Shown here piece after piece: positions 1 through 64,000 of a stretch of 64,000 bases of DNA. Each line of letters begins with the position of its first letter. Position 1 is the first letter of the stretch. The notes beneath the pieces were generated by a model. The model did not search any database. It worked only from the letters and a program-made list of their open reading frames with translations, and was not told where the DNA came from. This DNA comes from Allobaculum mucilyticum (lineage in GTDB: Bacteria; Bacillota_I; Bacilli_A; Erysipelotrichales; Erysipelotrichaceae): contig NZ_CP078089.1 in the NCBI RefSeq assembly GCF_022701195.1, positions 1,302,001-1,366,000 of the forward strand. Direction: 5' to 3'. The translations under genes and the position numbers were made by a program.

Positions 1-3000
1 AACAGCATCTGCTGTCGTATCCTTAGCAAATTTTTTCTCGAAAAGCGTGGATCCGTCGACATTCACAAATTTAATTAAATAGGTACGAACCAGAGCATTC
101 TTTGCGTCTGTCAGTTCTGTGACTTTTGCAGTGACTTCTTCTGGGTTGTTCAGCGATTTATTATCGACAGTACTCTGGGCTTCTGCAATTTTGGTCTGCA
201 GGTTCTGCCAGGAGTCATCGGTATAGTCATCCTGAGGAAGATCTTTCATCTCCTCAATTGCATCGGTGAGCGGTGAGTAGTCCAGCTTGTACTGTGCTCT
301 ATAGGTTGCCGGTGCTGTTGGAGCAGCAAATTCCGGATCCCATTTGTCAAAGTTGTAGCCAGCTTTTTCTGCAGGTGTCGGTGCGCGGTTCTTCACATCA
401 TCTGCGCTTGCGGTTGCATTAAAGTCAATTGTGTGCGAACCGTTTTCGTCGATGAAGGTAATTGTGACTTCAAGATTGTCGATTGCTGACTGAATAGCAG
501 CTAAAGCGCTGTCTACAGCCTCTTTACTTTCGGTTCCATTGTTAACAAGCTCTCTGGCAGTCTCAATCGCGTCTGTGTAAGAAGCAAAGCTGTCAGCGGT
601 GTAGATTGCTTCCGGATTCTCGAGTGCTTCATAAACTTCAATCGCATCTTCAAGAGCGGCGGTATCTGCTTTGATCACAGCGTTATAAACCGCATCATCT
701 GTCGGCTTAGCAGGTTCGGTATCCCATCTGACAAACACATAGCCGTCTTCGATCGTTAATGCGTTTTTTGCTGCTTCTTTGACTGCAGCAAGTTCTTCAT
801 CGGTGCAGTTTTCACCAAGACGGGCTGTATGTTTAATCTCTCCGTCCTGCTGGAAGGTCAGCGTAAATTCGCGTTCAAGCTGATCTTTCTTTGCATTGAT
901 CTCTGCAGCTGCACCGTCAACTTCTTCCTGAGTCGCCGTCGGGGTATCTACAGTTGTCTGACCGTCTGTCACAGCCTGTACATAGGCTTCCCAGCTTTCC
1001 TGGGTATAGTCAGACTCAGTCAGGGTATCCCGTTCAGCAATTGCAGATTTAAGAGAAGACTTGTCAGTCGGCTGATAGAAATTCACTTCTGCAATGGAAG
1101 TGTACATATCAGTGCCGCCTGCTCCGCCTGTATGAAGGACATTCAGTTTTACATACCGGGCTCTGACTGGAGTAAACGTCATCGCATGATATTCTGTGCG
1201 GTTTGCAATATGAACTCCGTCTTCATATTTTTCAAAAGTGAATTCGCCAATTCTTTCGAGGCTATCTTTATCAGTCGAAGCGTAAATCTCAGCAGTGATT
1301 ACATCACCATTGATCGAACCGATATTACCGTGCTGTCTGGGCAGGAAGGTTACATCTGAAAGATCGTATTCATCGCCCAGGTCATAGAGAATCCAGTGCG
1401 GCATTCTCTTGTTAGCTTCTGAGTCGTAGTTCGAATGGTAATACGTGTTCGAATCTTTATCGAGAGTCTTTTCCGCCGGACCGCTGGTTCCGCCTTCCTG
1501 ATTGAGAGCTGCATTATGAATGCAGCTCTCGACTGTAACGCCGCTGTCTGCAGATTTGTTAATCAGCAGATTTTCAATCGGAGCACGATAGAGATAGTCC
1601 GCTGCAACCGGCAATACGCTCTGCAGGAATTTGCTGAATTCTGCATCATTCTCCGGAATCGGGGTATTCAGAATCTCATCGACTTCAGCTTTGCGCTCAG
1701 CCTGAATCAGATTCGGATCAAGAGCTCTCAGGTGGTCGAGAGCTTCCTGAAGAACCTGGTCAGCCACACGTTCAGAGGAAACTGTCACTTCAAATTCTGC
1801 ATGAATATCCGGATTACTTGTGCTGGTTACAGTAATCGTTGCTGTACCCGCATTAACGCCTTCAACATTCCAGCTGATCGTTCCATCTTCACTGGTCACA
1901 TAATAGACGTCTGCAACAGCTGGATCGCTGCTGGTCAGTGTATAGCCGCGATGAGAAATCGAATCCGGATTCACCGAAGCAGTAACTGGAGCTGCTTCTC
2001 CTCTTTTCAGAGAGGCAGGATTGCTGGTCAGTTCGATTGACTCCACTTCTTCAGTATTTGCAAACGCATTGGCTTCAAACTCAGTCAGTGTCAGATGCTG
2101 GTCAATAGTCGCTCCATCCACTCCGCTTCGTCTGGTCTGCTTAATATGCAGGTCAATGTTTTTTACATTTTTTGACCACATGGAAGAAGGAATTTCAAAA
2201 GTAAATACAGTGTCCGGCTTATCGAAAATTCCGCCGTCAAACTCGTAAACAGAATCATCATCAAATGTGACTGTCGCACCAATCTTACGGACACATCCAT
2301 CCTCATTCTGATTACCGCCATAGAGGACAAATGACTTCAGCGGCTGCGGGGTGTTGAGCGCAAAATGAAGGTCAACTGGTGTTTTATGAATGGTTTCATT
2401 ATAAGGATCTCCACCGGATGCCCACATCAGCTCGAATCTTCGATCGCCTTTATCTCCATTAAACAGTCCGTCATAGTTTCTTTGATGAACCATTACATTT
2501 ACGTTATTTCCGTCATCTGTTGCGTACTGTGTTCCTTCTTTTGTGATCGTAATCGCAAAATCACTCTGTCTCAGAACTGCAGTAGCTTTATCTCCGACAG
2601 GAAGCGAGGTAAACACGCACTTTGTAAAATCGGCACTGTTTCCATCCATGCCAATCCGGCTGAGAGGCTGTGCAATATTCAGATCCGAACTGCTGCCTTC
2701 TTCAGTCAGAATTTTCGATGTCTTCTTTGCACGCAGGGTGAACTGTGCAATTGGATGGCTTCCTGAATAGGTGACGCCGTCTTTTTCCATAACAAATGCC
2801 AGGTTGATCGTTGTTTTACCATCTTCTGCTGAGGCAGAGGACCAGTTCTGCATATAGCCGGCCCATTCTGTCATCTGAACAGGATTCTGGCCTTCAGCGG
2901 CAACCAGATCAAAGTCATCCGCATTAAAGGTGAACAGACCACCCATGGCGCTGACATTATTTGCGTCTTCCGTCATGACCGTTACAGTCAGTTCATCGCC

Positions 3001-3786
3001 GCTCTCTACGACAGTTCGATCCGCCTTATAATACAGATTTCCGGAAGCTGCCAGAGCTGGAGAATTGTTGATCACACGGATGAGACCGGCATAATCTGTG
3101 ACGTCCAGGCGTCCGTTGTAGTTCACATCAAGTGCACCAAACGGACTGAATACCGAATTTGTCTCATTCTCAGCAGCCGTCAGTCCAAGATTTGCCTTCA
3201 CTAAAGCAACTGTATCCTGTGAATAAGGAGCACCGTTGACGGTTCCGGATGGTGTATTTTCCGTTCCATTCTGCTTAAAAATTTTGATCTCTGTAGCTCC
3301 AAAGAAATCACCCACTGCTTCCCGGGGAATCATTCGTACATAACGGGCACATGCATTGATCTCTATTGTTTTCGCAGCCGACGAGCCTTCCCATGTAACA
3401 CTCTGCTCCTGCCAGTTGATGCCGTCGATCGACCAGGCGATATCGCCTTTGGTCATTGTTCCGTTGCCTGCATCATCACGGGGATAATACTCCAGCTTGT
3501 CGAGCTGATACACTGCACCCAGATCCGCTGTTAGCTCTCTGCCAAGAGCATCACCGTTCGAATGAAAACCGTTATCTCCGGTCTGCATGACTCGGTCAAA
3601 AGCCAGATCTACTGTATGAGAACCGTAAATATTACCTGTCCAGGTCACATTTACCGGAGTCAGCCAGTTGGCATCTTCGCCTGTTTCTTCCGCATAGATT
3701 GCCACCGGAACTGCCTGCAGCACGCTGCTGGCAGTCGTAAATGCTGTCAGGAAGATCAGCGAGGCCTTCTTGTGAAATTTCGCCAT
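1..3786 (-). CDS. large secreted modular surface protein, N-terminal part (runs off window)
   Basis: Reading right to left this frame is open for 1262 codons and continues past base 1, so only the N-terminal part is seen. A signal peptide covers about residues 1-32 (MAKFHKK, hydrophobic stretch, then AEETGED). About 33-170 resembles an F5/8 type C (discoidin) carbohydrate-binding module. Residues 215-240 contain a dockerin-like calcium loop (DVNYNGRLDVTDY) followed by a cohesin-like beta region. A Big2-like Ig domain lies near 580-670, a second discoidin module at about 737-905, and then come FIVAR-type helical repeats alternating with InlB/Flg_new-like beta repeats ending in KWD or RWD. No catalytic domain is visible in this part; it may lie beyond the edge. 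Such architectures are known from glycan-degrading enzymes of gut Bacillota. Role in host or dietary glycan binding is inference. The start has a good ribosome site (GAAAGGAAC) upstream. Confidence 0.85.
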   Translation of the reverse strand, partial: MAKFHKKASLIFLTAFTTASSVLQAVPVAIYAEETGEDANWLTPVNVTWTGNIYGSHTVDLAFDRVMQTGDNGFHSNGDALGRELTADLGAVYQLDKLEYYPRDDAGNGTMTKGDIAWSIDGINWQEQSVTWEGSSAAKTIEINACARYVRMIPREAVGDFFGATEIKIFKQNGTENTPSGTVNGAPYSQDTVALVKANLGLTAAENETNSVFSPFGALDVNYNGRLDVTDYAGLIRVINNSPALAASGNLYYKADRTVVESGDELTVTVMTEDANNVSAMGGLFTFNADDFDLVAAEGQNPVQMTEWAGYMQNWSSASAEDGKTTINLAFVMEKDGVTYSGSHPIAQFTLRAKKTSKILTEEGSSSDLNIAQPLSRIGMDGNSADFTKCVFTSLPVGDKATAVLRQSDFAITITKEGTQYATDDGNNVNVMVHQRNYDGLFNGDKGDRRFELMWASGGDPYNETIHKTPVDLHFALNTPQPLKSFVLYGGNQNEDGCVRKIGATVTFDDDSVYEFDGGIFDKPDTVFTFEIPSSMWSKNVKNIDLHIKQTRRSGVDGATIDQHLTLTEFEANAFANTEEVESIELTSNPASLKRGEAAPVTASVNPDSISHRGYTLTSSDPAVADVYYVTSEDGTISWNVEGVNAGTATITVTSTSNPDIHAEFEVTVSSERVADQVLQEALDHLRALDPNLIQAERKAEVDEILNTPIPENDAEFSKFLQSVLPVAADYLYRAPIENLLINKSADSGVTVESCIHNAALNQEGGTSGPAEKTLDKDSNTYYHSNYDSEANKRMPHWILYDLGDEYDLSDVTFLPRQHGNIGSINGDVITAEIYASTDKDSLERIGEFTFEKYEDGVHIANRTEYHAMTFTPVRARYVKLNVLHTGGAGGTDMYTSIAEVNFYQPTDKSSLKSAIAERDTLTESDYTQESWEAYVQAVTDGQTTVDTPTATQEEVDGAAAEINAKKDQLEREFTLTFQQDGEIKHTARLGENCTDEELAAVKEAAKNALTIEDGYVFVRWDTEPAKPTDDAVYNAVIKADTAALEDAIEVYEALENPEAIYTADSFASYTDAIETARELVNNGTESKEAVDSALAAIQSAIDNLEVTITFIDENGSHTIDFNATASADDVKNRAPTPAEKAGYNFDKWDPEFAAPTAPATYRAQYKLDYSPLTDAIEEMKDLPQDDYTDDSWQNLQTKIAEAQSTVDNKSLNNPEEVTAKVTELTDAKNALVRTYLIKFVNVDGSTLFEKKFAKDTTADAV

Positions 3787-3865
3787 ATTGTTCCTTTCTA
3801 TTTTTCTCTTATTTCTTCTCTCTTTTAAATCACTTAAGCAGCAACAGCGATTTGCCAGATCGCCA

Positions 3866-3879
3866 ATTAAGCGCTTACA
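3866..3879 (-). promoter_or_regulatory. candidate cre (CcpA) site upstream of the surface protein
   Basis: On the minus strand this reads TGTAAGCGCTTAAT, matching the cre consensus TGWAARCGYTWNCW at 13 of 14 positions. It lies about 80 bp upstream of the start codon, beside a TATGCT box, so carbon catabolite repression is plausible. No ccpA gene is in the window. Confidence 0.5.
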
Positions 3880-4025
3880 CAAAGCATACTCCATGGGGTG
3901 AATATTTTTTTGCACCCGTACTGAAATTTGCATATTTCCAGACCAATTGTGCAGAGAACCGGGACTGACAGATATTCTGGATGTATTCAGGTCAATTTAA
4001 GAAACACGCAGCAGATATAAGAAAA

Positions 4026-4049
4026 GCCGGGCAGTCTCTTCTGTCCGGC
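4026..4049 (-). terminator. rho-independent terminator of the GntR/ABC operon
   Basis: A 9-bp stem (GCCGGaCAG / CTGcCCGGC, one mismatch) with a 6-base loop is followed on the minus strand by TTTTC. It lies just downstream of the permease stop codon. Confidence 0.7.
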
Positions 4050-4112
4050 AAAACATTCTTAATTTTTTATGTTCTCACCCTGACTCATAATCAGGTACGA
4101 GGGAAGGTCCGC

Positions 4113-4799
4113 TCAGTTCTGGTCCGTTTTTGCAACCAGAACTGGAGCAATAATATATGAAAGGACAAAGAGAATCGCCATGATCGCCAGTCCCCACCAG
4201 AGAATTTCAAGATGCATGGAAAATTCAGCCGCAGCACCTGCGATTTCCATTGCTCCGGATTCAGTGACCGCAATCGTGCTTTCCGTCATGGCTGCACTGG
4301 CCTCGCTGATTTTCTGCGACCAGATTCCAACCACAATCGCACCAGGAAGCAAAGATCCGAAAATCGAAATGATAAACGAGTTTTTCGGCAGAACCGCAAG
4401 CATCGGAATGCCAAATACAGCAGCCGACAGGCTCAGCACGATTCCAATCAGCATGCTGATTTCTAGCGATTCCTGATCCGAACCGCCGGTTATCAGCATG
4501 GTAATCGCAAAGCCCAGAACAAATCCGGCCAGTCCGCACAGCAGACTGAGGATGTACTTTTCACGAAGCGCGTTTGCACGTGATACAGGAAGCGTAGTCT
4601 GGTACGAATACCAGCCGCCCATTTTATCCGTGATCAGACTCGATACGCCCTGCATGACAAAATAGATGGTGACAAAAGACAGGATGCCTGATTCCGCACC
4701 GAAATAGACAAGCATGAGCGTGACAGCCGCAAACACCAGAAGCAGTGCCGGCCATGTTTTATACAGGGTAAGAAAATCCTTTTTCAATAGTCCCTTCAT
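4113..4799 (-). CDS. ABC-2 type transporter permease
   Basis: A 228-residue integral membrane protein with about six hydrophobic segments (for example LLLVFAAVTLMLVYF near 20 and AIMAILFVLSYIIAPVLVA near the end). A short cytosolic N-terminus MKGLLKKDFLTLYK is typical of ABC-2 permeases of the YtrA/BcrA-linked class. The ATG overlaps the stop of the upstream ATPase gene (ATGA at 4796-4799), so the two are translationally coupled and probably form one exporter with two copies of each subunit. The substrate cannot be read from sequence. Related GntR-ABC operons in Bacillota respond to cell-wall antibiotics or peptides; applying that here is inference. Confidence 0.8.
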   Translation of the reverse strand: MKGLLKKDFLTLYKTWPALLLVFAAVTLMLVYFGAESGILSFVTIYFVMQGVSSLITDKMGGWYSYQTTLPVSRANALREKYILSLLCGLAGFVLGFAITMLITGGSDQESLEISMLIGIVLSLSAAVFGIPMLAVLPKNSFIISIFGSLLPGAIVVGIWSQKISEASAAMTESTIAVTESGAMEIAGAAAEFSMHLEILWWGLAIMAILFVLSYIIAPVLVAKTDQN

Positions 4800-5659
4800 A
4801 GCTTTACTTCGTCTCCTTTGGAAAGCATGACGATCATGTCATCAAGCGTTGCCGGCGTGATCGCATAATCCGGATACCGGCGGGAAAACTCTGCCCGGTT
4901 ACGGATCAGTGCTTCCGTATTCATGGACTGCCTGCGCGTAACCGCAATCAGAGCATCGTCCACAAAGCCTGCCTGATCGCTGGTCAGCTGAGCAATTCCG
5001 TAGTTTTCAAGTTCTTCCCGGCTGATCTCAAAGAGCAGCCGGCCATCCTGAATGTACAGAATGGAATCCGCAATTCTCTCCAGATCCGATGTGATATGGC
5101 TGGTCATCAGAATGGCATGATTTTCATCTTCCATGAACTCCTGCAGCAGATCGAGGATCTCTTCCCGGACAACCGGATCCAGACCGGCTGTCGCTTCATC
5201 AAGCAGAAGCAGATCTGCGTTATGACAGAGTGCCACCGCAATGGAGAGCTTTACGCTCATGCCCCGGCTCATCTGTGCAATCTTGCGATCGAGCGGAACA
5301 TCAAAGCGTTCCAGAAACCGGAAGAAGTTCTCTTCCTGCCAGTCTTCAAACAGATCCTTCATGATGGAAGAAATCATCTTTGCGTTAAAAACGCCGGGAA
5401 ATCCCTTCGCATCGGAAGAATAGCCGACGCAGTTATGAATCTTCGGGTTAGCAAGCGCGTTGGTCCCATAGATCTCTACTGTTCCGGAGTCAGGAATTAC
5501 CTGACCGAGAATGCAGCTGATCGTTGTACTCTTGCCTGAACCGTTCTCGCCGATCAGGCCAACCACGCTACCTTTCTTTACCGAAAATGAAATGTCCTTA
5601 AGCGCGAACCGCTTAAACGATTTGTTCAGTTTGCTGACTGTTAATGCATCATCTTTCAT
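4796..5659 (-). CDS. ABC transporter ATP-binding protein
   Basis: A 287-residue ATPase. Walker A is GENGSGKST near residue 40, the signature region is MSRGMSVKLSIAVALC and Walker B is LLLLDEATAGLD, followed by an H-loop (TSHI). It drives the adjacent ABC-2 permease. I chose the ATG at 5659 (MKDDALTVSKLNK) because it gives the usual N-terminus; a longer frame to 5704 overlaps the end of the GntR gene and has no better ribosome site. The start overlaps the GntR stop codon by 11 bp, so translation was originally coupled to the regulator. The GntR frame is now broken upstream (see that entry), which could lower coupling or leave the operon without its repressor. Confidence 0.88.
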   Translation of the reverse strand: MKDDALTVSKLNKSFKRFALKDISFSVKKGSVVGLIGENGSGKSTTISCILGQVIPDSGTVEIYGTNALANPKIHNCVGYSSDAKGFPGVFNAKMISSIMKDLFEDWQEENFFRFLERFDVPLDRKIAQMSRGMSVKLSIAVALCHNADLLLLDEATAGLDPVVREEILDLLQEFMEDENHAILMTSHITSDLERIADSILYIQDGRLLFEISREELENYGIAQLTSDQAGFVDDALIAVTRRQSMNTEALIRNRAEFSRRYPDYAITPATLDDMIVMLSKGDEVKL

Positions 5660-6061
5660 GATCTTCGTCCTCATACAGCAGACGGGTAAGTGAAAGCAGC
5701 TCATCCAGCGAGAGCGAGCAGGCGTTCGAGAGATCGATGACTTCTTCGATCTTTTCTTCCAGCTCTCTTCGCTTCACTTCCAGCACTGCGCTTCGATCAA
5801 CATGCGCAACCACTGTTCCCCGACCGACGGCCGATTCAATCAGGCCGTCTTTTTTCAGATTCTCATAGGCCTTCTGTACGGTGATCACACTCACTTTCAG
5901 CATACGGGCAAGTGCACGCATGCTGGGAATTGAGCTTCCCTCTTCAAGAGCACCGGAAAGAATCTGGCTGCGAATCTGCGTTTCGATCTGTTCATAAACG
6001 TTTCGATCTGTTCATAAATAGGGACGTCTCCCTTAAAACTCAGAACGATTTCCAGTTCCAT
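5649..6061 (-). pseudogene. YtrA-type GntR regulator, frameshifted by a 20-bp tandem duplication
   Basis: The N-terminal part (MELEIVLSFKGDVPIYEQIE) is in one frame. The rest of the winged helix and the C-terminal tail (MRALARMLKVSVITVQKAYENL, ending DEDHER) is in another. The break is exactly at a perfect-looking tandem repeat (5981-6000 and 6001-6020). Removing one 20-base copy restores one frame of about 130 codons reading YEQIETQIRSQILSG, the normal GntR helix 1. This small regulator class (HTH plus a short helical tail) typically represses its own operon with the downstream ABC genes and is released by the transporter's stress signal. The gene is either inactive, or the duplication is reversible or an assembly error. 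A shortened HTH-lacking or HTH-only product could still be made from internal ATGs such as 5921. Confidence 0.85.
5981..6020. repeat. 20-bp tandem duplication inside the GntR gene
   Basis: Two adjacent copies of tttcgatctgttcataaa plus a variable dinucleotide (cg in the first, ta in the second). Since 20 is not a multiple of three, the second copy shifts the reading frame. Slipped-strand gain or loss of one copy would toggle the gene. Confidence 0.9.
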
Positions 6062-6087
6062 ACGTATCCTTTCTGTAATTGTTCGAA

Positions 6088-6099
6088 TGTATATATACA
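6088..6099. promoter_or_regulatory. palindrome in the GntR/ABC promoter, candidate operator
   Basis: A perfect 12-bp palindrome TGTATATATACA lies about 28 bp upstream of the GntR start codon, where the -10 region would be. YtrA-type GntR proteins bind palindromes at their own promoters, so autoregulation is a reasonable inference. Confidence 0.4.
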
Positions 6100-6148
6100 C
6101 TAAGTACAATAATCACATTTCATTCCGTGCGCAACCCATAAAACGAAA

Positions 6149-6225
6149 AAATGCAGACAGCCTGCGGGCAATGAACGTGAATATATAGTTCACATTCATT
6201 TCACCCGGATTAGCTGTCTGCATTT
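6149..6225 (-). terminator. long-stem terminator downstream of the aldo-keto reductase
   Basis: The arms 6149-6161 and 6213-6225 pair perfectly over 13 bp (aaatgcagacagc). The interior contains a second imperfect stem (ATGAA..GTGAA / TTCAC..TTCAT). On the minus strand the outer stem runs into TTTTTCGTTTT, as expected for termination after the reductase. Confidence 0.65.
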
Positions 6226-6293
6226 CACTTTAAGTGTTAGATAACGGCTCTGCGGTTCAGTTTTCTTCTGATCGTAGCGGCATCAGGATCTGA

Positions 6294-7145
6294 CTAGTCG
6301 CTGATTTTCATTGCGTGGAGCAGTTCTGTAAATGCCGGATCGCTGTGATCGACGATTTCAGAACGGCCGGTATCCAGTGTCGAAATCTTCTGCATTTCTT
6401 CATCGGTCAGTTCAAAATCCCAGATCTCGAAGTTCTCTTCGATGCGTGCGGTATGAACGGATTTCGGGATGACAACAACACCGCGCTGGATGTTCCAGCG
6501 AAGAATAACCTGACCAACAGTTTTACCATGCGCTTTTGCGATCTCTTCAAGAACCGGATTGGTGAAGATGCCGAATTTTCCTTCTGCGAATGGTCCCCAG
6601 GCTTCCGGCTGAACATGATATTTCTTCATCGTCTCAAGCGCTTTGTTCTGCTGGAAGAACGGATGCAGTTCGACCTGATCGACTTCCGGCTGTGTGTTTA
6701 CAGTCAGGCAGAAGTCTGCAAGACGTTCCGGATAGAAGTTGGATACGCCGATTGCACGGACTTTTCCTGCTTTATACGCTTCTTCCATTGCTCTCCATGC
6801 ACCGAAGATATCGCCCATCGGCTGATGAATCAGGAGCAGATCGATATAGTCGGTATCAAGTTTGCGCAGGCAGCGTTCAATGCCTTTCTTTGCACCTTCA
6901 TAGCTCATATCGGATACCCAGAGCTTTGTTGTCAGGAAAATCTCCGAACGGTCGATGCCGCTTTCTTTGATGGCCTGGGCGACTGCTTCTTCATTTCCAT
7001 ATGCTGCAGCCGTATCGATCAGACGATAGCCTGTATGCAGTGCATCCAGAACTGCTTTCTTGCAGATTTCTGGATCCGGTACCTGGAAAACTCCGAATCC
7101 TTCCATCGGCATTTTTACTCCGTTATTCAGTGTGACGTATTCCAT
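6294..7145 (-). CDS. aldo/keto reductase (2,5-diketo-gluconate reductase-like)
   Basis: A 283-residue single-domain NAD(P)H oxidoreductase of the AKR superfamily that reduces aldehydes or ketones. The catalytic tetrad is visible: Asp44 and Tyr49 (LIDTAAAYGNE), Lys74 (TTKLW) and His107 (LLIHQP). The cofactor-binding C-terminal signature IPKSVHTARIEENFEIWDFEL is present. Length matches the family. It is transcribed divergently from a LysR gene that is now interrupted by stop codons; LysR-AKR pairs are common and the LysR protein usually controls the reductase. The physiological substrate is unknown. A GCCGC-ttat-GCGGC hairpin sits just before the ribosome site (7161-7174). Confidence 0.9.
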   Translation of the reverse strand: MEYVTLNNGVKMPMEGFGVFQVPDPEICKKAVLDALHTGYRLIDTAAAYGNEEAVAQAIKESGIDRSEIFLTTKLWVSDMSYEGAKKGIERCLRKLDTDYIDLLLIHQPMGDIFGAWRAMEEAYKAGKVRAIGVSNFYPERLADFCLTVNTQPEVDQVELHPFFQQNKALETMKKYHVQPEAWGPFAEGKFGIFTNPVLEEIAKAHGKTVGQVILRWNIQRGVVVIPKSVHTARIEENFEIWDFELTDEEMQKISTLDTGRSEIVDHSDPAFTELLHAMKISD

Positions 7146-7297
7146 GATTTCTGCCTTTCCGCCGCTTATGCGGCTTTTCTGTTTCAGCCAGAGATAATTC
7201 TCTTCTTTATCTGCCTGTCATCCTCACAATGAGAAAAATGAGATTGAGCTGCAGGACAGTTTGTTCTGCCATCTATCAGGCTCTCTCTGGCTTGCAT

Positions 7298-7310
7298 GAA
7301 TATCGTATTC
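7298..7310. promoter_or_regulatory. candidate LysR box between the reductase and the LysR gene
   Basis: The interrupted palindrome GAATA-TCG-TATTC lies in the divergent promoter region and has the T-N11-A form typical of LysR-type regulator boxes. This is pattern-based inference. Confidence 0.4.
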
Positions 7311-7339
7311 CGCATCCGCAATAAAAAAGAGTATCGGAA

Positions 7340-8209
7340 ATGGAATCCACTATAAGCCACGCTTATACTGAAACTATGATTGAACTTCGTTTATGGCAGA
7401 TCCTTGCCGTGTTTGCACAGGAAGGAACGCTTTCCGCTTCCGCAAAGCGGCTTCATATCTCTCAGCCCGCTCTTTCCCAGGCACTGGTCCGACTGGAAAA
7501 AGAACTTGGCGTTTCACTTTGCGAGCGCAGTTCGCATAACCGCATTTCACTCAATGAGCGCGGAAAAGAAGCCGCAAAAAAAGCACAGGCTCTGCTCGAT
7601 CAGGCCACTGCTCTCGAAACGGAACTGCGCGCAGCCAGTGCACTGAACATCGGAATCTGTGCTCCCGTACCCGCAGACCTTCTGCGCGAACCGCTTGAAC
7701 AAACATTTCATCAGCAAGCCCGTTTTGTCATGGAAGAAAGCCCTGACTCCCTGCTTCTTCGTCTGCAAAGCGGTCAGTACCGGCTCATTGTCTCCTGACG
7801 TCCGGAAACCGAAACCGCCCTCTATTGCAGAAAGCGGGAAGAAGAATCGCTGTCTCTGGCAATCCCGAAAAACCATCCCCTTGCTTCAAGAGAAATCACC
7901 CGGGATGAAGACCTGGTCGGACAGAGTCTTCTGCTCTACCGCCGGATTGGCTGGTGGAACCAGATCGTCAAAGACTGACTGTCCAGAACTGACTTTCTGT
8001 CCATCGACAGCGAAACAACCTTTTCCAATGCTGCATCGCTGGGTGCATTTCCTTTCTTCATCTCCGATCACCTCATCGATGATCTTTCGTTTGCCAATCC
8101 AGAACAGTTTGTCTTCCGTCCAGCAGAAAACATGAAAGTGGAATACTACCTCATCTGCCCGGCAGCCGATCAGAGCATGGTGCGTCTGATTCAGGAACTC
8201 TACAGATAG
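7340..8209 (+). pseudogene. LysR family regulator with two in-frame TGA codons
   Basis: One frame encodes a whole LysR protein of 289 codons, the usual family length. The N-terminal HTH is clear (LWQILAVFAQEGTLSASAKRLHISQPALSQALVRLE), followed by a linker helix and an effector domain ending VRLIQELYR. The frame is interrupted only by TGA at 7796-7798 (after RLIVS) and TGA at 7976-7978 (after NQIVKD). There are no indels and no other stops. Both TGAs are followed by C, a leaky context. The natural start may be 7376 (MIELRLWQ). Three explanations are open: recent pseudogene, readthrough, or sequencing error. Elsewhere in the window TGA is a normal stop and Trp is TGG, so a genome-wide code change is unlikely. 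It probably controlled the divergent reductase. Confidence 0.85.
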
Positions 8210-8857
8210 AACCGGACGCTGAGCTTTCTTAGCATTGTTGCAGATCATCTGAATTGCGGCACTGCTCTGAAGAAACAGGAGTGCTGCGTGCCTCTCTGAT
8301 ACATTCTCAACGGCTCAGAAGCCTGAACCAGCCGCTTTACGATCTCCCCTCTGCAGTCTCGCTTTGTAATCTGGGACAGATACAATCCCCAGAAAAAGCT
8401 GCAGAAAACGCATCGCCATTCTCACCGCAAAACCGAAACAGAAAACAGATCAGAAAAGCGTCTGCTTACCAGCAACATCCGTGTCTGAGTGCAGTGATGG
8501 ACAACTGGAAATCAATGAATTTGATGACGATCATAGAGCAGTCATCATGGACTCAGGTCATATCAAAGCCGTGGGCGTTCCTTTAAGATTGAATAACGAT
8601 CTCAATTTCCCAGAAAAAGCAGCAGGTCTTCCAGGCATCTTCCTGGGTCAGTTTTCAAAGAATACAGTCCGAATATCTGTTTCCCTTTTGAACCAGTGGC
8701 CTTTCCCTCCCATACCCATGCTGGTTCAAACCTGTAATCTCATTTCTGGCCATGAATCCTGGGACAATTAAAAGGGAGCCTCGGAAAAAGCTCTCAAATA
8801 GGCTGGAATCGCAAAAACGAGCGATTCGTATAGTGAAGCTCATTTGGAAAGTTTGGT
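8210..8857. other. gene-poor stretch, probable decayed coding DNA
   Basis: No frame here can be assigned. Short frames (for example codons reading LEINEFDDDHRAVI near 8500-8550) have coding-like composition but are interrupted and have no start context. I read it as worn-down sequence between two damaged genes. Confidence 0.4.
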
Positions 8858-9463
8858 TTAATGAAAGAACAGCTGAGGGATTGCAGATAAGTTCTGAAGG
8901 ACTGGTTTTGTTAAAAAGCCATAATATACAGTGTCTTTTACCATCTGGACATCCGTAAAAGTACTCCAGGAAGCAAACCAGCGTATAAATGCAGAGCTTA
9001 ACCAGACCGAAACCACGAGCAGCAGAATTCCAAGAAGATATGGCCGAACTTTATCTGTATCTCCGCCTTTATCAATGCCATTCATCCATGGTAAAGCTCC
9101 CATAGGAATCTCAACTGCCAGTACTAAATGGATTCTTATACCGATTAAAGAGGTAATCAAACAAAATAGCGCTATAGTTGAATATAAATGTATCAGAATC
9201 ACGCCAATCAGATCTCCATAAGGAGATACCTCCAGCACACTGAAACAGCTCAGAATCAGGTAAGAATAGCAAGGAATCAGGTTGATGCATGTGATACCGC
9301 CGATCAGAACCCGCGTGAATATTGTTCGCCAGTTCTGCTTCTTTACCAACCCAGGGACAATACATAATAACAGCGTAATAAATTCAATTATTATAAATAC
9401 AATAAGACTATGGCTTATCAAATCGTAGCTAATAATTGGAAAATCTGGATTGGATTTCTCCAT
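8858..9463 (-). CDS. hypothetical membrane protein, possibly missing its zinc-ribbon N-terminus
   Basis: About 200 residues with four or five hydrophobic helices (LIVFIIIEFITLLLCIVPGL, TCINLIPCYSYLILSC, LYSTIALFCLITSLIGI, LLGILLLVVSVWLSSAFI). I do not recognise the family. The start MEKSNPDFPII is chosen because upstream codons in this frame look non-native, although the ribosome site is weak. The adjacent upstream bases (9464-9534), read in another frame, resemble a zinc-ribbon start of the kind common in this genome (CxxCGTELAPGAxFCPxCG) but with cysteines replaced. The protein may therefore be the C-terminal part of a damaged zinc-ribbon membrane protein. Function unknown. Confidence 0.5.
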   Translation of the reverse strand: MEKSNPDFPIISYDLISHSLIVFIIIEFITLLLCIVPGLVKKQNWRTIFTRVLIGGITCINLIPCYSYLILSCFSVLEVSPYGDLIGVILIHLYSTIALFCLITSLIGIRIHLVLAVEIPMGALPWMNGIDKGGDTDKVRPYLLGILLLVVSVWLSSAFIRWFASWSTFTDVQMVKDTVYYGFLTKPVLQNLSAIPQLFFH

Positions 9464-9534
9464 CCCCGCTTTGGGCGAGGCCGGCACCCTGCGCCTGGTG
9501 CCAGTTCTGTGCCGGGGCCTGCACCATAATGCAT
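9464..9534 (-). pseudogene. possible eroded zinc-ribbon leader of the downstream membrane protein
   Basis: From an ATG at 9534 the frame reads MHYGAGPGTELAPGAGCRPR. The spacing and the TELAPGA core match the zinc_ribbon_2 start CxxCGTELAPGARFCPxCG, but three of four expected Cys are absent and the frame does not join the membrane protein. This is a weak, pattern-based call. Confidence 0.3.
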
Positions 9535-9562
9535 TAAGCCGGACAGCAATTTTTTAAATCTC

Positions 9563-9617
9563 CTCCCGCAGAGTCGGAAAGAACCATCCTCTGGCGATTC
9601 TTTCATCTCTGCGGGAG
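9563..9617 (+). terminator. strong extended hairpin with T-tract
   Basis: Ten-base arms (ctcccgcaga / tctgcgggag) enclose a second stem (gaaagaa / ttctttc) and are followed by TTTTTA on the plus strand. A T-rich run also lies on the other side, so it could act in both directions. Its natural client is unclear. Confidence 0.6.
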
Positions 9618-9629
9618 TTTTTACTTATC

Positions 9630-9993
9630 TTAAAAGAAGCCAGGCCCTCTTCTTGCGATCAGACAGGCAGCCCCAGGGTGAATGTTGATACCAGCCTCTT
9701 TACATACAGTCTTTTTTGCCTCTTTCGGGGGATAAGCGGGGTTCACAATCTTTAAATCGACATTATCTTTAAAGCATCTTCGTTTTACTGCCGAGAGTGT
9801 ACTGGCTGCAGGCGAGTCCTGAGATCATCCGATTGTACGTCTTATTCTTCCGAAGATCCGCTTTCTTACTCGAGAAATCCAAATCTTCGATAACAAGATC
9901 TTTTCCTTTAGCACGGGCTTCGATCGTAATCTCCTTTATGGCGGTCAGCATCTGAGCAATTCCATGCTTGAAGTTATGATTGTTACGCGTCAC
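9630..9993 (-). pseudogene. TnpB-type (IS605 OrfB-related) transposase C-terminal remnant
   Basis: The 5' part (from a GTG at 9993) encodes IEARAKGKDLVIEDLDFSSKK, the conserved RuvC-type Glu motif (V-I-E-D-L) of TnpB-related proteins. After a frameshift near 9770 the next frame encodes FKDNVDLKIVNPAYPPK and then GINIHPGAACLIARRGPGFF. These correspond to the family's VNPAYTS and SxHxAAxxVIGRRGxGF segments. The N-terminal two thirds are missing and no left or right transposon ends were recognised. It is a dead remnant of an RNA-guided-nuclease-family transposon gene, evidence of past mobile DNA next to other decayed genes. Confidence 0.7.
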
Positions 9994-10029
9994 TTTAAAC
10001 TGCTAAGACGCGTCATTTTAAATTGTTAG
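9985..10029. repeat. 23-bp tandem direct repeat at the edge of the TnpB remnant
   Basis: Two near-identical adjacent units (acgcgtcactttaaactgct, then the same with three C-to-T changes) at 9985-10007 and 10008-10029. They coincide with the truncated 5' end of the transposase remnant and may mark a deletion joint or old element end. Confidence 0.6.
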
Positions 10030-10136
10030 ATCTGACGCTTTTCAGATACTTTCAGGGCTGTGATGTTCTTTTAAGTCGTGCTTCCTGTTCAGAATGGAAG
10101 CACTTCTCAAATGCCTCTTTGTTATTCCTTATTTAC

Positions 10137-12629
10137 TTAAAACAGAATCTCCTTCGCAGATTCTTCTTTTCTCTTTACAGATTTACGGACCGAATCCTCG
10201 AAACGCGAAGCATAGTAATCTTCTGTCCGGTAATCCAGAATATCCAGCACCTGTTTCTGGAAGAATGGATCATCCAGATACGGAATCAGCGAATCATTCA
10301 GTGTCAGCAGATCGTCATCGTTCTGTTCAATCAGTCCGTCAAACGATGCCAGCAGATGCTTTACGGGCATTGTCTGGATTTTCCGCAGATGGCTGAAGTC
10401 CTTGATCTTCTCAAAGTCGTGGCGTGTTGCAGCATCCAGGTCAATCCAGCGGCCTGCCTTGGAAAAGAAGGTTTTCCATGCAGCCAGAACCTCTTCCTTT
10501 GAATACCCGGAAGCAATTGTTCCTCTGTTTATCAGACTCTGGCGCAGGACCTCAAGCACCGCGAGTTTATAGACACGCGAAAGTCTGGTCGTCTCCAGCA
10601 GATGAATGAACTTTCCGCCAGGCGAGTGCTGCAGTTCTTCCTGCTTCTCGTCCAGAAGATCCATTTTGTCCAGGAAACCCAAGTAGTTCTGAAACGGACT
10701 GATTTTGGAATTCTTCCGGCAATATGCCAGATCATCATCATCCAGCAAATCCCAGAGTTCCATTCTTGATGGAAGATGCCCGAGGCTTTCCTTTAGCGAA
10801 TAAACCATCTCCTGCATTGTCTGCAGCGGAGTCTGTTTCCTTTTCTTCAGATTTTCCAGAAGATCGATCAGTTCCAGATCAAAATCCACAACGCACTGCG
10901 ACGGGATGAACTTTCCGCTGACTGAAGGAGCCGCAGAATCAGGTATCGAGGGCGAAGAAATCAGCGATGGGCCGAAGGCAGCTGTTTTATAATTGCCGAT
11001 AAAATCCAGAACTGTGAGATACTCTTTGCCTGGTGCTTTTCGCAGACCGCGCCCCAGCTGCTGCAGGTAGACGACCGCTGATTCAGTCGGACGCAGAAAC
11101 ATAACGAGATCCAGATTCGGAATATCTGTTCCTTCATTGAACAGATCGACTGTAAACAGAATTCTCAGCTCGCCGTTGGCGAGCTTTTTCAGTGCCTTTT
11201 CCCGATCCATATCGGTTGAGTTCTCAGACAGATCAGGGTTTGAAACAACTGATGCACAGGGAATTCCTTTGGATCGGAAACATCGAGCCATAAATCTGGC
11301 ATGGTTTCTTGTGATGCAGAAACCTAAGCCACGATCAGATGGATGTTTGCGGTAATGGCGGTGAATCAGATTTGCACGTTCTGTATTCTGGGCATAAACC
11401 TGCTCAAGCGCCGCAGCATCAAAATGCATTCCGCGACTTTTGACGTCTTTGTAGTCTGTCGGATCATAAATACCGTAATAACGGAACGGACTCAGATACC
11501 CCTGGGCAATCGCATCAAACAGGTTCATCTGGTAAGGCACATTGTAGTCACACAGTGCATACAGATCCTTGCCATCGAGTCGGTATGGAGTGGCAGTCAG
11601 TCCCAGAAGAAATTTTGGATGCAGATAAGACAGTATCTTTTTGTACTGACTTGCAGCTGCATGATGGAACTCATCCACCACGACATAGTCAAAAGCGTCC
11701 AGCGGCAGAACTTCTTCATTCAGTACAGAGGGTTTTGCGAGTGTCTGGACGGAAGCAAAGACCAGATCCCGATCCAGCTCCCGCCTGTCGCCCTCCACAA
11801 ATCCGATCGAATCATCCAGTCGGACAATATGAAAGGCTTTTGCTGCCTGAAGGAGAATCTCCTGTCGATGAGCGATAAAAAGCACGCGGGGAAAGGTTCT
11901 GGAATCAAACGCAGCCAGGAAGGTCTTGCCTGTTCCGGTTGCTGCCTGAACAAGCGCTCTCTGTTCCCCTTTTCCTCGCGTTTCTTCCAGCTTATACAGA
12001 GCTTCTATCTGTACTGCATTGGGCTCAGCACGATCTGGCAGACTTTCCCGGTCTGCCGGCTCATCTTCTGCAGCAAGCTGATCCATCCACTGACCTGTCT
12101 GGAAATTCTGTCTTGTGAGCTGATATTCATCTATCGCATTCTGGTCCAGCTTAATGCTTTCTGACCAGAGATCTTCAAAGCTGTCGAGAATCTTCTCGAC
12201 ACTTTTTTCATTTCCTTTTGACGAGAACGCATAATTCCATTCAATTCCGGAAGTCAGTGCTGATCTGGAAAGATTTGAACTGCCGATAAGCACTTCAATC
12301 TCTTCTTTCTTATGAAAAATCCAGCACTTAGGATGAAAGGAGACCACAGGGTCATTAAACAGGCGCAGCGATATCCGATCGCCAAGTTCATACAGCAGGA
12401 TGCGCAGGGCAGCCGGTTCACTGATTCCCATATAGCTGCCGCAGAGCAGACGAATGGAAACATTCTCCTCGCTAAGCTTCTTAAACAGCGGGAGAAGCAG
12501 CCGGACTCCGGAAAGACGGACAAAAGAGACCGCAAGTTCAATCTTCTGTGCCTGCAAACAGACGCGATTCAGATATGGAAGAATCTGATGCGAAGCGACA
12601 GGTCCGCCGCTGAAGAATTCTGACTGCAT
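10137..12629 (-). CDS. superfamily II helicase with N-terminal PLD-like domain (DUF3427-type)
   Basis: An 830-residue protein. Residues 1-150 form a phospholipase-D-like domain with one HKD-type motif (SFHPKCWIF, then GSSNLSRSAL). About 200-560 is an SF2 helicase core: Walker A QAATGTGKTFLA near 230, DEAH-like box VVVDEFHHA, motif III LGLTATPYR, and motifs V/VI (NEGTDIP, QQLGRGLRK). The C-terminal 270 residues are helical and match the DUF3427 arrangement. Such proteins are predicted DNA-processing enzymes found in accessory loci, and several SF2-PLD combinations (for example in DISARM) are antiviral. A defence or repair role here is inference. The ribosome site is strong (AGGAGGAGCGC). A methyltransferase gene lies 103 bp upstream in the same orientation; an AT-rich promoter-like stretch lies between them. 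Confidence 0.85.
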   Translation of the reverse strand: MQSEFFSGGPVASHQILPYLNRVCLQAQKIELAVSFVRLSGVRLLLPLFKKLSEENVSIRLLCGSYMGISEPAALRILLYELGDRISLRLFNDPVVSFHPKCWIFHKKEEIEVLIGSSNLSRSALTSGIEWNYAFSSKGNEKSVEKILDSFEDLWSESIKLDQNAIDEYQLTRQNFQTGQWMDQLAAEDEPADRESLPDRAEPNAVQIEALYKLEETRGKGEQRALVQAATGTGKTFLAAFDSRTFPRVLFIAHRQEILLQAAKAFHIVRLDDSIGFVEGDRRELDRDLVFASVQTLAKPSVLNEEVLPLDAFDYVVVDEFHHAAASQYKKILSYLHPKFLLGLTATPYRLDGKDLYALCDYNVPYQMNLFDAIAQGYLSPFRYYGIYDPTDYKDVKSRGMHFDAAALEQVYAQNTERANLIHRHYRKHPSDRGLGFCITRNHARFMARCFRSKGIPCASVVSNPDLSENSTDMDREKALKKLANGELRILFTVDLFNEGTDIPNLDLVMFLRPTESAVVYLQQLGRGLRKAPGKEYLTVLDFIGNYKTAAFGPSLISSPSIPDSAAPSVSGKFIPSQCVVDFDLELIDLLENLKKRKQTPLQTMQEMVYSLKESLGHLPSRMELWDLLDDDDLAYCRKNSKISPFQNYLGFLDKMDLLDEKQEELQHSPGGKFIHLLETTRLSRVYKLAVLEVLRQSLINRGTIASGYSKEEVLAAWKTFFSKAGRWIDLDAATRHDFEKIKDFSHLRKIQTMPVKHLLASFDGLIEQNDDDLLTLNDSLIPYLDDPFFQKQVLDILDYRTEDYYASRFEDSVRKSVKRKEESAKEILF

Positions 12630-12732
12630 TGCGCTCCTCCTTTCCCGGTCGCTGACCGCACTCTGACGTTATCAATTATTTAAATCTAATTTTTGCTAAA
12701 TTATTCGCAATTTATTTCTTTCATAATTCAAT

Positions 12733-13344
12733 CTATTCCTGAATAGAATCAGATGATGATGGCTTCTGACTCAGCGCATTGACCCAGATCTGTTTCGAGC
12801 GTCCGGTTCTTACATCTTCAGATTTCCACATCTCTTCGATCCGAAATCCAGTCGCAGCCAGAAGTTCAGAGAGTGTTTCCACTGTCTGATCGCAGAAAAA
12901 ACGCCCATTCCGTTCTCCTTCGAAGTTTCCATATTTAAAAGAACAGTAAAACCAGCCTCCTGGTTTCAGCGCTCTGAACACTCTTCTAAAAACAGAAGGC
13001 AGCTCGCTTTTTTTGCAGTGCAGAAGAGAAGCGCAGGCCCAGATTCCATCGTATTTTTCAGTTTCATCAAGCTGTTCAAAATACATTTGTCTGGCTGAAA
13101 GTCCAGCTTCCCGGCAATTTTCGATCATCGCTTCAGAGCCATCAACGGAATCCACCCTGAAACCATCCTGAATAAACGCAAGAGAATCTCGTCCTGATCC
13201 GCATCCCAGATCGAGAATCAATGCGCCTGGTCTGAGTCTGTCTGTGAAGCGATTCTGCATTTCTCCGAATCGGACATTTTTCGTATCCAGAACAAATTCC
13301 TCTGCATGTTCTCTGTAGTATTCCAGGGTTTTCTGATCTGCCAT
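12733..13344 (-). CDS. class I SAM-dependent methyltransferase
   Basis: A 203-residue Rossmann-fold methyltransferase. Motif I is LDLGCGSGRD (residues 44-53), the acidic residue after beta 2 is in VDSVDGSEAM, motif IV-like is YDGIWACASLLH, and ALKPGGWFYCSFK is the usual post-motif. The substrate is not identifiable; there is no target-recognition domain and no (D/N)PPY motif, so it is not a typical DNA-adenine methylase and more likely acts on a small molecule, RNA or protein. The ribosome site AGGAGAGAAGA precedes the ATG. The helicase gene follows on the same strand and the two may be co-expressed. The AT-rich leader (TATATATATA near 13357-13380) probably holds the promoter. Confidence 0.85.
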   Translation of the reverse strand: MADQKTLEYYREHAEEFVLDTKNVRFGEMQNRFTDRLRPGALILDLGCGSGRDSLAFIQDGFRVDSVDGSEAMIENCREAGLSARQMYFEQLDETEKYDGIWACASLLHCKKSELPSVFRRVFRALKPGGWFYCSFKYGNFEGERNGRFFCDQTVETLSELLAATGFRIEEMWKSEDVRTGRSKQIWVNALSQKPSSSDSIQE

Positions 13345-13445
13345 TCTTCTCTCCTATATATATATTGCTTATATATATTGTTCACTTCTAATATTGTCTT
13401 ATTGTCTGCTTCAAACCAGCTTGAAATCTGTGCTTTCCAGCTTCT

Positions 13446-14501
13446 TCAGTATCCCCCCCCTTCGACGCCGAGATATTCCTCGAGGGTTAATCCGGATGTA
13501 GCGATATCTTTGGCCGCCTCACCGACGTAGCGAAGATGCCAGGGTTCTGCTATATATCCAGTAATGTGTTCTTTTCCATTCTGATAACGGACAATAAATC
13601 CGTATTCAGCCGCATGATCGAGCAGCCATTGCGCTTCTCTGGGCGATTCGAGCAGTTCGCCGTTCCTGCCTGTCAGATCAAACGCAAGACCTGTCTGATG
13701 TTCAGAGTATCCGGGTCTGGCAGAGAACGTATCAGCCTGCGCCTGACCATACTGAGCACAGTAATTTCTGTACAGCTGTCCCTGATAGGCATAAGAACGA
13801 TAACCGCTGTACCGGTCCGAAATATTCATACCCTGCGCTTTCATATCTCCAATCAGCCGGAGCAGATGTTCTTTGGCTACCGGGTTTTCGCCAGGAGCGT
13901 AATCGGCAGGCAGACTGTATTTCTTATTGACGATCAGAATCCCGTCAACCGTATACATGCTTTTCGGAGGCTGGGCGACTTCTTCACCAACGCGCAGAAC
14001 ATTCCATGCTTTAGCTCCATGCGTCCATCCAATGGAAAGAAGGTACTGCTGCTCCTGATCTGCAGTCGTGTAGTTATGACTTCCGGACTGCGCATTGGGG
14101 TTATAGGCAACGTATAAAGGAATATCCCCGCCAGAATAGAAGACAGGTGCTCCGTTATAATCCGGTTTCCATCCCTGATTAACCAGATAATCTCTTTCTG
14201 CCTGATTTGCGGTGTAATAATGATCACCGCCAGCAGCATTCGGATTATAGACGCGATAGACAGGATCGCCTGATGTCGGACCGTACCATCCGATTCCCTC
14301 ATAGGTCCATCCGATGGCAACGAGCTGGTTTTTCTCGGATTTATTTGCGGTATAGAAATGTTCTCCGGTGTTTCTGTTGTATAAACGATAGATGATCACA
14401 GTCTCTTCCTGTGCACAAACTGTCTGTGCGCCTCCAGCAAGCGTGCTGAACAGAACTCCAGCGGCTGCGAATATTCCAATAGATGCTGATTTCAAATTCA
14501 T
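13446..14501 (-). CDS. secreted D-Ala-D-Ala carboxypeptidase (VanY/M15B) with DUF5648 repeats
   Basis: A 351-residue exported protein. A signal peptide (MNLKSASIGIFAAAGVLF, cleaved near VCAQE) is followed by three DUF5648-like repeats (YRLYNRNTGEHFYT, YRVYNPNAAGGDHYYT, YVAYNPNAQSGSHNYT), each ending in GW. The C-terminal M15B domain trims the terminal D-Ala of peptidoglycan stems. Its zinc and catalytic residues lie in SARPGYSEHQTGLAFDL and EPWHLRYVG. The ATG at 14501 is preferred because GGAG lies eight bases upstream. A G8 run (13453-13460) sits four codons from the stop and is a slippage hotspot. A lipoprotein paralogue without repeats lies at 52408-53235. Confidence 0.9.
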   Translation of the reverse strand: MNLKSASIGIFAAAGVLFSTLAGGAQTVCAQEETVIIYRLYNRNTGEHFYTANKSEKNQLVAIGWTYEGIGWYGPTSGDPVYRVYNPNAAGGDHYYTANQAERDYLVNQGWKPDYNGAPVFYSGGDIPLYVAYNPNAQSGSHNYTTADQEQQYLLSIGWTHGAKAWNVLRVGEEVAQPPKSMYTVDGILIVNKKYSLPADYAPGENPVAKEHLLRLIGDMKAQGMNISDRYSGYRSYAYQGQLYRNYCAQYGQAQADTFSARPGYSEHQTGLAFDLTGRNGELLESPREAQWLLDHAAEYGFIVRYQNGKEHITGYIAEPWHLRYVGEAAKDIATSGLTLEEYLGVEGGGY

Positions 14502-14628
14502 AGTTTTTTCTCCATTCAGCCAGCCTTCCCGTTTTTCAATCGACAGCATTCAGGCTGATGTTTCTATATATTTAACGTTCAGAGCAGACGATCTATTTTC
14601 AGTCCGCTCTCTGTCCGATCCGGTGCAG

Positions 14629-15096
14629 TTAAATTTCTCTTGACGCATTCTCTGGTGGAATCCGCTCAAACGCATCTGTGAGCGTGGACCGGTCAAATCC
14701 AAAATCCCGGTATCCTTCAAGACAGGTGTCCAGATACGCTTTGGTTGGATAACCGGATGGAACAGTAACAGGAAGCGCATAGATGAAAACCTTCAGATTC
14801 TGGACTTCTTCATCCATCAGAGTAACCGGCAGCGTCAGTTCAAATTTCCGGTAAAAGTCCGGATAGCCTTCATACAGGTCCAGATAACATTCACCGTCTT
14901 CATCAACCTTCCAGATTCCAAGAGGAACCCGGAAGTCAGGCTGAGGAACAATTGAGAGATAGTAACCGCGAAGAGTACCTTTGAACACAAGTTCCCAGTT
15001 TTCGAGGGTGGCTGTTCCAACTCGAACCGCATTCGAACAACGTCTTTCCATCTGCTTCACATTCAGATTGCTGCCATACGCTGCATAGTATTTCAT
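14629..15096 (-). CDS. gamma-glutamylcyclotransferase family protein
   Basis: A 155-residue single-domain protein of the GGCT/AIG2-like fold. The substrate-binding N-terminal loop is YAAYGSNLN (residues 4-12) and the probable catalytic acid is Glu76 in LDLYEGYPDFY. Family enzymes cyclise gamma-glutamyl amines or peptides to 5-oxoproline; bacterial members act on varied gamma-glutamyl compounds. The ribosome site GGAGG lies seven bases before the ATG. It is flanked by VanY, about 130 bp away, and by the rRNA operon terminator; no functional link to either is evident. Confidence 0.85.
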   Translation of the reverse strand: MKYYAAYGSNLNVKQMERRCSNAVRVGTATLENWELVFKGTLRGYYLSIVPQPDFRVPLGIWKVDEDGECYLDLYEGYPDFYRKFELTLPVTLMDEEVQNLKVFIYALPVTVPSGYPTKAYLDTCLEGYRDFGFDRSTLTDAFERIPPENASREI

Positions 15097-15288
15097 GTTC
15101 TGTCCTCCATTATTCTCTTCCTTTCAGTTTATCCTGCCAAAGAGCAATACGGGAGGCATGATCAGCCGCAAGTACTTTAAACAGGCAGAATCCATCAGAA
15201 GTACTGCCGCTGTCAGATCTCGACGAAATTTTTATTTTCCGGAATCCGGCGTTCAAAAATTTTTAAACTTCGACCAGAAAGCAGAAAA

Positions 15289-15330
15289 AAGCCCGATGTC
15301 ATTGAGAATCTCTTCTCTGACATCGGGCTT
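15289..15330 (-). terminator. rRNA operon terminator
   Basis: A perfect 11-bp stem (GCCCGATGTCA with its complement) and a 16-base loop is followed on the minus strand by TTTTTTCTG. It lies directly behind the 5S gene. Confidence 0.85.
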
Positions 15331-15336
15331 CTCTGT

Positions 15337-15443
15337 TCAGCAGCTTCCTATTTTTGCCTTGTGGCTATCGTCGGCGTTGAGCAGCTTGACTGCTGTGTTC
15401 GGGATGTTACAGGTATATCCTGCTCGCTATCGCCACTGCACTA
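15337..15443 (-). rRNA. rrf: 5S ribosomal RNA
   Basis: The minus strand reads GTGGCGATAGCGAGCAGGAT, then CCCGAACACAGCAGTCAAGC and GCCGACGATAGC, the conserved core of 5S rRNA, in the expected place after 23S. Ends are estimated to within about 5 bases. Confidence 0.9.
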
Positions 15444-15452
15444 GTATTGATT

Positions 15453-15471
15453 GAATGGATCTTTCAAAAAC
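15453..15471 (-). repeat. 3' arm of the 23S processing stem
   Basis: This 19-base segment between 23S and 5S is the reverse complement, with one mismatch, of 18570-18588 just upstream of 23S. In the transcript the two would pair across the 23S gene, as expected for an RNase III processing stalk. Confidence 0.7.
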
Positions 15472-15544
15472 AAACATCAGTCGTCCGACACTCTTCAGGC
15501 TTACAGTTATTCAACTTCGCTTACGCTGCTTTCTCTCTCGAATC

Positions 15545-18428
<2,884 letters not shown>

Positions 18429-18569
18429 TCTATAACTTATGGTTACTAGTTATGCTTGTTTCGAGATATTTATTTACGTAAGAACTGTTTTCTAACTGTT
18501 TCGTTTGACTTTCGGTTATCTTTACAACTTTTCGTCAGACCTTACTGTTATGTCTTCTTACTGATGCTC

Positions 18570-18588
18570 GTTTTTCAAAGATCCATTC
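18570..18588 (-). repeat. 5' arm of the 23S processing stem
   Basis: Complementary (18 of 19) to 15453-15471. It lies in the 16S-23S spacer. The spacer (18429-18693, about 265 bases) contains no tRNA that I can fold. Confidence 0.7.
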
Positions 18589-18693
18589 TTCTGGAAGATC
18601 GCTCTTCCAAAACCTCACAGACAGACTTCACTTCAATACTCATTTGCCAGAAATAAGTTTTCTCATCTCTGGGCTTCCTTGTACTTTCTCCTT

Positions 18694-20222
<1,529 letters not shown>

Positions 20223-20330
20223 ATATTGACTCAACGCTATTGCGTTTTGTGATTATGATTGTTCGAGTACTTTCAGTGATTTTAAGAATCGACGTTTGAA
20301 TGTATATTCGAATTTCTTTGTCTGTCTGTA

Positions 20331-20379
20331 AAGTTTTCAAAGAGCCATCATTTGTGAATTGCTCAATGCGATTCACAAA
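20331..20379 (-). promoter_or_regulatory. rRNA antitermination site (boxB-like hairpin and boxA)
   Basis: On the minus strand a hairpin TTTGTGAAT / ATTCACAAA (20351-20379) is followed by GGCTCTTTGAAAACTT (20331-20346). The latter closely matches the Firmicutes rRNA leader boxA, TGTTCTTTGAAAACT. NusB-NusE/S10 dependent antitermination is the established function of such leaders. Confidence 0.7.
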
Positions 20380-20387
20380 GCTTACTC

Positions 20388-20416
20388 ATCATATCATCAG
20401 TTCTAATTGCTGTCAA
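20388..20416 (-). promoter_or_regulatory. rRNA operon promoter P2
   Basis: On the minus strand, TTGACA (20411-20416), a 17-base spacer and TATGAT (20388-20393), a near-perfect sigma-A promoter just upstream of the leader. Confidence 0.8.
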
Positions 20417-20523
20417 ACACTTTTTTAAGAAAAAAAATTGAAGCAGCTGGCAAATATTCGTTTTGCACTTTAGATAAAGATGATTTTGCGGTTGAGAGAA
20501 GCGATTTCCCTCAGCGCTCAACT

Positions 20524-20552
20524 ATAATAACACCGCCCATTAGCTGATGCAA
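20524..20552 (-). promoter_or_regulatory. rRNA operon promoter P1
   Basis: On the minus strand, TTGCAT (20547-20552), a 17-base spacer and TATTAT (20524-20529), about 135 bp upstream of P2. Tandem promoters are typical for rrn operons. Confidence 0.7.
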
Positions 20553-20737
20553 GTGTTATTTGTGATTTTATTCATATTTTTCACTTGTTGATTTCTGCCG
20601 CTTTCTCCTTTGGTTTGCGCACTGTCTTCTCAGCACTTCCATGGAATGTCAGGAATCCGGGCGGATCTGGCTCCTGCGGCTGGTAGAGTCACGGGCTGTC
20701 CATTCCTATAATGAGTGCATAGAACCGGGAGGCAATC

Positions 20738-21202
20738 ATGAATATTGGAAACAGTCTGTATCTTGCACGGAAGAAATGCGGTCTTTCCCAGGAAGAAGCG
20801 GCAGGAAAGCTTGGTGTCAGCCGTCAGACCGTGTCGAAATGGGAGACTGGGGAGACAGTTCCGGACATCCGCCAGTCTAAAAAAATGGCCGTGCTGTATC
20901 ACCTGTCCCTGGATGAGCTGATCCGTTTTGATCCGGATGTTGAGGAAATCCAGGAAGCGATTGATAAAACAAGTGATGAACTGACTGAAAAGATCGACTG
21001 GACTTCTGCGTGGGGAAAGAAGTATCCGGTCCTTGTTCAGTATCAGGAAAATGTAGATATTCCTTTCTATGCAAAAAGAATCAGCGCCATGCTCGACGAG
21101 CTGAAAAGAGACTATGGCTTCAATGAGCAGGATGCGATGCTGGTGCTGAAGGACATTCTGTATAACGTATGGAAAGTCCGTAAAAAGAAGTCGAAACAGT
21201 AA
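20738..21202 (+). CDS. XRE-family transcriptional regulator
   Basis: A 154-residue DNA-binding protein. The N-terminal HTH_3 domain (residues 4-60; LARKKCGLSQEEAAGKLGVSRQTVSKWETGETVPD) is clear. It is followed by a charged helical C-terminal region of about 90 residues that I do not recognise. A TATAAT box at 20707-20712 and a strong ribosome site (GGGAGG, six bases before the ATG) precede it. It is a single-gene unit ending at the hairpin 21259-21300. Targets are unknown; it shares the upstream region with the rRNA promoters, but nothing shows that it regulates them. Confidence 0.85.
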   Translation: MNIGNSLYLARKKCGLSQEEAAGKLGVSRQTVSKWETGETVPDIRQSKKMAVLYHLSLDELIRFDPDVEEIQEAIDKTSDELTEKIDWTSAWGKKYPVLVQYQENVDIPFYAKRISAMLDELKRDYGFNEQDAMLVLKDILYNVWKVRKKKSKQ

Positions 21203-21258
21203 ATGTGGTGCTGATAGATCATTCTGTCTGATTCTGCTGGTCCTGAATTTTAAACAGA

Positions 21259-21300
21259 AGAGCGGGCTTCTCTGTCCCTGGTGGCAGAGAAGCCCGCTCT
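21259..21300. terminator. bidirectional terminator
   Basis: A 16-bp stem (agagcgggcttctctg and complement) with a 10-base loop between two converging genes. Flanking T-rich runs are modest on both sides. Confidence 0.75.
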
Positions 21301-21339
21301 GTTTGTGTTTATGTGTTATCCGGTTTTGCGTTTACGTAC

Positions 21340-22431
21340 TTACGACTGAAACAGACGTTCGAGTGCAGTAATCATCCGGTCGACCCGGACTGCTGCTTTC
21401 TGACGTTTTCGCATGGTCTGTGCGGAGATGGTTTTAAATCCGGTATTTCCCTGATGCACCTGTCCGTTGGCAGAAATACGGGCGGATTCATTAAGAGGAA
21501 TATCAAGCGGGCACCAGTAGTAAGTCGTCAGGTGATGACGGATTTTGCGCAGAAAGTCGACGTCCTCTCTTGTGTAGATTTCCTTGGTTCCATTAAGGAG
21601 CGGGAGCAGTACGACGGTTTCAAAAGAAATATCGAACTGATCCATCCAGGAAAAGATGATGGAATAGTTGGGGTGATCAGCAAGGAAACGGAAGAGTCTG
21701 GCGATTTCTTCAGACGGCCGGACGACTGCAGGGATTTTTTCAATCTGCGTGCTGGCATGCAGGAGCCAGAGTTTATCGAGTACCTGAGCCAGAAAGATAT
21801 CTGAATCTGTTTCAAGCATGGCTTCATCCAGTGTCTGACAGTCGAATTCCCGGCGTCTTGCAGAAAGAGTTACAAACATGTCTGCCAGTTCTTCTTCTGG
21901 GTTTTCACTGCCATGTTCTACAAGTTCCTTGCAGTACATAGCCATCATGGAACGCAGGTTGACTGCATCGCTCGACATGATTTCTCTGTATCTGCGTCTG
22001 GCATCGCCGGAGCCTAATAGAAATTCCAGTTCTTCGCGGGTCGCGTATTCACGGAGTTTTTCTTCTTCTACCGGCTTTTCATCCCGCTTGCAGACAACCG
22101 GAGTTGCTGCAGCCGTAATCATGAACATGTTTTTCTGTCCGGAGGAGATTTCATTGGCGTTAAAGCAGAGTCCGACAAGACCGTTGCAGCCAATTCTGGC
22201 GGCTTTGTCGCGCAGGTCTCTGACGACTGCCTCCCGGGCTTTGTTGATCTTGCGCTCGAACGACCCGGAGCGGATGCCGAATGTGTCGCTGAATGAGGCC
22301 AGGGTTTCTGATATAAATCCGGTTCCGATTACGGCTGTGGAAAACTGAACGTCCCGGTAATCGGTGATGGTATATCCCTTCAGTTCAGATGATGTTGTTA
22401 CGATCATGGAGTTCTGATTCTTCGAACGCAT
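21340..22431 (-). CDS. YbjQ-domain (DUF74/heavy-metal-binding family) protein
   Basis: A 363-residue protein. Residues 9-112 match the YbjQ family: MIVTTSSELKGYTITDY, GTGFISETLASFSDTFG and AARIGCNGLVGLCFNAN. The family forms homopentamers of uncertain function, historically called heavy-metal binding. The remaining 250 residues are mostly helical and charged, with no recognised domain, so the protein is two to three times the usual family length of about 105. The ATG at 22431 follows GGGAGGGAAAAGAGA. It is a monocistronic unit converging on the XRE gene. Confidence 0.75.
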   Translation of the reverse strand: MRSKNQNSMIVTTSSELKGYTITDYRDVQFSTAVIGTGFISETLASFSDTFGIRSGSFERKINKAREAVVRDLRDKAARIGCNGLVGLCFNANEISSGQKNMFMITAAATPVVCKRDEKPVEEEKLREYATREELEFLLGSGDARRRYREIMSSDAVNLRSMMAMYCKELVEHGSENPEEELADMFVTLSARRREFDCQTLDEAMLETDSDIFLAQVLDKLWLLHASTQIEKIPAVVRPSEEIARLFRFLADHPNYSIIFSWMDQFDISFETVVLLPLLNGTKEIYTREDVDFLRKIRHHLTTYYWCPLDIPLNESARISANGQVHQGNTGFKTISAQTMRKRQKAAVRVDRMITALERLFQS

Positions 22432-22990
22432 TCTCTTTTCCCTCCCTGTCTGGCTGATCTGCTGTTCATGCAGACCGGAGCTGTTTCTTTTTCAGCTTCT
22501 GATCTGGTCTGTTTATGCTGCTGAGGCTTTGTGTGGCTTCTTTGTATCGTCAAAGAATACTTGCAGCATCATTTTCCATGATGAACTTGCAGGCGAAGGT
22601 TCACAATGTGAGTTTTCCTTTTCGTTTTGCATTTTTACCGTTTTCTGGCTGTCCTCTTTCAGAACAGGAGCCTTGGACCCTCTGATCTGCTGCCGTCGAG
22701 TCCTGTTCTGTTTAGGAAGAGCGGAAATCCAGCGGAGTTTGGGAAAATTGGCGGAACATCCTGTTTGAATTTTGCCGAGCGGTTGTTGCAGACAAAGCAG
22801 GTCTTTAAAATGAAAATCGTCATCTTTTCCCCTTCAGAGAGTCCTGATCCGGCTTTCTCTGGTTTTCTTCGGCTTCCTTTGCCCAGGTGGGTCTGGACTT
22901 TGAAGCTTTTTAAATGGGAAAAGAAGGTCCGGAAAGTAAAAAAACCTCATTCTGAAGAATGATCTTACGAAAGGAACTTTTAAACGTTTT
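22432..22990. other. 559-bp intergenic region
   Basis: No gene recognised; several short frames lack starts or family similarity. It separates two divergent genes and should contain both promoters, though I could not pick confident boxes. A small CATTCTgaAGAATG palindrome lies at about 22949-22962. Confidence 0.4.
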
Positions 22991-24961
22991 ATGCACCTAC
23001 ACTCCAGATTCCGCAGCATTGCTCTGCGCACTTCTGCAATGCTCTGTTCTCTGTCTGTCGGCATGTCTGCTCTCTTTAATCCGATCTCCATTTCGGCTAA
23101 AGCAGGCGAAGACTTCCGTTATTGGAAACAGAGTGATCAGGAATTCAATCAGGAACCCGCATGGCCAAAATCTCTGACCGGCAATAAGGACTACTACCTG
23201 AGACAGTTTGGATGCCTGGTTACATCCATTGCGATGCAGCTGCGAAACTACAGCGTCATCGATAGCAGCGATACAGGCTTCAACCCCTTCACGGCATCAA
23301 GAACCATGCTGAATGCGGGGCTGTTTGATCGCCTCTGCTATCTCGACACACAAAATATTGCGAAAGCTTTCCCCCGTTTTGAGTTTGCCGGCTCGTATGC
23401 TTATACGCCGGAAAAAACCAGCAAACTGTTTAACGAGGGCTACGCACTGATCGCAGCGGTCAAAAACTTTGGTCATTATATTGCCATTGCGGATGCATCC
23501 ATCAAAGACGAAATCACGATTTTCGATCCGGATTCCACATACACAAAACTGAGTGACTGGGGTACAGTCAACCGGATCTATGCCTTCCGGGTAAAGGATG
23601 GAAGAATGCCGGACCGCTCTCCGCGCGGTCAGATCGATGCCATTCGCGTCAACGAGTCGCACATTGAAATCGACGGCTGGGCAGCCGACCCGGATCTTGC
23701 CAGCCGGAACCGCGAAAATGCAGCAGTGAATCAGAACGCATCGAACGATGATCCCGATACTCTTTCCTCTGCTGCATCGAATCCGTCGAGTTATTCCGCT
23801 ACTCAGTCTTTTAAACCGACTCTGCCCTCAAAACCGCAGAATCCTTCTGATCTGGTTCAGCTCCAGAGCAATACCGCTCAGAAAAAAGAAACTGTACCGA
23901 CCCTGACTCTGTATCTGGACGGAAAAGCTGCTCTGACGTTCAAGCCTGACCAGTCCAGACCAGATATCCATATCGATTACGGTACCGACACCATCGGTTT
24001 CCGGTTTGCGGGTGATCTGGACCCCTCGTTCAACGGCTGGAAAAACGCGAAAATCGTCATCTCCAATGCTGGATGGCAGGGATCCCTGTTTGATCAGACC
24101 ATCTGGGAAGATCGAATCTATGTCGGTCCTGACCTGGAGGCTCCAGTCATTCATGAAGTCTCTGCCAGTAAGAACGGACCGATGGTCAATGTCAGCGCAT
24201 CGGCCACCGATGACAAAGAGCTCCAGTCCATGGCCTTCTATGCCTGGCAGGACGATCGGACTCTGGATGAAATCACCGACAATGAGCTGCTCATTTCTGC
24301 TATGAAGCCTGAAGATGGAAAGATTTCCACCCCGATCACCCCGACTTCTGCAGGAACATGGAAATTTGCGGCTGCTGCCCGTGATGCCAAAGGCAATATC
24401 AGCCGCCGCATGATTGCAACGATCGAGTTCACAGAAGAGGATGACCGCCATGAGGTCTATCGTCTGTATAACCCGAACTCCGGTGAACACTTCTACACGC
24501 CGTCAGCCCATGAGCGTGACAGCCTGATCAAAGCCGGATGGAAAGACGAAGGTATCGGCTGGCTCTCTGCCGGATTTGACGGCGACCCAGTCTATCGTGT
24601 CTACAACCCGAATGCCGGTGATCATCACTACACGATGAACATCCAGGAGCGCAATCATCTGGTCAGCCTCGGCTGGAAAAATGAAGGCATTGGCTGGCTT
24701 TCCTGCAAATCGCATGATGTAACGATCCTGCGTCAGTACAACCCGAATGCTGCTTCCGGCAGCCACAACTACACATCCGACGAAAACGAGCACAACTATC
24801 TGGGTACCGTTGGCTGGCAGCTTGAAGGCACTGCCTGGTATGCCTGCAAGCCAAAGGACAATTCCGGAAACAGCAAGCCGGAAGAGCCGGATCAGCCCGA
24901 TAATCCTGATGATTCTTTCTCTTCAGAGGACTCCGGCACAAGGGAAGCCGATTTTAAATAA
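22991..24961 (+). CDS. secreted C39-like peptidase-fold protein with Ig-like domains and DUF5648 repeats
   Basis: A 656-residue exported protein. The signal peptide spans about residues 1-38 (ending near ISISAKA). Residues 40-205 resemble Peptidase_C39_2: the Cys loop is YYLRQFGCLVTSIAMQL and the His segment is FGHYIAIAD, then FDPDS. A low-complexity Asn/Ser linker and a beta-rich region with Ig-like features follow (about 300-485). Three DUF5648-like repeats (YRLYNPNSGEHFYT, YRVYNPNAGDHHYT, LRQYNPNAASGSHNYT) and an acidic Pro/Asp tail end the protein. There is no LPXTG or membrane anchor, so release or wall binding through the repeats is likely but unproven. The same repeats occur in the VanY at 13446-14501. 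Confidence 0.75.
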   Translation: MHLHSRFRSIALRTSAMLCSLSVGMSALFNPISISAKAGEDFRYWKQSDQEFNQEPAWPKSLTGNKDYYLRQFGCLVTSIAMQLRNYSVIDSSDTGFNPFTASRTMLNAGLFDRLCYLDTQNIAKAFPRFEFAGSYAYTPEKTSKLFNEGYALIAAVKNFGHYIAIADASIKDEITIFDPDSTYTKLSDWGTVNRIYAFRVKDGRMPDRSPRGQIDAIRVNESHIEIDGWAADPDLASRNRENAAVNQNASNDDPDTLSSAASNPSSYSATQSFKPTLPSKPQNPSDLVQLQSNTAQKKETVPTLTLYLDGKAALTFKPDQSRPDIHIDYGTDTIGFRFAGDLDPSFNGWKNAKIVISNAGWQGSLFDQTIWEDRIYVGPDLEAPVIHEVSASKNGPMVNVSASATDDKELQSMAFYAWQDDRTLDEITDNELLISAMKPEDGKISTPITPTSAGTWKFAAAARDAKGNISRRMIATIEFTEEDDRHEVYRLYNPNSGEHFYTPSAHERDSLIKAGWKDEGIGWLSAGFDGDPVYRVYNPNAGDHHYTMNIQERNHLVSLGWKNEGIGWLSCKSHDVTILRQYNPNAASGSHNYTSDENEHNYLGTVGWQLEGTAWYACKPKDNSGNSKPEEPDQPDNPDDSFSSEDSGTREADFK

Positions 24962-25003
24962 GCAGACTGGATTTCTCTTTTCCTTTAAGCACTTAAAAGC
25001 ACA

Positions 25004-25052
25004 AGGCGTTTCTGCTAGACCTTCCAGACTGGAATGGTCAGCAGAAACGCCT
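25004..25052 (+). terminator. terminator of the C39/DUF5648 gene
   Basis: A 13-bp stem (aggcgtttctgct and complement) followed by TTTTTCTG. Confidence 0.8.
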
Positions 25053-25121
25053 TTTTCTGTCTTCTATCTGTTCTTCTCTTCGATCTTACGTTTGCTCTTC
25101 CTGGCTTTGGCCTGACAAAAA

Positions 25122-25142
25122 AGAGACCCTTTCGGATCTCTC
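25122..25142 (-). terminator. terminator of the galT-galE operon
   Basis: On the minus strand AGAGATCC-gaaa-GGgTCTCT is followed by TTTTTTG, 36 bp after the galE stop codon. Confidence 0.75.
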
Positions 25143-25178
25143 TTGTGTTCTTAGAATGATTCAGTTTATACCGTCGGC

Positions 25179-26204
25179 TTATTTCTCTGGTGTGTTGTAG
25201 CCGTCCGGGTTGTTGGACTGCCAGTTCCAGGATGTACGGCACATGTCATCCAGGTCGTATTCTGCGGTCCAGCCGAGTTCTTCTTTAGCGAGGTCGCATT
25301 TTGCATAGCATGCAGCAATGTCGCCTGCACGTCTTGGCTTGATGGAATACGGAATTTCGTGTCCGCAGGCTTTTTCAAAAGCATGAATGACATCGAGAAC
25401 GGAGCTTCCGTTTCCTGTTCCAAGGTTGTAGATCTTCAGACCTGCATTGTGCTTGATCTGATCGAGAGCTGCAACGTGGCCTTTAGCCAGGTCAACGACG
25501 TGGATGTAGTCACGTACGCCGGTTCCGTCTGGTGTCGGATAGTCATTGCCGAATACGCCGACTTCTTTGAGCTTGCCGACTGCAACCTGAGCAACGTAAG
25601 GAAGCAGGTTGTTCGGGATACCCTTCGGATCTTCACCGATCAGGCCGGATTCATGAGCACCGATTGGGTTGAAGTAGCGCAGAAGCATGACGTTCCATTC
25701 CGGATCAGCGGTATGAACGTCGGAAAGGATCTGCTCGAGCATCCATTTAGACCAGCCATACGGATTGGTGCAGGTGCCTTTCGGGCATTTTTCTGTGATT
25801 GGCATTTCAGCAGGATCGCCGTAAACCGTAGCGGAGGACGAGAAGATGATGTTCTTCACGTTGTGGTTGCGCATGGCTTCGAGGAGGTTGATCGTTCCGG
25901 CGATGTTGTTGTTGTAGTACTCGATTGGTTTGGAAACCGATTCGCCGACAGCTTTCAGACCTGCAAAGTGGATAACTGCATCGATCTGTTCGTTGTCGAA
26001 TACGTTGTTGAGGTCGTCCATGTTCAGAACGTCGCCTTTATAGAATTTAACTTTCTTTCCGGTGATCTGTTCAACACGGTCAAGAGCTTTTTCCGAGGAG
26101 TTGTAGAGGTTGTCGAGTACGACGACTTCATGGCCGGCGTTGAGCAGCTCGACATCGGTATGGCTTCCGATGTAGCCTGCGCCTCCGGTAACTAAGATTT
26201 TCAT
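25179..26204 (-). CDS. galE: UDP-glucose 4-epimerase
   Basis: A 341-residue short-chain dehydrogenase-type enzyme that interconverts UDP-galactose and UDP-glucose, the last step of the Leloir pathway. The NAD-binding motif GGAGYIG is at residues 7-13. The catalytic Tyr/Lys pair lies in [11 protein letters not shown], and [16 protein letters not shown] and [14 protein letters not shown] are family signatures. The start [13 protein letters not shown] at 26204 is chosen over a longer frame because it is the canonical N-terminus with AAGGAAT upstream. It lies 184 bp downstream of galT on the same strand, with which it forms the galactose operon. It also supplies UDP-sugars for wall or capsule synthesis. 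Confidence 0.95.
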
Positions 26205-26388
26205 TGGAGATTCCTTCTTTCTCCGTCCGTTATGACGGCTGTATGGTGTGCGGCATTTCCCGTGCGAGCCGGTGTGACGATGAAAGGCTGCAAGGTGGAT
26301 GAATGCCAGGAAGACTCTGCCGCAATGCAAAGGCTGCTTTATCACGGCAGGTCAAAGGTTCAGTTCAGTACGTTTTTTTCAGTATAGA

Positions 26389-27885
26389 TTAGAGGGCTTT
26401 GATGAAACGGCGGAACGCTTCGCGTCCTTTTTCGTCAGTTTTGTAAACGCCGGCGTCTTCGAGAACGTGTGTGAAGACTTCACCGATTTCGTCATGGACG
26501 ATCTTGTCAATGTTGTCTTCTGTAACTTCGTCGTATTTCTGCAGGAATTCTTCTGCCCAGTCTGCATGCTGTGCAAGCTCTGGAGTTGCCCGCAGGTCGT
26601 CACCGTTGAGGATAGCCGCTTTGAGATCGGACATTTCTTTTTTCAGACGTGCAGGAAGAACCGCAAGACCCATAACTTCGATCAGGCCGATGTTTTCTTT
26701 CTTGATGTGATGCCACTGAGCATGTGGATGGAAGACGCCCATCGGATGTTCTTCAGTGGTGATGTTGCAGCGAAGAACGAGGTCGAGTTCGTATTCGCCG
26801 TCTTTCTTGCGCGCGATCGGAGTGATGGTGTTATGAGGTTCGCCATCGGAGAATGCGATGATTCCGGCATCTTCGTCGCTGTATTTTCTCCAGGTATCGA
26901 GAATGTGGTCAGCAGCGGCGATCACGCGTGTGCGGTCAGCAGAGCGCAGGCGGATGACAGCCATCGGCCATTTAACGATGCCGGCTTTGAGATCTTCAAA
27001 TCCTGGAATAACAACTTCTTCTTCGATTTCAGCTTTTGCCATCGGGAAGTCATGATGTCCGCCCTGGAAGTGGTCGTGTGACAGGATACTTCCGCCAACG
27101 ATTGGCAGGTCAGCGTTGCTTCCCAGGAAGTAGTGCGGGAACAGATCGATAAAGTCAAAGAGCTTCACGAAGGTATCGTGGTTGATGGCCATCGGGGTGT
27201 GTGCAGCGTTGAAGACGATGCAGTGCTCGTTGTAGTAGACATACGGAGAGTACTGGAAGCCCCATGGGGAATTGTTGACAGTAATCGGAATGATGCGGTG
27301 GTTGGAGCGTCCGGGATGATTGACGCGTCCGGCATACCCTTCGTTTTCCATGCACAGCTGGCATTTCGGGTAGCTTGACTGCGGTGCGGATTTAGCAGCC
27401 GCAATCGCTTTGGGGTCTTTCTCCGGTTTTGACAGGTTGATGGAGAGTTCGATTTCTCCATAGGGGGAATCAGCACTCCAGCGCTCATCGCGGGCGATGC
27501 GGTCGCGGCGGATGTAGTTGGAATCCTGGGAGAGTTTGTAGAACCAGTCTGTGGCGGCAGATGGGTTTTCAGCGTACAGCTTTTCGAAGGTGTCCTGAAT
27601 CTGAGCAGGACGGGGCAGCAGCGCGTTCATCAGTTTTGCGTCGAACAGATCGCGGTACGTGATGGAATCTTCGATGATTCCGCGTTCTGCAGCGAGATCG
27701 AGCAGTTCATCCAGTGTTTCGACCAGATTGACTGGTTCGCCGTCCGGTGTCCAGGCAGTTTCATCAAGTGAATCCTGATGCATCAGGTCAAGAAGCAGGT
27801 TGGCCGCGTAGATCCGTTCACTTTCCGGAAGAAGTCCGGTCTGAACGCCGTATTCGACTAACTTTAAAATTGGTTTGTCAGCCAT
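26389..27885 (-). CDS. galT: UDP-glucose-hexose-1-phosphate uridylyltransferase, class II
   Basis: A 498-residue enzyme of the GalT class typical of Bacillota (about 490 residues). It transfers UMP between UDP-glucose and galactose-1-phosphate. Visible signatures are CQLCMENEGYAGR (zinc-ligand-like region), HPGRSNHRIIPI, and GGSILSHDHFQGGHHDFP, which contains the nucleotidylated-His region. It is first in the operon with galE; no galK or mutarotase is in the window. An untranslated leader with a 7-bp hairpin and two TTTACTAAA repeats (27902-27957) precedes it. Confidence 0.95.
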   Translation of the reverse strand: MADKPILKLVEYGVQTGLLPESERIYAANLLLDLMHQDSLDETAWTPDGEPVNLVETLDELLDLAAERGIIEDSITYRDLFDAKLMNALLPRPAQIQDTFEKLYAENPSAATDWFYKLSQDSNYIRRDRIARDERWSADSPYGEIELSINLSKPEKDPKAIAAAKSAPQSSYPKCQLCMENEGYAGRVNHPGRSNHRIIPITVNNSPWGFQYSPYVYYNEHCIVFNAAHTPMAINHDTFVKLFDFIDLFPHYFLGSNADLPIVGGSILSHDHFQGGHHDFPMAKAEIEEEVVIPGFEDLKAGIVKWPMAVIRLRSADRTRVIAAADHILDTWRKYSDEDAGIIAFSDGEPHNTITPIARKKDGEYELDLVLRCNITTEEHPMGVFHPHAQWHHIKKENIGLIEVMGLAVLPARLKKEMSDLKAAILNGDDLRATPELAQHADWAEEFLQKYDEVTEDNIDKIVHDEIGEVFTHVLEDAGVYKTDEKGREAFRRFIKAL

Positions 27886-27901
27886 TTCTTTCCTCTTTCT
27901 A

Positions 27902-27957
27902 TAGCCGGGTTCTTGCCGGCTAAACTTTTACTAAACCTTAATTCATAATTTACTAAA
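27902..27957 (-). promoter_or_regulatory. galT leader: hairpin and two direct repeats 22 bp apart
   Basis: TTTACTAAA occurs at 27927-27935 and 27949-27957, exactly two helical turns apart. A TAGCCGG / CCGGCTA hairpin lies between them and the ribosome site. The spacing suggests two bound protomers on one DNA face. The regulator is unknown. Confidence 0.4.
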
Positions 27958-28290
27958 TTTTCTGTCATTTGCAACCGCGTTCCCAAAGATTACAACTATA
28001 TTTTCTATCGGACAGGTAAGCGATTTCAAGACCAAAAGTCGGATGCCGGACAATTCGCCCCAATCGGCATTTTCAAACGTCCCCCATAAGCCGCAGCACA
28101 GGCAGGTGCATTGGTGCCGGTTTCATTTTCTGCGCCGGCTGACAGACGGTCTACAAAAAGACCAGAGCAGCCAGAAAAAAGCTGTCCCCTTGCCTGCTCC
28201 CGTTTCTCAGAAGTCTGTTCCGTCTGCTTTCCTCTCTGTTTTCTGGAACGGTTCGCTTTTGCGCGTTTATGCAAACGATGCAAACTGATT

Positions 28291-28304
28291 TTGAAACGTT
28301 TCAA
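28291..28304. promoter_or_regulatory. candidate LacI-family operator upstream of msmK
   Basis: A perfect 14-bp palindrome TTGAAACGTTTCAA with the central CG typical of LacI/GalR-family and cre operators. Two GCAAAC elements lie just upstream (28271 and 28280). Confidence 0.55.
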
Positions 28305-28516
28305 GTCAACTTTGTAGGTTCCTGCGTTTCCAGCAATTATGCTTAGCACAGAGAAACAAGCCATTGGTAAAAAGGAATCACCGATTCTGTTTTATCAGGA
28401 TCCCGCTTTGCATCAATTTTTCAACTTTGCTGCCAGATCTCTTATTGAACTGGTACCTGCGCAAGAGAATGCAAATGTTCTGCTCAGATTTCTTTTACCC
28501 GGCAAAAGGAGGCAGC

Positions 28517-29707
28517 ATGTCTGAACTGAACCTGAAGCACATCAAGAAAGTCTATCCGAACGGTTTTGAAGCCGTACAGGACTTCAATATCGACGTAAAA
28601 GACGGCGAGTTCGTCATCTTCGTCGGTCCTTCGGGATGCGGAAAATCCACAACCCTGCGCATGATCGCCGGTCTTGAAGAGATCTCTTCAGGCGATCTGA
28701 TCATCGACGGAAAGAAAGTCAACGACCTCGATCCAAAAGACCGCAACATCGCCATGGTCTTCCAGTCCTACGCTCTGTATCCGTTCCTTACGGTTCGCGA
28801 AAATATGGAGTTCCCGCTGAAGATCGCTAAAATGCCAAAATCCGAAATCGATGCCCGCGTTGCAGAAGCTGCAAGAACCCTCGGCCTCGAAAGCCTGCTC
28901 GACCGTAAGCCGAAAGCTCTTTCCGGCGGTCAGAGACAGCGTGTAGCCATGGGTCGTGCCATCGTCCGTCATCCGAAAGTACTTCTGATGGACGAACCTC
29001 TGTCCAACCTCGATGCCAAACTGCGTGGTCAGATGCGTGTTGAGATTTCCAAACTGCACGAAAAACTCGGTTCCACAATTATCTACGTTACCCATGACCA
29101 GACTGAAGCTATGACCCTTGGCGACCGTATCGTTGTCATGAGCGACGGCGAAGTTCAGCAGATCGATACCCCGGCTCATCTGTATGACTATCCGAAAAAC
29201 AAATTCGTTGCCGGATTCATCGGCTCCCCGCAGATGAACTTCATCGATGCAACGATTGAAGACAAAGGCGGCAAAGTCTATCTGAAACTCAGCAACGGCG
29301 ACGAAATCTTTGTCGGCGACAAACGCGGCGAAATGATCAAAGCCAAAGGCTACAAGAACGGCGACACTGTAACCCTCGGCATCCGTCCGGAAGATCTGTC
29401 CGACCACCCGGAAATGATCGAAAAATTCTCGGATTCCATCGCAAAAGGCAAAGTCGAAGTCTACGAAATGCTCGGTGCTACATCCAACCTGTACGTTGAC
29501 TTTGACGGCACTCAGGTAACTGCTTCCGTTGATCCGACTTCCAAAGCACGTGTAGGCGATACCGTTGAACTCGCATTCAACTACGACCGCATCCACCTGT
29601 TTGACAAAGATTCCGGCAACAACATCCTCGTTGATGTTGATCCGGCTACCGGAACAGTCATCGTTGAAGACGAAATCGACGACGATAAAACTCAGATCGT
29701 TGAATAG
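28517..29707 (+). CDS. msmK: sugar ABC transporter ATP-binding protein (MsmK/UgpC type)
   Basis: A 396-residue ATPase that energises carbohydrate importers at the cytoplasmic membrane. Walker A is GPSGCGKST near residue 40, Q-loop FQSYALYPF, signature LSGGQRQRVAMGRA, Walker B LLMDEPLSNLD and H-loop VTHDQ. The C-terminal 150 residues form the OB-fold MalK-type regulatory domain (GIRPEDL). The start at 28517 follows AAAAGGAGG directly. It stands alone with its own terminator; MsmK-type ATPases are known to serve several importers. The malEFG-like operon at 41.1-44.6 kb lacks an ATPase gene, so MsmK is its likely motor. Confidence 0.93.
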   Translation: MSELNLKHIKKVYPNGFEAVQDFNIDVKDGEFVIFVGPSGCGKSTTLRMIAGLEEISSGDLIIDGKKVNDLDPKDRNIAMVFQSYALYPFLTVRENMEFPLKIAKMPKSEIDARVAEAARTLGLESLLDRKPKALSGGQRQRVAMGRAIVRHPKVLLMDEPLSNLDAKLRGQMRVEISKLHEKLGSTIIYVTHDQTEAMTLGDRIVVMSDGEVQQIDTPAHLYDYPKNKFVAGFIGSPQMNFIDATIEDKGGKVYLKLSNGDEIFVGDKRGEMIKAKGYKNGDTVTLGIRPEDLSDHPEMIEKFSDSIAKGKVEVYEMLGATSNLYVDFDGTQVTASVDPTSKARVGDTVELAFNYDRIHLFDKDSGNNILVDVDPATGTVIVEDEIDDDKTQIVE

Positions 29708-29769
29708 TCGATAACGAAAATTGCGACGAAACTGAAGTCCTCCCAGAAAGAAAGAACCAGAAAAACACA

Positions 29770-29822
29770 GCGGCCGATCCGCATTCTCCAGATACATCTG
29801 TATCGAAGAGCGGATCGGCCGC
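29770..29822 (+). terminator. terminator of msmK
   Basis: A 13-bp perfect stem (gcggccgatccgc and complement) with an inner GATACA/TGTATC stem is followed by TTTTCTG. Confidence 0.8.
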
Positions 29823-29896
29823 TTTTCTGTTTGTTTCTGTATATTTCTGTTCTCTCTGTTCTGCCTTTTCTCTTTGATTTCTCTCTGGCGCTCTGC

Positions 29897-31204
29897 TCAG
29901 AAGCGGCGGCGCTGCATGACACCGGGAATCCGGTACCACTGTCTGCTGCCGTCTTCTAAAAAAGCATAGAGCGAAACCAGGGAATCATCCCGGTTGAGCC
30001 CGTCTTCGGTAAAGAGAATCGGATCCTCTTCCCGTACAAGATCATGTTCGACGATCAGATCCTGGATCTTTCTGGCATGGGCTTCATCCTGCGCACACAG
30101 AACTAGCTGAGGAATAATCGGCTCCTGTCTTGGCTGACCGATCCGGATGTCTGAACGGCAGACAGGATTTCCAGACTTGTCTGTCTGGGCTGCAGTGGCT
30201 GATTCTGATTGAGAGTCAGCCGATTTTTCTGCCTCTGGATTACTCATCGGGAAAGACGGAGCGGTCCTGTCTGCACTCAGGAAACGGTCCGGTTTTGCAG
30301 AATCGGAATTTTCGTTTCTCTGCCCGTCATTCTCTTTCTGTTCTTCAGATACCGGCTGTTCTGCCGGATTTTCATCCTTTGGATCAGGCGTGCATTCGGC
30401 ATTCAGAGCATCGATCAGCTGGTAATAGCGGCCGATCTTATCGAGAACATCCGGATAGCACTCTGGCAGATCACGGACGACTTCATAGGCGAGAATGTTT
30501 TCTTCATTCAAAGCTACGCAGGCGCTCGCCCGGAAGATCGCACCGGCTTTGACTTCAGCCGGATTATGGGCTGAGAAAACTTCGCGGATGCTGAACCGGG
30601 AAATCTTCGCTCCGTTTTTGAGCAGACCGATAATAATCGCATTGCCGCAGAGCACCTTTTTGACATCCAGGGCGCTTTCTTCATAGCCGATTTCCTGCTG
30701 GCGGCGATAGGAGAGATACCGGTTGCCGCTGTGAAAGCTGACCCTGTCACGTACAAGCTCAAAGCCAAAGACATCGAGTTCATAAAAGCGCAGACCGTTT
30801 TTCGAGCCCGGACGCATGATGTTTTTCTGTCGCAACGCCCGCAGTGAACTCAGCTTGCCTAAATGCTTCGAAATCGCCTCTCTTGAATACGCCGCATAGC
30901 GCATGCTGATGAGTTCGGCGATCTGCAGCGAAGTCAGATAGCGCGAACGGGCAACTTCTTCCACGATCATCAGATCGACCGCTTCAAGGCGGGAGCGGAT
31001 CTGGGCAAGATCCATGGAAACATAGTTCTGCGGCGGGACATGGATGGTTTCTTCCTGACTCAGTTCAAAGGACTGTCCGGGTCCTTCATAAGCAGCACAG
31101 GGATACAAGTAGGTCGAGCCGAGAGTTACGGTGTTTCTCCGGGTTTTCGATGCGGTATGCACAGCCGGCCGGCCGGATTGCGAATGATCTTTTGGAGCGC
31201 TCAT
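29897..31204 (-). CDS. winged-helix protein, replication-relaxation-like, coupled to a nuclease-like gene
   Basis: A 435-residue protein. Residues 67-160 form a winged helix (VDLMIVEEVARSRYLTSLQIAELI, then SREAISKHLGKLSSLRALRQ). A mixed region to about 270 contains LAYEVVRDLPECYPDVLDKIGRYY, reminiscent of the core of replication-relaxation family proteins. An acidic Glu/Asn/Ser linker (about 275-345) leads to a small C-terminal domain (PQLVLCAQDEAHARKIQDLI). Its ATG overlaps the stop of the upstream gene by four bases (ATGA, 31201-31204), so the two are made together. There is no relaxase, Rep or conjugation gene nearby, so this is not an obvious plasmid or ICE remnant. DNA binding is likely; the role is unknown. 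Confidence 0.6.
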   Translation of the reverse strand: MSAPKDHSQSGRPAVHTASKTRRNTVTLGSTYLYPCAAYEGPGQSFELSQEETIHVPPQNYVSMDLAQIRSRLEAVDLMIVEEVARSRYLTSLQIAELISMRYAAYSREAISKHLGKLSSLRALRQKNIMRPGSKNGLRFYELDVFGFELVRDRVSFHSGNRYLSYRRQQEIGYEESALDVKKVLCGNAIIIGLLKNGAKISRFSIREVFSAHNPAEVKAGAIFRASACVALNEENILAYEVVRDLPECYPDVLDKIGRYYQLIDALNAECTPDPKDENPAEQPVSEEQKENDGQRNENSDSAKPDRFLSADRTAPSFPMSNPEAEKSADSQSESATAAQTDKSGNPVCRSDIRIGQPRQEPIIPQLVLCAQDEAHARKIQDLIVEHDLVREEDPILFTEDGLNRDDSLVSLYAFLEDGSRQWYRIPGVMQRRRF

Positions 31205-32286
31205 GATGGATCTCCCTGTTCTGCCTGATTCTGCTTTTCTGTTTCTTCCTGATCTTTATCCTGGTCTTCGCTGACTTCACTGTCTGCTTCAGAGAGAGTG
31301 GGCTGCTCATCCGGATTCTCTTCTGCACTCTGCATGCGGGCAAGTTCCTGATTTTTCAGTCCCTGTACAAGCATGGCTTCGAGGCGCTCTTCAAAAGCAT
31401 GACCGTCGATGCCGCAGACCGCATAGCCGCAGAAGTATTCGATGCGCTCGATCTGCTCCTTACCAAGAGTTCCCGTAACAAGCAGGAAACGGTCTTCGAG
31501 ACGGTAGTTGGCAACGATCTGAATGTATTTATCAAAGTCGGAGAAATTCTTTCCGCTCTTGATTTCAATGATGTACAGCTCTCCGCCAAGGACGATGACC
31601 AGATCGAATTCGTTGATGATGACGTTTTCCGGATTGGTGATCATCACGTTGCGGAATACGGTTCCGGTGACATCATGCTCTCTGGCAATCCGCTCAACGA
31701 TCCGGCGGGCTTTGTTATAAAGGGCAAATTCAACATAGCGTCCGGTGATGAATGCTTGGGTACGGCTTGAGCCGATCAGGCGGCCGCTGATGGTCGTCGG
31801 TCTGCCGGTCGACAGATAGACGTTGGCAATCACGCCGGTCATGCTGTTGAGCAGACTGGAAAGGCGCTTCTGCTCTTCTTTGCTTCGATGATCCACGCTG
31901 ACCGTAAACTGATACTTCTTGCTGGGAATGGATTTGCGAAGTGCGTCCACAACATCCTCGATCAGATCGCCGGCATCGAGCATTTCTTCGGCAAGCGACA
32001 GAACGGATTCTGGAATTTCAGCCGACTGGCTTTCTTCCTGAATCATCATGCAGCGAGGATTCCACAGAAGAGAGTCGAGAACTTTTCTCGGTTCCATCTT
32101 TCCCACATACGGCGATGAAATCACGGGTCCCTGTGAATGCTTCCCTTTATCCTGGAGTCCGTCTGAAGATTTCAGCTCTCCGGCATTCCTGCGCTCTTCT
32201 GACAGACTGCCTGAAGAGAGCGGTCTGCCAGAATGGACTGCATGCGGGTCTTCAGAAACCGGGATCAGCGCTTTGGCTTTGACCAT
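31201..32286 (-). CDS. PD-(D/E)XK nuclease-like protein (resembles the DUF1887/Card1 nuclease domain)
   Basis: A 361-residue protein. Residues 1-70 are low-complexity. About 110-330 form one folded domain with AFITGRYVEFALYNKARRI, then NEFDLVIVLGGELYIIEIKSG (residues about 227-247), then YRLEDRFLLVTGTLG. The order G-x-x-E-helix, D in a beta strand, and E-x-K is the PD-(D/E)XK catalytic layout and is close to the C-terminal nuclease half of DUF1887/Card1 proteins. The CARF sensor half of Card1 is absent. The C-terminus is an acidic Glu/Gln/Asp tail. The start follows GGAGG. It is the first gene of a two-gene unit with the winged-helix protein. A DNA- or RNA-cleaving effector controlled by its partner is the best inference. 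Confidence 0.6.
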   Translation of the reverse strand: MVKAKALIPVSEDPHAVHSGRPLSSGSLSEERRNAGELKSSDGLQDKGKHSQGPVISSPYVGKMEPRKVLDSLLWNPRCMMIQEESQSAEIPESVLSLAEEMLDAGDLIEDVVDALRKSIPSKKYQFTVSVDHRSKEEQKRLSSLLNSMTGVIANVYLSTGRPTTISGRLIGSSRTQAFITGRYVEFALYNKARRIVERIAREHDVTGTVFRNVMITNPENVIINEFDLVIVLGGELYIIEIKSGKNFSDFDKYIQIVANYRLEDRFLLVTGTLGKEQIERIEYFCGYAVCGIDGHAFEERLEAMLVQGLKNQELARMQSAEENPDEQPTLSEADSEVSEDQDKDQEETEKQNQAEQGDPS

Positions 32287-32770
32287 GAGAAGAAGACCTC
32301 CTTTCCATATATACGGGATAGGCCGGCATGCACCTGCCGGCTTCAGTCACTTTTCTATCATGATAATCTTCCTGCACCCATATTCCGCTAGTCTTTGATG
32401 GACTGATGCAAAAGTTAGAAAGAATTTAGAACCTTTGTCTACTTTAAAACTGTCCTGACATCTTCGCTGTCTTTATTTTTCGAATGTGCCATCCCCCGAT
32501 GTGCTTTTTTCTATGCATCGGCTTTTTTCATCAACCAACCTGTGTTCTTTTCCCGTCTGATTCTTCTTACCCTGATCTAGCCGTTTTTTCAGGCTGCTTT
32601 CCGGCTTCTTCTGGATGGGTTCTGCTCACTGCTTTTCTGCCGCCAAGTGAAACGACAGACAGAAAAAGGCGGCCTGTCGCCATATTTCCCTTTCGGGTAT
32701 ACGGGCGAAAAGCCGTCTGGTGATCATTGAATCAGTGAATTGCGAAAGTTTTCGTCTGTCTGGAGCTGAG
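32287..32770. other. 484-bp intergenic region
   Basis: It contains the leader hairpin of the nuclease-like gene (GCCGGC-aggtgcat-GCCGGC at 32322-32341) and AT-rich promoter sequence. No gene, RNA or convincing glgP terminator was recognised; a weak CCGATG/CATCGG dyad lies near 32496-32522. Confidence 0.45.
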
Positions 32771-35044
32771 CTATTTCAGTTTCCAGATATCGTCGTTGTA
32801 CTGCGCGATAGTGCGGTCAGAAGAGAAGTAGCCGGCCATGGCAATGTTGGTCAGAGCCATTGCGAACCATTTATCTTTGTCTGCATATGCTGCGTAGGCT
32901 TTCTTGCGCTCATCCATGTAAGCATCGAGGTCGCGCAGAGCCATGAACCAGTCTTTGGTTGTGATGTCATGGTGCAGTCTGTGCAGGCATTCCGGATCGC
33001 CAAGGGCCATCATTTCTTCGCCGACCAGGAAGTTTACGATCGGGTCGAGGTTCGGTTCTTTTTCAAGAACTTCCTGCGGATGATAGTCGCCTTTTGCGTA
33101 GCTTTCGATGACGTCTTCACTTTCTGTACCGAAGATGAAGATGTTGTCACCGCCGACGAGATCATGAATCTCAACGTTGGCACCATCATCAGTTCCCAGC
33201 GTAACAGCACCGTTGAGCATGAATTTCATGTTCGAAGTACCGGATGCTTCTTTGGAAGCCAGAGAGATCTGTTCGGAAATATCAGCTGCCGGGATCAGTT
33301 TCTCGGCGCATGTGACGTCATAGTTTTCAACCATGACAACCTGCATGTATTTGTTCACTTCCGGATCGCTGTCGACGATCTGCGAGAAGACCAGAATCGC
33401 GTGGATGATGTCTTTAGCCAGGATGTAAGCCGGAGCGGCTTTTGCACCGAAGATGATGGTGACTTTCTGCTCAGGTTTATAGCCGTTTTTGATCTCCTGA
33501 TAGAGATTGATGGCGGAGAGCAGGTTCATCTGCTGACGTTTGTACTCATGCAGACGTTTAACCTGGATATCGAAGATGGAGTTTACATCGAGGTCGATGT
33601 TCTGCCTCTTCTTCATGAAGACAGCGAGCTCTTTCTTCTTGGTCATCTTGATGTCAGCCAGTTCGGCAAGAGCTTTTTTGTCCTTAACAAACGGGAGCAG
33701 TTTTTCCAGCTCATCGGAATCCGTCAGGAAACCGTCTCCGATTTTGGAAATGATCCAGTCGGTCAGCTGCGGGTTGCAAGCCTGCAGCCAGCGGCGGAAG
33801 GTAATGCCGTTTGTCTTGTTGTTGAATTTCTCTGGGTAGAGCTCATAGAAATCGTGGAGCTCGGTGTTTTTCAGGATATCGGTATGGATCTTGGCTACGC
33901 CGTTGGTCGATTTGGAGAAGTGGATATCCATGTGAGCCATATGAACGAGTCCGTTGTCGTCGATGATTGCGGTTTTCGGGTTGTCGGAACGTTCTTTTGC
34001 GCGACGGTCGAGTTCTTCGATAATTGGTACGATCTGCGGAGCAACCTTTTCCAGGAAGCTTTCCGGCCATTTTTCCAGAGCCTCTGCAAGGATGGTGTGG
34101 TTGGTATAGGCGCAGGTCTTTTCTGTCTGCTCGATCGCCTGATCGATGGTCAGACCTTCATTCATCAGCAGGCGGATCAGTTCAGGGATAACCATGGAAG
34201 GATGGGTATCGTTGATCTGGATTACCGCATGATCACTGATGGAAGTCAGCGGCCAGCCGTGGGCTTTCACGTCCTCGATGATCATCTGCGCACCGGCAGA
34301 AACGAGGAAATACTGCTGGTAGACACGCAGCAGGCGTCCTTTTTCGTCGGAATCATCCGGGTAAAGGAACAGAGTCAGGTTTTCTTCAATATCGGACTTG
34401 TCGAAGTCGATGCCCTCTGTGACGATGGCTTCATTGACTGTATCGAGATCAAACAGCTTCAGCGCGTTTTTCTTTCCCGAATAGCCGCAGACGTCGATGG
34501 AATACAGATGAGCGTGTACGGTACGGTCTCCGAATTCGACTGGGTAGTATTTTCCGGTATCATTGAGCCAGGAATTATCGCTCAGCCATGGATCCGGCAG
34601 TTCTTTCTGCTTGTAGTTCTGGAAAGCCTGATGGAACAGGCCAAGATGATAGTTCAGTCCGACGCCGTCGCCTGGCAGTTCAAGCGTAGCGATGGAATCG
34701 AGGAAGCATGCTGCAAGACGTCCGAGTCCGCCGTTGCCCAGAGAAGGTTCCGGTTCGTACTCTTCGACAGCCGCAAGAGAGATTCCGTTTTCTTCGAGTA
34801 CTTTGCGTACGTCGGCGTAGATGCCCAGGTTGAGAAGGTTATTAGAGAGAAGCTTGCCGATCAGGAACTCGGCAGAGATGTAGTAAAGCTTCCGGTCGCC
34901 TTCGATAACAGGAACCGATTTCATCAGTTCCTTGGTAATGTCGAGAAGGATGTAATAGACTTCACGGTCAGTGCAGTCTTTAAGTTCTTTTCCGTAATAA
35001 TGAGAAGCAATATTCTGGAGTGTCTGATTCATATCAATGTCCAT
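32771..35044 (-). CDS. glgP: glycogen/maltodextrin phosphorylase
   Basis: A 757-residue GT35 phosphorylase that releases glucose-1-phosphate from alpha-1,4-glucans with pyridoxal phosphate. Signatures include PSLGNGGLGRLAACFLDS, NDTHPSMVIPELIRLLM, KTNGITFRRW and the PLP-lysine region EASGTSNMKFMLNGAVTLGT. The start at 35044 (MDIDMNQT) is chosen because AGGAGG lies upstream of it and inside any longer frame. No glgBCAD cluster is nearby, and malQ and a maltodextrin importer are, so it most likely degrades imported maltodextrins. Two cre-like sites (35089-35141) lie in its leader. Confidence 0.95.
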   Translation of the reverse strand: MDIDMNQTLQNIASHYYGKELKDCTDREVYYILLDITKELMKSVPVIEGDRKLYYISAEFLIGKLLSNNLLNLGIYADVRKVLEENGISLAAVEEYEPEPSLGNGGLGRLAACFLDSIATLELPGDGVGLNYHLGLFHQAFQNYKQKELPDPWLSDNSWLNDTGKYYPVEFGDRTVHAHLYSIDVCGYSGKKNALKLFDLDTVNEAIVTEGIDFDKSDIEENLTLFLYPDDSDEKGRLLRVYQQYFLVSAGAQMIIEDVKAHGWPLTSISDHAVIQINDTHPSMVIPELIRLLMNEGLTIDQAIEQTEKTCAYTNHTILAEALEKWPESFLEKVAPQIVPIIEELDRRAKERSDNPKTAIIDDNGLVHMAHMDIHFSKSTNGVAKIHTDILKNTELHDFYELYPEKFNNKTNGITFRRWLQACNPQLTDWIISKIGDGFLTDSDELEKLLPFVKDKKALAELADIKMTKKKELAVFMKKRQNIDLDVNSIFDIQVKRLHEYKRQQMNLLSAINLYQEIKNGYKPEQKVTIIFGAKAAPAYILAKDIIHAILVFSQIVDSDPEVNKYMQVVMVENYDVTCAEKLIPAADISEQISLASKEASGTSNMKFMLNGAVTLGTDDGANVEIHDLVGGDNIFIFGTESEDVIESYAKGDYHPQEVLEKEPNLDPIVNFLVGEEMMALGDPECLHRLHHDITTKDWFMALRDLDAYMDERKKAYAAYADKDKWFAMALTNIAMAGYFSSDRTIAQYNDDIWKLK

Positions 35045-35088
35045 AATGTTGAATTTCCTCCTGAGTAGACTATACAAATGTTCCCCAA

Positions 35089-35141
35089 TGAAAGCGATTG
35101 AAACGAATCAAAAATATGCTTAACATATTTAAGCGCTTTCC
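35089..35141 (-). promoter_or_regulatory. two candidate cre sites upstream of glgP
   Basis: TGAAAGCGATTGAA (35089-35102) and, on the minus strand, GGAAAGCGCTTAAA (35128-35141) each match the cre consensus at 12 of 14 positions. Their position just upstream of the start codon suggests catabolite repression by roadblock or promoter occlusion. Confidence 0.5.
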
Positions 35142-35162
35142 TGATTTTGGCTTCCTTACTAT

Positions 35163-35210
35163 TTGTACAGGAAATTTATAATAGTATAATAAAATGATTG
35201 AACAATCATT
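35163..35210 (+). promoter_or_regulatory. promoter and overlapping dyad for the 35278 gene
   Basis: TTGTAC (35163-35168), a 16-base spacer and TATAAT (35185-35190) form a good sigma-A promoter. Directly after it lies AATGATTG-aa-CAATCATT (35193-35210), a perfect 8-bp dyad placed like an operator. Read on the other strand the dyad overlaps TTGTTC and TATTAT boxes that could drive glgP. Confidence 0.5.
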
Positions 35211-35277
35211 ATGCAACAGTTGTTTCATAAAGTTGCAATATATTGCACATATTGCACGGAAAGGATAATTTCTATTT

Positions 35278-35796
35278 ATGGCCGTCTATGCTATCTGGTT
35301 TCTCGGTATTCTGCTCTGCGTTCTTGCTGCTGTTTTTCTCTACAAAAACGTCGTTGCTCTGAAAGCGACCTTTGATGCGCAGAAGGCGTTCCGCAAGATC
35401 CACTCCGATGCCGTCCTGGCTTCTTCAGACATGGGCTGGGTCTGGTTCGACGTTCTGCTCTGCATTCTCTCCGTCTCCTTTTCAACGCAGGCTACGATCA
35501 TTAACGGAACCGACGTCTTCTCGCCAGAATCTCTCTGCTTCATCGGCATCGCCGTATTCTGCGCCGGCAAAGCCGTTTCCCGCTGGAACGGAAACCGCAT
35601 GATGTTCTACAAGCAGGGACTCATGTACAAAACCGAAGAAATCCCCTTCAGCTCCATCAAATCGCTCACTCCTTATGGCGGTCAGTTTGAGCTGGCCGGC
35701 AAAAAGGAAAAATACATGATCTCCAGACGCCAGGCAAAAGTGCTCGAACAGAAACTGACAGCCTGGAAAGATGACCGCAGAAACCGCAGAAAATAA
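35278..35796 (+). CDS. hypothetical membrane protein
   Basis: A 172-residue protein. Hydrophobic segments occupy about residues 3-24 (YAIWFLGILLCVLAAVFLY), 52-68 (VWFDVLLCILSVSF) and 80-97 (LCFIGIAVFCAGKAV). The C-terminal 75 residues are soluble and contain MMFYKQGLMYKTEEIPFSSIKSLTPYG, which looks like the small PH-like or DUF5673-type cytosolic domain seen in many short Bacillota membrane proteins. Function unknown. It is divergent from glgP and sits behind an operator-like dyad, then ends at its own terminator, so it is a single-gene unit. Confidence 0.65.
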   Translation: MAVYAIWFLGILLCVLAAVFLYKNVVALKATFDAQKAFRKIHSDAVLASSDMGWVWFDVLLCILSVSFSTQATIINGTDVFSPESLCFIGIAVFCAGKAVSRWNGNRMMFYKQGLMYKTEEIPFSSIKSLTPYGGQFELAGKKEKYMISRRQAKVLEQKLTAWKDDRRNRRK

Positions 35797-35831
35797 GACT
35801 GCTTCATCATTCAGCAAGCAGCCCCACGCGG

Positions 35832-35854
35832 CGGCAGATACCCTTCTGCTGCCG
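35832..35854 (+). terminator. terminator of the 35278 membrane protein gene
   Basis: CGGCAG-atacccttctg-CTGCCG followed by TTTTTC. Confidence 0.75.
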
Positions 35855-36073
35855 TTTTTCTGTTCTTCTTCTATCCATTCGCATAGCCCCCGTTTTGCTC
35901 TCATGTGCGCTGTCTGGCCCTGCTCCTGCGTGATCTGGCACGCTCTGACTTCCCGGTGCGCGTCCTGGCTTTATCCTGCTCTTCGGGCTGCTTTCCAATC
36001 TGCTTTCGATCCGGCCTTCAATCCGCTCTCTGCATCACCTCTCCGGTTTCAACGCCTCCACACAGCGTATAAA

Positions 36074-36116
36074 AGCCCGGCAGTTCGAACGATACCTCTC
36101 GTCCGTCTGCCGGGCT
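36074..36116 (-). terminator. terminator of the phosphate transporter gene
   Basis: A 10-bp stem (AGCCCGGCAG and complement) followed on the minus strand by TTTTATACG. Confidence 0.75.
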
Positions 36117-36186
36117 CTTGTTTCTGATAAAGATTTGTTCTGAAGTCTGCCTGCCGCTTTTTCTGGCGTGCAGAACCGAAAACGAA

Positions 36187-37953
36187 CTAGCCGTTTACCG
36201 AGTATTTCAGTTCGTAGTGGCGGAGCAATTCTGCATAGTCCGGTTTCATTTCGGTTGTGTAGGAACGCAGGTAGCGGTGGATCGAGAAGTCTTTCTCGCT
36301 TTCTTTGACGACGTCAAGAGCGATCGCTGCGCAATGGTCAACGATGCGCTGGAAATCCGAAATGATATCCGCCTGCAGGAAGCCTGCTTCCATGGAACAG
36401 GTTCCGGCTTTCAGACGCTTGATGTGGCGTTTCTTGATCTGCGATGCAGAAAGAGAAACGAGCTGCTGCAGAGCGAAGACGCGTTTGATGTGATCAACGT
36501 CGTTGCTCATGAAGGAATCAACTGTGATCGTAACCGCTTCTTCAGCGGCTGCTGCGATGACATTCAGTTCATCGAGCGCATCGACGGTGAATGTCTGTTT
36601 CTTTTCCTTCATGCCTTTTGCAACGTCCGCAATAGACAGAGCGTAGTCGCCGATCGCTTCAAAGTCCGCGATGGCCTGCAGGGATTTGGAAATGTTCTGC
36701 GACTGGCGGTAGGTAACGCCGGCAGCCGTCAGCTTAACCAGGTATTTTCCGAGTTTTTCTTCGTATTTATTCAGGGTCTGTTCGAGATCCGAAACTTTGC
36801 GGTATCCCTCATTGGAATAGTCATTGAGCAGGTTGACTGCGCGGATGACGTTCTTTCTTGCCTTGCGGCCCATGCCGTCCATGACATCCATGGCAGCCTG
36901 ATAGGCAAGATCCGGGTTGGCGAGCAGACGGCCTTCAAGCTTGTCAAAGTCGCCGAGATCTTCTTCATCGGTTTTGTCAGCCGGGATCAGCAGGAAGACA
37001 AGTTTCTTGATCAGCTTGCAGAACGGAAGCATGGCCGTCATCGTCGCGGCACGGAAGATCGTATTGACCGCCGCTGTTGAGAACGGGTTCATGACCATGC
37101 CGGCCAGATTGCATACTCCGAGTGCTTCAAGCGGATAGTACACCGCGGAAGCTACACCGGCGGACAGGATGGCTACAAGCAGATAGACCAGCGACGTTCG
37201 CACACCGTCCTTGTTGGCACCGACTGCCGCAAGAAGAACAGGCGAAGATGCGCCGATTCCAATACCCATAACCAGGGGGAATGTCGACTGGAAAGTCATC
37301 GCTCCGGTAACACTCAGCGACTGGACAACACCGATCGCAGCCGAACTCGACTGCAGAACCGCTGCTGCGACAATACCAAAGAGCAGCGCGATCAGCGGGT
37401 TGTTGAGAGTCTGCATCATCGAGATGAAGGTCTCATTGGTTTTGAGCGGTGCAACCGCGCCGGACATCATGCTCATGCCAGTCATCAGAACCGCAAAGCC
37501 GAGCAGGATGTTGCCGAATGCTTTCATTGAATCTTTTTTTGCGAACATGTGCAGGAGCATGCCTGCGATGGCCATCACGGCTGTGATGGTTGTGGACGAG
37601 AAATAGGACGCCCAGCCCGCACCTTCAATAAAGGACATACAGACGATCCATCCAGTGATGCTCGTTCCGATATTCGCGCCGAGAATGACGCCAATGGCCT
37701 GGGTTACCTTCATCATACCGGAGTTCACAAAACCGATAACCATGACGGTCGCCGCAGAACTCGACTGAATGACACAGGTTACTGCAGCGCCAAGAAGGAA
37801 TCCTTTCCAGGGGGAATTTGTCAGCCGGTACAGAATCATTTCCATCTTATTACCAGCGACTTTCTTCAGACCGTCCGACATTGCGCTCATTCCAAACAGG
37901 AAGAGAGCCACTCCAGTCAGAAGGCCGAGAATCATCGATACAGTATCGTTCAT
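36187..37953 (-). CDS. Na+/phosphate cotransporter family protein (NptA-like, PhoU tail)
   Basis: A 588-residue membrane protein. The first 320 residues hold the two inverted Na/Pi repeats, each with the QSSSA signature (CVIQSSSAATVMVIGFV and AAVLQSSSAAIGVVQSL) and long TM helices such as MILGLLTGVALFLFGMSAM. The last 230 residues form a PhoU-like helical bundle (LNKYEEKLGKYLVKLTAAG, YRQSQNISKSLQAIADFEAIGDY). The family imports phosphate with sodium. The start at 37953 follows GGAG at normal distance. It is monocistronic. Confidence 0.9.
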   Translation of the reverse strand: MNDTVSMILGLLTGVALFLFGMSAMSDGLKKVAGNKMEMILYRLTNSPWKGFLLGAAVTCVIQSSSAATVMVIGFVNSGMMKVTQAIGVILGANIGTSITGWIVCMSFIEGAGWASYFSSTTITAVMAIAGMLLHMFAKKDSMKAFGNILLGFAVLMTGMSMMSGAVAPLKTNETFISMMQTLNNPLIALLFGIVAAAVLQSSSAAIGVVQSLSVTGAMTFQSTFPLVMGIGIGASSPVLLAAVGANKDGVRTSLVYLLVAILSAGVASAVYYPLEALGVCNLAGMVMNPFSTAAVNTIFRAATMTAMLPFCKLIKKLVFLLIPADKTDEEDLGDFDKLEGRLLANPDLAYQAAMDVMDGMGRKARKNVIRAVNLLNDYSNEGYRKVSDLEQTLNKYEEKLGKYLVKLTAAGVTYRQSQNISKSLQAIADFEAIGDYALSIADVAKGMKEKKQTFTVDALDELNVIAAAAEEAVTITVDSFMSNDVDHIKRVFALQQLVSLSASQIKKRHIKRLKAGTCSMEAGFLQADIISDFQRIVDHCAAIALDVVKESEKDFSIHRYLRSYTTEMKPDYAELLRHYELKYSVNG

Positions 37954-38280
37954 TTTCTTCTCCAGAGGCACTTTATATGTGCCTGATTCCGATTGCCTCT
38001 ATTGTTTCATGATATGTAAAATCTCTCAATAGCGCACTTTGCACGAATTTGATCATTTTTTTACACCCGCTTAACTGAACATTATTCATTTAATTCCGAA
38101 CCGTGCTTCACACGAATTATCACTGCAACATTTAGAACAGGCGCCTGGCGAAAGCCCTTACTGCTGCGATCCGGCCTGATCTTCTTTTTTCTGCAAAAAA
38201 GACCATCCCAGAGAGAAGTCACTCTGCAGGGATGGTCTTTCTATATTTTCTGTCTTCGTTCTGTGTCAGAGAAAGAGAAA
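37954..38280. other. 327-bp intergenic region
   Basis: Promoter of the phosphate transporter on the right-to-left strand and the malQ terminator (38200-38238). No gene seen. Confidence 0.55.
38200..38238 (-). terminator. terminator of malQ
   Basis: A 10-bp stem (AGACCATCCC and complement) followed on the minus strand by TTTTTTGCAG. Confidence 0.8.
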
Positions 38281-39858
38281 TCAGCTTTCGGTGTCGATGA
38301 CAGCTTCCTCGTCTGCTTTTTCTTTAGCTTCAGCACTAGCCTCGGCTTCATCGACCGGTTTTGCCTTTTTAACGATCGGTGCTCTGCCGTACAGCTTTGT
38401 GAGCCATGCAAGAGCGCCTTCCATATCATCGGTATGCCAGTCGGGTTTCATGCGCCATACCCAGTTTCCGCCTGTGACACCCGGCGTATTCATACGTGCC
38501 GAGGAGTCAAGGTTAAGCAGATCCTGCATCTGAAGGATGGAGGTATCGCTTGGTGAAGCGATGACGGTACGCATCATTTCCCAGTTGTATTCATCCGGGT
38601 TGTACGCATCCATGAAGTCCTGCGCATATTTGCGGTCTTCCGGACTGATGGCTTTAAACCAGCCCTGGATGGTGTCATTGTCATGCGTTCCGGCATAGGC
38701 AATCGAGTTTTTCGGGTAGTTGTAAGGCAGGTAAGTCGATCCGCCGGTGTCTCTGGAATCGAAACCGAATTCGAGAACTTTCATTCCCGGGAATCCGGAT
38801 TCTTCAAGCAGCTTCTGAACAGATTCTGTCAGGTAGCCAAGATCTTCGGCAACGATTTTGCGTTTGCCGATTTTCTTTTCCATAGCTTTGAACAGGTCAA
38901 TGCCAGGTCCTTTGAGCCATTCGCCTTTACGGGCTGTTTTAGCGCCATAAGGAATGGAATAGAAGGAATCAAAGCCGCGGAAGTGGTCGATTCGAAGGAT
39001 GTCATAGACGTTTGTCAGATGCTCAATCCGGCGAATCCACCAGTCGTAGCCGGTTTTCTTATGGTAAGCCCAGTCATAGAGCGGGTTGCCCCAGAGCTGA
39101 CCATCCGCCGAGAAACCGTCAGGCGGGCAGCCGGCAACTGCACTTGGCTTGCCATCTTTGTCGAGAAGGAACAGTTCCGGGTTGCTCCATGCATCAACGG
39201 AATCGAGCGCAACATAAATCGGCAGGTCGCCGAGGATTTCTACGCCGTTTTTATTGGCATAGGCACGCAGCTTGTTCCACTGCTTGAAGAACAGGTACTG
39301 CATGACTTTGTAATAATCCATGCGCTCTTTCTGTTCTTCTTTCCATGTGTTGGCTTTGAGCTTGTCGTAGCGGCGGTATTCCGGTGCCCATTCCAGCCAC
39401 GGCTTGCCTTTGTTAGCATCTTTGAGAGCCATGAACAGTGCATAATCTTCAATCCAGTCCTGGTTCTCCAGAAGGAACTGTTCATATTCCTTATCCGGAT
39501 TTTCCAGGAAGCGGTTGACTGCCAGTTCAAGAACCGGGTAGCGCTCATTGTAGAGACGTCCAAAATCAACCTTTTCCTCATCGTCGCCCCAGTCGAGGTT
39601 CTGGTATTCTGCCGGCTTAAGCAGTCCGTCTTCTGCCAGCGTATCCAGGTCGATCAGATACGGGTTTCCGGCAAAAGTGGAATAGCTTGCATAGGGGGAA
39701 TCGCCATAGCCCGTCGGGCACAGCGGCAGCACCTGCCAGATGCTCTGGCCAGTGCGTTTGAGGAAGTCAACAAATTCATAGGCTTCTTTGCCCAGCGTTC
39801 CGATTCCATAGGGGGACGGAAGGCTTGTGACGTGAAGAAGAATTCCGTTTTTACGCAT
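38281..39858 (-). CDS. malQ: 4-alpha-glucanotransferase (amylomaltase)
   Basis: A 525-residue GH77 enzyme that disproportionates maltodextrins in the cytoplasm, giving glucose and longer chains for GlgP. Signatures include HVTSLPSPYGIGTLG, GDLPIYVALDSVDAW, the nucleophile region LRIDHFRGFDSFY, the acid/base region IVAEDLGYLTESV and YAGTHDNDT. The C-terminal 30 residues are an Ala/Glu-rich acidic tail (EAEASAEAKEKADEEA) not usual for the family. It lies downstream of the lacI-type gene on the same strand, separated by about 225 bp, and ends at its own terminator. Confidence 0.94.
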   Translation of the reverse strand: MRKNGILLHVTSLPSPYGIGTLGKEAYEFVDFLKRTGQSIWQVLPLCPTGYGDSPYASYSTFAGNPYLIDLDTLAEDGLLKPAEYQNLDWGDDEEKVDFGRLYNERYPVLELAVNRFLENPDKEYEQFLLENQDWIEDYALFMALKDANKGKPWLEWAPEYRRYDKLKANTWKEEQKERMDYYKVMQYLFFKQWNKLRAYANKNGVEILGDLPIYVALDSVDAWSNPELFLLDKDGKPSAVAGCPPDGFSADGQLWGNPLYDWAYHKKTGYDWWIRRIEHLTNVYDILRIDHFRGFDSFYSIPYGAKTARKGEWLKGPGIDLFKAMEKKIGKRKIVAEDLGYLTESVQKLLEESGFPGMKVLEFGFDSRDTGGSTYLPYNYPKNSIAYAGTHDNDTIQGWFKAISPEDRKYAQDFMDAYNPDEYNWEMMRTVIASPSDTSILQMQDLLNLDSSARMNTPGVTGGNWVWRMKPDWHTDDMEGALAWLTKLYGRAPIVKKAKPVDEAEASAEAKEKADEEAVIDTES

Positions 39859-40082
39859 AGTACTCTCTTTCTACAGTTTCACAGGCAGGCGCCTGAAGGA
39901 TGATGCAGCATTCCCTCAGGACGCAGAAACTGAATTGTATGTATTTTTAGTCTGCCTGCATGGGTCTTTAATATATTAGCGCAAATCAATCTGCCTTCCG
40001 GCAGGCCGCAGGCCAGCCAGCAGCTAAAAGAACAGCTTTACGATTGATTGTTGCATTGTCCGCAGTTCTGCTGTGCAGATTC

Positions 40083-41156
40083 TCATTCCGGTCTTGGACA
40101 GCTCTGCCTGTAGATCATGCTCCAGGGCAGTTCGATCTTTCGATTGCGGCAGCCAGTCACTGCACTGTCCGTCAATTTCATACACGCATTCATCAGAAGT
40201 TCATCCTCCTGCTGCGTATCCCGTTTTGCGGCGCTGATCCCGATCAGCGAATAGCGCAGCATTTCGGCATCTTCCAGACAGAAAACTTTTAGATCTTCCG
40301 GAATCCGGTAGCCAAGATCCGCTGCTTTGCGCAAAGCGCCGATCGCCTGTTCCGGTTCAAAAACCAGCAGACCGTCAAGATCCGGCACTTTGTGAATGAG
40401 CAGCTCAAATCCTTCAAAACCCGCCTGCATGGAGTTTTCACAGACCTGAACTCTTTCCTGCGAGCGAAGGACCTGATCTCTGGAATAGAACGCATACTGA
40501 ACGCCAAGAATCCGGTCTTCAATTTCGCTGGCACTCTTGCGGGGCGGACAGAGCACGCCAATCGAGCGGCAGCCAGAAGCAAAGAGCGTTTCCGTTCCCT
40601 GCAGGGCGATTTCGGTATCCGGTGAATAGAACTGCATCCAGTTTGGCCGGTCGAAATCGGACATCTGTGCACTTACGACAATGGCCGGAACTGATATCCG
40701 GCCATATTTTCGTAAGAGTTCTTCCCTGTGAATCCCGATCAGAACGATCAGGCTGGGATTGTAAAGTGCGTAAAGGCGCTGGGCCTGGTCCATCTCGCCG
40801 GATTCTTCGCCCCCGTTTTCCAGAGCACCGCCCTCTTCTGCCTGCTCATCATCAAGATAGATCAGATGAACCGGCATGGACCGTGCCTGCAGAGCCTGTT
40901 CAAAGTGCTGGGCAAGAGCCTTATAGCGGGAACAGATATTGCGGACGAGAATCAGAATTCCGGATGGATGCTTCTGGCGCAGGACGCTTGCGCTTTCATT
41001 GCGCCTGTAGCCAAGTCGGCGGATTACGCGTGTGATGTCAGCTGCGGCTTTGTCGCTTACACCGCCTGCCCCGTTAAGAACGCGGGAGACGGTACCGACC
41101 GACCAGCCGGACTGCTCAGCAATCGTGCGGACAGTAATTTTATCCTTTGACGGCAC
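40083..41156 (-). CDS. LacI/GalR-family transcriptional regulator, probable maltodextrin regulator
   Basis: About 357 residues. The N-terminal HTH is ITVRTIAEQSGWSVGTVSRVLNGAGGVSDKAA, followed by a periplasmic-binding-protein-like sensor domain (MPVHLIYLDDEQ, ILDRIL..QYAFYSRDQVLRSQ). It is the fourth gene after malE, malF and malG on the same strand and overlaps malG. The start is uncertain: a GTG at 41156 (after AAGGGCG) gives a standard N-terminus, an ATG at 41198 adds 14 residues. The location predicts control of the maltodextrin genes, possibly through LacI-type sites such as TTGAAACGTTTCAA near msmK. Ligand and sign of control are inferred. Confidence 0.88.
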   Translation of the reverse strand: MPSKDKITVRTIAEQSGWSVGTVSRVLNGAGGVSDKAAADITRVIRRLGYRRNESASVLRQKHPSGILILVRNICSRYKALAQHFEQALQARSMPVHLIYLDDEQAEEGGALENGGEESGEMDQAQRLYALYNPSLIVLIGIHREELLRKYGRISVPAIVVSAQMSDFDRPNWMQFYSPDTEIALQGTETLFASGCRSIGVLCPPRKSASEIEDRILGVQYAFYSRDQVLRSQERVQVCENSMQAGFEGFELLIHKVPDLDGLLVFEPEQAIGALRKAADLGYRIPEDLKVFCLEDAEMLRYSLIGISAAKRDTQQEDELLMNACMKLTDSAVTGCRNRKIELPWSMIYRQSCPRPE

Positions 41157-41991
41157 CGGCGGCAACGCCCTTGATGATGTGCTTCTGTCCAAGGACATAG
41201 ACGATAACGATCGGGATAATCGTCATCATGATGGAGGCCATCATCGGGCCCATCGATACTTTTCCGTAGCTTCCGCGGAAGTACTGAATCAGCATCGGGA
41301 TAGTCTTGTACTTGGTGATATCCAGTACAAGAGTCGGGAGCAGGTAGTCGTTCCAGATCCACATCGCCTGCAGGATCGTAACCGAAACAAGGGTCGGTTT
41401 GAGGATCGGCATAACGACTTTGAAGAAGGTCTGCAGCGGCGTGCATCCGTCAATCATAGCGGCTTCTTCAATCTCAACCGGAATGGATTTGACGAAACCG
41501 GCAAACATGAAGACCGCAAGACCGGCACCAAAGCCCAGGTAGATAACCCAGATATTGAACGGGTTATTCAGCTTGAGCATGTCAGCGGTCTGCGAAAGGG
41601 TAAACATGACCATCTGGAACGGGACGACCATGGAGAAAACGAACAGGTAGTACAGGAAGTTGTTGAACTTGGTCTGTACGCGGGTGATATACCATGCGCA
41701 CATCGAGCAGCAGATGATGATTGCCAGAACGGATGTGACGGTAATCAGAGTGGAATAGCCAAGGGATGTTAGGAAGCCCTGAGAATTGATGGCTACAGCG
41801 TAGTTGGCAAAACCGTTGAAGTCTGCACCAGTAGGCATCGTGAAGACGGAACCGGTAGTAATCGCTGCTTCAACTTTCAGCGAGTTGACGAGAATGATAA
41901 AGGCTGGGTAAATCCACAGGACGGCCAGAATGACCATGAGGATAAACAGCAGGACTTCTTTAGCTCCGCCTTTAGATTTCTCTTTACTCAT
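41140..41991 (-). CDS. malG: maltodextrin-type ABC transporter permease, MalG family
   Basis: A 283-residue inner permease with six TM segments. The EAA loop that contacts the ATPase is IEEAAMIDGCTPLQTFFKVVMPILKP. Its start overlaps the malF stop (ATGA, 41988-41991), and it overlaps the start of the lacI-type gene at its 3' end. It completes the importer with MalF and the lipoprotein MalE; the ATPase must come from elsewhere, most likely MsmK at 28517. Confidence 0.92.
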   Translation of the reverse strand: MSKEKSKGGAKEVLLFILMVILAVLWIYPAFIILVNSLKVEAAITTGSVFTMPTGADFNGFANYAVAINSQGFLTSLGYSTLITVTSVLAIIICCSMCAWYITRVQTKFNNFLYYLFVFSMVVPFQMVMFTLSQTADMLKLNNPFNIWVIYLGFGAGLAVFMFAGFVKSIPVEIEEAAMIDGCTPLQTFFKVVMPILKPTLVSVTILQAMWIWNDYLLPTLVLDITKYKTIPMLIQYFRGSYGKVSMGPMMASIMMTIIPIVIVYVLGQKHIIKGVAAGAVKG

Positions 41992-42839
41992 GCCTGGACC
42001 TCCTTGCTTCGGGTTGCTCTAAGCTGCCAGAAACCGATCAGGACAACAACGATCGAGAAGATAACCGACTTGGCCTGACCGATGCCTTTCCACTGTCCAC
42101 CTGCACGTCCGTAGAACGTGTAATAGATGTTCAGCGCAAGCATGTCGGTAGCGTGGTTCGGGTCGCCGTTGGTGAGTGCGAGATTCTGGTCGAACAGCTT
42201 AAGCGAGTTGGTGAGTGTTAAGAATACGCAGATGGTGATGGACGGCATCATCATTGGAATTTTAACTTTCCACAGGATCTGCCAGTCGGTCGCGCCGTCA
42301 ATCTTGGCGGCTTCGATCAGGTCTTCCGGTACGTTCTGCAGTCCGGCGATGTAGATGATCATCATGTAGCCGATCTGCTGCCAGCACATCAGGATGATGA
42401 TGCCCCAGTAGCCGGCTGTCGCATTCAGACGCAGCAGCGGCTGACCGCACAGCGAAAGGACGCCGTTGATCAGGATCTGCCAGATGTAGCCGAGTACGAT
42501 ACCGCCAATCAGGTTTGGCATGAAGAAAATCGTGCGGAAGAAGTTGGTGCCTTTAAGTTTCTGGGTCAGTGCCATCGCGAGTGCGAACGCCAGGATATTG
42601 ATGGCGAGAATGTTGACGACAGTGACCGCGATGGTGAATCCGGCCGAACGGATGAACAGTGGATCCGTCAGGGCCTCGATGTAGTTGCTGATGCCGATGA
42701 ACTTCGCGTTGCCCACCGTAGTGAATTTACAGAACGAAAGAAACAGACCTTCGAAGAAAGGAACGATAAATCCGATTGTAAAAGCGAGCAGTGTTGGAAG
42801 TACAAAGATCCAGCCGTATTTTTTCAAAGCTTTTTCCAT
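41988..42839 (-). CDS. malF: maltodextrin-type ABC transporter permease, MalF family
   Basis: A 283-residue permease with six TM segments starting MEKALKKYGWIFVLPTLLAF. The EAA loop is LIEAAKIDGATDWQILWKVKIPMMMPS. It lacks the long N-terminal and periplasmic extension of the enterobacterial MalF, as usual for Gram-positive importers. It is separated from malE by 443 bp containing several hairpins, so it may be expressed at a lower level than malE. Confidence 0.92.
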   Translation of the reverse strand: MEKALKKYGWIFVLPTLLAFTIGFIVPFFEGLFLSFCKFTTVGNAKFIGISNYIEALTDPLFIRSAGFTIAVTVVNILAINILAFALAMALTQKLKGTNFFRTIFFMPNLIGGIVLGYIWQILINGVLSLCGQPLLRLNATAGYWGIIILMCWQQIGYMMIIYIAGLQNVPEDLIEAAKIDGATDWQILWKVKIPMMMPSITICVFLTLTNSLKLFDQNLALTNGDPNHATDMLALNIYYTFYGRAGGQWKGIGQAKSVIFSIVVVLIGFWQLRATRSKEVQA

Positions 42840-43282
42840 GCAGTCGCTCCTTGCGGCTTGGCCGCAATTTCTAATTCCTTTTTTCCGAACAGACAGGGCT
42901 TCTGCCTTCTTTTACTTTCCGAATATCAAATATGAGAAAGAGAAGGAAAAAGGAGCTGTCATGTCCTGAAAACAGAAACGCAGGCGGGAGACAATCCCGC
43001 CTGCGAAGTGATCAGATCTGTCCGCGAAAGGCGTCTTGCTCAGGGATTATGAGTACAGCGCCGCGGACATTTCGGTTGCCCGGATCAGACCGGCGCCCAT
43101 ATGGACGTCAGATCTGGTGCTTCGTCTCTGTTTTGTTTTACAGAGGCCGGAAGCCAAACAGACTTCAGACGGATAAACCGTCTGGTTTAAATACTGACCA
43201 GAAGCGGCCAGCTCAGATCAGAGAGTATCCGATCTGAAGAATTGTCGGGGAAGTGAATCCCGAAGAAAGCTGGAGGGAACGA
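42840..43282 (-). promoter_or_regulatory. 443-bp malE-malF spacer with stable hairpins
   Basis: Three clear stems are visible: CAGATC/GATCTG (43213-43238), CAGACGG/CCGTCTG (43166-43184) and GCAGGCGGGA/TCCCGCCTGC (42980-43004). None has a long T-run on the minus strand. Such structures between a binding-protein gene and its permeases usually protect the upstream message or cause partial termination, giving excess binding protein. No gene is seen here. Confidence 0.6.
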
Positions 43283-44614
43283 TTACTGAGCGAGCTCTTT
43301 TTCAGTTTTCCAGTTGTCAACGAAGGCTTTCTTAACTTCTTCCCAGTTAGCATCGGTCGGATCAGCTGCATAAGCAGTCAGAGCAGAACCGAGGGTGTTC
43401 TTCCATTCTTCGGAAGGCATAGTTGTGAAGTTCCAGGATACTGGTGTCTTGCCTTCTTCAGTCAGTTTTACGTCTTCCTGAACGAAGATGTTCGGGCTTG
43501 GTTTAGCATCCTTGAACGGGATAGTCAGGCCAAGATCGTCAGCCATGAATGTTGTACCTTCATCGGAAGTAACGAGCCATTCCATGAAATCGAGAGTAGC
43601 CTGAATGTCATCAGCGCTTGCTTCTTTGTTTACAACCCAGTAGTTCTCGGTACCAGTAGTAAGGCCCTGGTTAGCTTCATCGCCTGCACCGATATAGATA
43701 GGAATCATTGTGATCTGGTCGTCAGTCATGCCGCCGTCGATCAGGTTTGTGTATTCCCAGGAACCGTTCTGGAAGAATACGGCTTCACCGTTCAGGAATT
43801 CACGCTCGGAGTCATCCATTGTCTTGGAAGCGAGGTCTTTTCCTTCGGTTGTGGAATTTGTGATGTACAGATCAAAGATGTTGCGGTAGTTGTCGAGGTA
43901 CTTGCCGGATACTTCTTCTTCATCTGTTACACCATTGTCTTTGTACTCGAAGTACAGAGGCATGTTGGCCAGATGCGTTTTGAAACGCCAGTCGGAAGAG
44001 CCGTCCATGCCGGCAGAAGTGAATGCTGCGAATCCAAGTTCGTCTTTGCGGGACTGGATATCGTCTGCAACGTTTTTCAGTGTTTCAAAGCTTGTGATTT
44101 CGTCAACAGTATGTCCGCTCTTCTCAAGAAGTTCGGTGTTGACGATGATGCCGTAAGACTCAATAGCATAAGCGATGGCTGCAACATCATTATCTGCTTT
44201 GTCGCCTACATACAGAGCGTAGCTGTCGCTGGTCAGCTGTTTGAAGACTGGAGTGTCATACAGGTTGTATGCATAGTCTTCCCAGTTTTTCAGACCTACA
44301 GGTCCGTTAACCTGGAACAGGGTTGGAGCACCGCTCTTGCCCATTTCAGACATCAGCGTTGTTTCGTAGTTGCCGCTTGCTGCAGTAACGACTTTAACTT
44401 CTACACCTTTTTCTTCGGTGTATTTCTTAGCCATTTCCTGCCATGCTGCATCAGCTTCTGGTTTGAAGTTCAGGTAATAAACAGATCCTTTTGATCCGTC
44501 GCCTGCTGCTGCAGTAGATCCGCTGGTTGCGGTGGATTCTCCTCCATCACCGCAGCCTGCCAGCAGCATTGCGCCAGCAGCTGTAACAGCGGCAAGTTTC
44601 TGCCAGTGTTTCAT
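43283..44614 (-). CDS. malE: extracellular solute-binding lipoprotein, maltodextrin type
   Basis: A 443-residue family 1 solute-binding protein. The lipoprotein signal is MKHWQKLAAVTAAGAMLLAGCGDGG with a lipobox LAGC, so it is tethered on the outside of the membrane. After a Ser/Thr/Ala linker the mature domain begins KGSVYYLNFKPEADAAWQ. Typical sugar-binding segments are present (TLFQVNGPVGLKNWEDYAY, GEAVFFQNGSWEYTNL). It is first in the malEFG-lacI operon. The exact sugar is not readable, but the neighbours malQ, glgP and the LacI regulator suggest maltodextrins. Confidence 0.9.
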   Translation of the reverse strand: MKHWQKLAAVTAAGAMLLAGCGDGGESTATSGSTAAAGDGSKGSVYYLNFKPEADAAWQEMAKKYTEEKGVEVKVVTAASGNYETTLMSEMGKSGAPTLFQVNGPVGLKNWEDYAYNLYDTPVFKQLTSDSYALYVGDKADNDVAAIAYAIESYGIIVNTELLEKSGHTVDEITSFETLKNVADDIQSRKDELGFAAFTSAGMDGSSDWRFKTHLANMPLYFEYKDNGVTDEEEVSGKYLDNYRNIFDLYITNSTTEGKDLASKTMDDSEREFLNGEAVFFQNGSWEYTNLIDGGMTDDQITMIPIYIGAGDEANQGLTTGTENYWVVNKEASADDIQATLDFMEWLVTSDEGTTFMADDLGLTIPFKDAKPSPNIFVQEDVKLTEEGKTPVSWNFTTMPSEEWKNTLGSALTAYAADPTDANWEEVKKAFVDNWKTEKELAQ

Positions 44615-45215
44615 TGATTGTCCTCCTTAAGTCTGAAGCGGACGCTTTTGAATCGTTCCCACAATTATGCCGTCCTCTCCCCACTTTTAAATTTCATCTT
44701 GATTATAGAAACCCACTCTCACTTGCACATCCTATTTGCCCGGATGCAATTTCTTCAGAGCGCAAATTGTTGCAATTTTGTGCAAATGATAGCGAAATCA
44801 TTTTCGTTTTCATAAATGTAAGCGGATCGATTCATATTTCCAGGCAAATGAACCAATCCTTTTTGTCCTCTTATATACAATAGAGAATTTTTTGCACAGG
44901 TTTGCACACCACTCGTTTTTCAATCCTGACAGCCCGCATTTTGGGAATTTTTTGTTTGCCTGTTTCGCTCTGTTGCTCAACAAAATGCCTCCTGATTCAG
45001 CTGTTGCATTCTGTTCTGATACAGATGCAGGCCTGGTCAGGCGGCACTTGGTCTTTGATTATGGTTTTACGGATTTTAAATCCGCCGGGTCGGGAAATGA
45101 TCCCGTATTCGTATTGTTACCCGTTTTATTTCCTCTTTGATTTTCTTTTCTGTTCTTTGGCGTCAGAGTTCAGGTTCTGTTTCGCATTTCCTGATTTGCG
45201 CTTTTGCCCGTTCGC
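44615..45215. other. 600-bp region upstream of malE
   Basis: The right half is the malE promoter region with phased TGCAA/TTTGCA motifs. The left part (about 44910-45215) shows no gene or structure that I can name. Confidence 0.45.
44762..44908 (-). promoter_or_regulatory. phased TTGCA-type direct repeats upstream of malE
   Basis: GCAA elements start at 44762, 44772 and 44782, exactly 10 bp apart, and TTTGCACA occurs twice 10 bp apart at 44891-44908. Similar clusters occur upstream of glgP and the 35278 gene (TTGCAa/c at 35233, 35243, 35252) and msmK (28271, 28280). Helical phasing suggests a cooperative binding site for an unidentified regulator. Confidence 0.4.
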
Positions 45216-46037
45216 TTATTTCAGGATGCGGAATTCACCGAAGGAGGAGTCGACGTGATAGTCCGGCTCTTCAGTTTTCGGATCTACCCAGGAGATCCAT
45301 TCCATGACGGTATCGTCGCCTTCTTTTTCAGGAGACGAGAATTCAGCGCGGTAAACGCCGGTGCGCATGGTTCCGTCTTCTTTGAGCAGGTTGAGATCTT
45401 TCAGGGTGCTCAGCGGCACTTTGCCTTCAACGATGTAGCCATCATCTGTCTGTTCGCCGGCTGTTTCGAGGCCTTCAAGATTCCATTTGCCATCAAAGTG
45501 ACGGTAGTACTCGATGGAGTAGTCATGCACGCGGCCTTTCGGGTCAATTTCTACGCCGTAGTAGAGCGGCATGCCCTTTGGCGTCGGCAGATCGACAGGT
45601 CCCTGTGCCAGGAAGATTTCGACACGGTCTTCGGCATCAACGGTGCTCTCGTCATCTTTCCACTCTTCTTCAACAAGAACTTCCGGATCGGTGACTTCAA
45701 ACATGAAGTACAGATCTTTTCCGTCGTTGTAGGCTTCGAACACAGTTACTGGAGCTTCTTTATCGGCCCATGGATAGAAGAAGGACCCGGAGATGTTCTG
45801 TACGCTCGACCAGACTTCGTCATCGGTCTTGCCATCGATCACTGCTGCTTTGTCGCGTTTGACAACATCATAGTGCGGCGTGGTTGCCTGGTTTGGGATG
45901 ACGGCAGAAACAGGGTCGCTGTTTTCTGCTGCAGAGGCATCCGTCGGCTTGGTCGATGATGTCGCATTTGTGTTTGTGCAGCCGGCCAGAAGCAGAATTG
46001 CACCGGCGCCAAGAGTAAGTTTTCGCAGATTGTTCAT
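45216..46037 (-). CDS. lipoprotein with CBM9-like carbohydrate-binding domain
   Basis: A 273-residue exported protein. The signal MNNLRKLTLGAGAILLLAGCTNT has a LAGC lipobox. After a Thr/Ser/Ala linker the domain starts with the CBM9-type opening AAVIDGKTDDEVWSSVQNI. It continues with VFEAYNDGKDLYFMFEVTDPEV and EDRVEIFLAQG, and ends PDYHVDSSFGEFRIL. CBM9-like modules normally bind reducing ends of glycans and are attached to enzymes; here the domain is alone on the cell surface. A perfect cre site lies 47 bp upstream. A glycan-capture role feeding the adjacent importer is inference. Confidence 0.8.
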   Translation of the reverse strand: MNNLRKLTLGAGAILLLAGCTNTNATSSTKPTDASAAENSDPVSAVIPNQATTPHYDVVKRDKAAVIDGKTDDEVWSSVQNISGSFFYPWADKEAPVTVFEAYNDGKDLYFMFEVTDPEVLVEEEWKDDESTVDAEDRVEIFLAQGPVDLPTPKGMPLYYGVEIDPKGRVHDYSIEYYRHFDGKWNLEGLETAGEQTDDGYIVEGKVPLSTLKDLNLLKEDGTMRTGVYRAEFSSPEKEGDDTVMEWISWVDPKTEEPDYHVDSSFGEFRILK

Positions 46038-46083
46038 TATCTTTTGCCCTCCTGCGTTTTGGTAATTCCAGAATAACCCCGTG

Positions 46084-46097
46084 TGTTAGCGCTTTCA
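46084..46097 (-). promoter_or_regulatory. perfect cre (CcpA) site upstream of the CBM9 lipoprotein
   Basis: On the minus strand TGAAAGCGCTAACA matches the 14-base cre consensus at every position. It lies 47 bp before the start codon. Confidence 0.7.
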
Positions 46098-46257
46098 TTT
46101 CTTTTTTATACATTATCGATTTGATCAATAGGATTATTGATTTTTTCTCAGGCTCATCCGGATCCGATAATAAAGTCAACTGTTCTGCTCCTGCTTCATA
46201 TCTGATCTGTGTTTATCTTTGCTTTGCTCACTCATTTCAGCACTGCTGAGTGAAAAA

Positions 46258-46294
46258 AGTCCGGATCTGCAGGGCATTTCTGCAGATCCGGACT
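46258..46294 (-). terminator. terminator of the TIR gene
   Basis: A 15-bp perfect stem (agtccggatctgcag and complement) followed on the minus strand by TTTTTTCACT. It lies immediately after the stop codon. Confidence 0.85.
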
Positions 46295-46299
46295 GATGA

Positions 46300-47367
46300 T
46301 CATTCTTCTGTTTTCGTCTTTTCTTCGAGCCATCCAGATGAGACGGCCGGAATTTCATAGTCTTCAATCGGAACCGAAAGAAGATCCCATATGTAGTTGA
46401 ACTCATCACTGTACCCATGGTACGCCTTCATGTCGTCCTCAAACTGAATCCAGTTTGCCTGATCAGTCGAAGCGTCTCCGTACCGGTAGTTCTTGACGGA
46501 CAGAATGCCTGTGCCGTCTTTTCTGTGCAGCAGATAGATCCGGTGAAGCAAAGGCAGGCTGGCCACGCGCACCTGAATGCGTCCATTGCACGCTTTCTGG
46601 AACTCTTTCCATTCCTGAATGTTATCTGGAATGGGAACATAGCGCTTCAGCTTTTTTCGCATATGAACAAGAAGAGCTTCGATGGATGTTCCGTTGATCA
46701 GAATACGGACAGGTACATCGTTTTCCATCAGAAGTTCGAGAAAATCGACTTTTTCATTTTCCCGGCTCCAGTAAGATCCGGCATGAAAAGCCAGATCTAC
46801 GCCGCTGACTTCACTGATTTCCCGGAATCCGGAATAGAAGAAATCCGTTGTCCGGTTGCCGGTCTTTCGCGGCGGTGTATTTGAACTGTAGGAAGGAATT
46901 TCCAGAAACCTGAGCAGGCGGCTTAGAGATGCATCAAAATACTCCTGCGAAAGAATCACGGAATCGAGCAGATCCAGTTCAAGGAATGTCTCGGGCAGCT
47001 GGTCATTGAGTTCTTCCGGCCAGCTGAAGCCATCCATGCGGATCGGGATAATTGTCCGGTCCAGCGAAAGAGCATATTCAATCTCTTTGCGGACCCAGTC
47101 TTCCGGCTTTACGCACTGATCCAGACTGTGCGGAGTGAGAAGCAGCAGAAAATAGCGGCAGTTTTCGATTGCGGAAAGAATTCTGCAGCTGAAGTGGCCG
47201 GCTTTGGAGCCGTCAAGGTCGAGAAAGCAGGAAATGCCTTCCTGGTCGAGCCGGTCCCGGATCATCATCGCGGAAAAGAATCCGTTTCTGTGCCGGTAGC
47301 AGATAAAGCAGTCATACGATGGCGGATTGTTTCTGTACTCTTCATCCGCTAAAGCCGGTTTCTGCAT
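46300..47367 (-). CDS. TIR-domain protein with C-terminal PLD-fold-like domain
   Basis: A 355-residue cytosolic protein. Residues 17-155 are a TIR domain (YDCFICYRHRNGFFSAMMIRDRL, FLDLDGSKAGHFS, NCRYFLLLLTPHSL, DWVRKEIEYAL). Glu95 is in the position of the NAD-cleaving Glu of bacterial TIRs, and TIIPIRMDGFSWP follows. Residues 190-335 (VDFLELLMENDVPVRILINGTS, GRIQVRVASLPLLHRIYLLHRK) resemble the PLD-like sensor half found in some HTH and TIR proteins, but no HxKx4D motif is present. TIR NADases are known abortive-infection effectors; here there is no partner gene. It is monocistronic. Immune function is inference. Confidence 0.75.
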   Translation of the reverse strand: MQKPALADEEYRNNPPSYDCFICYRHRNGFFSAMMIRDRLDQEGISCFLDLDGSKAGHFSCRILSAIENCRYFLLLLTPHSLDQCVKPEDWVRKEIEYALSLDRTIIPIRMDGFSWPEELNDQLPETFLELDLLDSVILSQEYFDASLSRLLRFLEIPSYSSNTPPRKTGNRTTDFFYSGFREISEVSGVDLAFHAGSYWSRENEKVDFLELLMENDVPVRILINGTSIEALLVHMRKKLKRYVPIPDNIQEWKEFQKACNGRIQVRVASLPLLHRIYLLHRKDGTGILSVKNYRYGDASTDQANWIQFEDDMKAYHGYSDEFNYIWDLLSVPIEDYEIPAVSSGWLEEKTKTEE

Positions 47368-47535
47368 TGCTCGTCTCCTTTCTGCAAAAAGACAGGCAGA
47401 TCTTTCTGTCCATCCTTATATTCACTGCATATTCATTGCCTATTTTTACAGATTGATCACACAAAAGGAATTCCGATTCAGACGCTTTGGAAAATCGACA
47501 GCTTTGGTCGTCTTTTCTGACGTTCCAGACAAAAA

Positions 47536-47565
47536 GCCGGCCTGACATTAAGCAGCCAGGCCGGC
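47536..47565 (-). terminator. terminator of the betaine-type binding protein gene
   Basis: GCCGGCCTG and its complement with a 12-base loop, then TTTTTGTC on the minus strand. Confidence 0.8.
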
Positions 47566-47586
47566 GTAAATATATAAGATAATGCC

Positions 47587-48702
47587 TCAGGAAGCTGAGA
47601 ATTCAGATTTCGATGACTGACTTGAGGAGTCGGTAGACTCATCTTTCTTTTGATCAGATCCGGACTGTGTATCCGAAGAGCTGCGCGCCTCCTCTGTACG
47701 CTTTTCTTCGAGTTCTTCGCGGGTCTTGCCCGCATCCGCCGGATCTTCAACGATCAGATTGTGGGCTTTGAGAAACTGCAGAGCGGCTTCTTCTTCTGTG
47801 CGGTGGTTATAGACGACCAGGCGGTTATAGAACACAAGCGACTGGGAATCGACGGTACGGGCCAGACTGTCGATGATATCCGCAAACTCAATGTGTTTGA
47901 GCAGAGCAGATTCATCAATGACAATGCCAAGTTCCGATCCGGGGCAGGAATCCAGATCATCCCGCAGGACGACAAGTTCATCACGCTGCAGCAGACCATC
48001 GAGGGTGTGAATTGGAATAACGTCGGCCTTTCGATCCCGCAGATTCTGTGCAAGCAGTTCGGTTGGCAGATTTTTCGTTGTACCAAAGCTCATTCCATAG
48101 GTTTTCGAGAGCCGCGGATAGCCATCTGCATCTTCAAAATACTGGGTCGGTGCACCAAGGGTCAGGCTGTCGCTGAGCGGAATCAGATCGCTGATGGTTT
48201 TGATGTTTTCTTTCATCGCCAGATCCTTACGGATGGCAAGCGTGTAGACATCGCGTCCCATCGGCAGCGGATTCCACTGCAGATCGTGTTTCAGATAATA
48301 GTGCTGAAGCTCGAGCAGATTGGACGCCCGATACACCGAACGTTTATTGAGCACAGAGTTCCAGGCAGACTGGGCAAGCTCTGTTCCGATCTGCAGGCTG
48401 CCGCTTTCTAAAGCCGGCTGCAGATTGTAAATGCCGCCAGGGACTTCAACGATCTCGCAGTCAATTCCCTGTCTGCCGGCAAGTTCTTTGATCATGTAGC
48501 CGATCAGCCGTGTCGACATCTGCGGCGTAATGCCAATACGCACAGCCGTATCGCCTGTACATCCCACCAGACCGGTCAGTGCGAGCAGGATACTGAGAAA
48601 AACAATAAACACCCGAAGAAAAAATGATTTCCTGGATGGCAGTTCCATACGGGTTCCATCTTTGATGGATGCCAGTTCGTGTGAATTTTCTGGAGCAGAC
48701 AT
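47587..48702 (-). CDS. glycine betaine/choline-type ABC substrate-binding lipoprotein (OpuC/OsmF family)
   Basis: About 371 residues. A membrane signal (FFLRVFIVFLSILLALTGLVGC) with lipobox LVGC leads into an OpuAC-type domain: VRIGITPQMSTRLIGYMIKELAG, PGGIYNLQPALESGSLQIG and DVYTLAIRKDLAMKENIKTISDL. The C-terminal 55 residues are a Glu/Ser/Lys-rich low-complexity tail. Family members deliver betaine, choline or carnitine for osmoprotection. No permease or ATPase gene lies nearby, so it is an orphan binding protein or works with a distant transporter. The start at 48702 is preferred over 48708 because the GAGGGA ribosome site would otherwise abut the start codon. Confidence 0.8.
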   Translation of the reverse strand: MSAPENSHELASIKDGTRMELPSRKSFFLRVFIVFLSILLALTGLVGCTGDTAVRIGITPQMSTRLIGYMIKELAGRQGIDCEIVEVPGGIYNLQPALESGSLQIGTELAQSAWNSVLNKRSVYRASNLLELQHYYLKHDLQWNPLPMGRDVYTLAIRKDLAMKENIKTISDLIPLSDSLTLGAPTQYFEDADGYPRLSKTYGMSFGTTKNLPTELLAQNLRDRKADVIPIHTLDGLLQRDELVVLRDDLDSCPGSELGIVIDESALLKHIEFADIIDSLARTVDSQSLVFYNRLVVYNHRTEEEAALQFLKAHNLIVEDPADAGKTREELEEKRTEEARSSSDTQSGSDQKKDESTDSSSQSSKSEFSAS

Positions 48703-48984
48703 GCGCATTCCCTCTCTTCCTGCTTTTTATCGTTTCTATCGTTTCAGCCATGCTGGCCGATGATGCACTTCAATCCGTCTGGCAGAATCTGCCGGGCGGT
48801 TTCTGTTTGTACTGATTCTATTATGGTTCATTTGCGGATTCTACAGCCGGCAGACTGCCGGAGTTTTCGCATCTGTAAAAAAGACAGCACTCCGCTCGAG
48901 GCTGCCATGATGGAAAGACGGTGTCAGTCTGACTGAGCCGGTTTCCCATTTTAATCTGGTGTGTTCTGTGTGCTGTACTGTCGG

Positions 48985-49980
48985 TTATCCGTTTACAGCT
49001 TTCTGTTTCCTGTGTTTTTTCCCTTCCGGTTTGGCGGCATTGATCATCAGAACGCCAAGGCTGGTCAGAATAGCGGCATAGAACACTTTGATCGTCAGCG
49101 ATTCACCAAGAATCATAGCTGAAAACAGAATGCCGAAGATACCATTCGTGCAGGAAAAGACGCTGACTGAAGAAACCGGGAATTTTGAAAGCAGGATTCC
49201 CCAGATGGTGTAGGCTCCAGCAGAAATCAGCGAAAGCATCAGCAGGACCAGCATTCCCCCGCCATTCCAGGCAACCGTATGATCCGGCAGACAGAAGCCA
49301 AACAGAATCAGAGCCAGACCGCCGATCGTAAACTGCGCACCGGAAAGAAGAACCGGCGAGCTGTCTTTTGAGAAGACCTTAATCAGAACAGCGGAGCATG
49401 CGCTGCAGATCGAGGAGCAAAGCAGCATGCCTTCTCCCTGGAGCGAAAAGGTCATGCCGGTCGGGGAAAAGTTCATCAGGACAACGCCAAGAAAGCCGAT
49501 CACGCAGCCGGCAACCTTGAGCAGAGTCAGCTTTTCAAGGTGAAACAGGCAGGCGGAAATGAGCAGAGCAAACATGGCATTGGTTGCCGTGAAGATCGAT
49601 GTCATGATACCGGAAGCATTTGCGGCTCCCATATAAAAGAAGAAATACTGGCCGAAGGTCTGAAACAGAGCCAGGAGCAGGATCGGGCGGATCTCTGATT
49701 TACGGATCCGGATCTTCTGATGGCTGCTCAGGCGGTAATAGGCCAGGACCAGCAGTCCGGAAAGAAAGAAGCGCGTTCCGGCAAAGACGACGATCTGGCC
49801 CGTCGTTTCAATGCCCATCTGGGCATAGCCGACTTTAATAAGTGCCGGGGCAAGTCCCCAGAGCATGCAGCAGAACGTTGCGCCGACCCACAGAATCCAC
49901 TGCGGTGTCGTCGTTCTGTTTTCTTTTTCTTCCGGCAATTCATGCTGCAAGGCAGTCTGTGTCCTGGTATGTTGAGTCAT
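48985..49980 (-). CDS. EamA/DMT-family transporter
   Basis: About 331 residues with ten TM helices in two EamA repeats (ILWVGATFCCMLWGLAPALI to about 160; GEGMLLCSSICSACSAVLI to the end, with LGESLTIKVFYAAILTSLGVLMI). The drug/metabolite transporter superfamily mostly exports amino acids or metabolites. The substrate is unknown. A short cytosolic Lys/Arg-rich tail ends the protein. The start MTQHTRTQ at 49980 has AGGA eleven bases upstream. It is a single gene divergent from the 50204 gene. Confidence 0.85.
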   Translation of the reverse strand: MTQHTRTQTALQHELPEEKENRTTTPQWILWVGATFCCMLWGLAPALIKVGYAQMGIETTGQIVVFAGTRFFLSGLLVLAYYRLSSHQKIRIRKSEIRPILLLALFQTFGQYFFFYMGAANASGIMTSIFTATNAMFALLISACLFHLEKLTLLKVAGCVIGFLGVVLMNFSPTGMTFSLQGEGMLLCSSICSACSAVLIKVFSKDSSPVLLSGAQFTIGGLALILFGFCLPDHTVAWNGGGMLVLLMLSLISAGAYTIWGILLSKFPVSSVSVFSCTNGIFGILFSAMILGESLTIKVFYAAILTSLGVLMINAAKPEGKKHRKQKAVNG

Positions 49981-50203
49981 AACTGTATTCATCCTGTATA
50001 TCATCCAAATTGAAGCGAAAGTGACAAAATGTCCTGGTTTATGGCAAAGCTATAGCTGTTCTCTGCAGAACACAGCTGTTCAAATCCGGTCAGAAATCAG
50101 TGGACGGCTTTAAAACAGACGTTATAATTTGTGCAGAATTCAGATTGCAAGCGGTTTGCACTGTTTTGCATAGTGAGAAGCCGCTGTTCTGGGAGGTAAA
50201 TAT

Positions 50204-50905
50204 ATGCTGACTGTTCTGCTTGTAATCACCGTGATCCTGACTCTGCTTGTTCCATTGATCGTTCTTTGCGCCTATGGCTATGTCTGTGAGGGTGCATGGC
50301 GTCCGGCAACAGGAGGCGTGCTGTGGCTTTTTGCCATTCAGATTCTTCTGCGCCTTATCATGCCGGTAGCCGGCATGAACTTTGCCTGGTTCCGTGCACT
50401 TGCCGAAAACAGCCTGCTGTACTCTGTTGTCTTCACCATCCTGCAGGCCCTGCTGACAGTTCTGGCCTTCTGGCTGAGTGCAAGAAGCCAGCTCAAAAAC
50501 GAGCGTCCGCAGAACTATTCCGTTCTGTTTGGCTATGCATTCGGTTCGGCACAGGCCGTTCTCTTCTGCGGAGCGACAGCACTGAGCGCTCTGCTCTCCG
50601 ATACAGCCGTTCTCAGTACACTGACTGAAGAAGCTCTGCTTCTGAGTCTTCTCGAATGCCTGTCTCTTGTTCTGATTTACATGCTGTTGGGTTCGTTCTT
50701 CTATGTGTGGACCGAAAAGAAACAGTACGGAATGATTGCCCTTGCCTCTCTGGCTTTACTTGGCATCCTGCTGCTTGGCTACACCTGGACGACCTCGCTT
50801 GGTCTTCCAAGAGCTGCCCTTACCCTTATTCTTGTCCTGCTGGCTGTTCTTTGCATCAAGCCGCTTAAAGGGCAGATCACAGAGATGTTCTCTGTTTTCC
50901 GCTAA
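50204..50905 (+). CDS. polytopic membrane protein, YhfC-like
   Basis: A 233-residue protein composed almost wholly of TM helices (about seven), starting MLTVLLVITVILTLLVPLIVL. The arrangement resembles the YhfC family of putative membrane proteases, but I cannot see a convincing catalytic Glu/His pair, so the family call is tentative. The ribosome site GGGAGG is strong. It ends at a clear terminator and has no operon partner. Function unknown. Confidence 0.55.
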   Translation: MLTVLLVITVILTLLVPLIVLCAYGYVCEGAWRPATGGVLWLFAIQILLRLIMPVAGMNFAWFRALAENSLLYSVVFTILQALLTVLAFWLSARSQLKNERPQNYSVLFGYAFGSAQAVLFCGATALSALLSDTAVLSTLTEEALLLSLLECLSLVLIYMLLGSFFYVWTEKKQYGMIALASLALLGILLLGYTWTTSLGLPRAALTLILVLLAVLCIKPLKGQITEMFSVFR

Positions 50906-51003
50906 AAATCGGCACCTGAAACAAAACCTGCCGCATAAAGAAGATCGAACAGAACGGTTTTATAAACGTTCTGAAAGCAAGTCCATATGATAGCACGTAC
51001 AGG

Positions 51004-51028
51004 CCGCCTGAGCGCACAGTTCAGGCGG
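51004..51028 (+). terminator. terminator of the 50204 membrane protein gene
   Basis: CCGCCTGA-gcgcacagt-TCAGGCGG followed by TCCTTTTCTG. Confidence 0.75.
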
Positions 51029-51168
51029 TCCTTTTCTGTATCTGCAGACTGTAGAACTATTTATTCATGTTTTAGATCAGATTGTCTCTGTGCTATTTCC
51101 GTATGGAACGACTGAACAGAACGGCAGTTGATCAGATGCCGTTTCAAAGTGCTTTTTCCTGCAAAAAA

Positions 51169-51210
51169 ACTTCAGCCCTCAGTATTCCAAAAAGGAATCA
51201 GGGCTGAAGT
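51169..51210 (-). terminator. terminator of the NERD-like gene
   Basis: An 11-bp stem (acttcagccct and complement) with an inner ATTCC/GGAAT stem, then TTTTTTTGC on the minus strand. Confidence 0.85.
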
Positions 51211-51284
51211 TTAGATTCTGATTGGTTATCGGTTCTGGCTTAACGCATATGCCTGCCATACCTTCTTTTTATGAAAAAGCTGAA

Positions 51285-52097
51285 TTACTTGAGACCGAGC
51301 AGTTTCTGACAGATCGTCATGCACTGTGCTTCAGTGAGTTCAACGATTTTTTCCATCTGGATCTGCTCGACAAGCTTGGAGATTTCTTCATCCGGGTTAT
51401 AGACGAAGATCGGGCTGTCGATCTGGATTTCCTGCAGAACAGATTCCATATCAGCTCTGTATTTCGGATCGCCGATCAGAGCAATGCCATAAGGAGAAAC
51501 AACAACATGGTCGACTTCACCAGCAGGGAATTCAACATGATCAAGGACTGTGTATTCACGCGGCAGATCATTGAGCGATTTTGCGTTGGTCACAATAGCT
51601 TCCGAAGAATTGTCGGTACCGACCTGCAGACTGCCGTCCGTCGGTGCAGCAGCTTCAGAAGTCGGTGATTCGATGGACTTTTTGAGTTTTGTGCGTTCAG
51701 CAGCAAGTTTCTGAATCTTTCTGGAGTAGCGCGTGTTGATGATGGCAAGCACGATCATCACAATGCAGACAATCAGCAGGCCCTTGCTCTTGAATACAAA
51801 CAGGACAAGCAGGTAGACAACAATCGATGCAACGATCGCCCACATTGTCACCTTGTAGATTTTCAGAAGGTCACGGATTTCATTTGTGATCTTATCGATC
51901 TTTTCAAGTGTTTCCGACTGGTCAATCGTCTGGCCGTTTTCGTCTTTTGGCGCATCAGCGGAATTGTCCGGAACAGTAACTTCGATCACTTCTGTTTTTT
52001 CAGAATCATCATCAGCAGGAATCGGTTCTGTTGGAAGAGATGTTTCTTCCTCATTTACAGCATCAGAATGGCTGGATGGATTTTTAATTTCGTTCAT
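51285..52097 (-). CDS. membrane protein with divergent NERD-like nuclease domain
   Basis: A 270-residue protein. Residues 1-60 are acidic low-complexity, 58-80 a helical stretch (TLEKIDKITNEIRDLLKIYK), 84-122 two TM helices (WAIVASIVVYLLVLFVF, GLLIVCIVMIVLAII). The C-terminal part from about 185 reads LPREYTVLDHVEFPAGEVDHVVVSPYGIALIGDPKY. This parallels the NERD core, which normally reads IDHIVVxxxGxxxIExK. The catalytic E-x-K is replaced by D-P-K, which still fits (D/E)XK. NERD proteins are predicted nucleases of unknown role. The call rests on motif spacing only. Confidence 0.5.
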   Translation of the reverse strand: MNEIKNPSSHSDAVNEEETSLPTEPIPADDDSEKTEVIEVTVPDNSADAPKDENGQTIDQSETLEKIDKITNEIRDLLKIYKVTMWAIVASIVVYLLVLFVFKSKGLLIVCIVMIVLAIINTRYSRKIQKLAAERTKLKKSIESPTSEAAAPTDGSLQVGTDNSSEAIVTNAKSLNDLPREYTVLDHVEFPAGEVDHVVVSPYGIALIGDPKYRADMESVLQEIQIDSPIFVYNPDEEISKLVEQIQMEKIVELTEAQCMTICQKLLGLK

Positions 52098-52407
52098 ACA
52101 TACCTCGCTTCACGTATTATAGCGTATTGTTCTTTGACGGTCGGGCGGCAATCCTGAAAAGGCATCGACTGCTCACCTTTTCTGTACGGTTTGAGAAAAC
52201 GAAAACCGGAACAGCTTTCCCGCATCATTTTCCATGCCAGAACATCTTGAAAAGCGAACTGTTTTTCAGCCGGACGTCTTTCTTTTGCCTGATCCAAAAA
52301 GAAATCCGGCCCTGTGAAAAGAGCCGGATGAAATGACATGACAAACGTATGACAATCGAATGGCACACGGATGGCAGACCGCCTGATTATCGCTTTTTCA
52401 AAGGGAA
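52098..52407. other. 310-bp intergenic region
   Basis: It contains the terminator of the downstream VanY gene (52304-52329) and the promoter of the NERD-like gene. A 90-codon open stretch on the minus strand has no ribosome site or family similarity and is not called. Confidence 0.5.
52304..52329 (-). terminator. terminator of the second vanY gene
   Basis: ATCCGGC and its complement with a 12-base loop, then TTCTTTTTGG on the minus strand. Confidence 0.7.
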
Positions 52408-53235
52408 TTAATCGACGTAGTCTCCGCCTTCAACGCCCAGGAACTCTTCAAGCGTCAGACCGCTCTGCGCGATTTCCTGTGCTCTGTCCCCGATATAGCG
52501 AAGATGCCAGGGCTCAGCCTGATATCCGGTGATTGCTTCCTTGCCTTCCTGATAGCGGACAATAAAGCCATATTTCCAGGAATTATCAAGCAGCCACTGA
52601 GCTTCAGTCGGCGAAGTAATCAGATTGCCCGCGCTGTCTTTGAGATCAAAAGCCAGTCCGGTCTGGTGTTCCGAATAGCCCGGTCTTGCCGAGAAAGTAT
52701 CCGCTTCAGCCTGACCATACGCACCGACATAGCCAAAATACAGACCCGACTGTGTGTCGTAGCTTCTGAAATTGGATGTGTCATACGAGACATTCATTCC
52801 CTGTGATGCCATATCCTGCAGCAGCTGTGTGACCTGTGCCTGCGCTGTCGGATCAACACCCGGCGCATAGTCAGCAGGAACGCTGTATTTCTTGTTGACG
52901 ATCAGAATGCCGTCCTTATAGAACAGCCCGTTTTCCTGGACAGGTTCAGAACCTGCCGCATCGGCCTCTACAACCTGATCAGGATCCGCCTGAGCTGTCG
53001 GCTCCGTCTCGTTCTGCCCGTTTCCTTCCGCAATCTTGGCGAGAGCTTCTGAGCGGATGCGCTCTTCTTCTTCGGACGTCCGTTTCGGACTCTGTGCTGC
53101 AGCCTGGGTATCTGAAGTCTTTGTCGACTCAGCCAGCTTGTCTGACGAACATCCGATTGCCGAACCGGCAATCAGCAGGGTAAACAGAACTGCTGATGCT
53201 CTGTACTTCCAGTCACTTCTCTTCTGTCGATCCAT
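52408..53235 (-). CDS. D-Ala-D-Ala carboxypeptidase lipoprotein (VanY/M15B)
   Basis: A 275-residue lipoprotein. The signal ends in the lipobox SAIGC (VLFTLLIAGSAIGCSSD). A 65-residue Glu/Gln/Thr-rich linker leads to an M15B domain starting YKDGILIVNKKYSVPADYAPG. The metal and catalytic segments are SARPGYSEHQTGLAFDL and EPWHLRYIG. It removes terminal D-Ala from peptidoglycan stems at the outer membrane face. It shares the C-terminus LTLEEFLGVEGGDYVD and most of the catalytic domain with the secreted paralogue at 13446-14501, but has no DUF5648 repeats. Absence of vanRS or vanHAX argues for wall remodelling and not glycopeptide resistance. Confidence 0.9.
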   Translation of the reverse strand: MDRQKRSDWKYRASAVLFTLLIAGSAIGCSSDKLAESTKTSDTQAAAQSPKRTSEEEERIRSEALAKIAEGNGQNETEPTAQADPDQVVEADAAGSEPVQENGLFYKDGILIVNKKYSVPADYAPGVDPTAQAQVTQLLQDMASQGMNVSYDTSNFRSYDTQSGLYFGYVGAYGQAEADTFSARPGYSEHQTGLAFDLKDSAGNLITSPTEAQWLLDNSWKYGFIVRYQEGKEAITGYQAEPWHLRYIGDRAQEIAQSGLTLEEFLGVEGGDYVD

Positions 53236-53542
53236 GAGCTTCCTCCGTTTATCTGTTTTTTATCTTTTAATCTTCTATTTTTCTGGTATTGTTGTGACTT
53301 CCGAATCTGATGCTTTATTCTTCAGCTCTAAAAGCCGGTATTTCCTCTGCCTTCTGGCATGAATATTGTTTCCTGCAGGAAAAACCGCATTTTACGCATA
53401 CGATCCGGTTATTTTTATAAAGTTTAGAAATGCTCCATTTCGCATGGTAAATTGATTTTATCCTGTGATCGCCTGAATCTTTCAGGTTTTTTCACGAACT
53501 GATGCAAATGCCGCTTTCCTTGGCATTTAACGGAGGTTTTTT
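53236..53542. other. 307-bp divergent promoter region
   Basis: AT-rich, with no gene recognised. It should hold promoters for vanY and the zinc-ribbon/SH3 gene, which begins after AACGGAGG. Confidence 0.5.
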
Positions 53543-54448
53543 ATGAGATGTCCACATTGCGGCAGAGAAATGCCCGATGGAAGTACGTTCTGCTCTGGCT
53601 GCGGCAGCAGACTGAATGCAGGCCAGAACGCACCGCGTAACGGCACCCCTTTCAACAATCCAAACAGCGGACCATTCAACACGCCGCCAAATAATCCTTA
53701 TCCCTCTCCAAACCAGCCGCCAAACGGCCCGTACAAAGGACCTGGTCAGCAGCAGTCTGGTCCAGCTCCATCCCCGAACAGCTATCAGCGCCCTCCTGCG
53801 CCAGGCGGCATGCCGAACCCTAATCCTTCGCCGTACAGCCCGAACAATTTATATCCCAATAATGAGTACGGCCCATCCGGACCGAACGATCCCAACAATT
53901 CTGGCGGCAAGGGCAAAATCATTCTTTACAGCTGCCTTGCGGCTATCGCAGCCTTTGCAATCGGCTTTGGTGCCTGGATGTTCTTCGCAAAAGATGACGG
54001 AGGATCCTCTTCGAATGATTCAGCTGTTGCAGAGACCACACCTTCCACCAGCAATGATGACTTCTATTTCTCGTACTCGTATGATGATGACGAAGAGCTG
54101 ACCGAACCTTCCGCTGAGAGCTCTTCTGTCTCAGTAGAAACTGAAAGTAAAGAACCCGCAGCCTCCGTACATTCAGAAGCTGCTTCTGCAAAACCTGACC
54201 CGGAGCCAGAACCGGAACCGGTACACACAACAACCTATAACGTTCTTTACACCATGAAAATCCGCAGTACCCCTTCCCTGAGCGGAACGCGTGTCGGAAC
54301 ACAGAACGGCAACACTCAGGTCAAAATCTCTGAAACCCACTATGACGGGGATGGAGGAACCTGGGGACTGATCGCGGAAGGCAAATGGGCAGGTAACTGG
54401 ATCTGCATCATTAACGCAGACGGTGAATACCTCAAAGCAGTCTATTGA
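53543..54448 (+). CDS. zinc-ribbon membrane protein with extracellular SH3-like domain
   Basis: A 301-residue protein. The N-terminal zinc ribbon is CPHCGREMPDGSTFCSGCGS (residues 3-22). A Pro/Asn/Gly-rich linker of about 100 residues follows, then one TM helix (about 130-150; ILYSCLAAIAAFAIGFGAWMFF). An acidic Ser/Glu segment leads to a C-terminal SH3-like domain (about 232-301; YNVLYTMKIRSTPSLSGTRVGT, then GTWGLIAEGKWAGNWICI). The topology puts the ribbon and linker inside and the SH3-like domain outside, where such domains bind wall peptides. It opens the kinase/FHA region and resembles the protein at 54732-56357. Confidence 0.8.
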   Translation: MRCPHCGREMPDGSTFCSGCGSRLNAGQNAPRNGTPFNNPNSGPFNTPPNNPYPSPNQPPNGPYKGPGQQQSGPAPSPNSYQRPPAPGGMPNPNPSPYSPNNLYPNNEYGPSGPNDPNNSGGKGKIILYSCLAAIAAFAIGFGAWMFFAKDDGGSSSNDSAVAETTPSTSNDDFYFSYSYDDDEELTEPSAESSSVSVETESKEPAASVHSEAASAKPDPEPEPEPVHTTTYNVLYTMKIRSTPSLSGTRVGTQNGNTQVKISETHYDGDGGTWGLIAEGKWAGNWICIINADGEYLKAVY

Positions 54449-54475
54449 TTCCGTTTCATCCTTTACTTAAGCATT

Positions 54476-54528
54476 AAAGCCATGATGATCCCTGTCGCAG
54501 ATTTCTGAGCTGACCATCATGGCTTTTC
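54476..54528 (+). terminator. terminator of the zinc-ribbon/SH3 gene
   Basis: aaagccatgatg and its complement enclose a 27-base loop, followed by TTTTCTTTTC. Confidence 0.7.
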
Positions 54529-54731
54529 TTTTCACTGCTGATCTTACATATCGTTTACGCTCCAGCCTGCAAAACAAAAGCAGACTCTGCTGTCAGGCAA
54601 AATCTGCTCTTGTTCATTTTACATACTGGTTTTTGGCTATTTCGGTCTTCTATTTTACGAAGACCATGCGAATCACTGCATCCATTGGATATCAAATCGT
54701 AAATTCTTCCGTTTTCGCTTTATATGAACAT

Positions 54732-56357
54732 CTAGCCCCCGACATCAATGTTCTCATCGACTTCTACTTGTTCTCTACGACTGCAGGTTCCGCTGGGTTC
54801 TCCGGGTTCCCGGTTCTCCGGATCCGAGTCTTCTGCAGATTCCATTGAAGTTTCTACACTTGAGCTATCTGCGCTCGAAGCTTCTGTGCTTTCCACTGAA
54901 CTTTCTGCGCTTGTGCTTTCTGTGGATTCTACAAGTTCTACTGAATCATTTATAAGAATCCAGCCTCTAATATCTCTGCTGTCATCATCTGTATGATCGA
55001 CTTTTCCCCAGGTCTCAGTTTCTCCATTTTCAAGCTGAATCGTTGCTTCAGCAGAAACATGCACCTCATGATTCTGAAAGACTACTCCAGGCCTGGATGA
55101 TCCGCTTCCAAGTTCTCCATTAGAACGCATGGATTGATATGGATTAATCGAAGAATCAAGCATCGGAGTATCCTGTCCAGAATTGCCAGAGATTTCTTTA
55201 GGACCTTCATCTCTGCGAATAGGCCTGCTGTCACCAGCGCCTATTGTTTTTTCACTATTCTCAGACTCTACTACTAGCGGTTCGGGATTCTCTGTTTTTT
55301 CATCAAGAGGAGGATATGGATCTGGATCAGACGCGTCAGAAGGAACGTCTGACTTTTCAGTCATAGAGTTCTCTTCAGTACCAGTTGTTTCTTCAGGAGC
55401 ACTGGAATCTTGATTATCCTGACCATTCTGAGCATTCGCTCCCGGATACTTATAAACCGTCACTGATCCGGATGTGACTTTATAGGTCTTGTCTGTCTTG
55501 ATGCACTTTGCTGCATTCTGTTTCAGTCCATTCTCCGGCTCGTCCTCTTCCAGCTTGATCCACTGATTGGAGCCGATCTGGCCCCATTTCGCGCCGTCTT
55601 TTGTTTCTTTGCTGGAGACAACAGTCACTTCTTCACCAGGTTCCAGGGAGTCTCCTGCGGAGTCGCCGTCCACCTGAGAATAAATTTCCATCTTTGTGAT
55701 AGCTACCCAGAGATTCTTCGACTCAATAAAGAACTTTACACCGACTGCCAGTGCCGCAACGACAACAGCGCAGACAATTCCGATAATCAGACCTTTTTTC
55801 TTTTTTGGTTTTCCGCCTGAAGAAGAGCCAGTATCGCGATCTGCACTCATTGCTCTGTCCTTGTACGATGGCTGTGCCTGATGCTGGCTGCTTGAAGAGT
55901 AAGCAGGCTGAGCTGCGGCTGTGCTGTCTGGCTGAGCGTACGAAACAGACGCATTCTGCTGCTGTCTGCGCTGGAGGACATTTCCATATTCCGCATCCGG
56001 CATCATGCCAGTAGGAACAAACCGCGAAACATGTACGGGTACTCTGGCATTTTCGAACTCTCTGATTTTCTTCTTATGGATATTATCCATGTTTTCGACT
56101 TCTTCTCTGGTCAGCTTGTCATGCGACAGATACGAATGGTCCATGACCGAGAAGTCAAAGCCAGCGGAACCGTTTCTGCGTGGAGCAGCACCTTTTTTCG
56201 AATGCCGCGAAGCAGATTTATTTCCCATAAGTACGGTTTCTTCACTTTCCAGTTCTTCAAACTGTCCCCCGGCAGAAGCGTTGTTCAGTCTAGTTCTGCA
56301 GTTCGGACAGTATGAAGCATCATCTGGAATTCTGGAATGACATACTGGACATTTCAT
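54732..56357 (-). CDS. zinc-ribbon membrane protein with SH3-like domains and Ser-rich tail
   Basis: A 541-residue protein. The zinc ribbon CPVCHSRIPDDASYCPNCRT is at residues 3-22. A basic cytosolic linker of about 165 residues follows, including FVPTGMMPDAEYGNVLQRRQQ, and one TM helix at about 188-212 (KKGLIIGIVCAVVVAALAVGVKFFI). Outside are an SH3-like module (AITKMEIYSQVDGDS, then WGQIGSNQWIKLEED), a Glu/Ser/Pro spacer and a second SH3-like region (GVVFQNHEVHVSAEA, then WGKVDHTDDDSRDIRGWI). The C-terminus is a Glu/Ser/Thr low-complexity tail (SSVESTEASSADSS). It lies downstream of the kinase and the 49-residue membrane protein on the same strand and is a candidate kinase target. Confidence 0.8.
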   Translation of the reverse strand: MKCPVCHSRIPDDASYCPNCRTRLNNASAGGQFEELESEETVLMGNKSASRHSKKGAAPRRNGSAGFDFSVMDHSYLSHDKLTREEVENMDNIHKKKIREFENARVPVHVSRFVPTGMMPDAEYGNVLQRRQQQNASVSYAQPDSTAAAQPAYSSSSQHQAQPSYKDRAMSADRDTGSSSGGKPKKKKGLIIGIVCAVVVAALAVGVKFFIESKNLWVAITKMEIYSQVDGDSAGDSLEPGEEVTVVSSKETKDGAKWGQIGSNQWIKLEEDEPENGLKQNAAKCIKTDKTYKVTSGSVTVYKYPGANAQNGQDNQDSSAPEETTGTEENSMTEKSDVPSDASDPDPYPPLDEKTENPEPLVVESENSEKTIGAGDSRPIRRDEGPKEISGNSGQDTPMLDSSINPYQSMRSNGELGSGSSRPGVVFQNHEVHVSAEATIQLENGETETWGKVDHTDDDSRDIRGWILINDSVELVESTESTSAESSVESTEASSADSSSVETSMESAEDSDPENREPGEPSGTCSRREQVEVDENIDVGG

Positions 56358-56479
56358 AGTGGAATCTCCTTTCCCGCATCAGCCAGAAGCATCGCGGTTT
56401 TCTCTTTCTTCTCTTCTTTTAAGAAACGCACAGAACGGTCTGTGTGTTTCTTTTTATGTTGTGCGCGCTCTGCGCGGAT

Positions 56480-56629
56480 TTATCGGCGTCCGGCATCCCT
56501 GTTCATTGGAGCCAGAAGATCGTAGCAGTCCGCAATGCGGGCGGCATCGCGTTTTTTCATGGTGATCAGAAAGTACAGACTGACAGCTGCTGCGATCAGT
56601 CCGATGCCAATCAGAAGCCATCCTGTCAT
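56480..56629 (-). CDS. 49-residue single-pass membrane protein coupled to the kinase gene
   Basis: The ATG overlaps the kinase stop codon (ATGA, 56626-56629) and the frame runs 49 codons to TAA at 56480-56482. The product starts MTGWLLIGIGLIAAAVSLYF, one TM helix, followed by a basic then acidic cytosolic tail (TMKKRDAARIADCYDLLAPM). The overlap, the clean TM helix and the unbroken frame support a real gene. It lies between the kinase and the zinc-ribbon/SH3 gene, so it may be a small subunit or regulator of the kinase. I know no named family. A hairpin at 56424-56449 follows it. Confidence 0.65.
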   Translation of the reverse strand: MTGWLLIGIGLIAAAVSLYFLITMKKRDAARIADCYDLLAPMNRDAGRR

Positions 56630-58635
56630 GAGATCAGTCCTTTCTTTTTCAGCTCGGCTGCTTTTTCCAGCAGGTACTGGTAGTCCGCGCTGTTTTCGTC
56701 ACCCTTTGTGTTCTGCGCTTTCTCAAGTGCTTCCGCAAAATCTGTGTAATCTGCAGGATTTTTCGACCGTTTGGCCTGAGCGGCATCATATTCAATCAGC
56801 GCGCGTCTGGTCGCACTCGTCCGGGAAACTCCGTAGATCTCTTCCATATGCATCACGCTGATGCGGGCAAGATCATATTTGCCCAGCGCACTTTCAAGCG
56901 CTGCCTTCGAATTCCAGACGTCCAGGGTATCCCATTGCTTCTCAATGATCTGATCGACCGCATTCAGAGCCGCATCGATATCCGTATCGGATCCTGTTTT
57001 AGCGGACTGATTCATTTTTGCCTGGGCTAAAAGGCGATAATACTCAGGACCGGCGGAAGCGTCTCCCAGCAGTCCAATCACCGTTTCGAGCGTCTTCACC
57101 GCTCCGTCCGGTTTATTGTTGGAAATCTGCCAGATTGCGGCAGTACGTCCTGCCCGCAGAAGCAGATCCTGACTGGTTGAGGGCTGAATCACACTGAGCA
57201 TCAGACTGATTCCTTTGTCTTTATTTCCGGCATTCCAGTTATTTCTGGCCTGAATGTAACTGACATCCTCTTCGCCAAGTCCCTGATCCTGTCCTTTTTT
57301 CAGAATGGCATTGGCCTGATCATACTGACCGCTTTCGGTCAGAAGAGCCGCATAGTCCCGGCAGTCCTCTGCGTTGAGAAGATCCCGGGAATCCAGTTCC
57401 TCATACACATCCCGGGCCTGCATCGTCTGTCCGATCCTCTCATAGCTGTCGGCAAGCATTTTGAGCGCATCCCGGTACTGCGGTTCTTTCTCCATACTGC
57501 TGTTTCTGAAAACATCATCATTGAGAATCTGGGCGCTTTTTCCGTAATTTCCCTGAGCAAACTCCGTTTCTGCCTGAATCCGTTTTGTGTTCAGTGAACT
57601 GGGTTCCCTGTGTCCAAGACGGTCAGCTTCTTCCGATGCCGCTTCAAAATCGCCCTTCGAAATATCTCTCTGCCAGTTTTCAGTGATCTCCGCAACACTC
57701 TGACTGCGCTGCGTGATGACCATCCATGCGCCAAGTCCGGCACAGGCCAGTCCAAGACAGAGAATGATGCTCAGCAGAATGGTCCGTCTGGAACGGCTGT
57801 TCTGAATTCGAAGAACCTGCGCATCAATGTCTGTGACCCGATTCAGTGCCTGAAGAGCGCGTGCTGCGCTTGGATAACGGGCTCCGTGGTTCGGGTGCAG
57901 CAGATACTTGAGCCACTGGATATACGCCGGCGAGATTCCACGGGCACGAAGCGGATTAAAATCCGGATGTTCATAGCTGTACAGTCTGCCGCAGGCGGCA
58001 AAGTACAGGACTGTTCCAAGTGAATACAGGTCGGTTCGCTGATCCGGCGCCCATCCGGGTGCAAACCCGGCGCGGATATTCTGAAAAGCCTGAATCAGCT
58101 CGGGCGGTGAAAAGCTTGGGGAAAGTCCCTGCAGTCTCGCATTGTCGCTGGTCGCTGAAATGTTGAAATCGATCAGAACCGGTCTTCCGGTCTGCGCACG
58201 GATGATGATGTTATCGGGCTTGATGTCTGCATGAATAACCGGACTCAGGTTGCCATAAGCATCCGTCGCGGTATGCAGAACATTCAGAGCCTCGCATAAG
58301 TCACGGCTCCATCGCATCAGAATCGGAAAGCTGACCGGACCGTTGGTTTCAATCTCCTGAGCAAGCGTGCGTCCAGGAATGTACTCAATAACGCTGTAAA
58401 ACGCATTGTTCAGAGCGATGGCATCCAGAACGCGGGGCAGACACTGGTGAGCAACACGTTTAAGAACTTCAACTTCATGAAGCATCTGCTCCTGGTCGCC
58501 ATCATGTCGGAGCATCTTAAAGATGACTTCCATATTCAGGCGCCTGTGAATGCCCTTGTAAATGTCAGCGTATCCGCCTGTCGAGAAAGGCCGGGTTTCG
58601 ACTCTGTAGGTCTGATTGAATTCCTGCTCCGTCAT
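56626..58635 (-). CDS. transmembrane Ser/Thr protein kinase with TPR-like extracellular region
   Basis: A 669-residue protein. Residues 10-270 form an eukaryotic-like kinase: glycine loop FSTGGYADIYKG, Lys in MEVIFKML, catalytic loop VIHADIKPDNIII (near 134, HAD in place of HRD), metal-binding LIDFN (DFN in place of DFG), and a substrate-loop region SPSFSPPELI. A TM helix lies at about 285-307 (TILLSIILCLGLACAGLGAWMVI). The remaining 360 residues are helical TPR-like repeats (for example YGKSAQILNDDVF, YDQANAILKKGQDQGLG). Unlike PrkC there are no PASTA domains. Catalytic Lys and Asp residues are present, so activity is likely. The adjacent FHA-ABC protein can read phosphothreonine. Confidence 0.88.
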   Translation of the reverse strand: MTEQEFNQTYRVETRPFSTGGYADIYKGIHRRLNMEVIFKMLRHDGDQEQMLHEVEVLKRVAHQCLPRVLDAIALNNAFYSVIEYIPGRTLAQEIETNGPVSFPILMRWSRDLCEALNVLHTATDAYGNLSPVIHADIKPDNIIIRAQTGRPVLIDFNISATSDNARLQGLSPSFSPPELIQAFQNIRAGFAPGWAPDQRTDLYSLGTVLYFAACGRLYSYEHPDFNPLRARGISPAYIQWLKYLLHPNHGARYPSAARALQALNRVTDIDAQVLRIQNSRSRRTILLSIILCLGLACAGLGAWMVITQRSQSVAEITENWQRDISKGDFEAASEEADRLGHREPSSLNTKRIQAETEFAQGNYGKSAQILNDDVFRNSSMEKEPQYRDALKMLADSYERIGQTMQARDVYEELDSRDLLNAEDCRDYAALLTESGQYDQANAILKKGQDQGLGEEDVSYIQARNNWNAGNKDKGISLMLSVIQPSTSQDLLLRAGRTAAIWQISNNKPDGAVKTLETVIGLLGDASAGPEYYRLLAQAKMNQSAKTGSDTDIDAALNAVDQIIEKQWDTLDVWNSKAALESALGKYDLARISVMHMEEIYGVSRTSATRRALIEYDAAQAKRSKNPADYTDFAEALEKAQNTKGDENSADYQYLLEKAAELKKKGLIS

Positions 58636-58928
58636 CCCCGCACTTCCTTTCTTTTCTTTCGGATTCCTGTGATTTTGTCAGCTCTGAGCGGCTTTGGAAG
58701 AAATGATTCATTCAGACACTTTTTTGGAGTCTGTCAGAATCGTATGATTACAGTAGAAATTTATTTTCACTTATTTTCAACATAAAAATCGTCTTTTACA
58801 AAAAAGATCAGCGAATTTCATACGGTATGCTCAAACTCTTCCGTTCTTTGGACCGTTTTCCTTCTGCATGCCTTCTTTGTCTGCTCACGCAGAATATCCA
58901 TCCGATCTTCAGAAAGGAATATTGTTCT

Positions 58929-59327
58929 ATGCACTGTTCAAAATGCGGATATGACAATCCATCCGGAGCCAAGTACTGCCTGCAGTGCGGCAAGCCTCTG
59001 AGTGCCTCAAAAACTTCCGCTTCACAGCCGCGTTCAGCTTCCGAACTGCGCCCCGCAGCCTATGATCAGCCGCAGTATCTGAGCGAGCCGATCAACCCGT
59101 CGATAAACGCTGAGCCTTACAAGCCCATCCGAAAAGATTTTCGCCAGTACTCTGCTAAAACTGCACCAGTAAAAGAAGAGGGATGGTCCAACGGGAAAAT
59201 TGCGGCTCTGATCATCGTCCTGACGATTCTTGCACTGCTTGTTATTTACCTCATTCTGGCTTTCTTTTATCCAGATTTTCTCTGGCTTCCAGAACCTGTT
59301 GCATCCTGGTTCGAAAGCCTGAAATAA
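58929..59327 (+). CDS. small zinc-ribbon membrane protein with WLPEPVASW tail
   Basis: A 132-residue protein. The start at 58929 follows AAAGGAA and gives a zinc ribbon at once (MHCSKCGYDNPSGAKYCLQCGKPL, residues 3-22). A Ser/Pro/Tyr-rich linker follows, then one TM helix at about 96-118 (IAALIIVLTILALLVIYLILAFF). A short outer tail contains WLPEPVASWFESLK and ends the protein. The same WLPEPxASW motif follows the TM helix of the next gene, 110 bp downstream on the same strand. It looks like the minimal form of the zinc-ribbon family in this region. The gene is divergent from the kinase. Function unknown. Confidence 0.75.
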   Translation: MHCSKCGYDNPSGAKYCLQCGKPLSASKTSASQPRSASELRPAAYDQPQYLSEPINPSINAEPYKPIRKDFRQYSAKTAPVKEEGWSNGKIAALIIVLTILALLVIYLILAFFYPDFLWLPEPVASWFESLK

Positions 59328-59437
59328 TCAGTTCATCTATGAACTGAGCTATTGAGCATACTGAAACAGAAAAAAAGACAGACGGATTGTTCTGTCTCAT
59401 ACGTTCTTATTCTTCTGTTTCTTGAAAGGAATTCATT

Positions 59438-60748
59438 ATGCGCTGTCCAAAATGTGGAACTTCTCTTCCAGACCACGCCAAATTCTGTACCACCTGCGGA
59501 GCTCCGCTCAACCCTTCACCCGCACCAGGCAGCCCGGGACCCTACGGAATGCCAAATTCGTCTTTCCAGCCTTCTTCTGCTCCATTCCCCGCAGGGCAGC
59601 CGGCTCCTCAGTACCAGTCCAGCTCTCCTTCCGCACAGAGCTATTCATCCTATTCGTCTTCCTCACAGGCTCCAAACAAACAGCCAAAGCAGAAAAACTG
59701 GACAAAAATCATCTCCATTACCTGTGTTTCACTTCTGGTCCTGACTCTGGCGATCTACCTTGGCCTGGGCTTTGCGATGCCCGGAAGCGTCTGGCTGCCG
59801 GAGCCCCTGGCTTCATGGGCCGGATCGAATGCAGAAGAAGGACTCATTGAAACCAGTCCCGCCAACGATACGTATACGCTTCTTTCCGATCAGTCCGGAC
59901 ACCCGGAACCCTTCTCTGACACGGACAGCGGTCCGCGCTTCCGTGAGGGAGAGAGCGTTCTGATCGAAGAAACAGCCCGCAAAGAAAACAGCGAAGAGCT
60001 CTATGGCCGCACGGGCGATCAGTGGCTGCTGATCAGCGATGGCACCACGCAGTATCTGCAGCCTGAAAGTTCCGTCACTCTCGCCCTGCCTACTGAATAT
60101 GAAGAAACAACGCCGGAAGTCGAGGCAGAACTCAGTACTGAATCCTCCGACTATGGTTTCCGTGTCAACGATCGGGTTGAACTTGATACTTCAGTCGGCG
60201 CCTATGGCTATGAGACGGTCGAGATCGATGATGACGGAGATTCAGCCGTCGTATGGTATCCGATCGAATATTTGACGCGTGATGAAGACATCTTCTCCGG
60301 TCCAGCCTGTGCCCAGATTCTGTTTGACTACTACGGCATGAACGCATCGCAGTCTGAGCTTGCGAAAGGGGCTGTAGTGAACGGCATCGTTGACTATACA
60401 AAGCTGACAAACAACATGAACCGGCTGAAGACAGACAGCAGTCTGCACTTTACCGGAAAGTACTATGAGCCAGGCGAAGCGAGTCCGGAAAACCTGATTT
60501 CTCACTTCACAAGCTATCTTGAATCTGGTAACGGTCCTCTGTTTGTTGTCATCCGCAACAGGGATCTGAGCGGAAGCGACAAATCGGTCTACTGTGTTCT
60601 CTATGGAGTCGCAAAGAACGAAGGCGAAGGAAACCGTGAATTCTATCTCTATGCGCCGACTGAACTTAATCAGCCCTTTATCGTCGGCGAAAAGCTTCTG
60701 ATCAACTCCATGGCTGCAGCCGGCTTCTACTGCTACATCTCCGCTTAG
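59438..60748 (+). CDS. zinc-ribbon membrane protein with extracellular C39-like domain
   Basis: A 436-residue protein. The zinc ribbon CPKCGTSLPDHAKFCTTCGA occupies residues 3-22, a Pro/Ser-rich linker runs to 85, and one TM helix covers about 90-110 (ISITCVSLLVLTLAIYLGLGF). WLPEPLASW follows, as in the upstream gene. An SH3-like region (LYGRTGDQWLLISDGTTQYL) comes next. The C-terminal 150 residues resemble Peptidase_C39_2: SGPACAQILFDYYG holds the Cys, but the segment where His is expected reads SVYCVLYGV with no His. The protease may thus be inactive or use another residue. It lies between the small zinc-ribbon gene and the FHA-ABC gene and ends at a terminator. Confidence 0.72.
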   Translation: MRCPKCGTSLPDHAKFCTTCGAPLNPSPAPGSPGPYGMPNSSFQPSSAPFPAGQPAPQYQSSSPSAQSYSSYSSSSQAPNKQPKQKNWTKIISITCVSLLVLTLAIYLGLGFAMPGSVWLPEPLASWAGSNAEEGLIETSPANDTYTLLSDQSGHPEPFSDTDSGPRFREGESVLIEETARKENSEELYGRTGDQWLLISDGTTQYLQPESSVTLALPTEYEETTPEVEAELSTESSDYGFRVNDRVELDTSVGAYGYETVEIDDDGDSAVVWYPIEYLTRDEDIFSGPACAQILFDYYGMNASQSELAKGAVVNGIVDYTKLTNNMNRLKTDSSLHFTGKYYEPGEASPENLISHFTSYLESGNGPLFVVIRNRDLSGSDKSVYCVLYGVAKNEGEGNREFYLYAPTELNQPFIVGEKLLINSMAAAGFYCYISA

Positions 60749-60766
60749 CTTTTATCGTTATTTCGG

Positions 60767-60803
60767 CTCTCTGAACTCCCCGCAGAACGGGGGATTCAGA
60801 GAG
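60767..60803 (+). terminator. terminator of the zinc-ribbon/C39-like gene
   Basis: CTCTCTGAA and CCCCG with their complements form a long stem followed by ATTTTTTG. Confidence 0.8.
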
Positions 60804-61008
60804 ATTTTTTGTGTGACAGACCGGGAAGCAAAGAAGTTCCGGACAGAATTCCGGCAGTTTCTGCCGATCTTTTCAATCGTGTAAAAAAATAGTTCAAAAG
60901 TGTCAAAATAGAATGGAGTGGTCATTTCTGTTTCAGAACTCTGCAGATGGAAAGTGGTCCATTTAAAACTGAATTTGAATTAAGAGAAAAAAGAAAAGGT
61001 ATTTTTCC

Positions 61009-63339
61009 ATGGCAATCCTAACCATCATCAATATGTACGGCGAGCTGGATACGATCGATCTCGACACCTTCGCATCGCACATGATCTGTGCCGGCCGGAA
61101 TGATCAGGAAAACCAGATTATCCTGCTCGACCCCGTCGTCTCCTCAAGGCAGATGACGTTCTACCGGGCAAACGATGGTCATTATGGCTTTTTTGATAAC
61201 GGCTCAGCGAACGGAACGATTCTGACCAGGCTTGGTCAGCGCTATATCTTCAACTCGCCTGAACAGAGAGCGGTCCTTGAAGACGGGGATGTCCTCCGGA
61301 TTGGCGATCCGGACAGTCCAAACCGTCAGACGCTCATTCTCTACTGCGAAAGAGGAACAGCCAAAGACTGGACCCAGTATGCGATCGGTTCTTCGCCCGT
61401 TACGCTTGGTCATCATCCCAACTGCCTGATCCCGGTACCGATCATCGGTTCGCCGGAATATATCGGCTCCATTTCCGCAAACGGTCTCGATTCGTGTGTC
61501 ATTGAACTGGCCGGGCCGATGGACGGTGTCCTGCTCAACGGTTCGCCCTTTGGAACTCGAGCTGTTCTGACAGAAAAAGATGTCCTGTCACTGTTCTCCC
61601 GGCCTGTCATCTACTCCAAAGGCTCCCTGTTTTACCGCAAGAAAACAGACGGCATTTCGCTGGAAGCTTCACACATCTCCAAGCTTATTCCAGCTGGATC
61701 CAAGTCCGTCTTTTCCGGCAAAAAGAAAAAAATTCTCGATGACGTCTCTCTTGTCATCGAGCCGAACCAGTTTGTAGCAATCATCGGCGGATCAGGTGCC
61801 GGCAAAACCACGCTGATGAACGCTCTTTCCGCATTTGATCCGAACTTTACCGGATCTGTCCGTCTGAACGGAACAGACCTGGTATCGAACTTTGAACAGT
61901 TCAAAAGCGAAATCGGCTATGTTCCGCAGCAGGATATTCTGTATGAAGAATTCCCGCTCGACAAAATGCTCGAAAGTGCCGCCAGACTGCGCATGCCCCA
62001 GTCTTCAACCCGTGACCAGATCAAAAAACGCGTCAAGCAGGTTCTGGCTATGGTTGATCTGTCCCAGCATGAGAAAACCATCATTTCCAAGCTGTCCGGC
62101 GGTCAGAAAAAACGGGCATCCATCGCGGTTGAGCTGCTGAGCGATCCCCAGCTGTTCTTCCTGGATGAGCCAACCTCCGGTCTGGACCCTGGAACAGAAA
62201 AAGCGCTGATGCTGACACTGAACCGGCTGGCCAAAGAGTACAACAAGACCATCATCATGGTTACCCACAACATCAGTTCGCTGGAAAAGTGCGACCAGGT
62301 CATCTTCATGGAACCCGGCGGCCGCCTGGCTTTCATGGGTCCGGTTGCCAAAGCAAAAAGCTATTTCCATACCAGCGAACTCTCGGATGTCTATCAGATT
62401 CTTTCTGAAGACCGAAACGGTCAGTACGCTGCAGCATGGCGTGCTTCGCAGAGCAATCAGGCGCCGACCGTCCCAAATACACGTGCCATTAAGCCTCGTT
62501 CAAAAGACAGCTTCTTCCATCAGTGGGGCGTTCTGCTCAACCGCTATTTCTCTCTGCTGTTCCGCAAAAAATCCCTGCTGGCTCTGCTGATCATTCAGCC
62601 GATTATCATCGCCGTTCTGCTCGCTTTAGTTGCCAGCGAAGATACATTTACGGTTTATGACGACACCAAGTCCATGATGTTCTCTCTTGCCTGTGCTGCA
62701 ATCTGGCTTGGTCTGTTCGATACGATTCAGGATATCTGTTCGGAGCGGACAATCATCAAGCGCGAATACATGAATAAGCTGAGGCTCTCCTGTTATCTAT
62801 GTGCCAAACTTGTGGTCTATTCGTGCGTCGGCATCATTCAGGCCTTACTGCTTGGCGGCATTTATCTGGCCATGATGGGACAGAACCTGGAAGGCATCTT
62901 CACGCCATGGGGCGATGCGGAAATGATTCTCGTATTGTTCATGACCATTCTGGCTTCTCAGGCTCTTGGTTTTATCGTCAGTGCGCTCAGCCGTTCCGCT
63001 GACAAAGCCATGGTCAGCGCGCCATTCCTGCTGATCATTCAGCTTCTGTTCTCCGGCATTCTGTTCAAGCTTGAAGGCTTTGGCGAATTCATCTCCTACT
63101 TCACCATTTCCAAATGGTCAGTTGAAGGTCTTGGTTCTGTAGCCAACCTCAATGCTCTCGAATCAAGGATCGCCAGGGAATATCCCGACCTGCCTTTAGG
63201 CGAGCGGGAAGTTGAAGAAGTCTTCCGCTATTCCGTCGGCCATCTCAATCTGGTCCTGTTCATTCTCCTGCTCTTTGTGGTTGTGGAAATGATCTTGTGC
63301 GCCCTGGCACTGCGGCGCATCAAAAAGGACCAGCGCTAA
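61009..63339 (+). CDS. FHA-domain ABC transporter (ATPase and ABC-2/ABCG permease fusion)
   Basis: A 776-residue half-transporter. Residues 22-95 form an FHA domain (GRNDQENQI, VVSSRQMTF, DNGSANGT), which in this family binds phosphothreonine. A second, more divergent FHA-like region covers about 120-205 (LGHHPNCLIPV, MDGVLLNGSPFG). The ABC domain has Walker A GGSGAGKTT (near 260), signature LSGGQKKRASIA (361) and Walker B LFFLDEPTSGLD (382). The C-terminal 270 residues contain six TM helices of the ABCG type (LLALLIIQPIIIAVLLALVA). Family members pair genetically with Ser/Thr kinases. Phosphorylated targets of the local kinase are the obvious candidates for binding. The exported substrate is unknown. 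Confidence 0.88.
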   Translation: MAILTIINMYGELDTIDLDTFASHMICAGRNDQENQIILLDPVVSSRQMTFYRANDGHYGFFDNGSANGTILTRLGQRYIFNSPEQRAVLEDGDVLRIGDPDSPNRQTLILYCERGTAKDWTQYAIGSSPVTLGHHPNCLIPVPIIGSPEYIGSISANGLDSCVIELAGPMDGVLLNGSPFGTRAVLTEKDVLSLFSRPVIYSKGSLFYRKKTDGISLEASHISKLIPAGSKSVFSGKKKKILDDVSLVIEPNQFVAIIGGSGAGKTTLMNALSAFDPNFTGSVRLNGTDLVSNFEQFKSEIGYVPQQDILYEEFPLDKMLESAARLRMPQSSTRDQIKKRVKQVLAMVDLSQHEKTIISKLSGGQKKRASIAVELLSDPQLFFLDEPTSGLDPGTEKALMLTLNRLAKEYNKTIIMVTHNISSLEKCDQVIFMEPGGRLAFMGPVAKAKSYFHTSELSDVYQILSEDRNGQYAAAWRASQSNQAPTVPNTRAIKPRSKDSFFHQWGVLLNRYFSLLFRKKSLLALLIIQPIIIAVLLALVASEDTFTVYDDTKSMMFSLACAAIWLGLFDTIQDICSERTIIKREYMNKLRLSCYLCAKLVVYSCVGIIQALLLGGIYLAMMGQNLEGIFTPWGDAEMILVLFMTILASQALGFIVSALSRSADKAMVSAPFLLIIQLLFSGILFKLEGFGEFISYFTISKWSVEGLGSVANLNALESRIAREYPDLPLGEREVEEVFRYSVGHLNLVLFILLLFVVVEMILCALALRRIKKDQR

Positions 63340-63430
63340 AAAAACGATGCTGACTGACGCAGTTTCTGCATCAGATCTTTGCATCGTTAATCCTTCGTCT
63401 TTTGTCTATTCCATTCAGAAAGGAAAGTCT

Positions 63431-64000
63431 ATGAAACTCTGTCTGTGGATTCCCGCATATAACGTTTCTGTTCCTGCTGCACCGACCAGTCTTGCGATTG
63501 GTCTGCGCAGCCGTCCAGCCCCGCTGGTCGACCCGAAAAAACTTGAACAGAAACCAAAAGCCTCATCAGGCAAGCATTCCTCATCGAACAGTTCATCCAA
63601 AGGCTCGACTCCTGTTTCTTCCGCACAGCTCTCCAAAGAAGAAGCAAGACGCGCCTTCCTCAACTCCGGACGTCCAGAACACGCCTGGGTTTCGTCCTCT
63701 AAACCCGAATTTGAAAAGTCCTCTTCTTCTTTCCAGAGCGAGCGTCATGAATTCACCCCTTTTTCAGACGACAACCACGTAAAGAAATCCGAACCCGTAC
63801 GGCAGGATGAATCAGATTCTTCAGATAATCCATTCCGCCCCTTCTTCTCCGACTCTTTGGGCGAAAAAGAAAGCAGCATCGAAGAACGGATCGAAGAACC
63901 CGCAAAAGAACCAGCACCTCAAAAAGCTGAAGAAGAGAAAAAAGAAGACTCTCTCACTGAGCCAGAACCTGCTTCTCCACTCTTTCAGGAAACAGAAAAT
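63431..64000 (+). CDS. unknown acidic low-complexity protein, N-terminal part (runs off window)
   Basis: An open frame of 190 codons from an ATG at 63431 (after AGAAAGGAAAG) to the window edge. The start MKLCLWIPAYNVSVPAAPTSLAIGL is mildly hydrophobic but not a normal signal peptide. The rest is rich in Ser, Lys, Glu and Pro (for example SSGKHSSSNSSSKGS, then KEEARRAFLNSGRPEHAW and EERIEEPAKEPAPQK). It follows the FHA-ABC gene by 92 bp, with a dyad (63343-63388) between, and may be part of the same group. Long Ser/Thr/Glu linkers are typical of kinase substrates and of proteins with an FHA-binding tail; this is inference. The function cannot be read. Confidence 0.6.
   Translation, partial: MKLCLWIPAYNVSVPAAPTSLAIGLRSRPAPLVDPKKLEQKPKASSGKHSSSNSSSKGSTPVSSAQLSKEEARRAFLNSGRPEHAWVSSSKPEFEKSSSSFQSERHEFTPFSDDNHVKKSEPVRQDESDSSDNPFRPFFSDSLGEKESSIEERIEEPAKEPAPQKAEEEKKEDSLTEPEPASPLFQETEN

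Follow-up and report, generated by a model that had tools for sequence, protein, structure and literature searches.

The window, the whole 64,000-nucleotide stretch analysed here, covers positions 1302001-1366000 of a host genome of 3.14 Mb on one contig. Positions 53543-64000 of the window encode a kinase, a membrane peptide of 49 aa, an FHA-FHA-ABCG exporter and four membrane proteins with a zinc ribbon (ZR). On the minus strand, reading leftward, the gene for the TM kinase (56626-58635) is followed by that for the 49-aa single-TM peptide (56480-56629) and then by that for a 541-aa ZR-TM protein (54732-56357). On the plus strand, reading rightward, a 132-aa ZR-TM protein (58929-59327) precedes a 436-aa ZR-TM protein with a C39-like outer domain (59438-60748) and the 776-aa exporter (61009-63339). 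A fourth ZR-TM protein of 301 aa (53543-54448, plus strand) marks the left edge of the cluster at this end of the window. Behind the exporter, a disordered protein with a C-terminal FHA domain begins at 63347 or 63431 on the plus strand and continues to position 12009 of the retrieved stretch L028. The cluster goes on past the window edge with EGQ (the L028 ORF ending at 12331), LAZ (L028:12335-12619), two transposase-like ORFs and a fifth ZR-TM protein. A promoter scan returned fewer sites than in shuffles, and terminator-like sites numbered 23 versus 12.9.

The preliminary description had named a TM Ser/Thr kinase with a TPR-like outer region, and the analysis bears this out: the protein matches Pkinase (E=2.3e-23) and has one predicted TM near residue 285, with outer TPR matches that are weak and all below Pfam cut-offs. 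The catalytic residues Lys40, Asp137, Asn142 and Asp156 are invariant in a five-row alignment. In the tree, a branch with support 100/98 has on one side the kinases that we call the DFN clade and separates them from those of the TseD-like and PrkC-like types. Within this clade, the window kinase pairs with that of a near relative, L009, with support 100/100 on a long branch (3.04), and given this branch, its role may have changed. With a profile of five kinases, 19 of the 391 genomes in the class of L010's genome matched at 1e-60; the 20 stretches that we retrieved, together with L010, cover all 23 listed kinase-profile matches. The 49-residue membrane protein had been described as coupled, and it does overlap the kinase stop by 4 nt, as does its 45-aa counterpart in L009. 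A tiny TM peptide of this kind stands behind 11 of the 14 DFN-clade kinases (it is absent behind those of L078, L079 and L082), compared with 7 of 286 control ORFs from these and related loci. By position and architecture, the 49-aa peptide, too short to prove homology, would be a type VII secretion system (T7SS) small single-TM protein of the H/K type.

All four ZR proteins of the window have the layout C3-x2-C6-x10-C17-x2-C20 and one predicted TM each, in agreement with the earlier reading. Zn_Ribbon_1 matches the 301-aa protein (1.9e-8; TM at about 126-144; a relative in L009) and the 436-aa protein (5e-9), and below the cut-off the 541-aa protein (1.2e-4; TM 189-207). The outer parts, described earlier as SH3-like, C39-like or a short tail, can be retained only partly. 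A weak SH3_3 match is found in the 301-aa protein below threshold (0.0057), and SH3 was undetected in the stretches of two other ZR proteins scanned separately. The C39-like domain matches Pfam in the L009 orthologue alone (PF13529, E=6.7e-6), with no Pfam match for the domain of the window 436-aa protein itself. Judged by the C39 consensus with catalytic Cys, His and Asp that we assumed for this alignment, the window domain has Ser at the expected Cys position, and its His and Asp are out of place. The domain is probably non-catalytic and, because the expected catalytic residues are missing, more likely binds than cleaves. The short tail belongs to the 132-aa protein, which resembles the N-terminal part of the 436-aa protein (BLASTP 32-36% over 130-140 aa, with WLPEPxASW in both). 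In L009, the interval between the kinase and C39-like genes is roughly 330-380 nt, which leaves no room for a counterpart. Because of this likeness and the missing room, the 132-aa protein is probably a truncated duplicate. Therefore, the idea that the ZR proteins are simply interchangeable sensors does not hold: besides the probable duplicate, only one of the four carries a candidate site of the threonine motif described below in its inner linker. For the fifth ZR-TM protein, the L009 relative shows a weak lectin-like match, below cut-off at E=0.01.

The fusion of FHA to an ABCG-type transporter, also named before, is confirmed by Pfam (FHA 3.1e-8, ABC_tran 1e-28, ABC2_membrane 2.1e-23), and homologues of the exporter are present in L009, L049 and L050. 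We add that a degenerate FHA-like region, the second in this protein, spans roughly residues 119-220; it is seen by alignment alone and lies behind an FHA1 that ends near residue 99. FHA1 retains R, S and N, which we take to be the residues expected for phosphothreonine binding. The following FHA protein is 527 aa long if read from just before the Met at 63431 and 553 aa if read from 63347; its FHA domain (7.8e-14) is without the usual Arg in the FHA alignment. DUF6382 does not match the 527-aa protein at 0.01, and at comparison loci it is also weak or undetected by Pfam (below cut-off in L066, L040 and L074; undetected in L068 and L052); the label DUF6382-FHA is thus based on similarity between loci. 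EGQ is our name for a domain of ~107 aa with the stretch VFLETGQPLG, which reads VFLESGQPLG in L009, L049 and L054 and VFLSSGQPLG in L010. It has no Pfam or NCBIfam match at 0.01, and against PDB sequences it returned nanobody or antibody chains only (E 0.34-0.69). A search of viral contigs with EGQ and one of plasmids with the exporter at 1e-70 gave nothing useful. LAZ, 94 aa long, carries LGRAYY and a zinc ribbon.

The locus is rare and sporadic. The exporter is found in 4 of 145 family genomes at 1e-50 (its own, G092, G051 and G141) and in two of 296 class genomes at 1e-80, its own and G396, where the match spans residues 238-715 only and not the FHA part. The kinase is found in 6/145 family genomes at 1e-25. 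EGQ occurs in four of the 145 (its own, G092, G136 and G051), in one of 392 phylum genomes (its own only) and in one of 345 genomes around that of L010 (G583 only). EGQ and FHA-ABCG occur together in three family genomes and each alone in one (Fisher 3e-5, relatedness ignored). G092 is the genome of L009, and the two were counted once. The VanY, NERD-like and EamA-like genes that flank the cluster are also collinear between the window and L009, so the conserved gene order of this pair is background synteny, and we dropped it as functional evidence. The expectation that the genes co-occur across relatives is borne out in part: the parts recur in other loci (L049, L050, G136), but the full neighbourhood is rare, and the four exporter-bearing family genomes include the window's own and that of L009.

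Outside the L009 pair, the parts appear in several combinations. In G051 (L049, another genus), FHA is fused to EGQ and followed by LAZ and FHA-ABCG, with the contig end soon after; this 81%-complete genome has no kinase match at 1e-25. In G141 (L050, a third genus), 14 nt separate FHA-ABCG from the TM kinase in front of it, which is of a different clade. G136 (L054, the same genus, frameshift-rich) encodes a ZR protein, a DFN-type kinase, a 66-aa TM peptide, FHA-EssC, small helical proteins and FHA-EGQ-LAZ. The order FHA-EGQ-LAZ thus follows FHA-EssC in G136 and FHA-ABCG in the window genome. By tblastn, proteins of the window genome match G136 for the kinase (1.6e-26), FHA (5.8e-15), LAZ (5.6e-13) and EGQ (2e-9); the G136 kinase is nearer to the kinases of L052 (318 summed bits) and L010 (300) than to that of the window (166). 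FHA-ABCG has no match at 1e-40 in G136, which is 58% complete. In L010, a DFN kinase is accompanied by a 51-aa TM peptide, a membrane protein that bears EGQ, two LAZ proteins, a vWA-FHA protein and five or more ZR-TM proteins; neither EssC nor FHA-ABCG was found in the retrieved 35-86 kb of its contig, and the next 18 kb gave weak ABC matches only.

The kinase-side parts also accompany the EssC ATPase. Setting aside the window and L009, 12 other DFN-clade rows remain, and four of them (L051, L066, L068 and L070) have EssC (FtsK_SpoIIIE by Pfam) in the retrieved stretch; the other eight, among them L067 and L071 close to the ends of their contigs, have none there. In both L066 and L068, whose kinases gave full-length matches, the encoded EssC matches FHA as well as FtsK_SpoIIIE (7e-49). 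Each of these loci also encodes an FHA protein, a TM peptide of 48 or 52 aa and a ZR-TM protein with TPR and LRR matches in its outer part. L067 has the same gene set, and its contig stops before the expected EssC position. In L070, part of EssC is accompanied by two WXG100 proteins. ZR-TM proteins recur near the DFN kinases of L066, L067, L068, L069, L010 and L052. Because related sets occur at EssC loci, the kinase, the tiny peptide and the ZR protein are not specific to the exporter.

While reading the cytosolic linkers, we spotted a motif in which Thr is accompanied by acidic residues and followed at +3 by a hydrophobic one. A hydrophobic preference at +3 is known for mycobacterial kinases and FHA domains and would agree with this motif. 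Statistics from the proteins in which it was first seen by eye are circular and were not counted as evidence. The motif rule was fixed before L066-L085 were retrieved, and the boundaries of the segments were drawn once the sequences had been seen. In the 17 held-out cytosolic segments, 52 sites were found versus 15.3 expected, and none of 2000 shuffles gave a total as high. Ten outer segments of the same loci had 88 sites versus 83.6 expected (P 0.32), one of them weakly positive (I_L081, P 0.022). The effect is uneven by protein: 12 of the 17 segments have at least one site versus 9.4 expected, and six, two of which are near-identical, are individually below 0.01. Tandem repeats inflate the counts and drive the total. 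The 45-60 aa peptides behind the L066-L070 kinases, the 66-aa L073 and the 291-aa L083 proteins were excluded from the held-out count, and 5 linkers were used of the 11 ORFs labelled FHA/J; none of these five is enriched. The ZR-TM proteins of L066, L067 and L068 carry seven TVLL copies each, with one TVPM in addition in L066 and L067, in repeat units such as DEGTVLL and DDQTVLL / NDDQTVLL. Several small TM proteins linked to kinases have ETELL, ATMVL or ETDVL arrays.

A matrix built from the 33 distinct held-out sites was used to score the window locus. The scored set comprised 11 locus proteins and 44 background ORFs, with 952 Thr sites in total. Among these, Thr41 (SEETVLMG) of the 541-aa ZR protein ranks first at 11.4 bits, the training set including the near-identical SEETVLLH of L066. 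The runner-up scores 9.35 bits and, like all the others in ranks 2-10, falls in a background protein; none of 3937 Thr sites in loci L011-L027 reaches 11 bits. The gene for the 541-aa protein follows the kinase and peptide genes, just where L066-L068 have their repeat-bearing ZR-TM genes. Thr41 is therefore a candidate phospho-site in the cytosolic linker of this protein. In L009, no site reaches 7 bits, the best inner-linker site being ENTTIMG at 5.4. Under a looser rule, the fifth ZR protein, the 527-aa protein and LAZ of the window genome have one match each, none beyond chance (P 0.08-0.45). For LAZ of the window genome, Thr7 was considered as a further instance of the motif and rejected at rank 175; in L049, LAZ Thr7 has the top score among the 219 sites of its locus.

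Four known systems were compared with this locus. In the first, the PknF-Rv1747 pair, the exporter is phosphorylated by the neighbouring kinase PknF, a TM kinase. The window locus likewise encodes an FHA-FHA-NBD-TMD exporter on a single chain with a TM Ser/Thr kinase gene in the neighbourhood. In the available text of PMC5549992, Rv1747 of Mycobacterium tuberculosis, annotated as an exporter, has tandem FHA, NBD and TMD on one chain, with FHA I at 29-92 and an FHA II construct of 201-310. This wide spacing is absent in the window exporter, where FHA2 starts near 119. The window kinase also differs in belonging to the DFN clade with its TPR-like outer region. It is transcribed divergently from the exporter, and two ZR genes lie between kinase and exporter, which do not form one operon as Rv1747 and pknF do; in L050 the kinase is directly adjacent. 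In addition, the window locus adds ZR-TM proteins, the TM peptide, FHA, EGQ and LAZ.

The second system is T7SSe/T7SSj of Bacillota, which, in the available text of Garrett 2024 (PMC11217815), comprises a TM kinase (TsjD, with outer TPR), small single-TM proteins (H, K), a separate FHA protein and FHA on the translocating ATPase. The window has a TM kinase whose TPR-like outer domain is below cut-offs, a 49-aa single-TM peptide and an FHA protein, but it carries an ABCG exporter. WXG100 and DUF6382 gave no match among the locus proteins scanned with Pfam, which covered, of the very small ORFs, the 49-aa peptide, and four EssC references gave no tblastn match in L028 and L029 (genome 1355000-1394999). 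Because EssC and WXG100 were sought there and not found, we do not file the locus as a T7SS. A further difference from the systems in that text is that the TsxF PPM phosphatase was not found at the locus: PP2C_2 is absent there and within 190 kb, and the genome's own matches lie elsewhere, one beside a PrkC-like kinase. The main text of PMC11217815 contains the word zinc 0 times, and the ZR-TM parts are not described in it. The topology of EssB/YukC of T7SSb and its pseudokinase status are mentioned in the available text of the same survey. The window kinase shares that layout, yet it retains the catalytic residues. EssB/YukC has a cytosolic kinase fold, one TM and an outer part, and is a partner of FHA domains. 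TerY-P triads also combine a kinase and a zinc ribbon in one gene group, together with vWA and PP2C. Neither vWA nor PP2C was found among the scanned proteins of the window locus, and TerY-P identity was rejected; a vWA-FHA protein is present in the related L010, not here. A literature search of titles and abstract openings, covering few subscription journals, returned neither an FHA-ABCG exporter with T7SS-type parts nor Thr arrays in T7SS small TM proteins. On our best reading, the window locus would work like PknF-Rv1747; it shares parts with T7SS loci.

We somewhat favor the explanation that the locus encodes a phospho-controlled export system, in which an FHA-FHA-ABCG exporter has taken the place of the EssC ATPase alongside regulatory parts of the T7SS-locus type. 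From the parts themselves, the kinase clade, the co-location of related sets with EssC or FHA-ABCG, the retained catalytic and FHA residues and the Thr-motif enrichment at related loci, all of which are observed, we infer phosphorylation, binding, sensing, gating and a cargo as follows. The outer domains, namely the TPR-like region of the kinase and, in the ZR proteins, the C39-like domain and the remaining outer parts, would sense the cell surface. The kinase, with the TM peptide as a subunit, would then phosphorylate cytosolic-linker threonines, beginning with Thr41 in the 541-aa ZR protein. The exporter's FHA1 would dock on the phospho-Thr, which might recruit or gate the ABCG pump, with the FHA protein, EGQ and LAZ possibly serving as a scaffold. 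The cargo is perhaps an envelope lipid, glycan or peptide. Several observations count against this explanation: the greater likeness of the G136 kinase to those of L052 and L010, the long window-L009 branch, the eight clade rows with no EssC in the retrieved stretch, the resemblance of the genome's own EssC to that of G136, the motif counts inflated by repeats, the near-identical training site, the low L009 scores, the Arg missing from the 527-aa protein's FHA, the lack of a phosphatase match at the locus and the rarity of the system. The preliminary description had proposed modular sensors that feed one kinase and one exporter within an undescribed phospho-signalling system. A link between kinase, FHA and exporter does extend beyond proximity (L049, L050), but the sets of kinase, peptide and ZR protein are also found at EssC loci, and the system is better described as a variant of T7SS-type phospho-control acting on an ABCG exporter.

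Our main alternative is that the kinase, peptide, ZR proteins and FHA/EGQ/LAZ regulate the genome's own EssC in trans, with the ABCG exporter as an added client or a neighbour. This EssC lies at ~1798 kb (L040) beside a ParA-like gene and an FHA protein with sub-threshold DUF6382. Among the four EssCs compared it is the closest to that of G136 (71% over 243 aa), which adjoins a kinase, peptide, EGQ and LAZ. Because of this likeness, and because the retrieved 18 kb of L040 have no kinase match, the window parts could serve this EssC from a distance. In the same direction, G022 has a DFN kinase near FHA and ParA-like genes on a 27.8 kb contig where EssC was not found. However, in G051 and L009 as in the window genome, FHA-EGQ-LAZ adjoins FHA-ABCG, and in G141 the exporter directly follows a TM kinase of another clade. 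We regard regulation in trans as unlikely, but its probability is not negligible.

That only the kinase and exporter interact, as in an ordinary PknF-Rv1747 pair with the ZR and small proteins as bystanders, seems to us still less probable. The same exporter architecture, the TM kinase nearby and the binding residues retained in FHA1 fit such a pair, and Rv1747 and pknF reportedly form a two-gene operon (PMC3908365). It would leave unexplained, however, why the tiny peptide accompanies most DFN-clade kinases and why ZR-TM proteins recur near them, and the window exporter departs from Rv1747 in its FHA spacing. A chance or lineage-bound neighborhood of envelope genes with no common function is the least probable reading: the L009 collinearity does include unrelated genes, and the exporter, kinase and EGQ are all unmatched at the thresholds used in the 98%-complete G003 of the same genus, but the FHA-EGQ-LAZ trio recurs in other contexts in G051 and G136, EGQ and LAZ accompany a DFN kinase in L010, and FHA is fused to EGQ in G051.

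More tentatively, and with less confidence than in the export system itself, we suggest that Bacillota possess one modular chassis for phospho-control, composed of the DFN kinase, a TM subunit of ~50 aa, a ZR adaptor with acidic-T-x-x-hydrophobic docking sites, FHA, EGQ and LAZ, on which FHA-EssC and FHA-ABCG would be interchangeable motors. The Thr motif might then be a common phospho-code for the FHA domains of the motors, and its tandem copies might tune avidity. The ZR-TM adaptor, EGQ and LAZ would be candidate T7SS-associated components, unnamed in the available text of the 2024 survey. That text also raises threonine-phosphorylation control of newer T7SS subtypes as a possibility (PMC11217815), and the specific phospho-sites predicted here, SEETVLMG and the tandem DEGTVLL / NDDQTVLL arrays, make it directly testable. 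If the phospho-controlled export system is real, ABCG exporters and type VII secretion, which have been thought unrelated, would be linked through shared kinase-side parts.

The TVLL-type repeats, which are candidate threonine phospho-motifs, occur in zinc-ribbon TM proteins at kinase loci of other genomes. The proteins of L066 (11045-13237) and L067 (6437-8635) each carry seven TVLL copies and one TVPM, and that of L068 (11144-13294) carries seven TVLL copies; the outer part is of TPR/LRR type in the L066 and L068 proteins. In all three, the TVLL copies form tandem units placed between the zinc ribbon and the TM segment. The kinases of six further loci (L074, L075, L076, L077, L080 and L084) have small TM proteins encoded downstream, several of which bear cytosolic tail arrays of ETELL, ATMVL or ETDVL.

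The window genome also harbors a second kinase cluster at 1157-1177 kb (L038), which encodes a TseD-like kinase, a TM protein, several FHA proteins, FHA-kinase proteins, a PP2C_2 match and, as judged by eye, Cna-like surface proteins. One FHA protein of 967 aa (L038:11617-14520) contains 12 PTSLL repeats. No EssC, the T7SS ATPase, was noticed across the 20 kb of this cluster. Two further EssC-type loci are present in the same genome: L039 also has WXG100 and FHA, together with a TM kinase that bears the DFN motif, and L040 has a ParA-like protein and an FHA protein.

Beyond the window end, two transposase-like ORFs (L028:13145-16127) lie between the gene for LAZ, the 94-aa LGRAYY zinc-ribbon protein, and that for the fifth zinc-ribbon TM protein. 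Because the assembly of the congeneric G136 is frameshift-rich and 58% complete, the genes of its locus (L054) are comparable only piecewise. On the other flank, a VanY-type D,D-carboxypeptidase gene (window 52408-53235) adjoins the locus and is present in the near relative's locus (L009) too; its position beside the locus in both possibly reflects mere background synteny.
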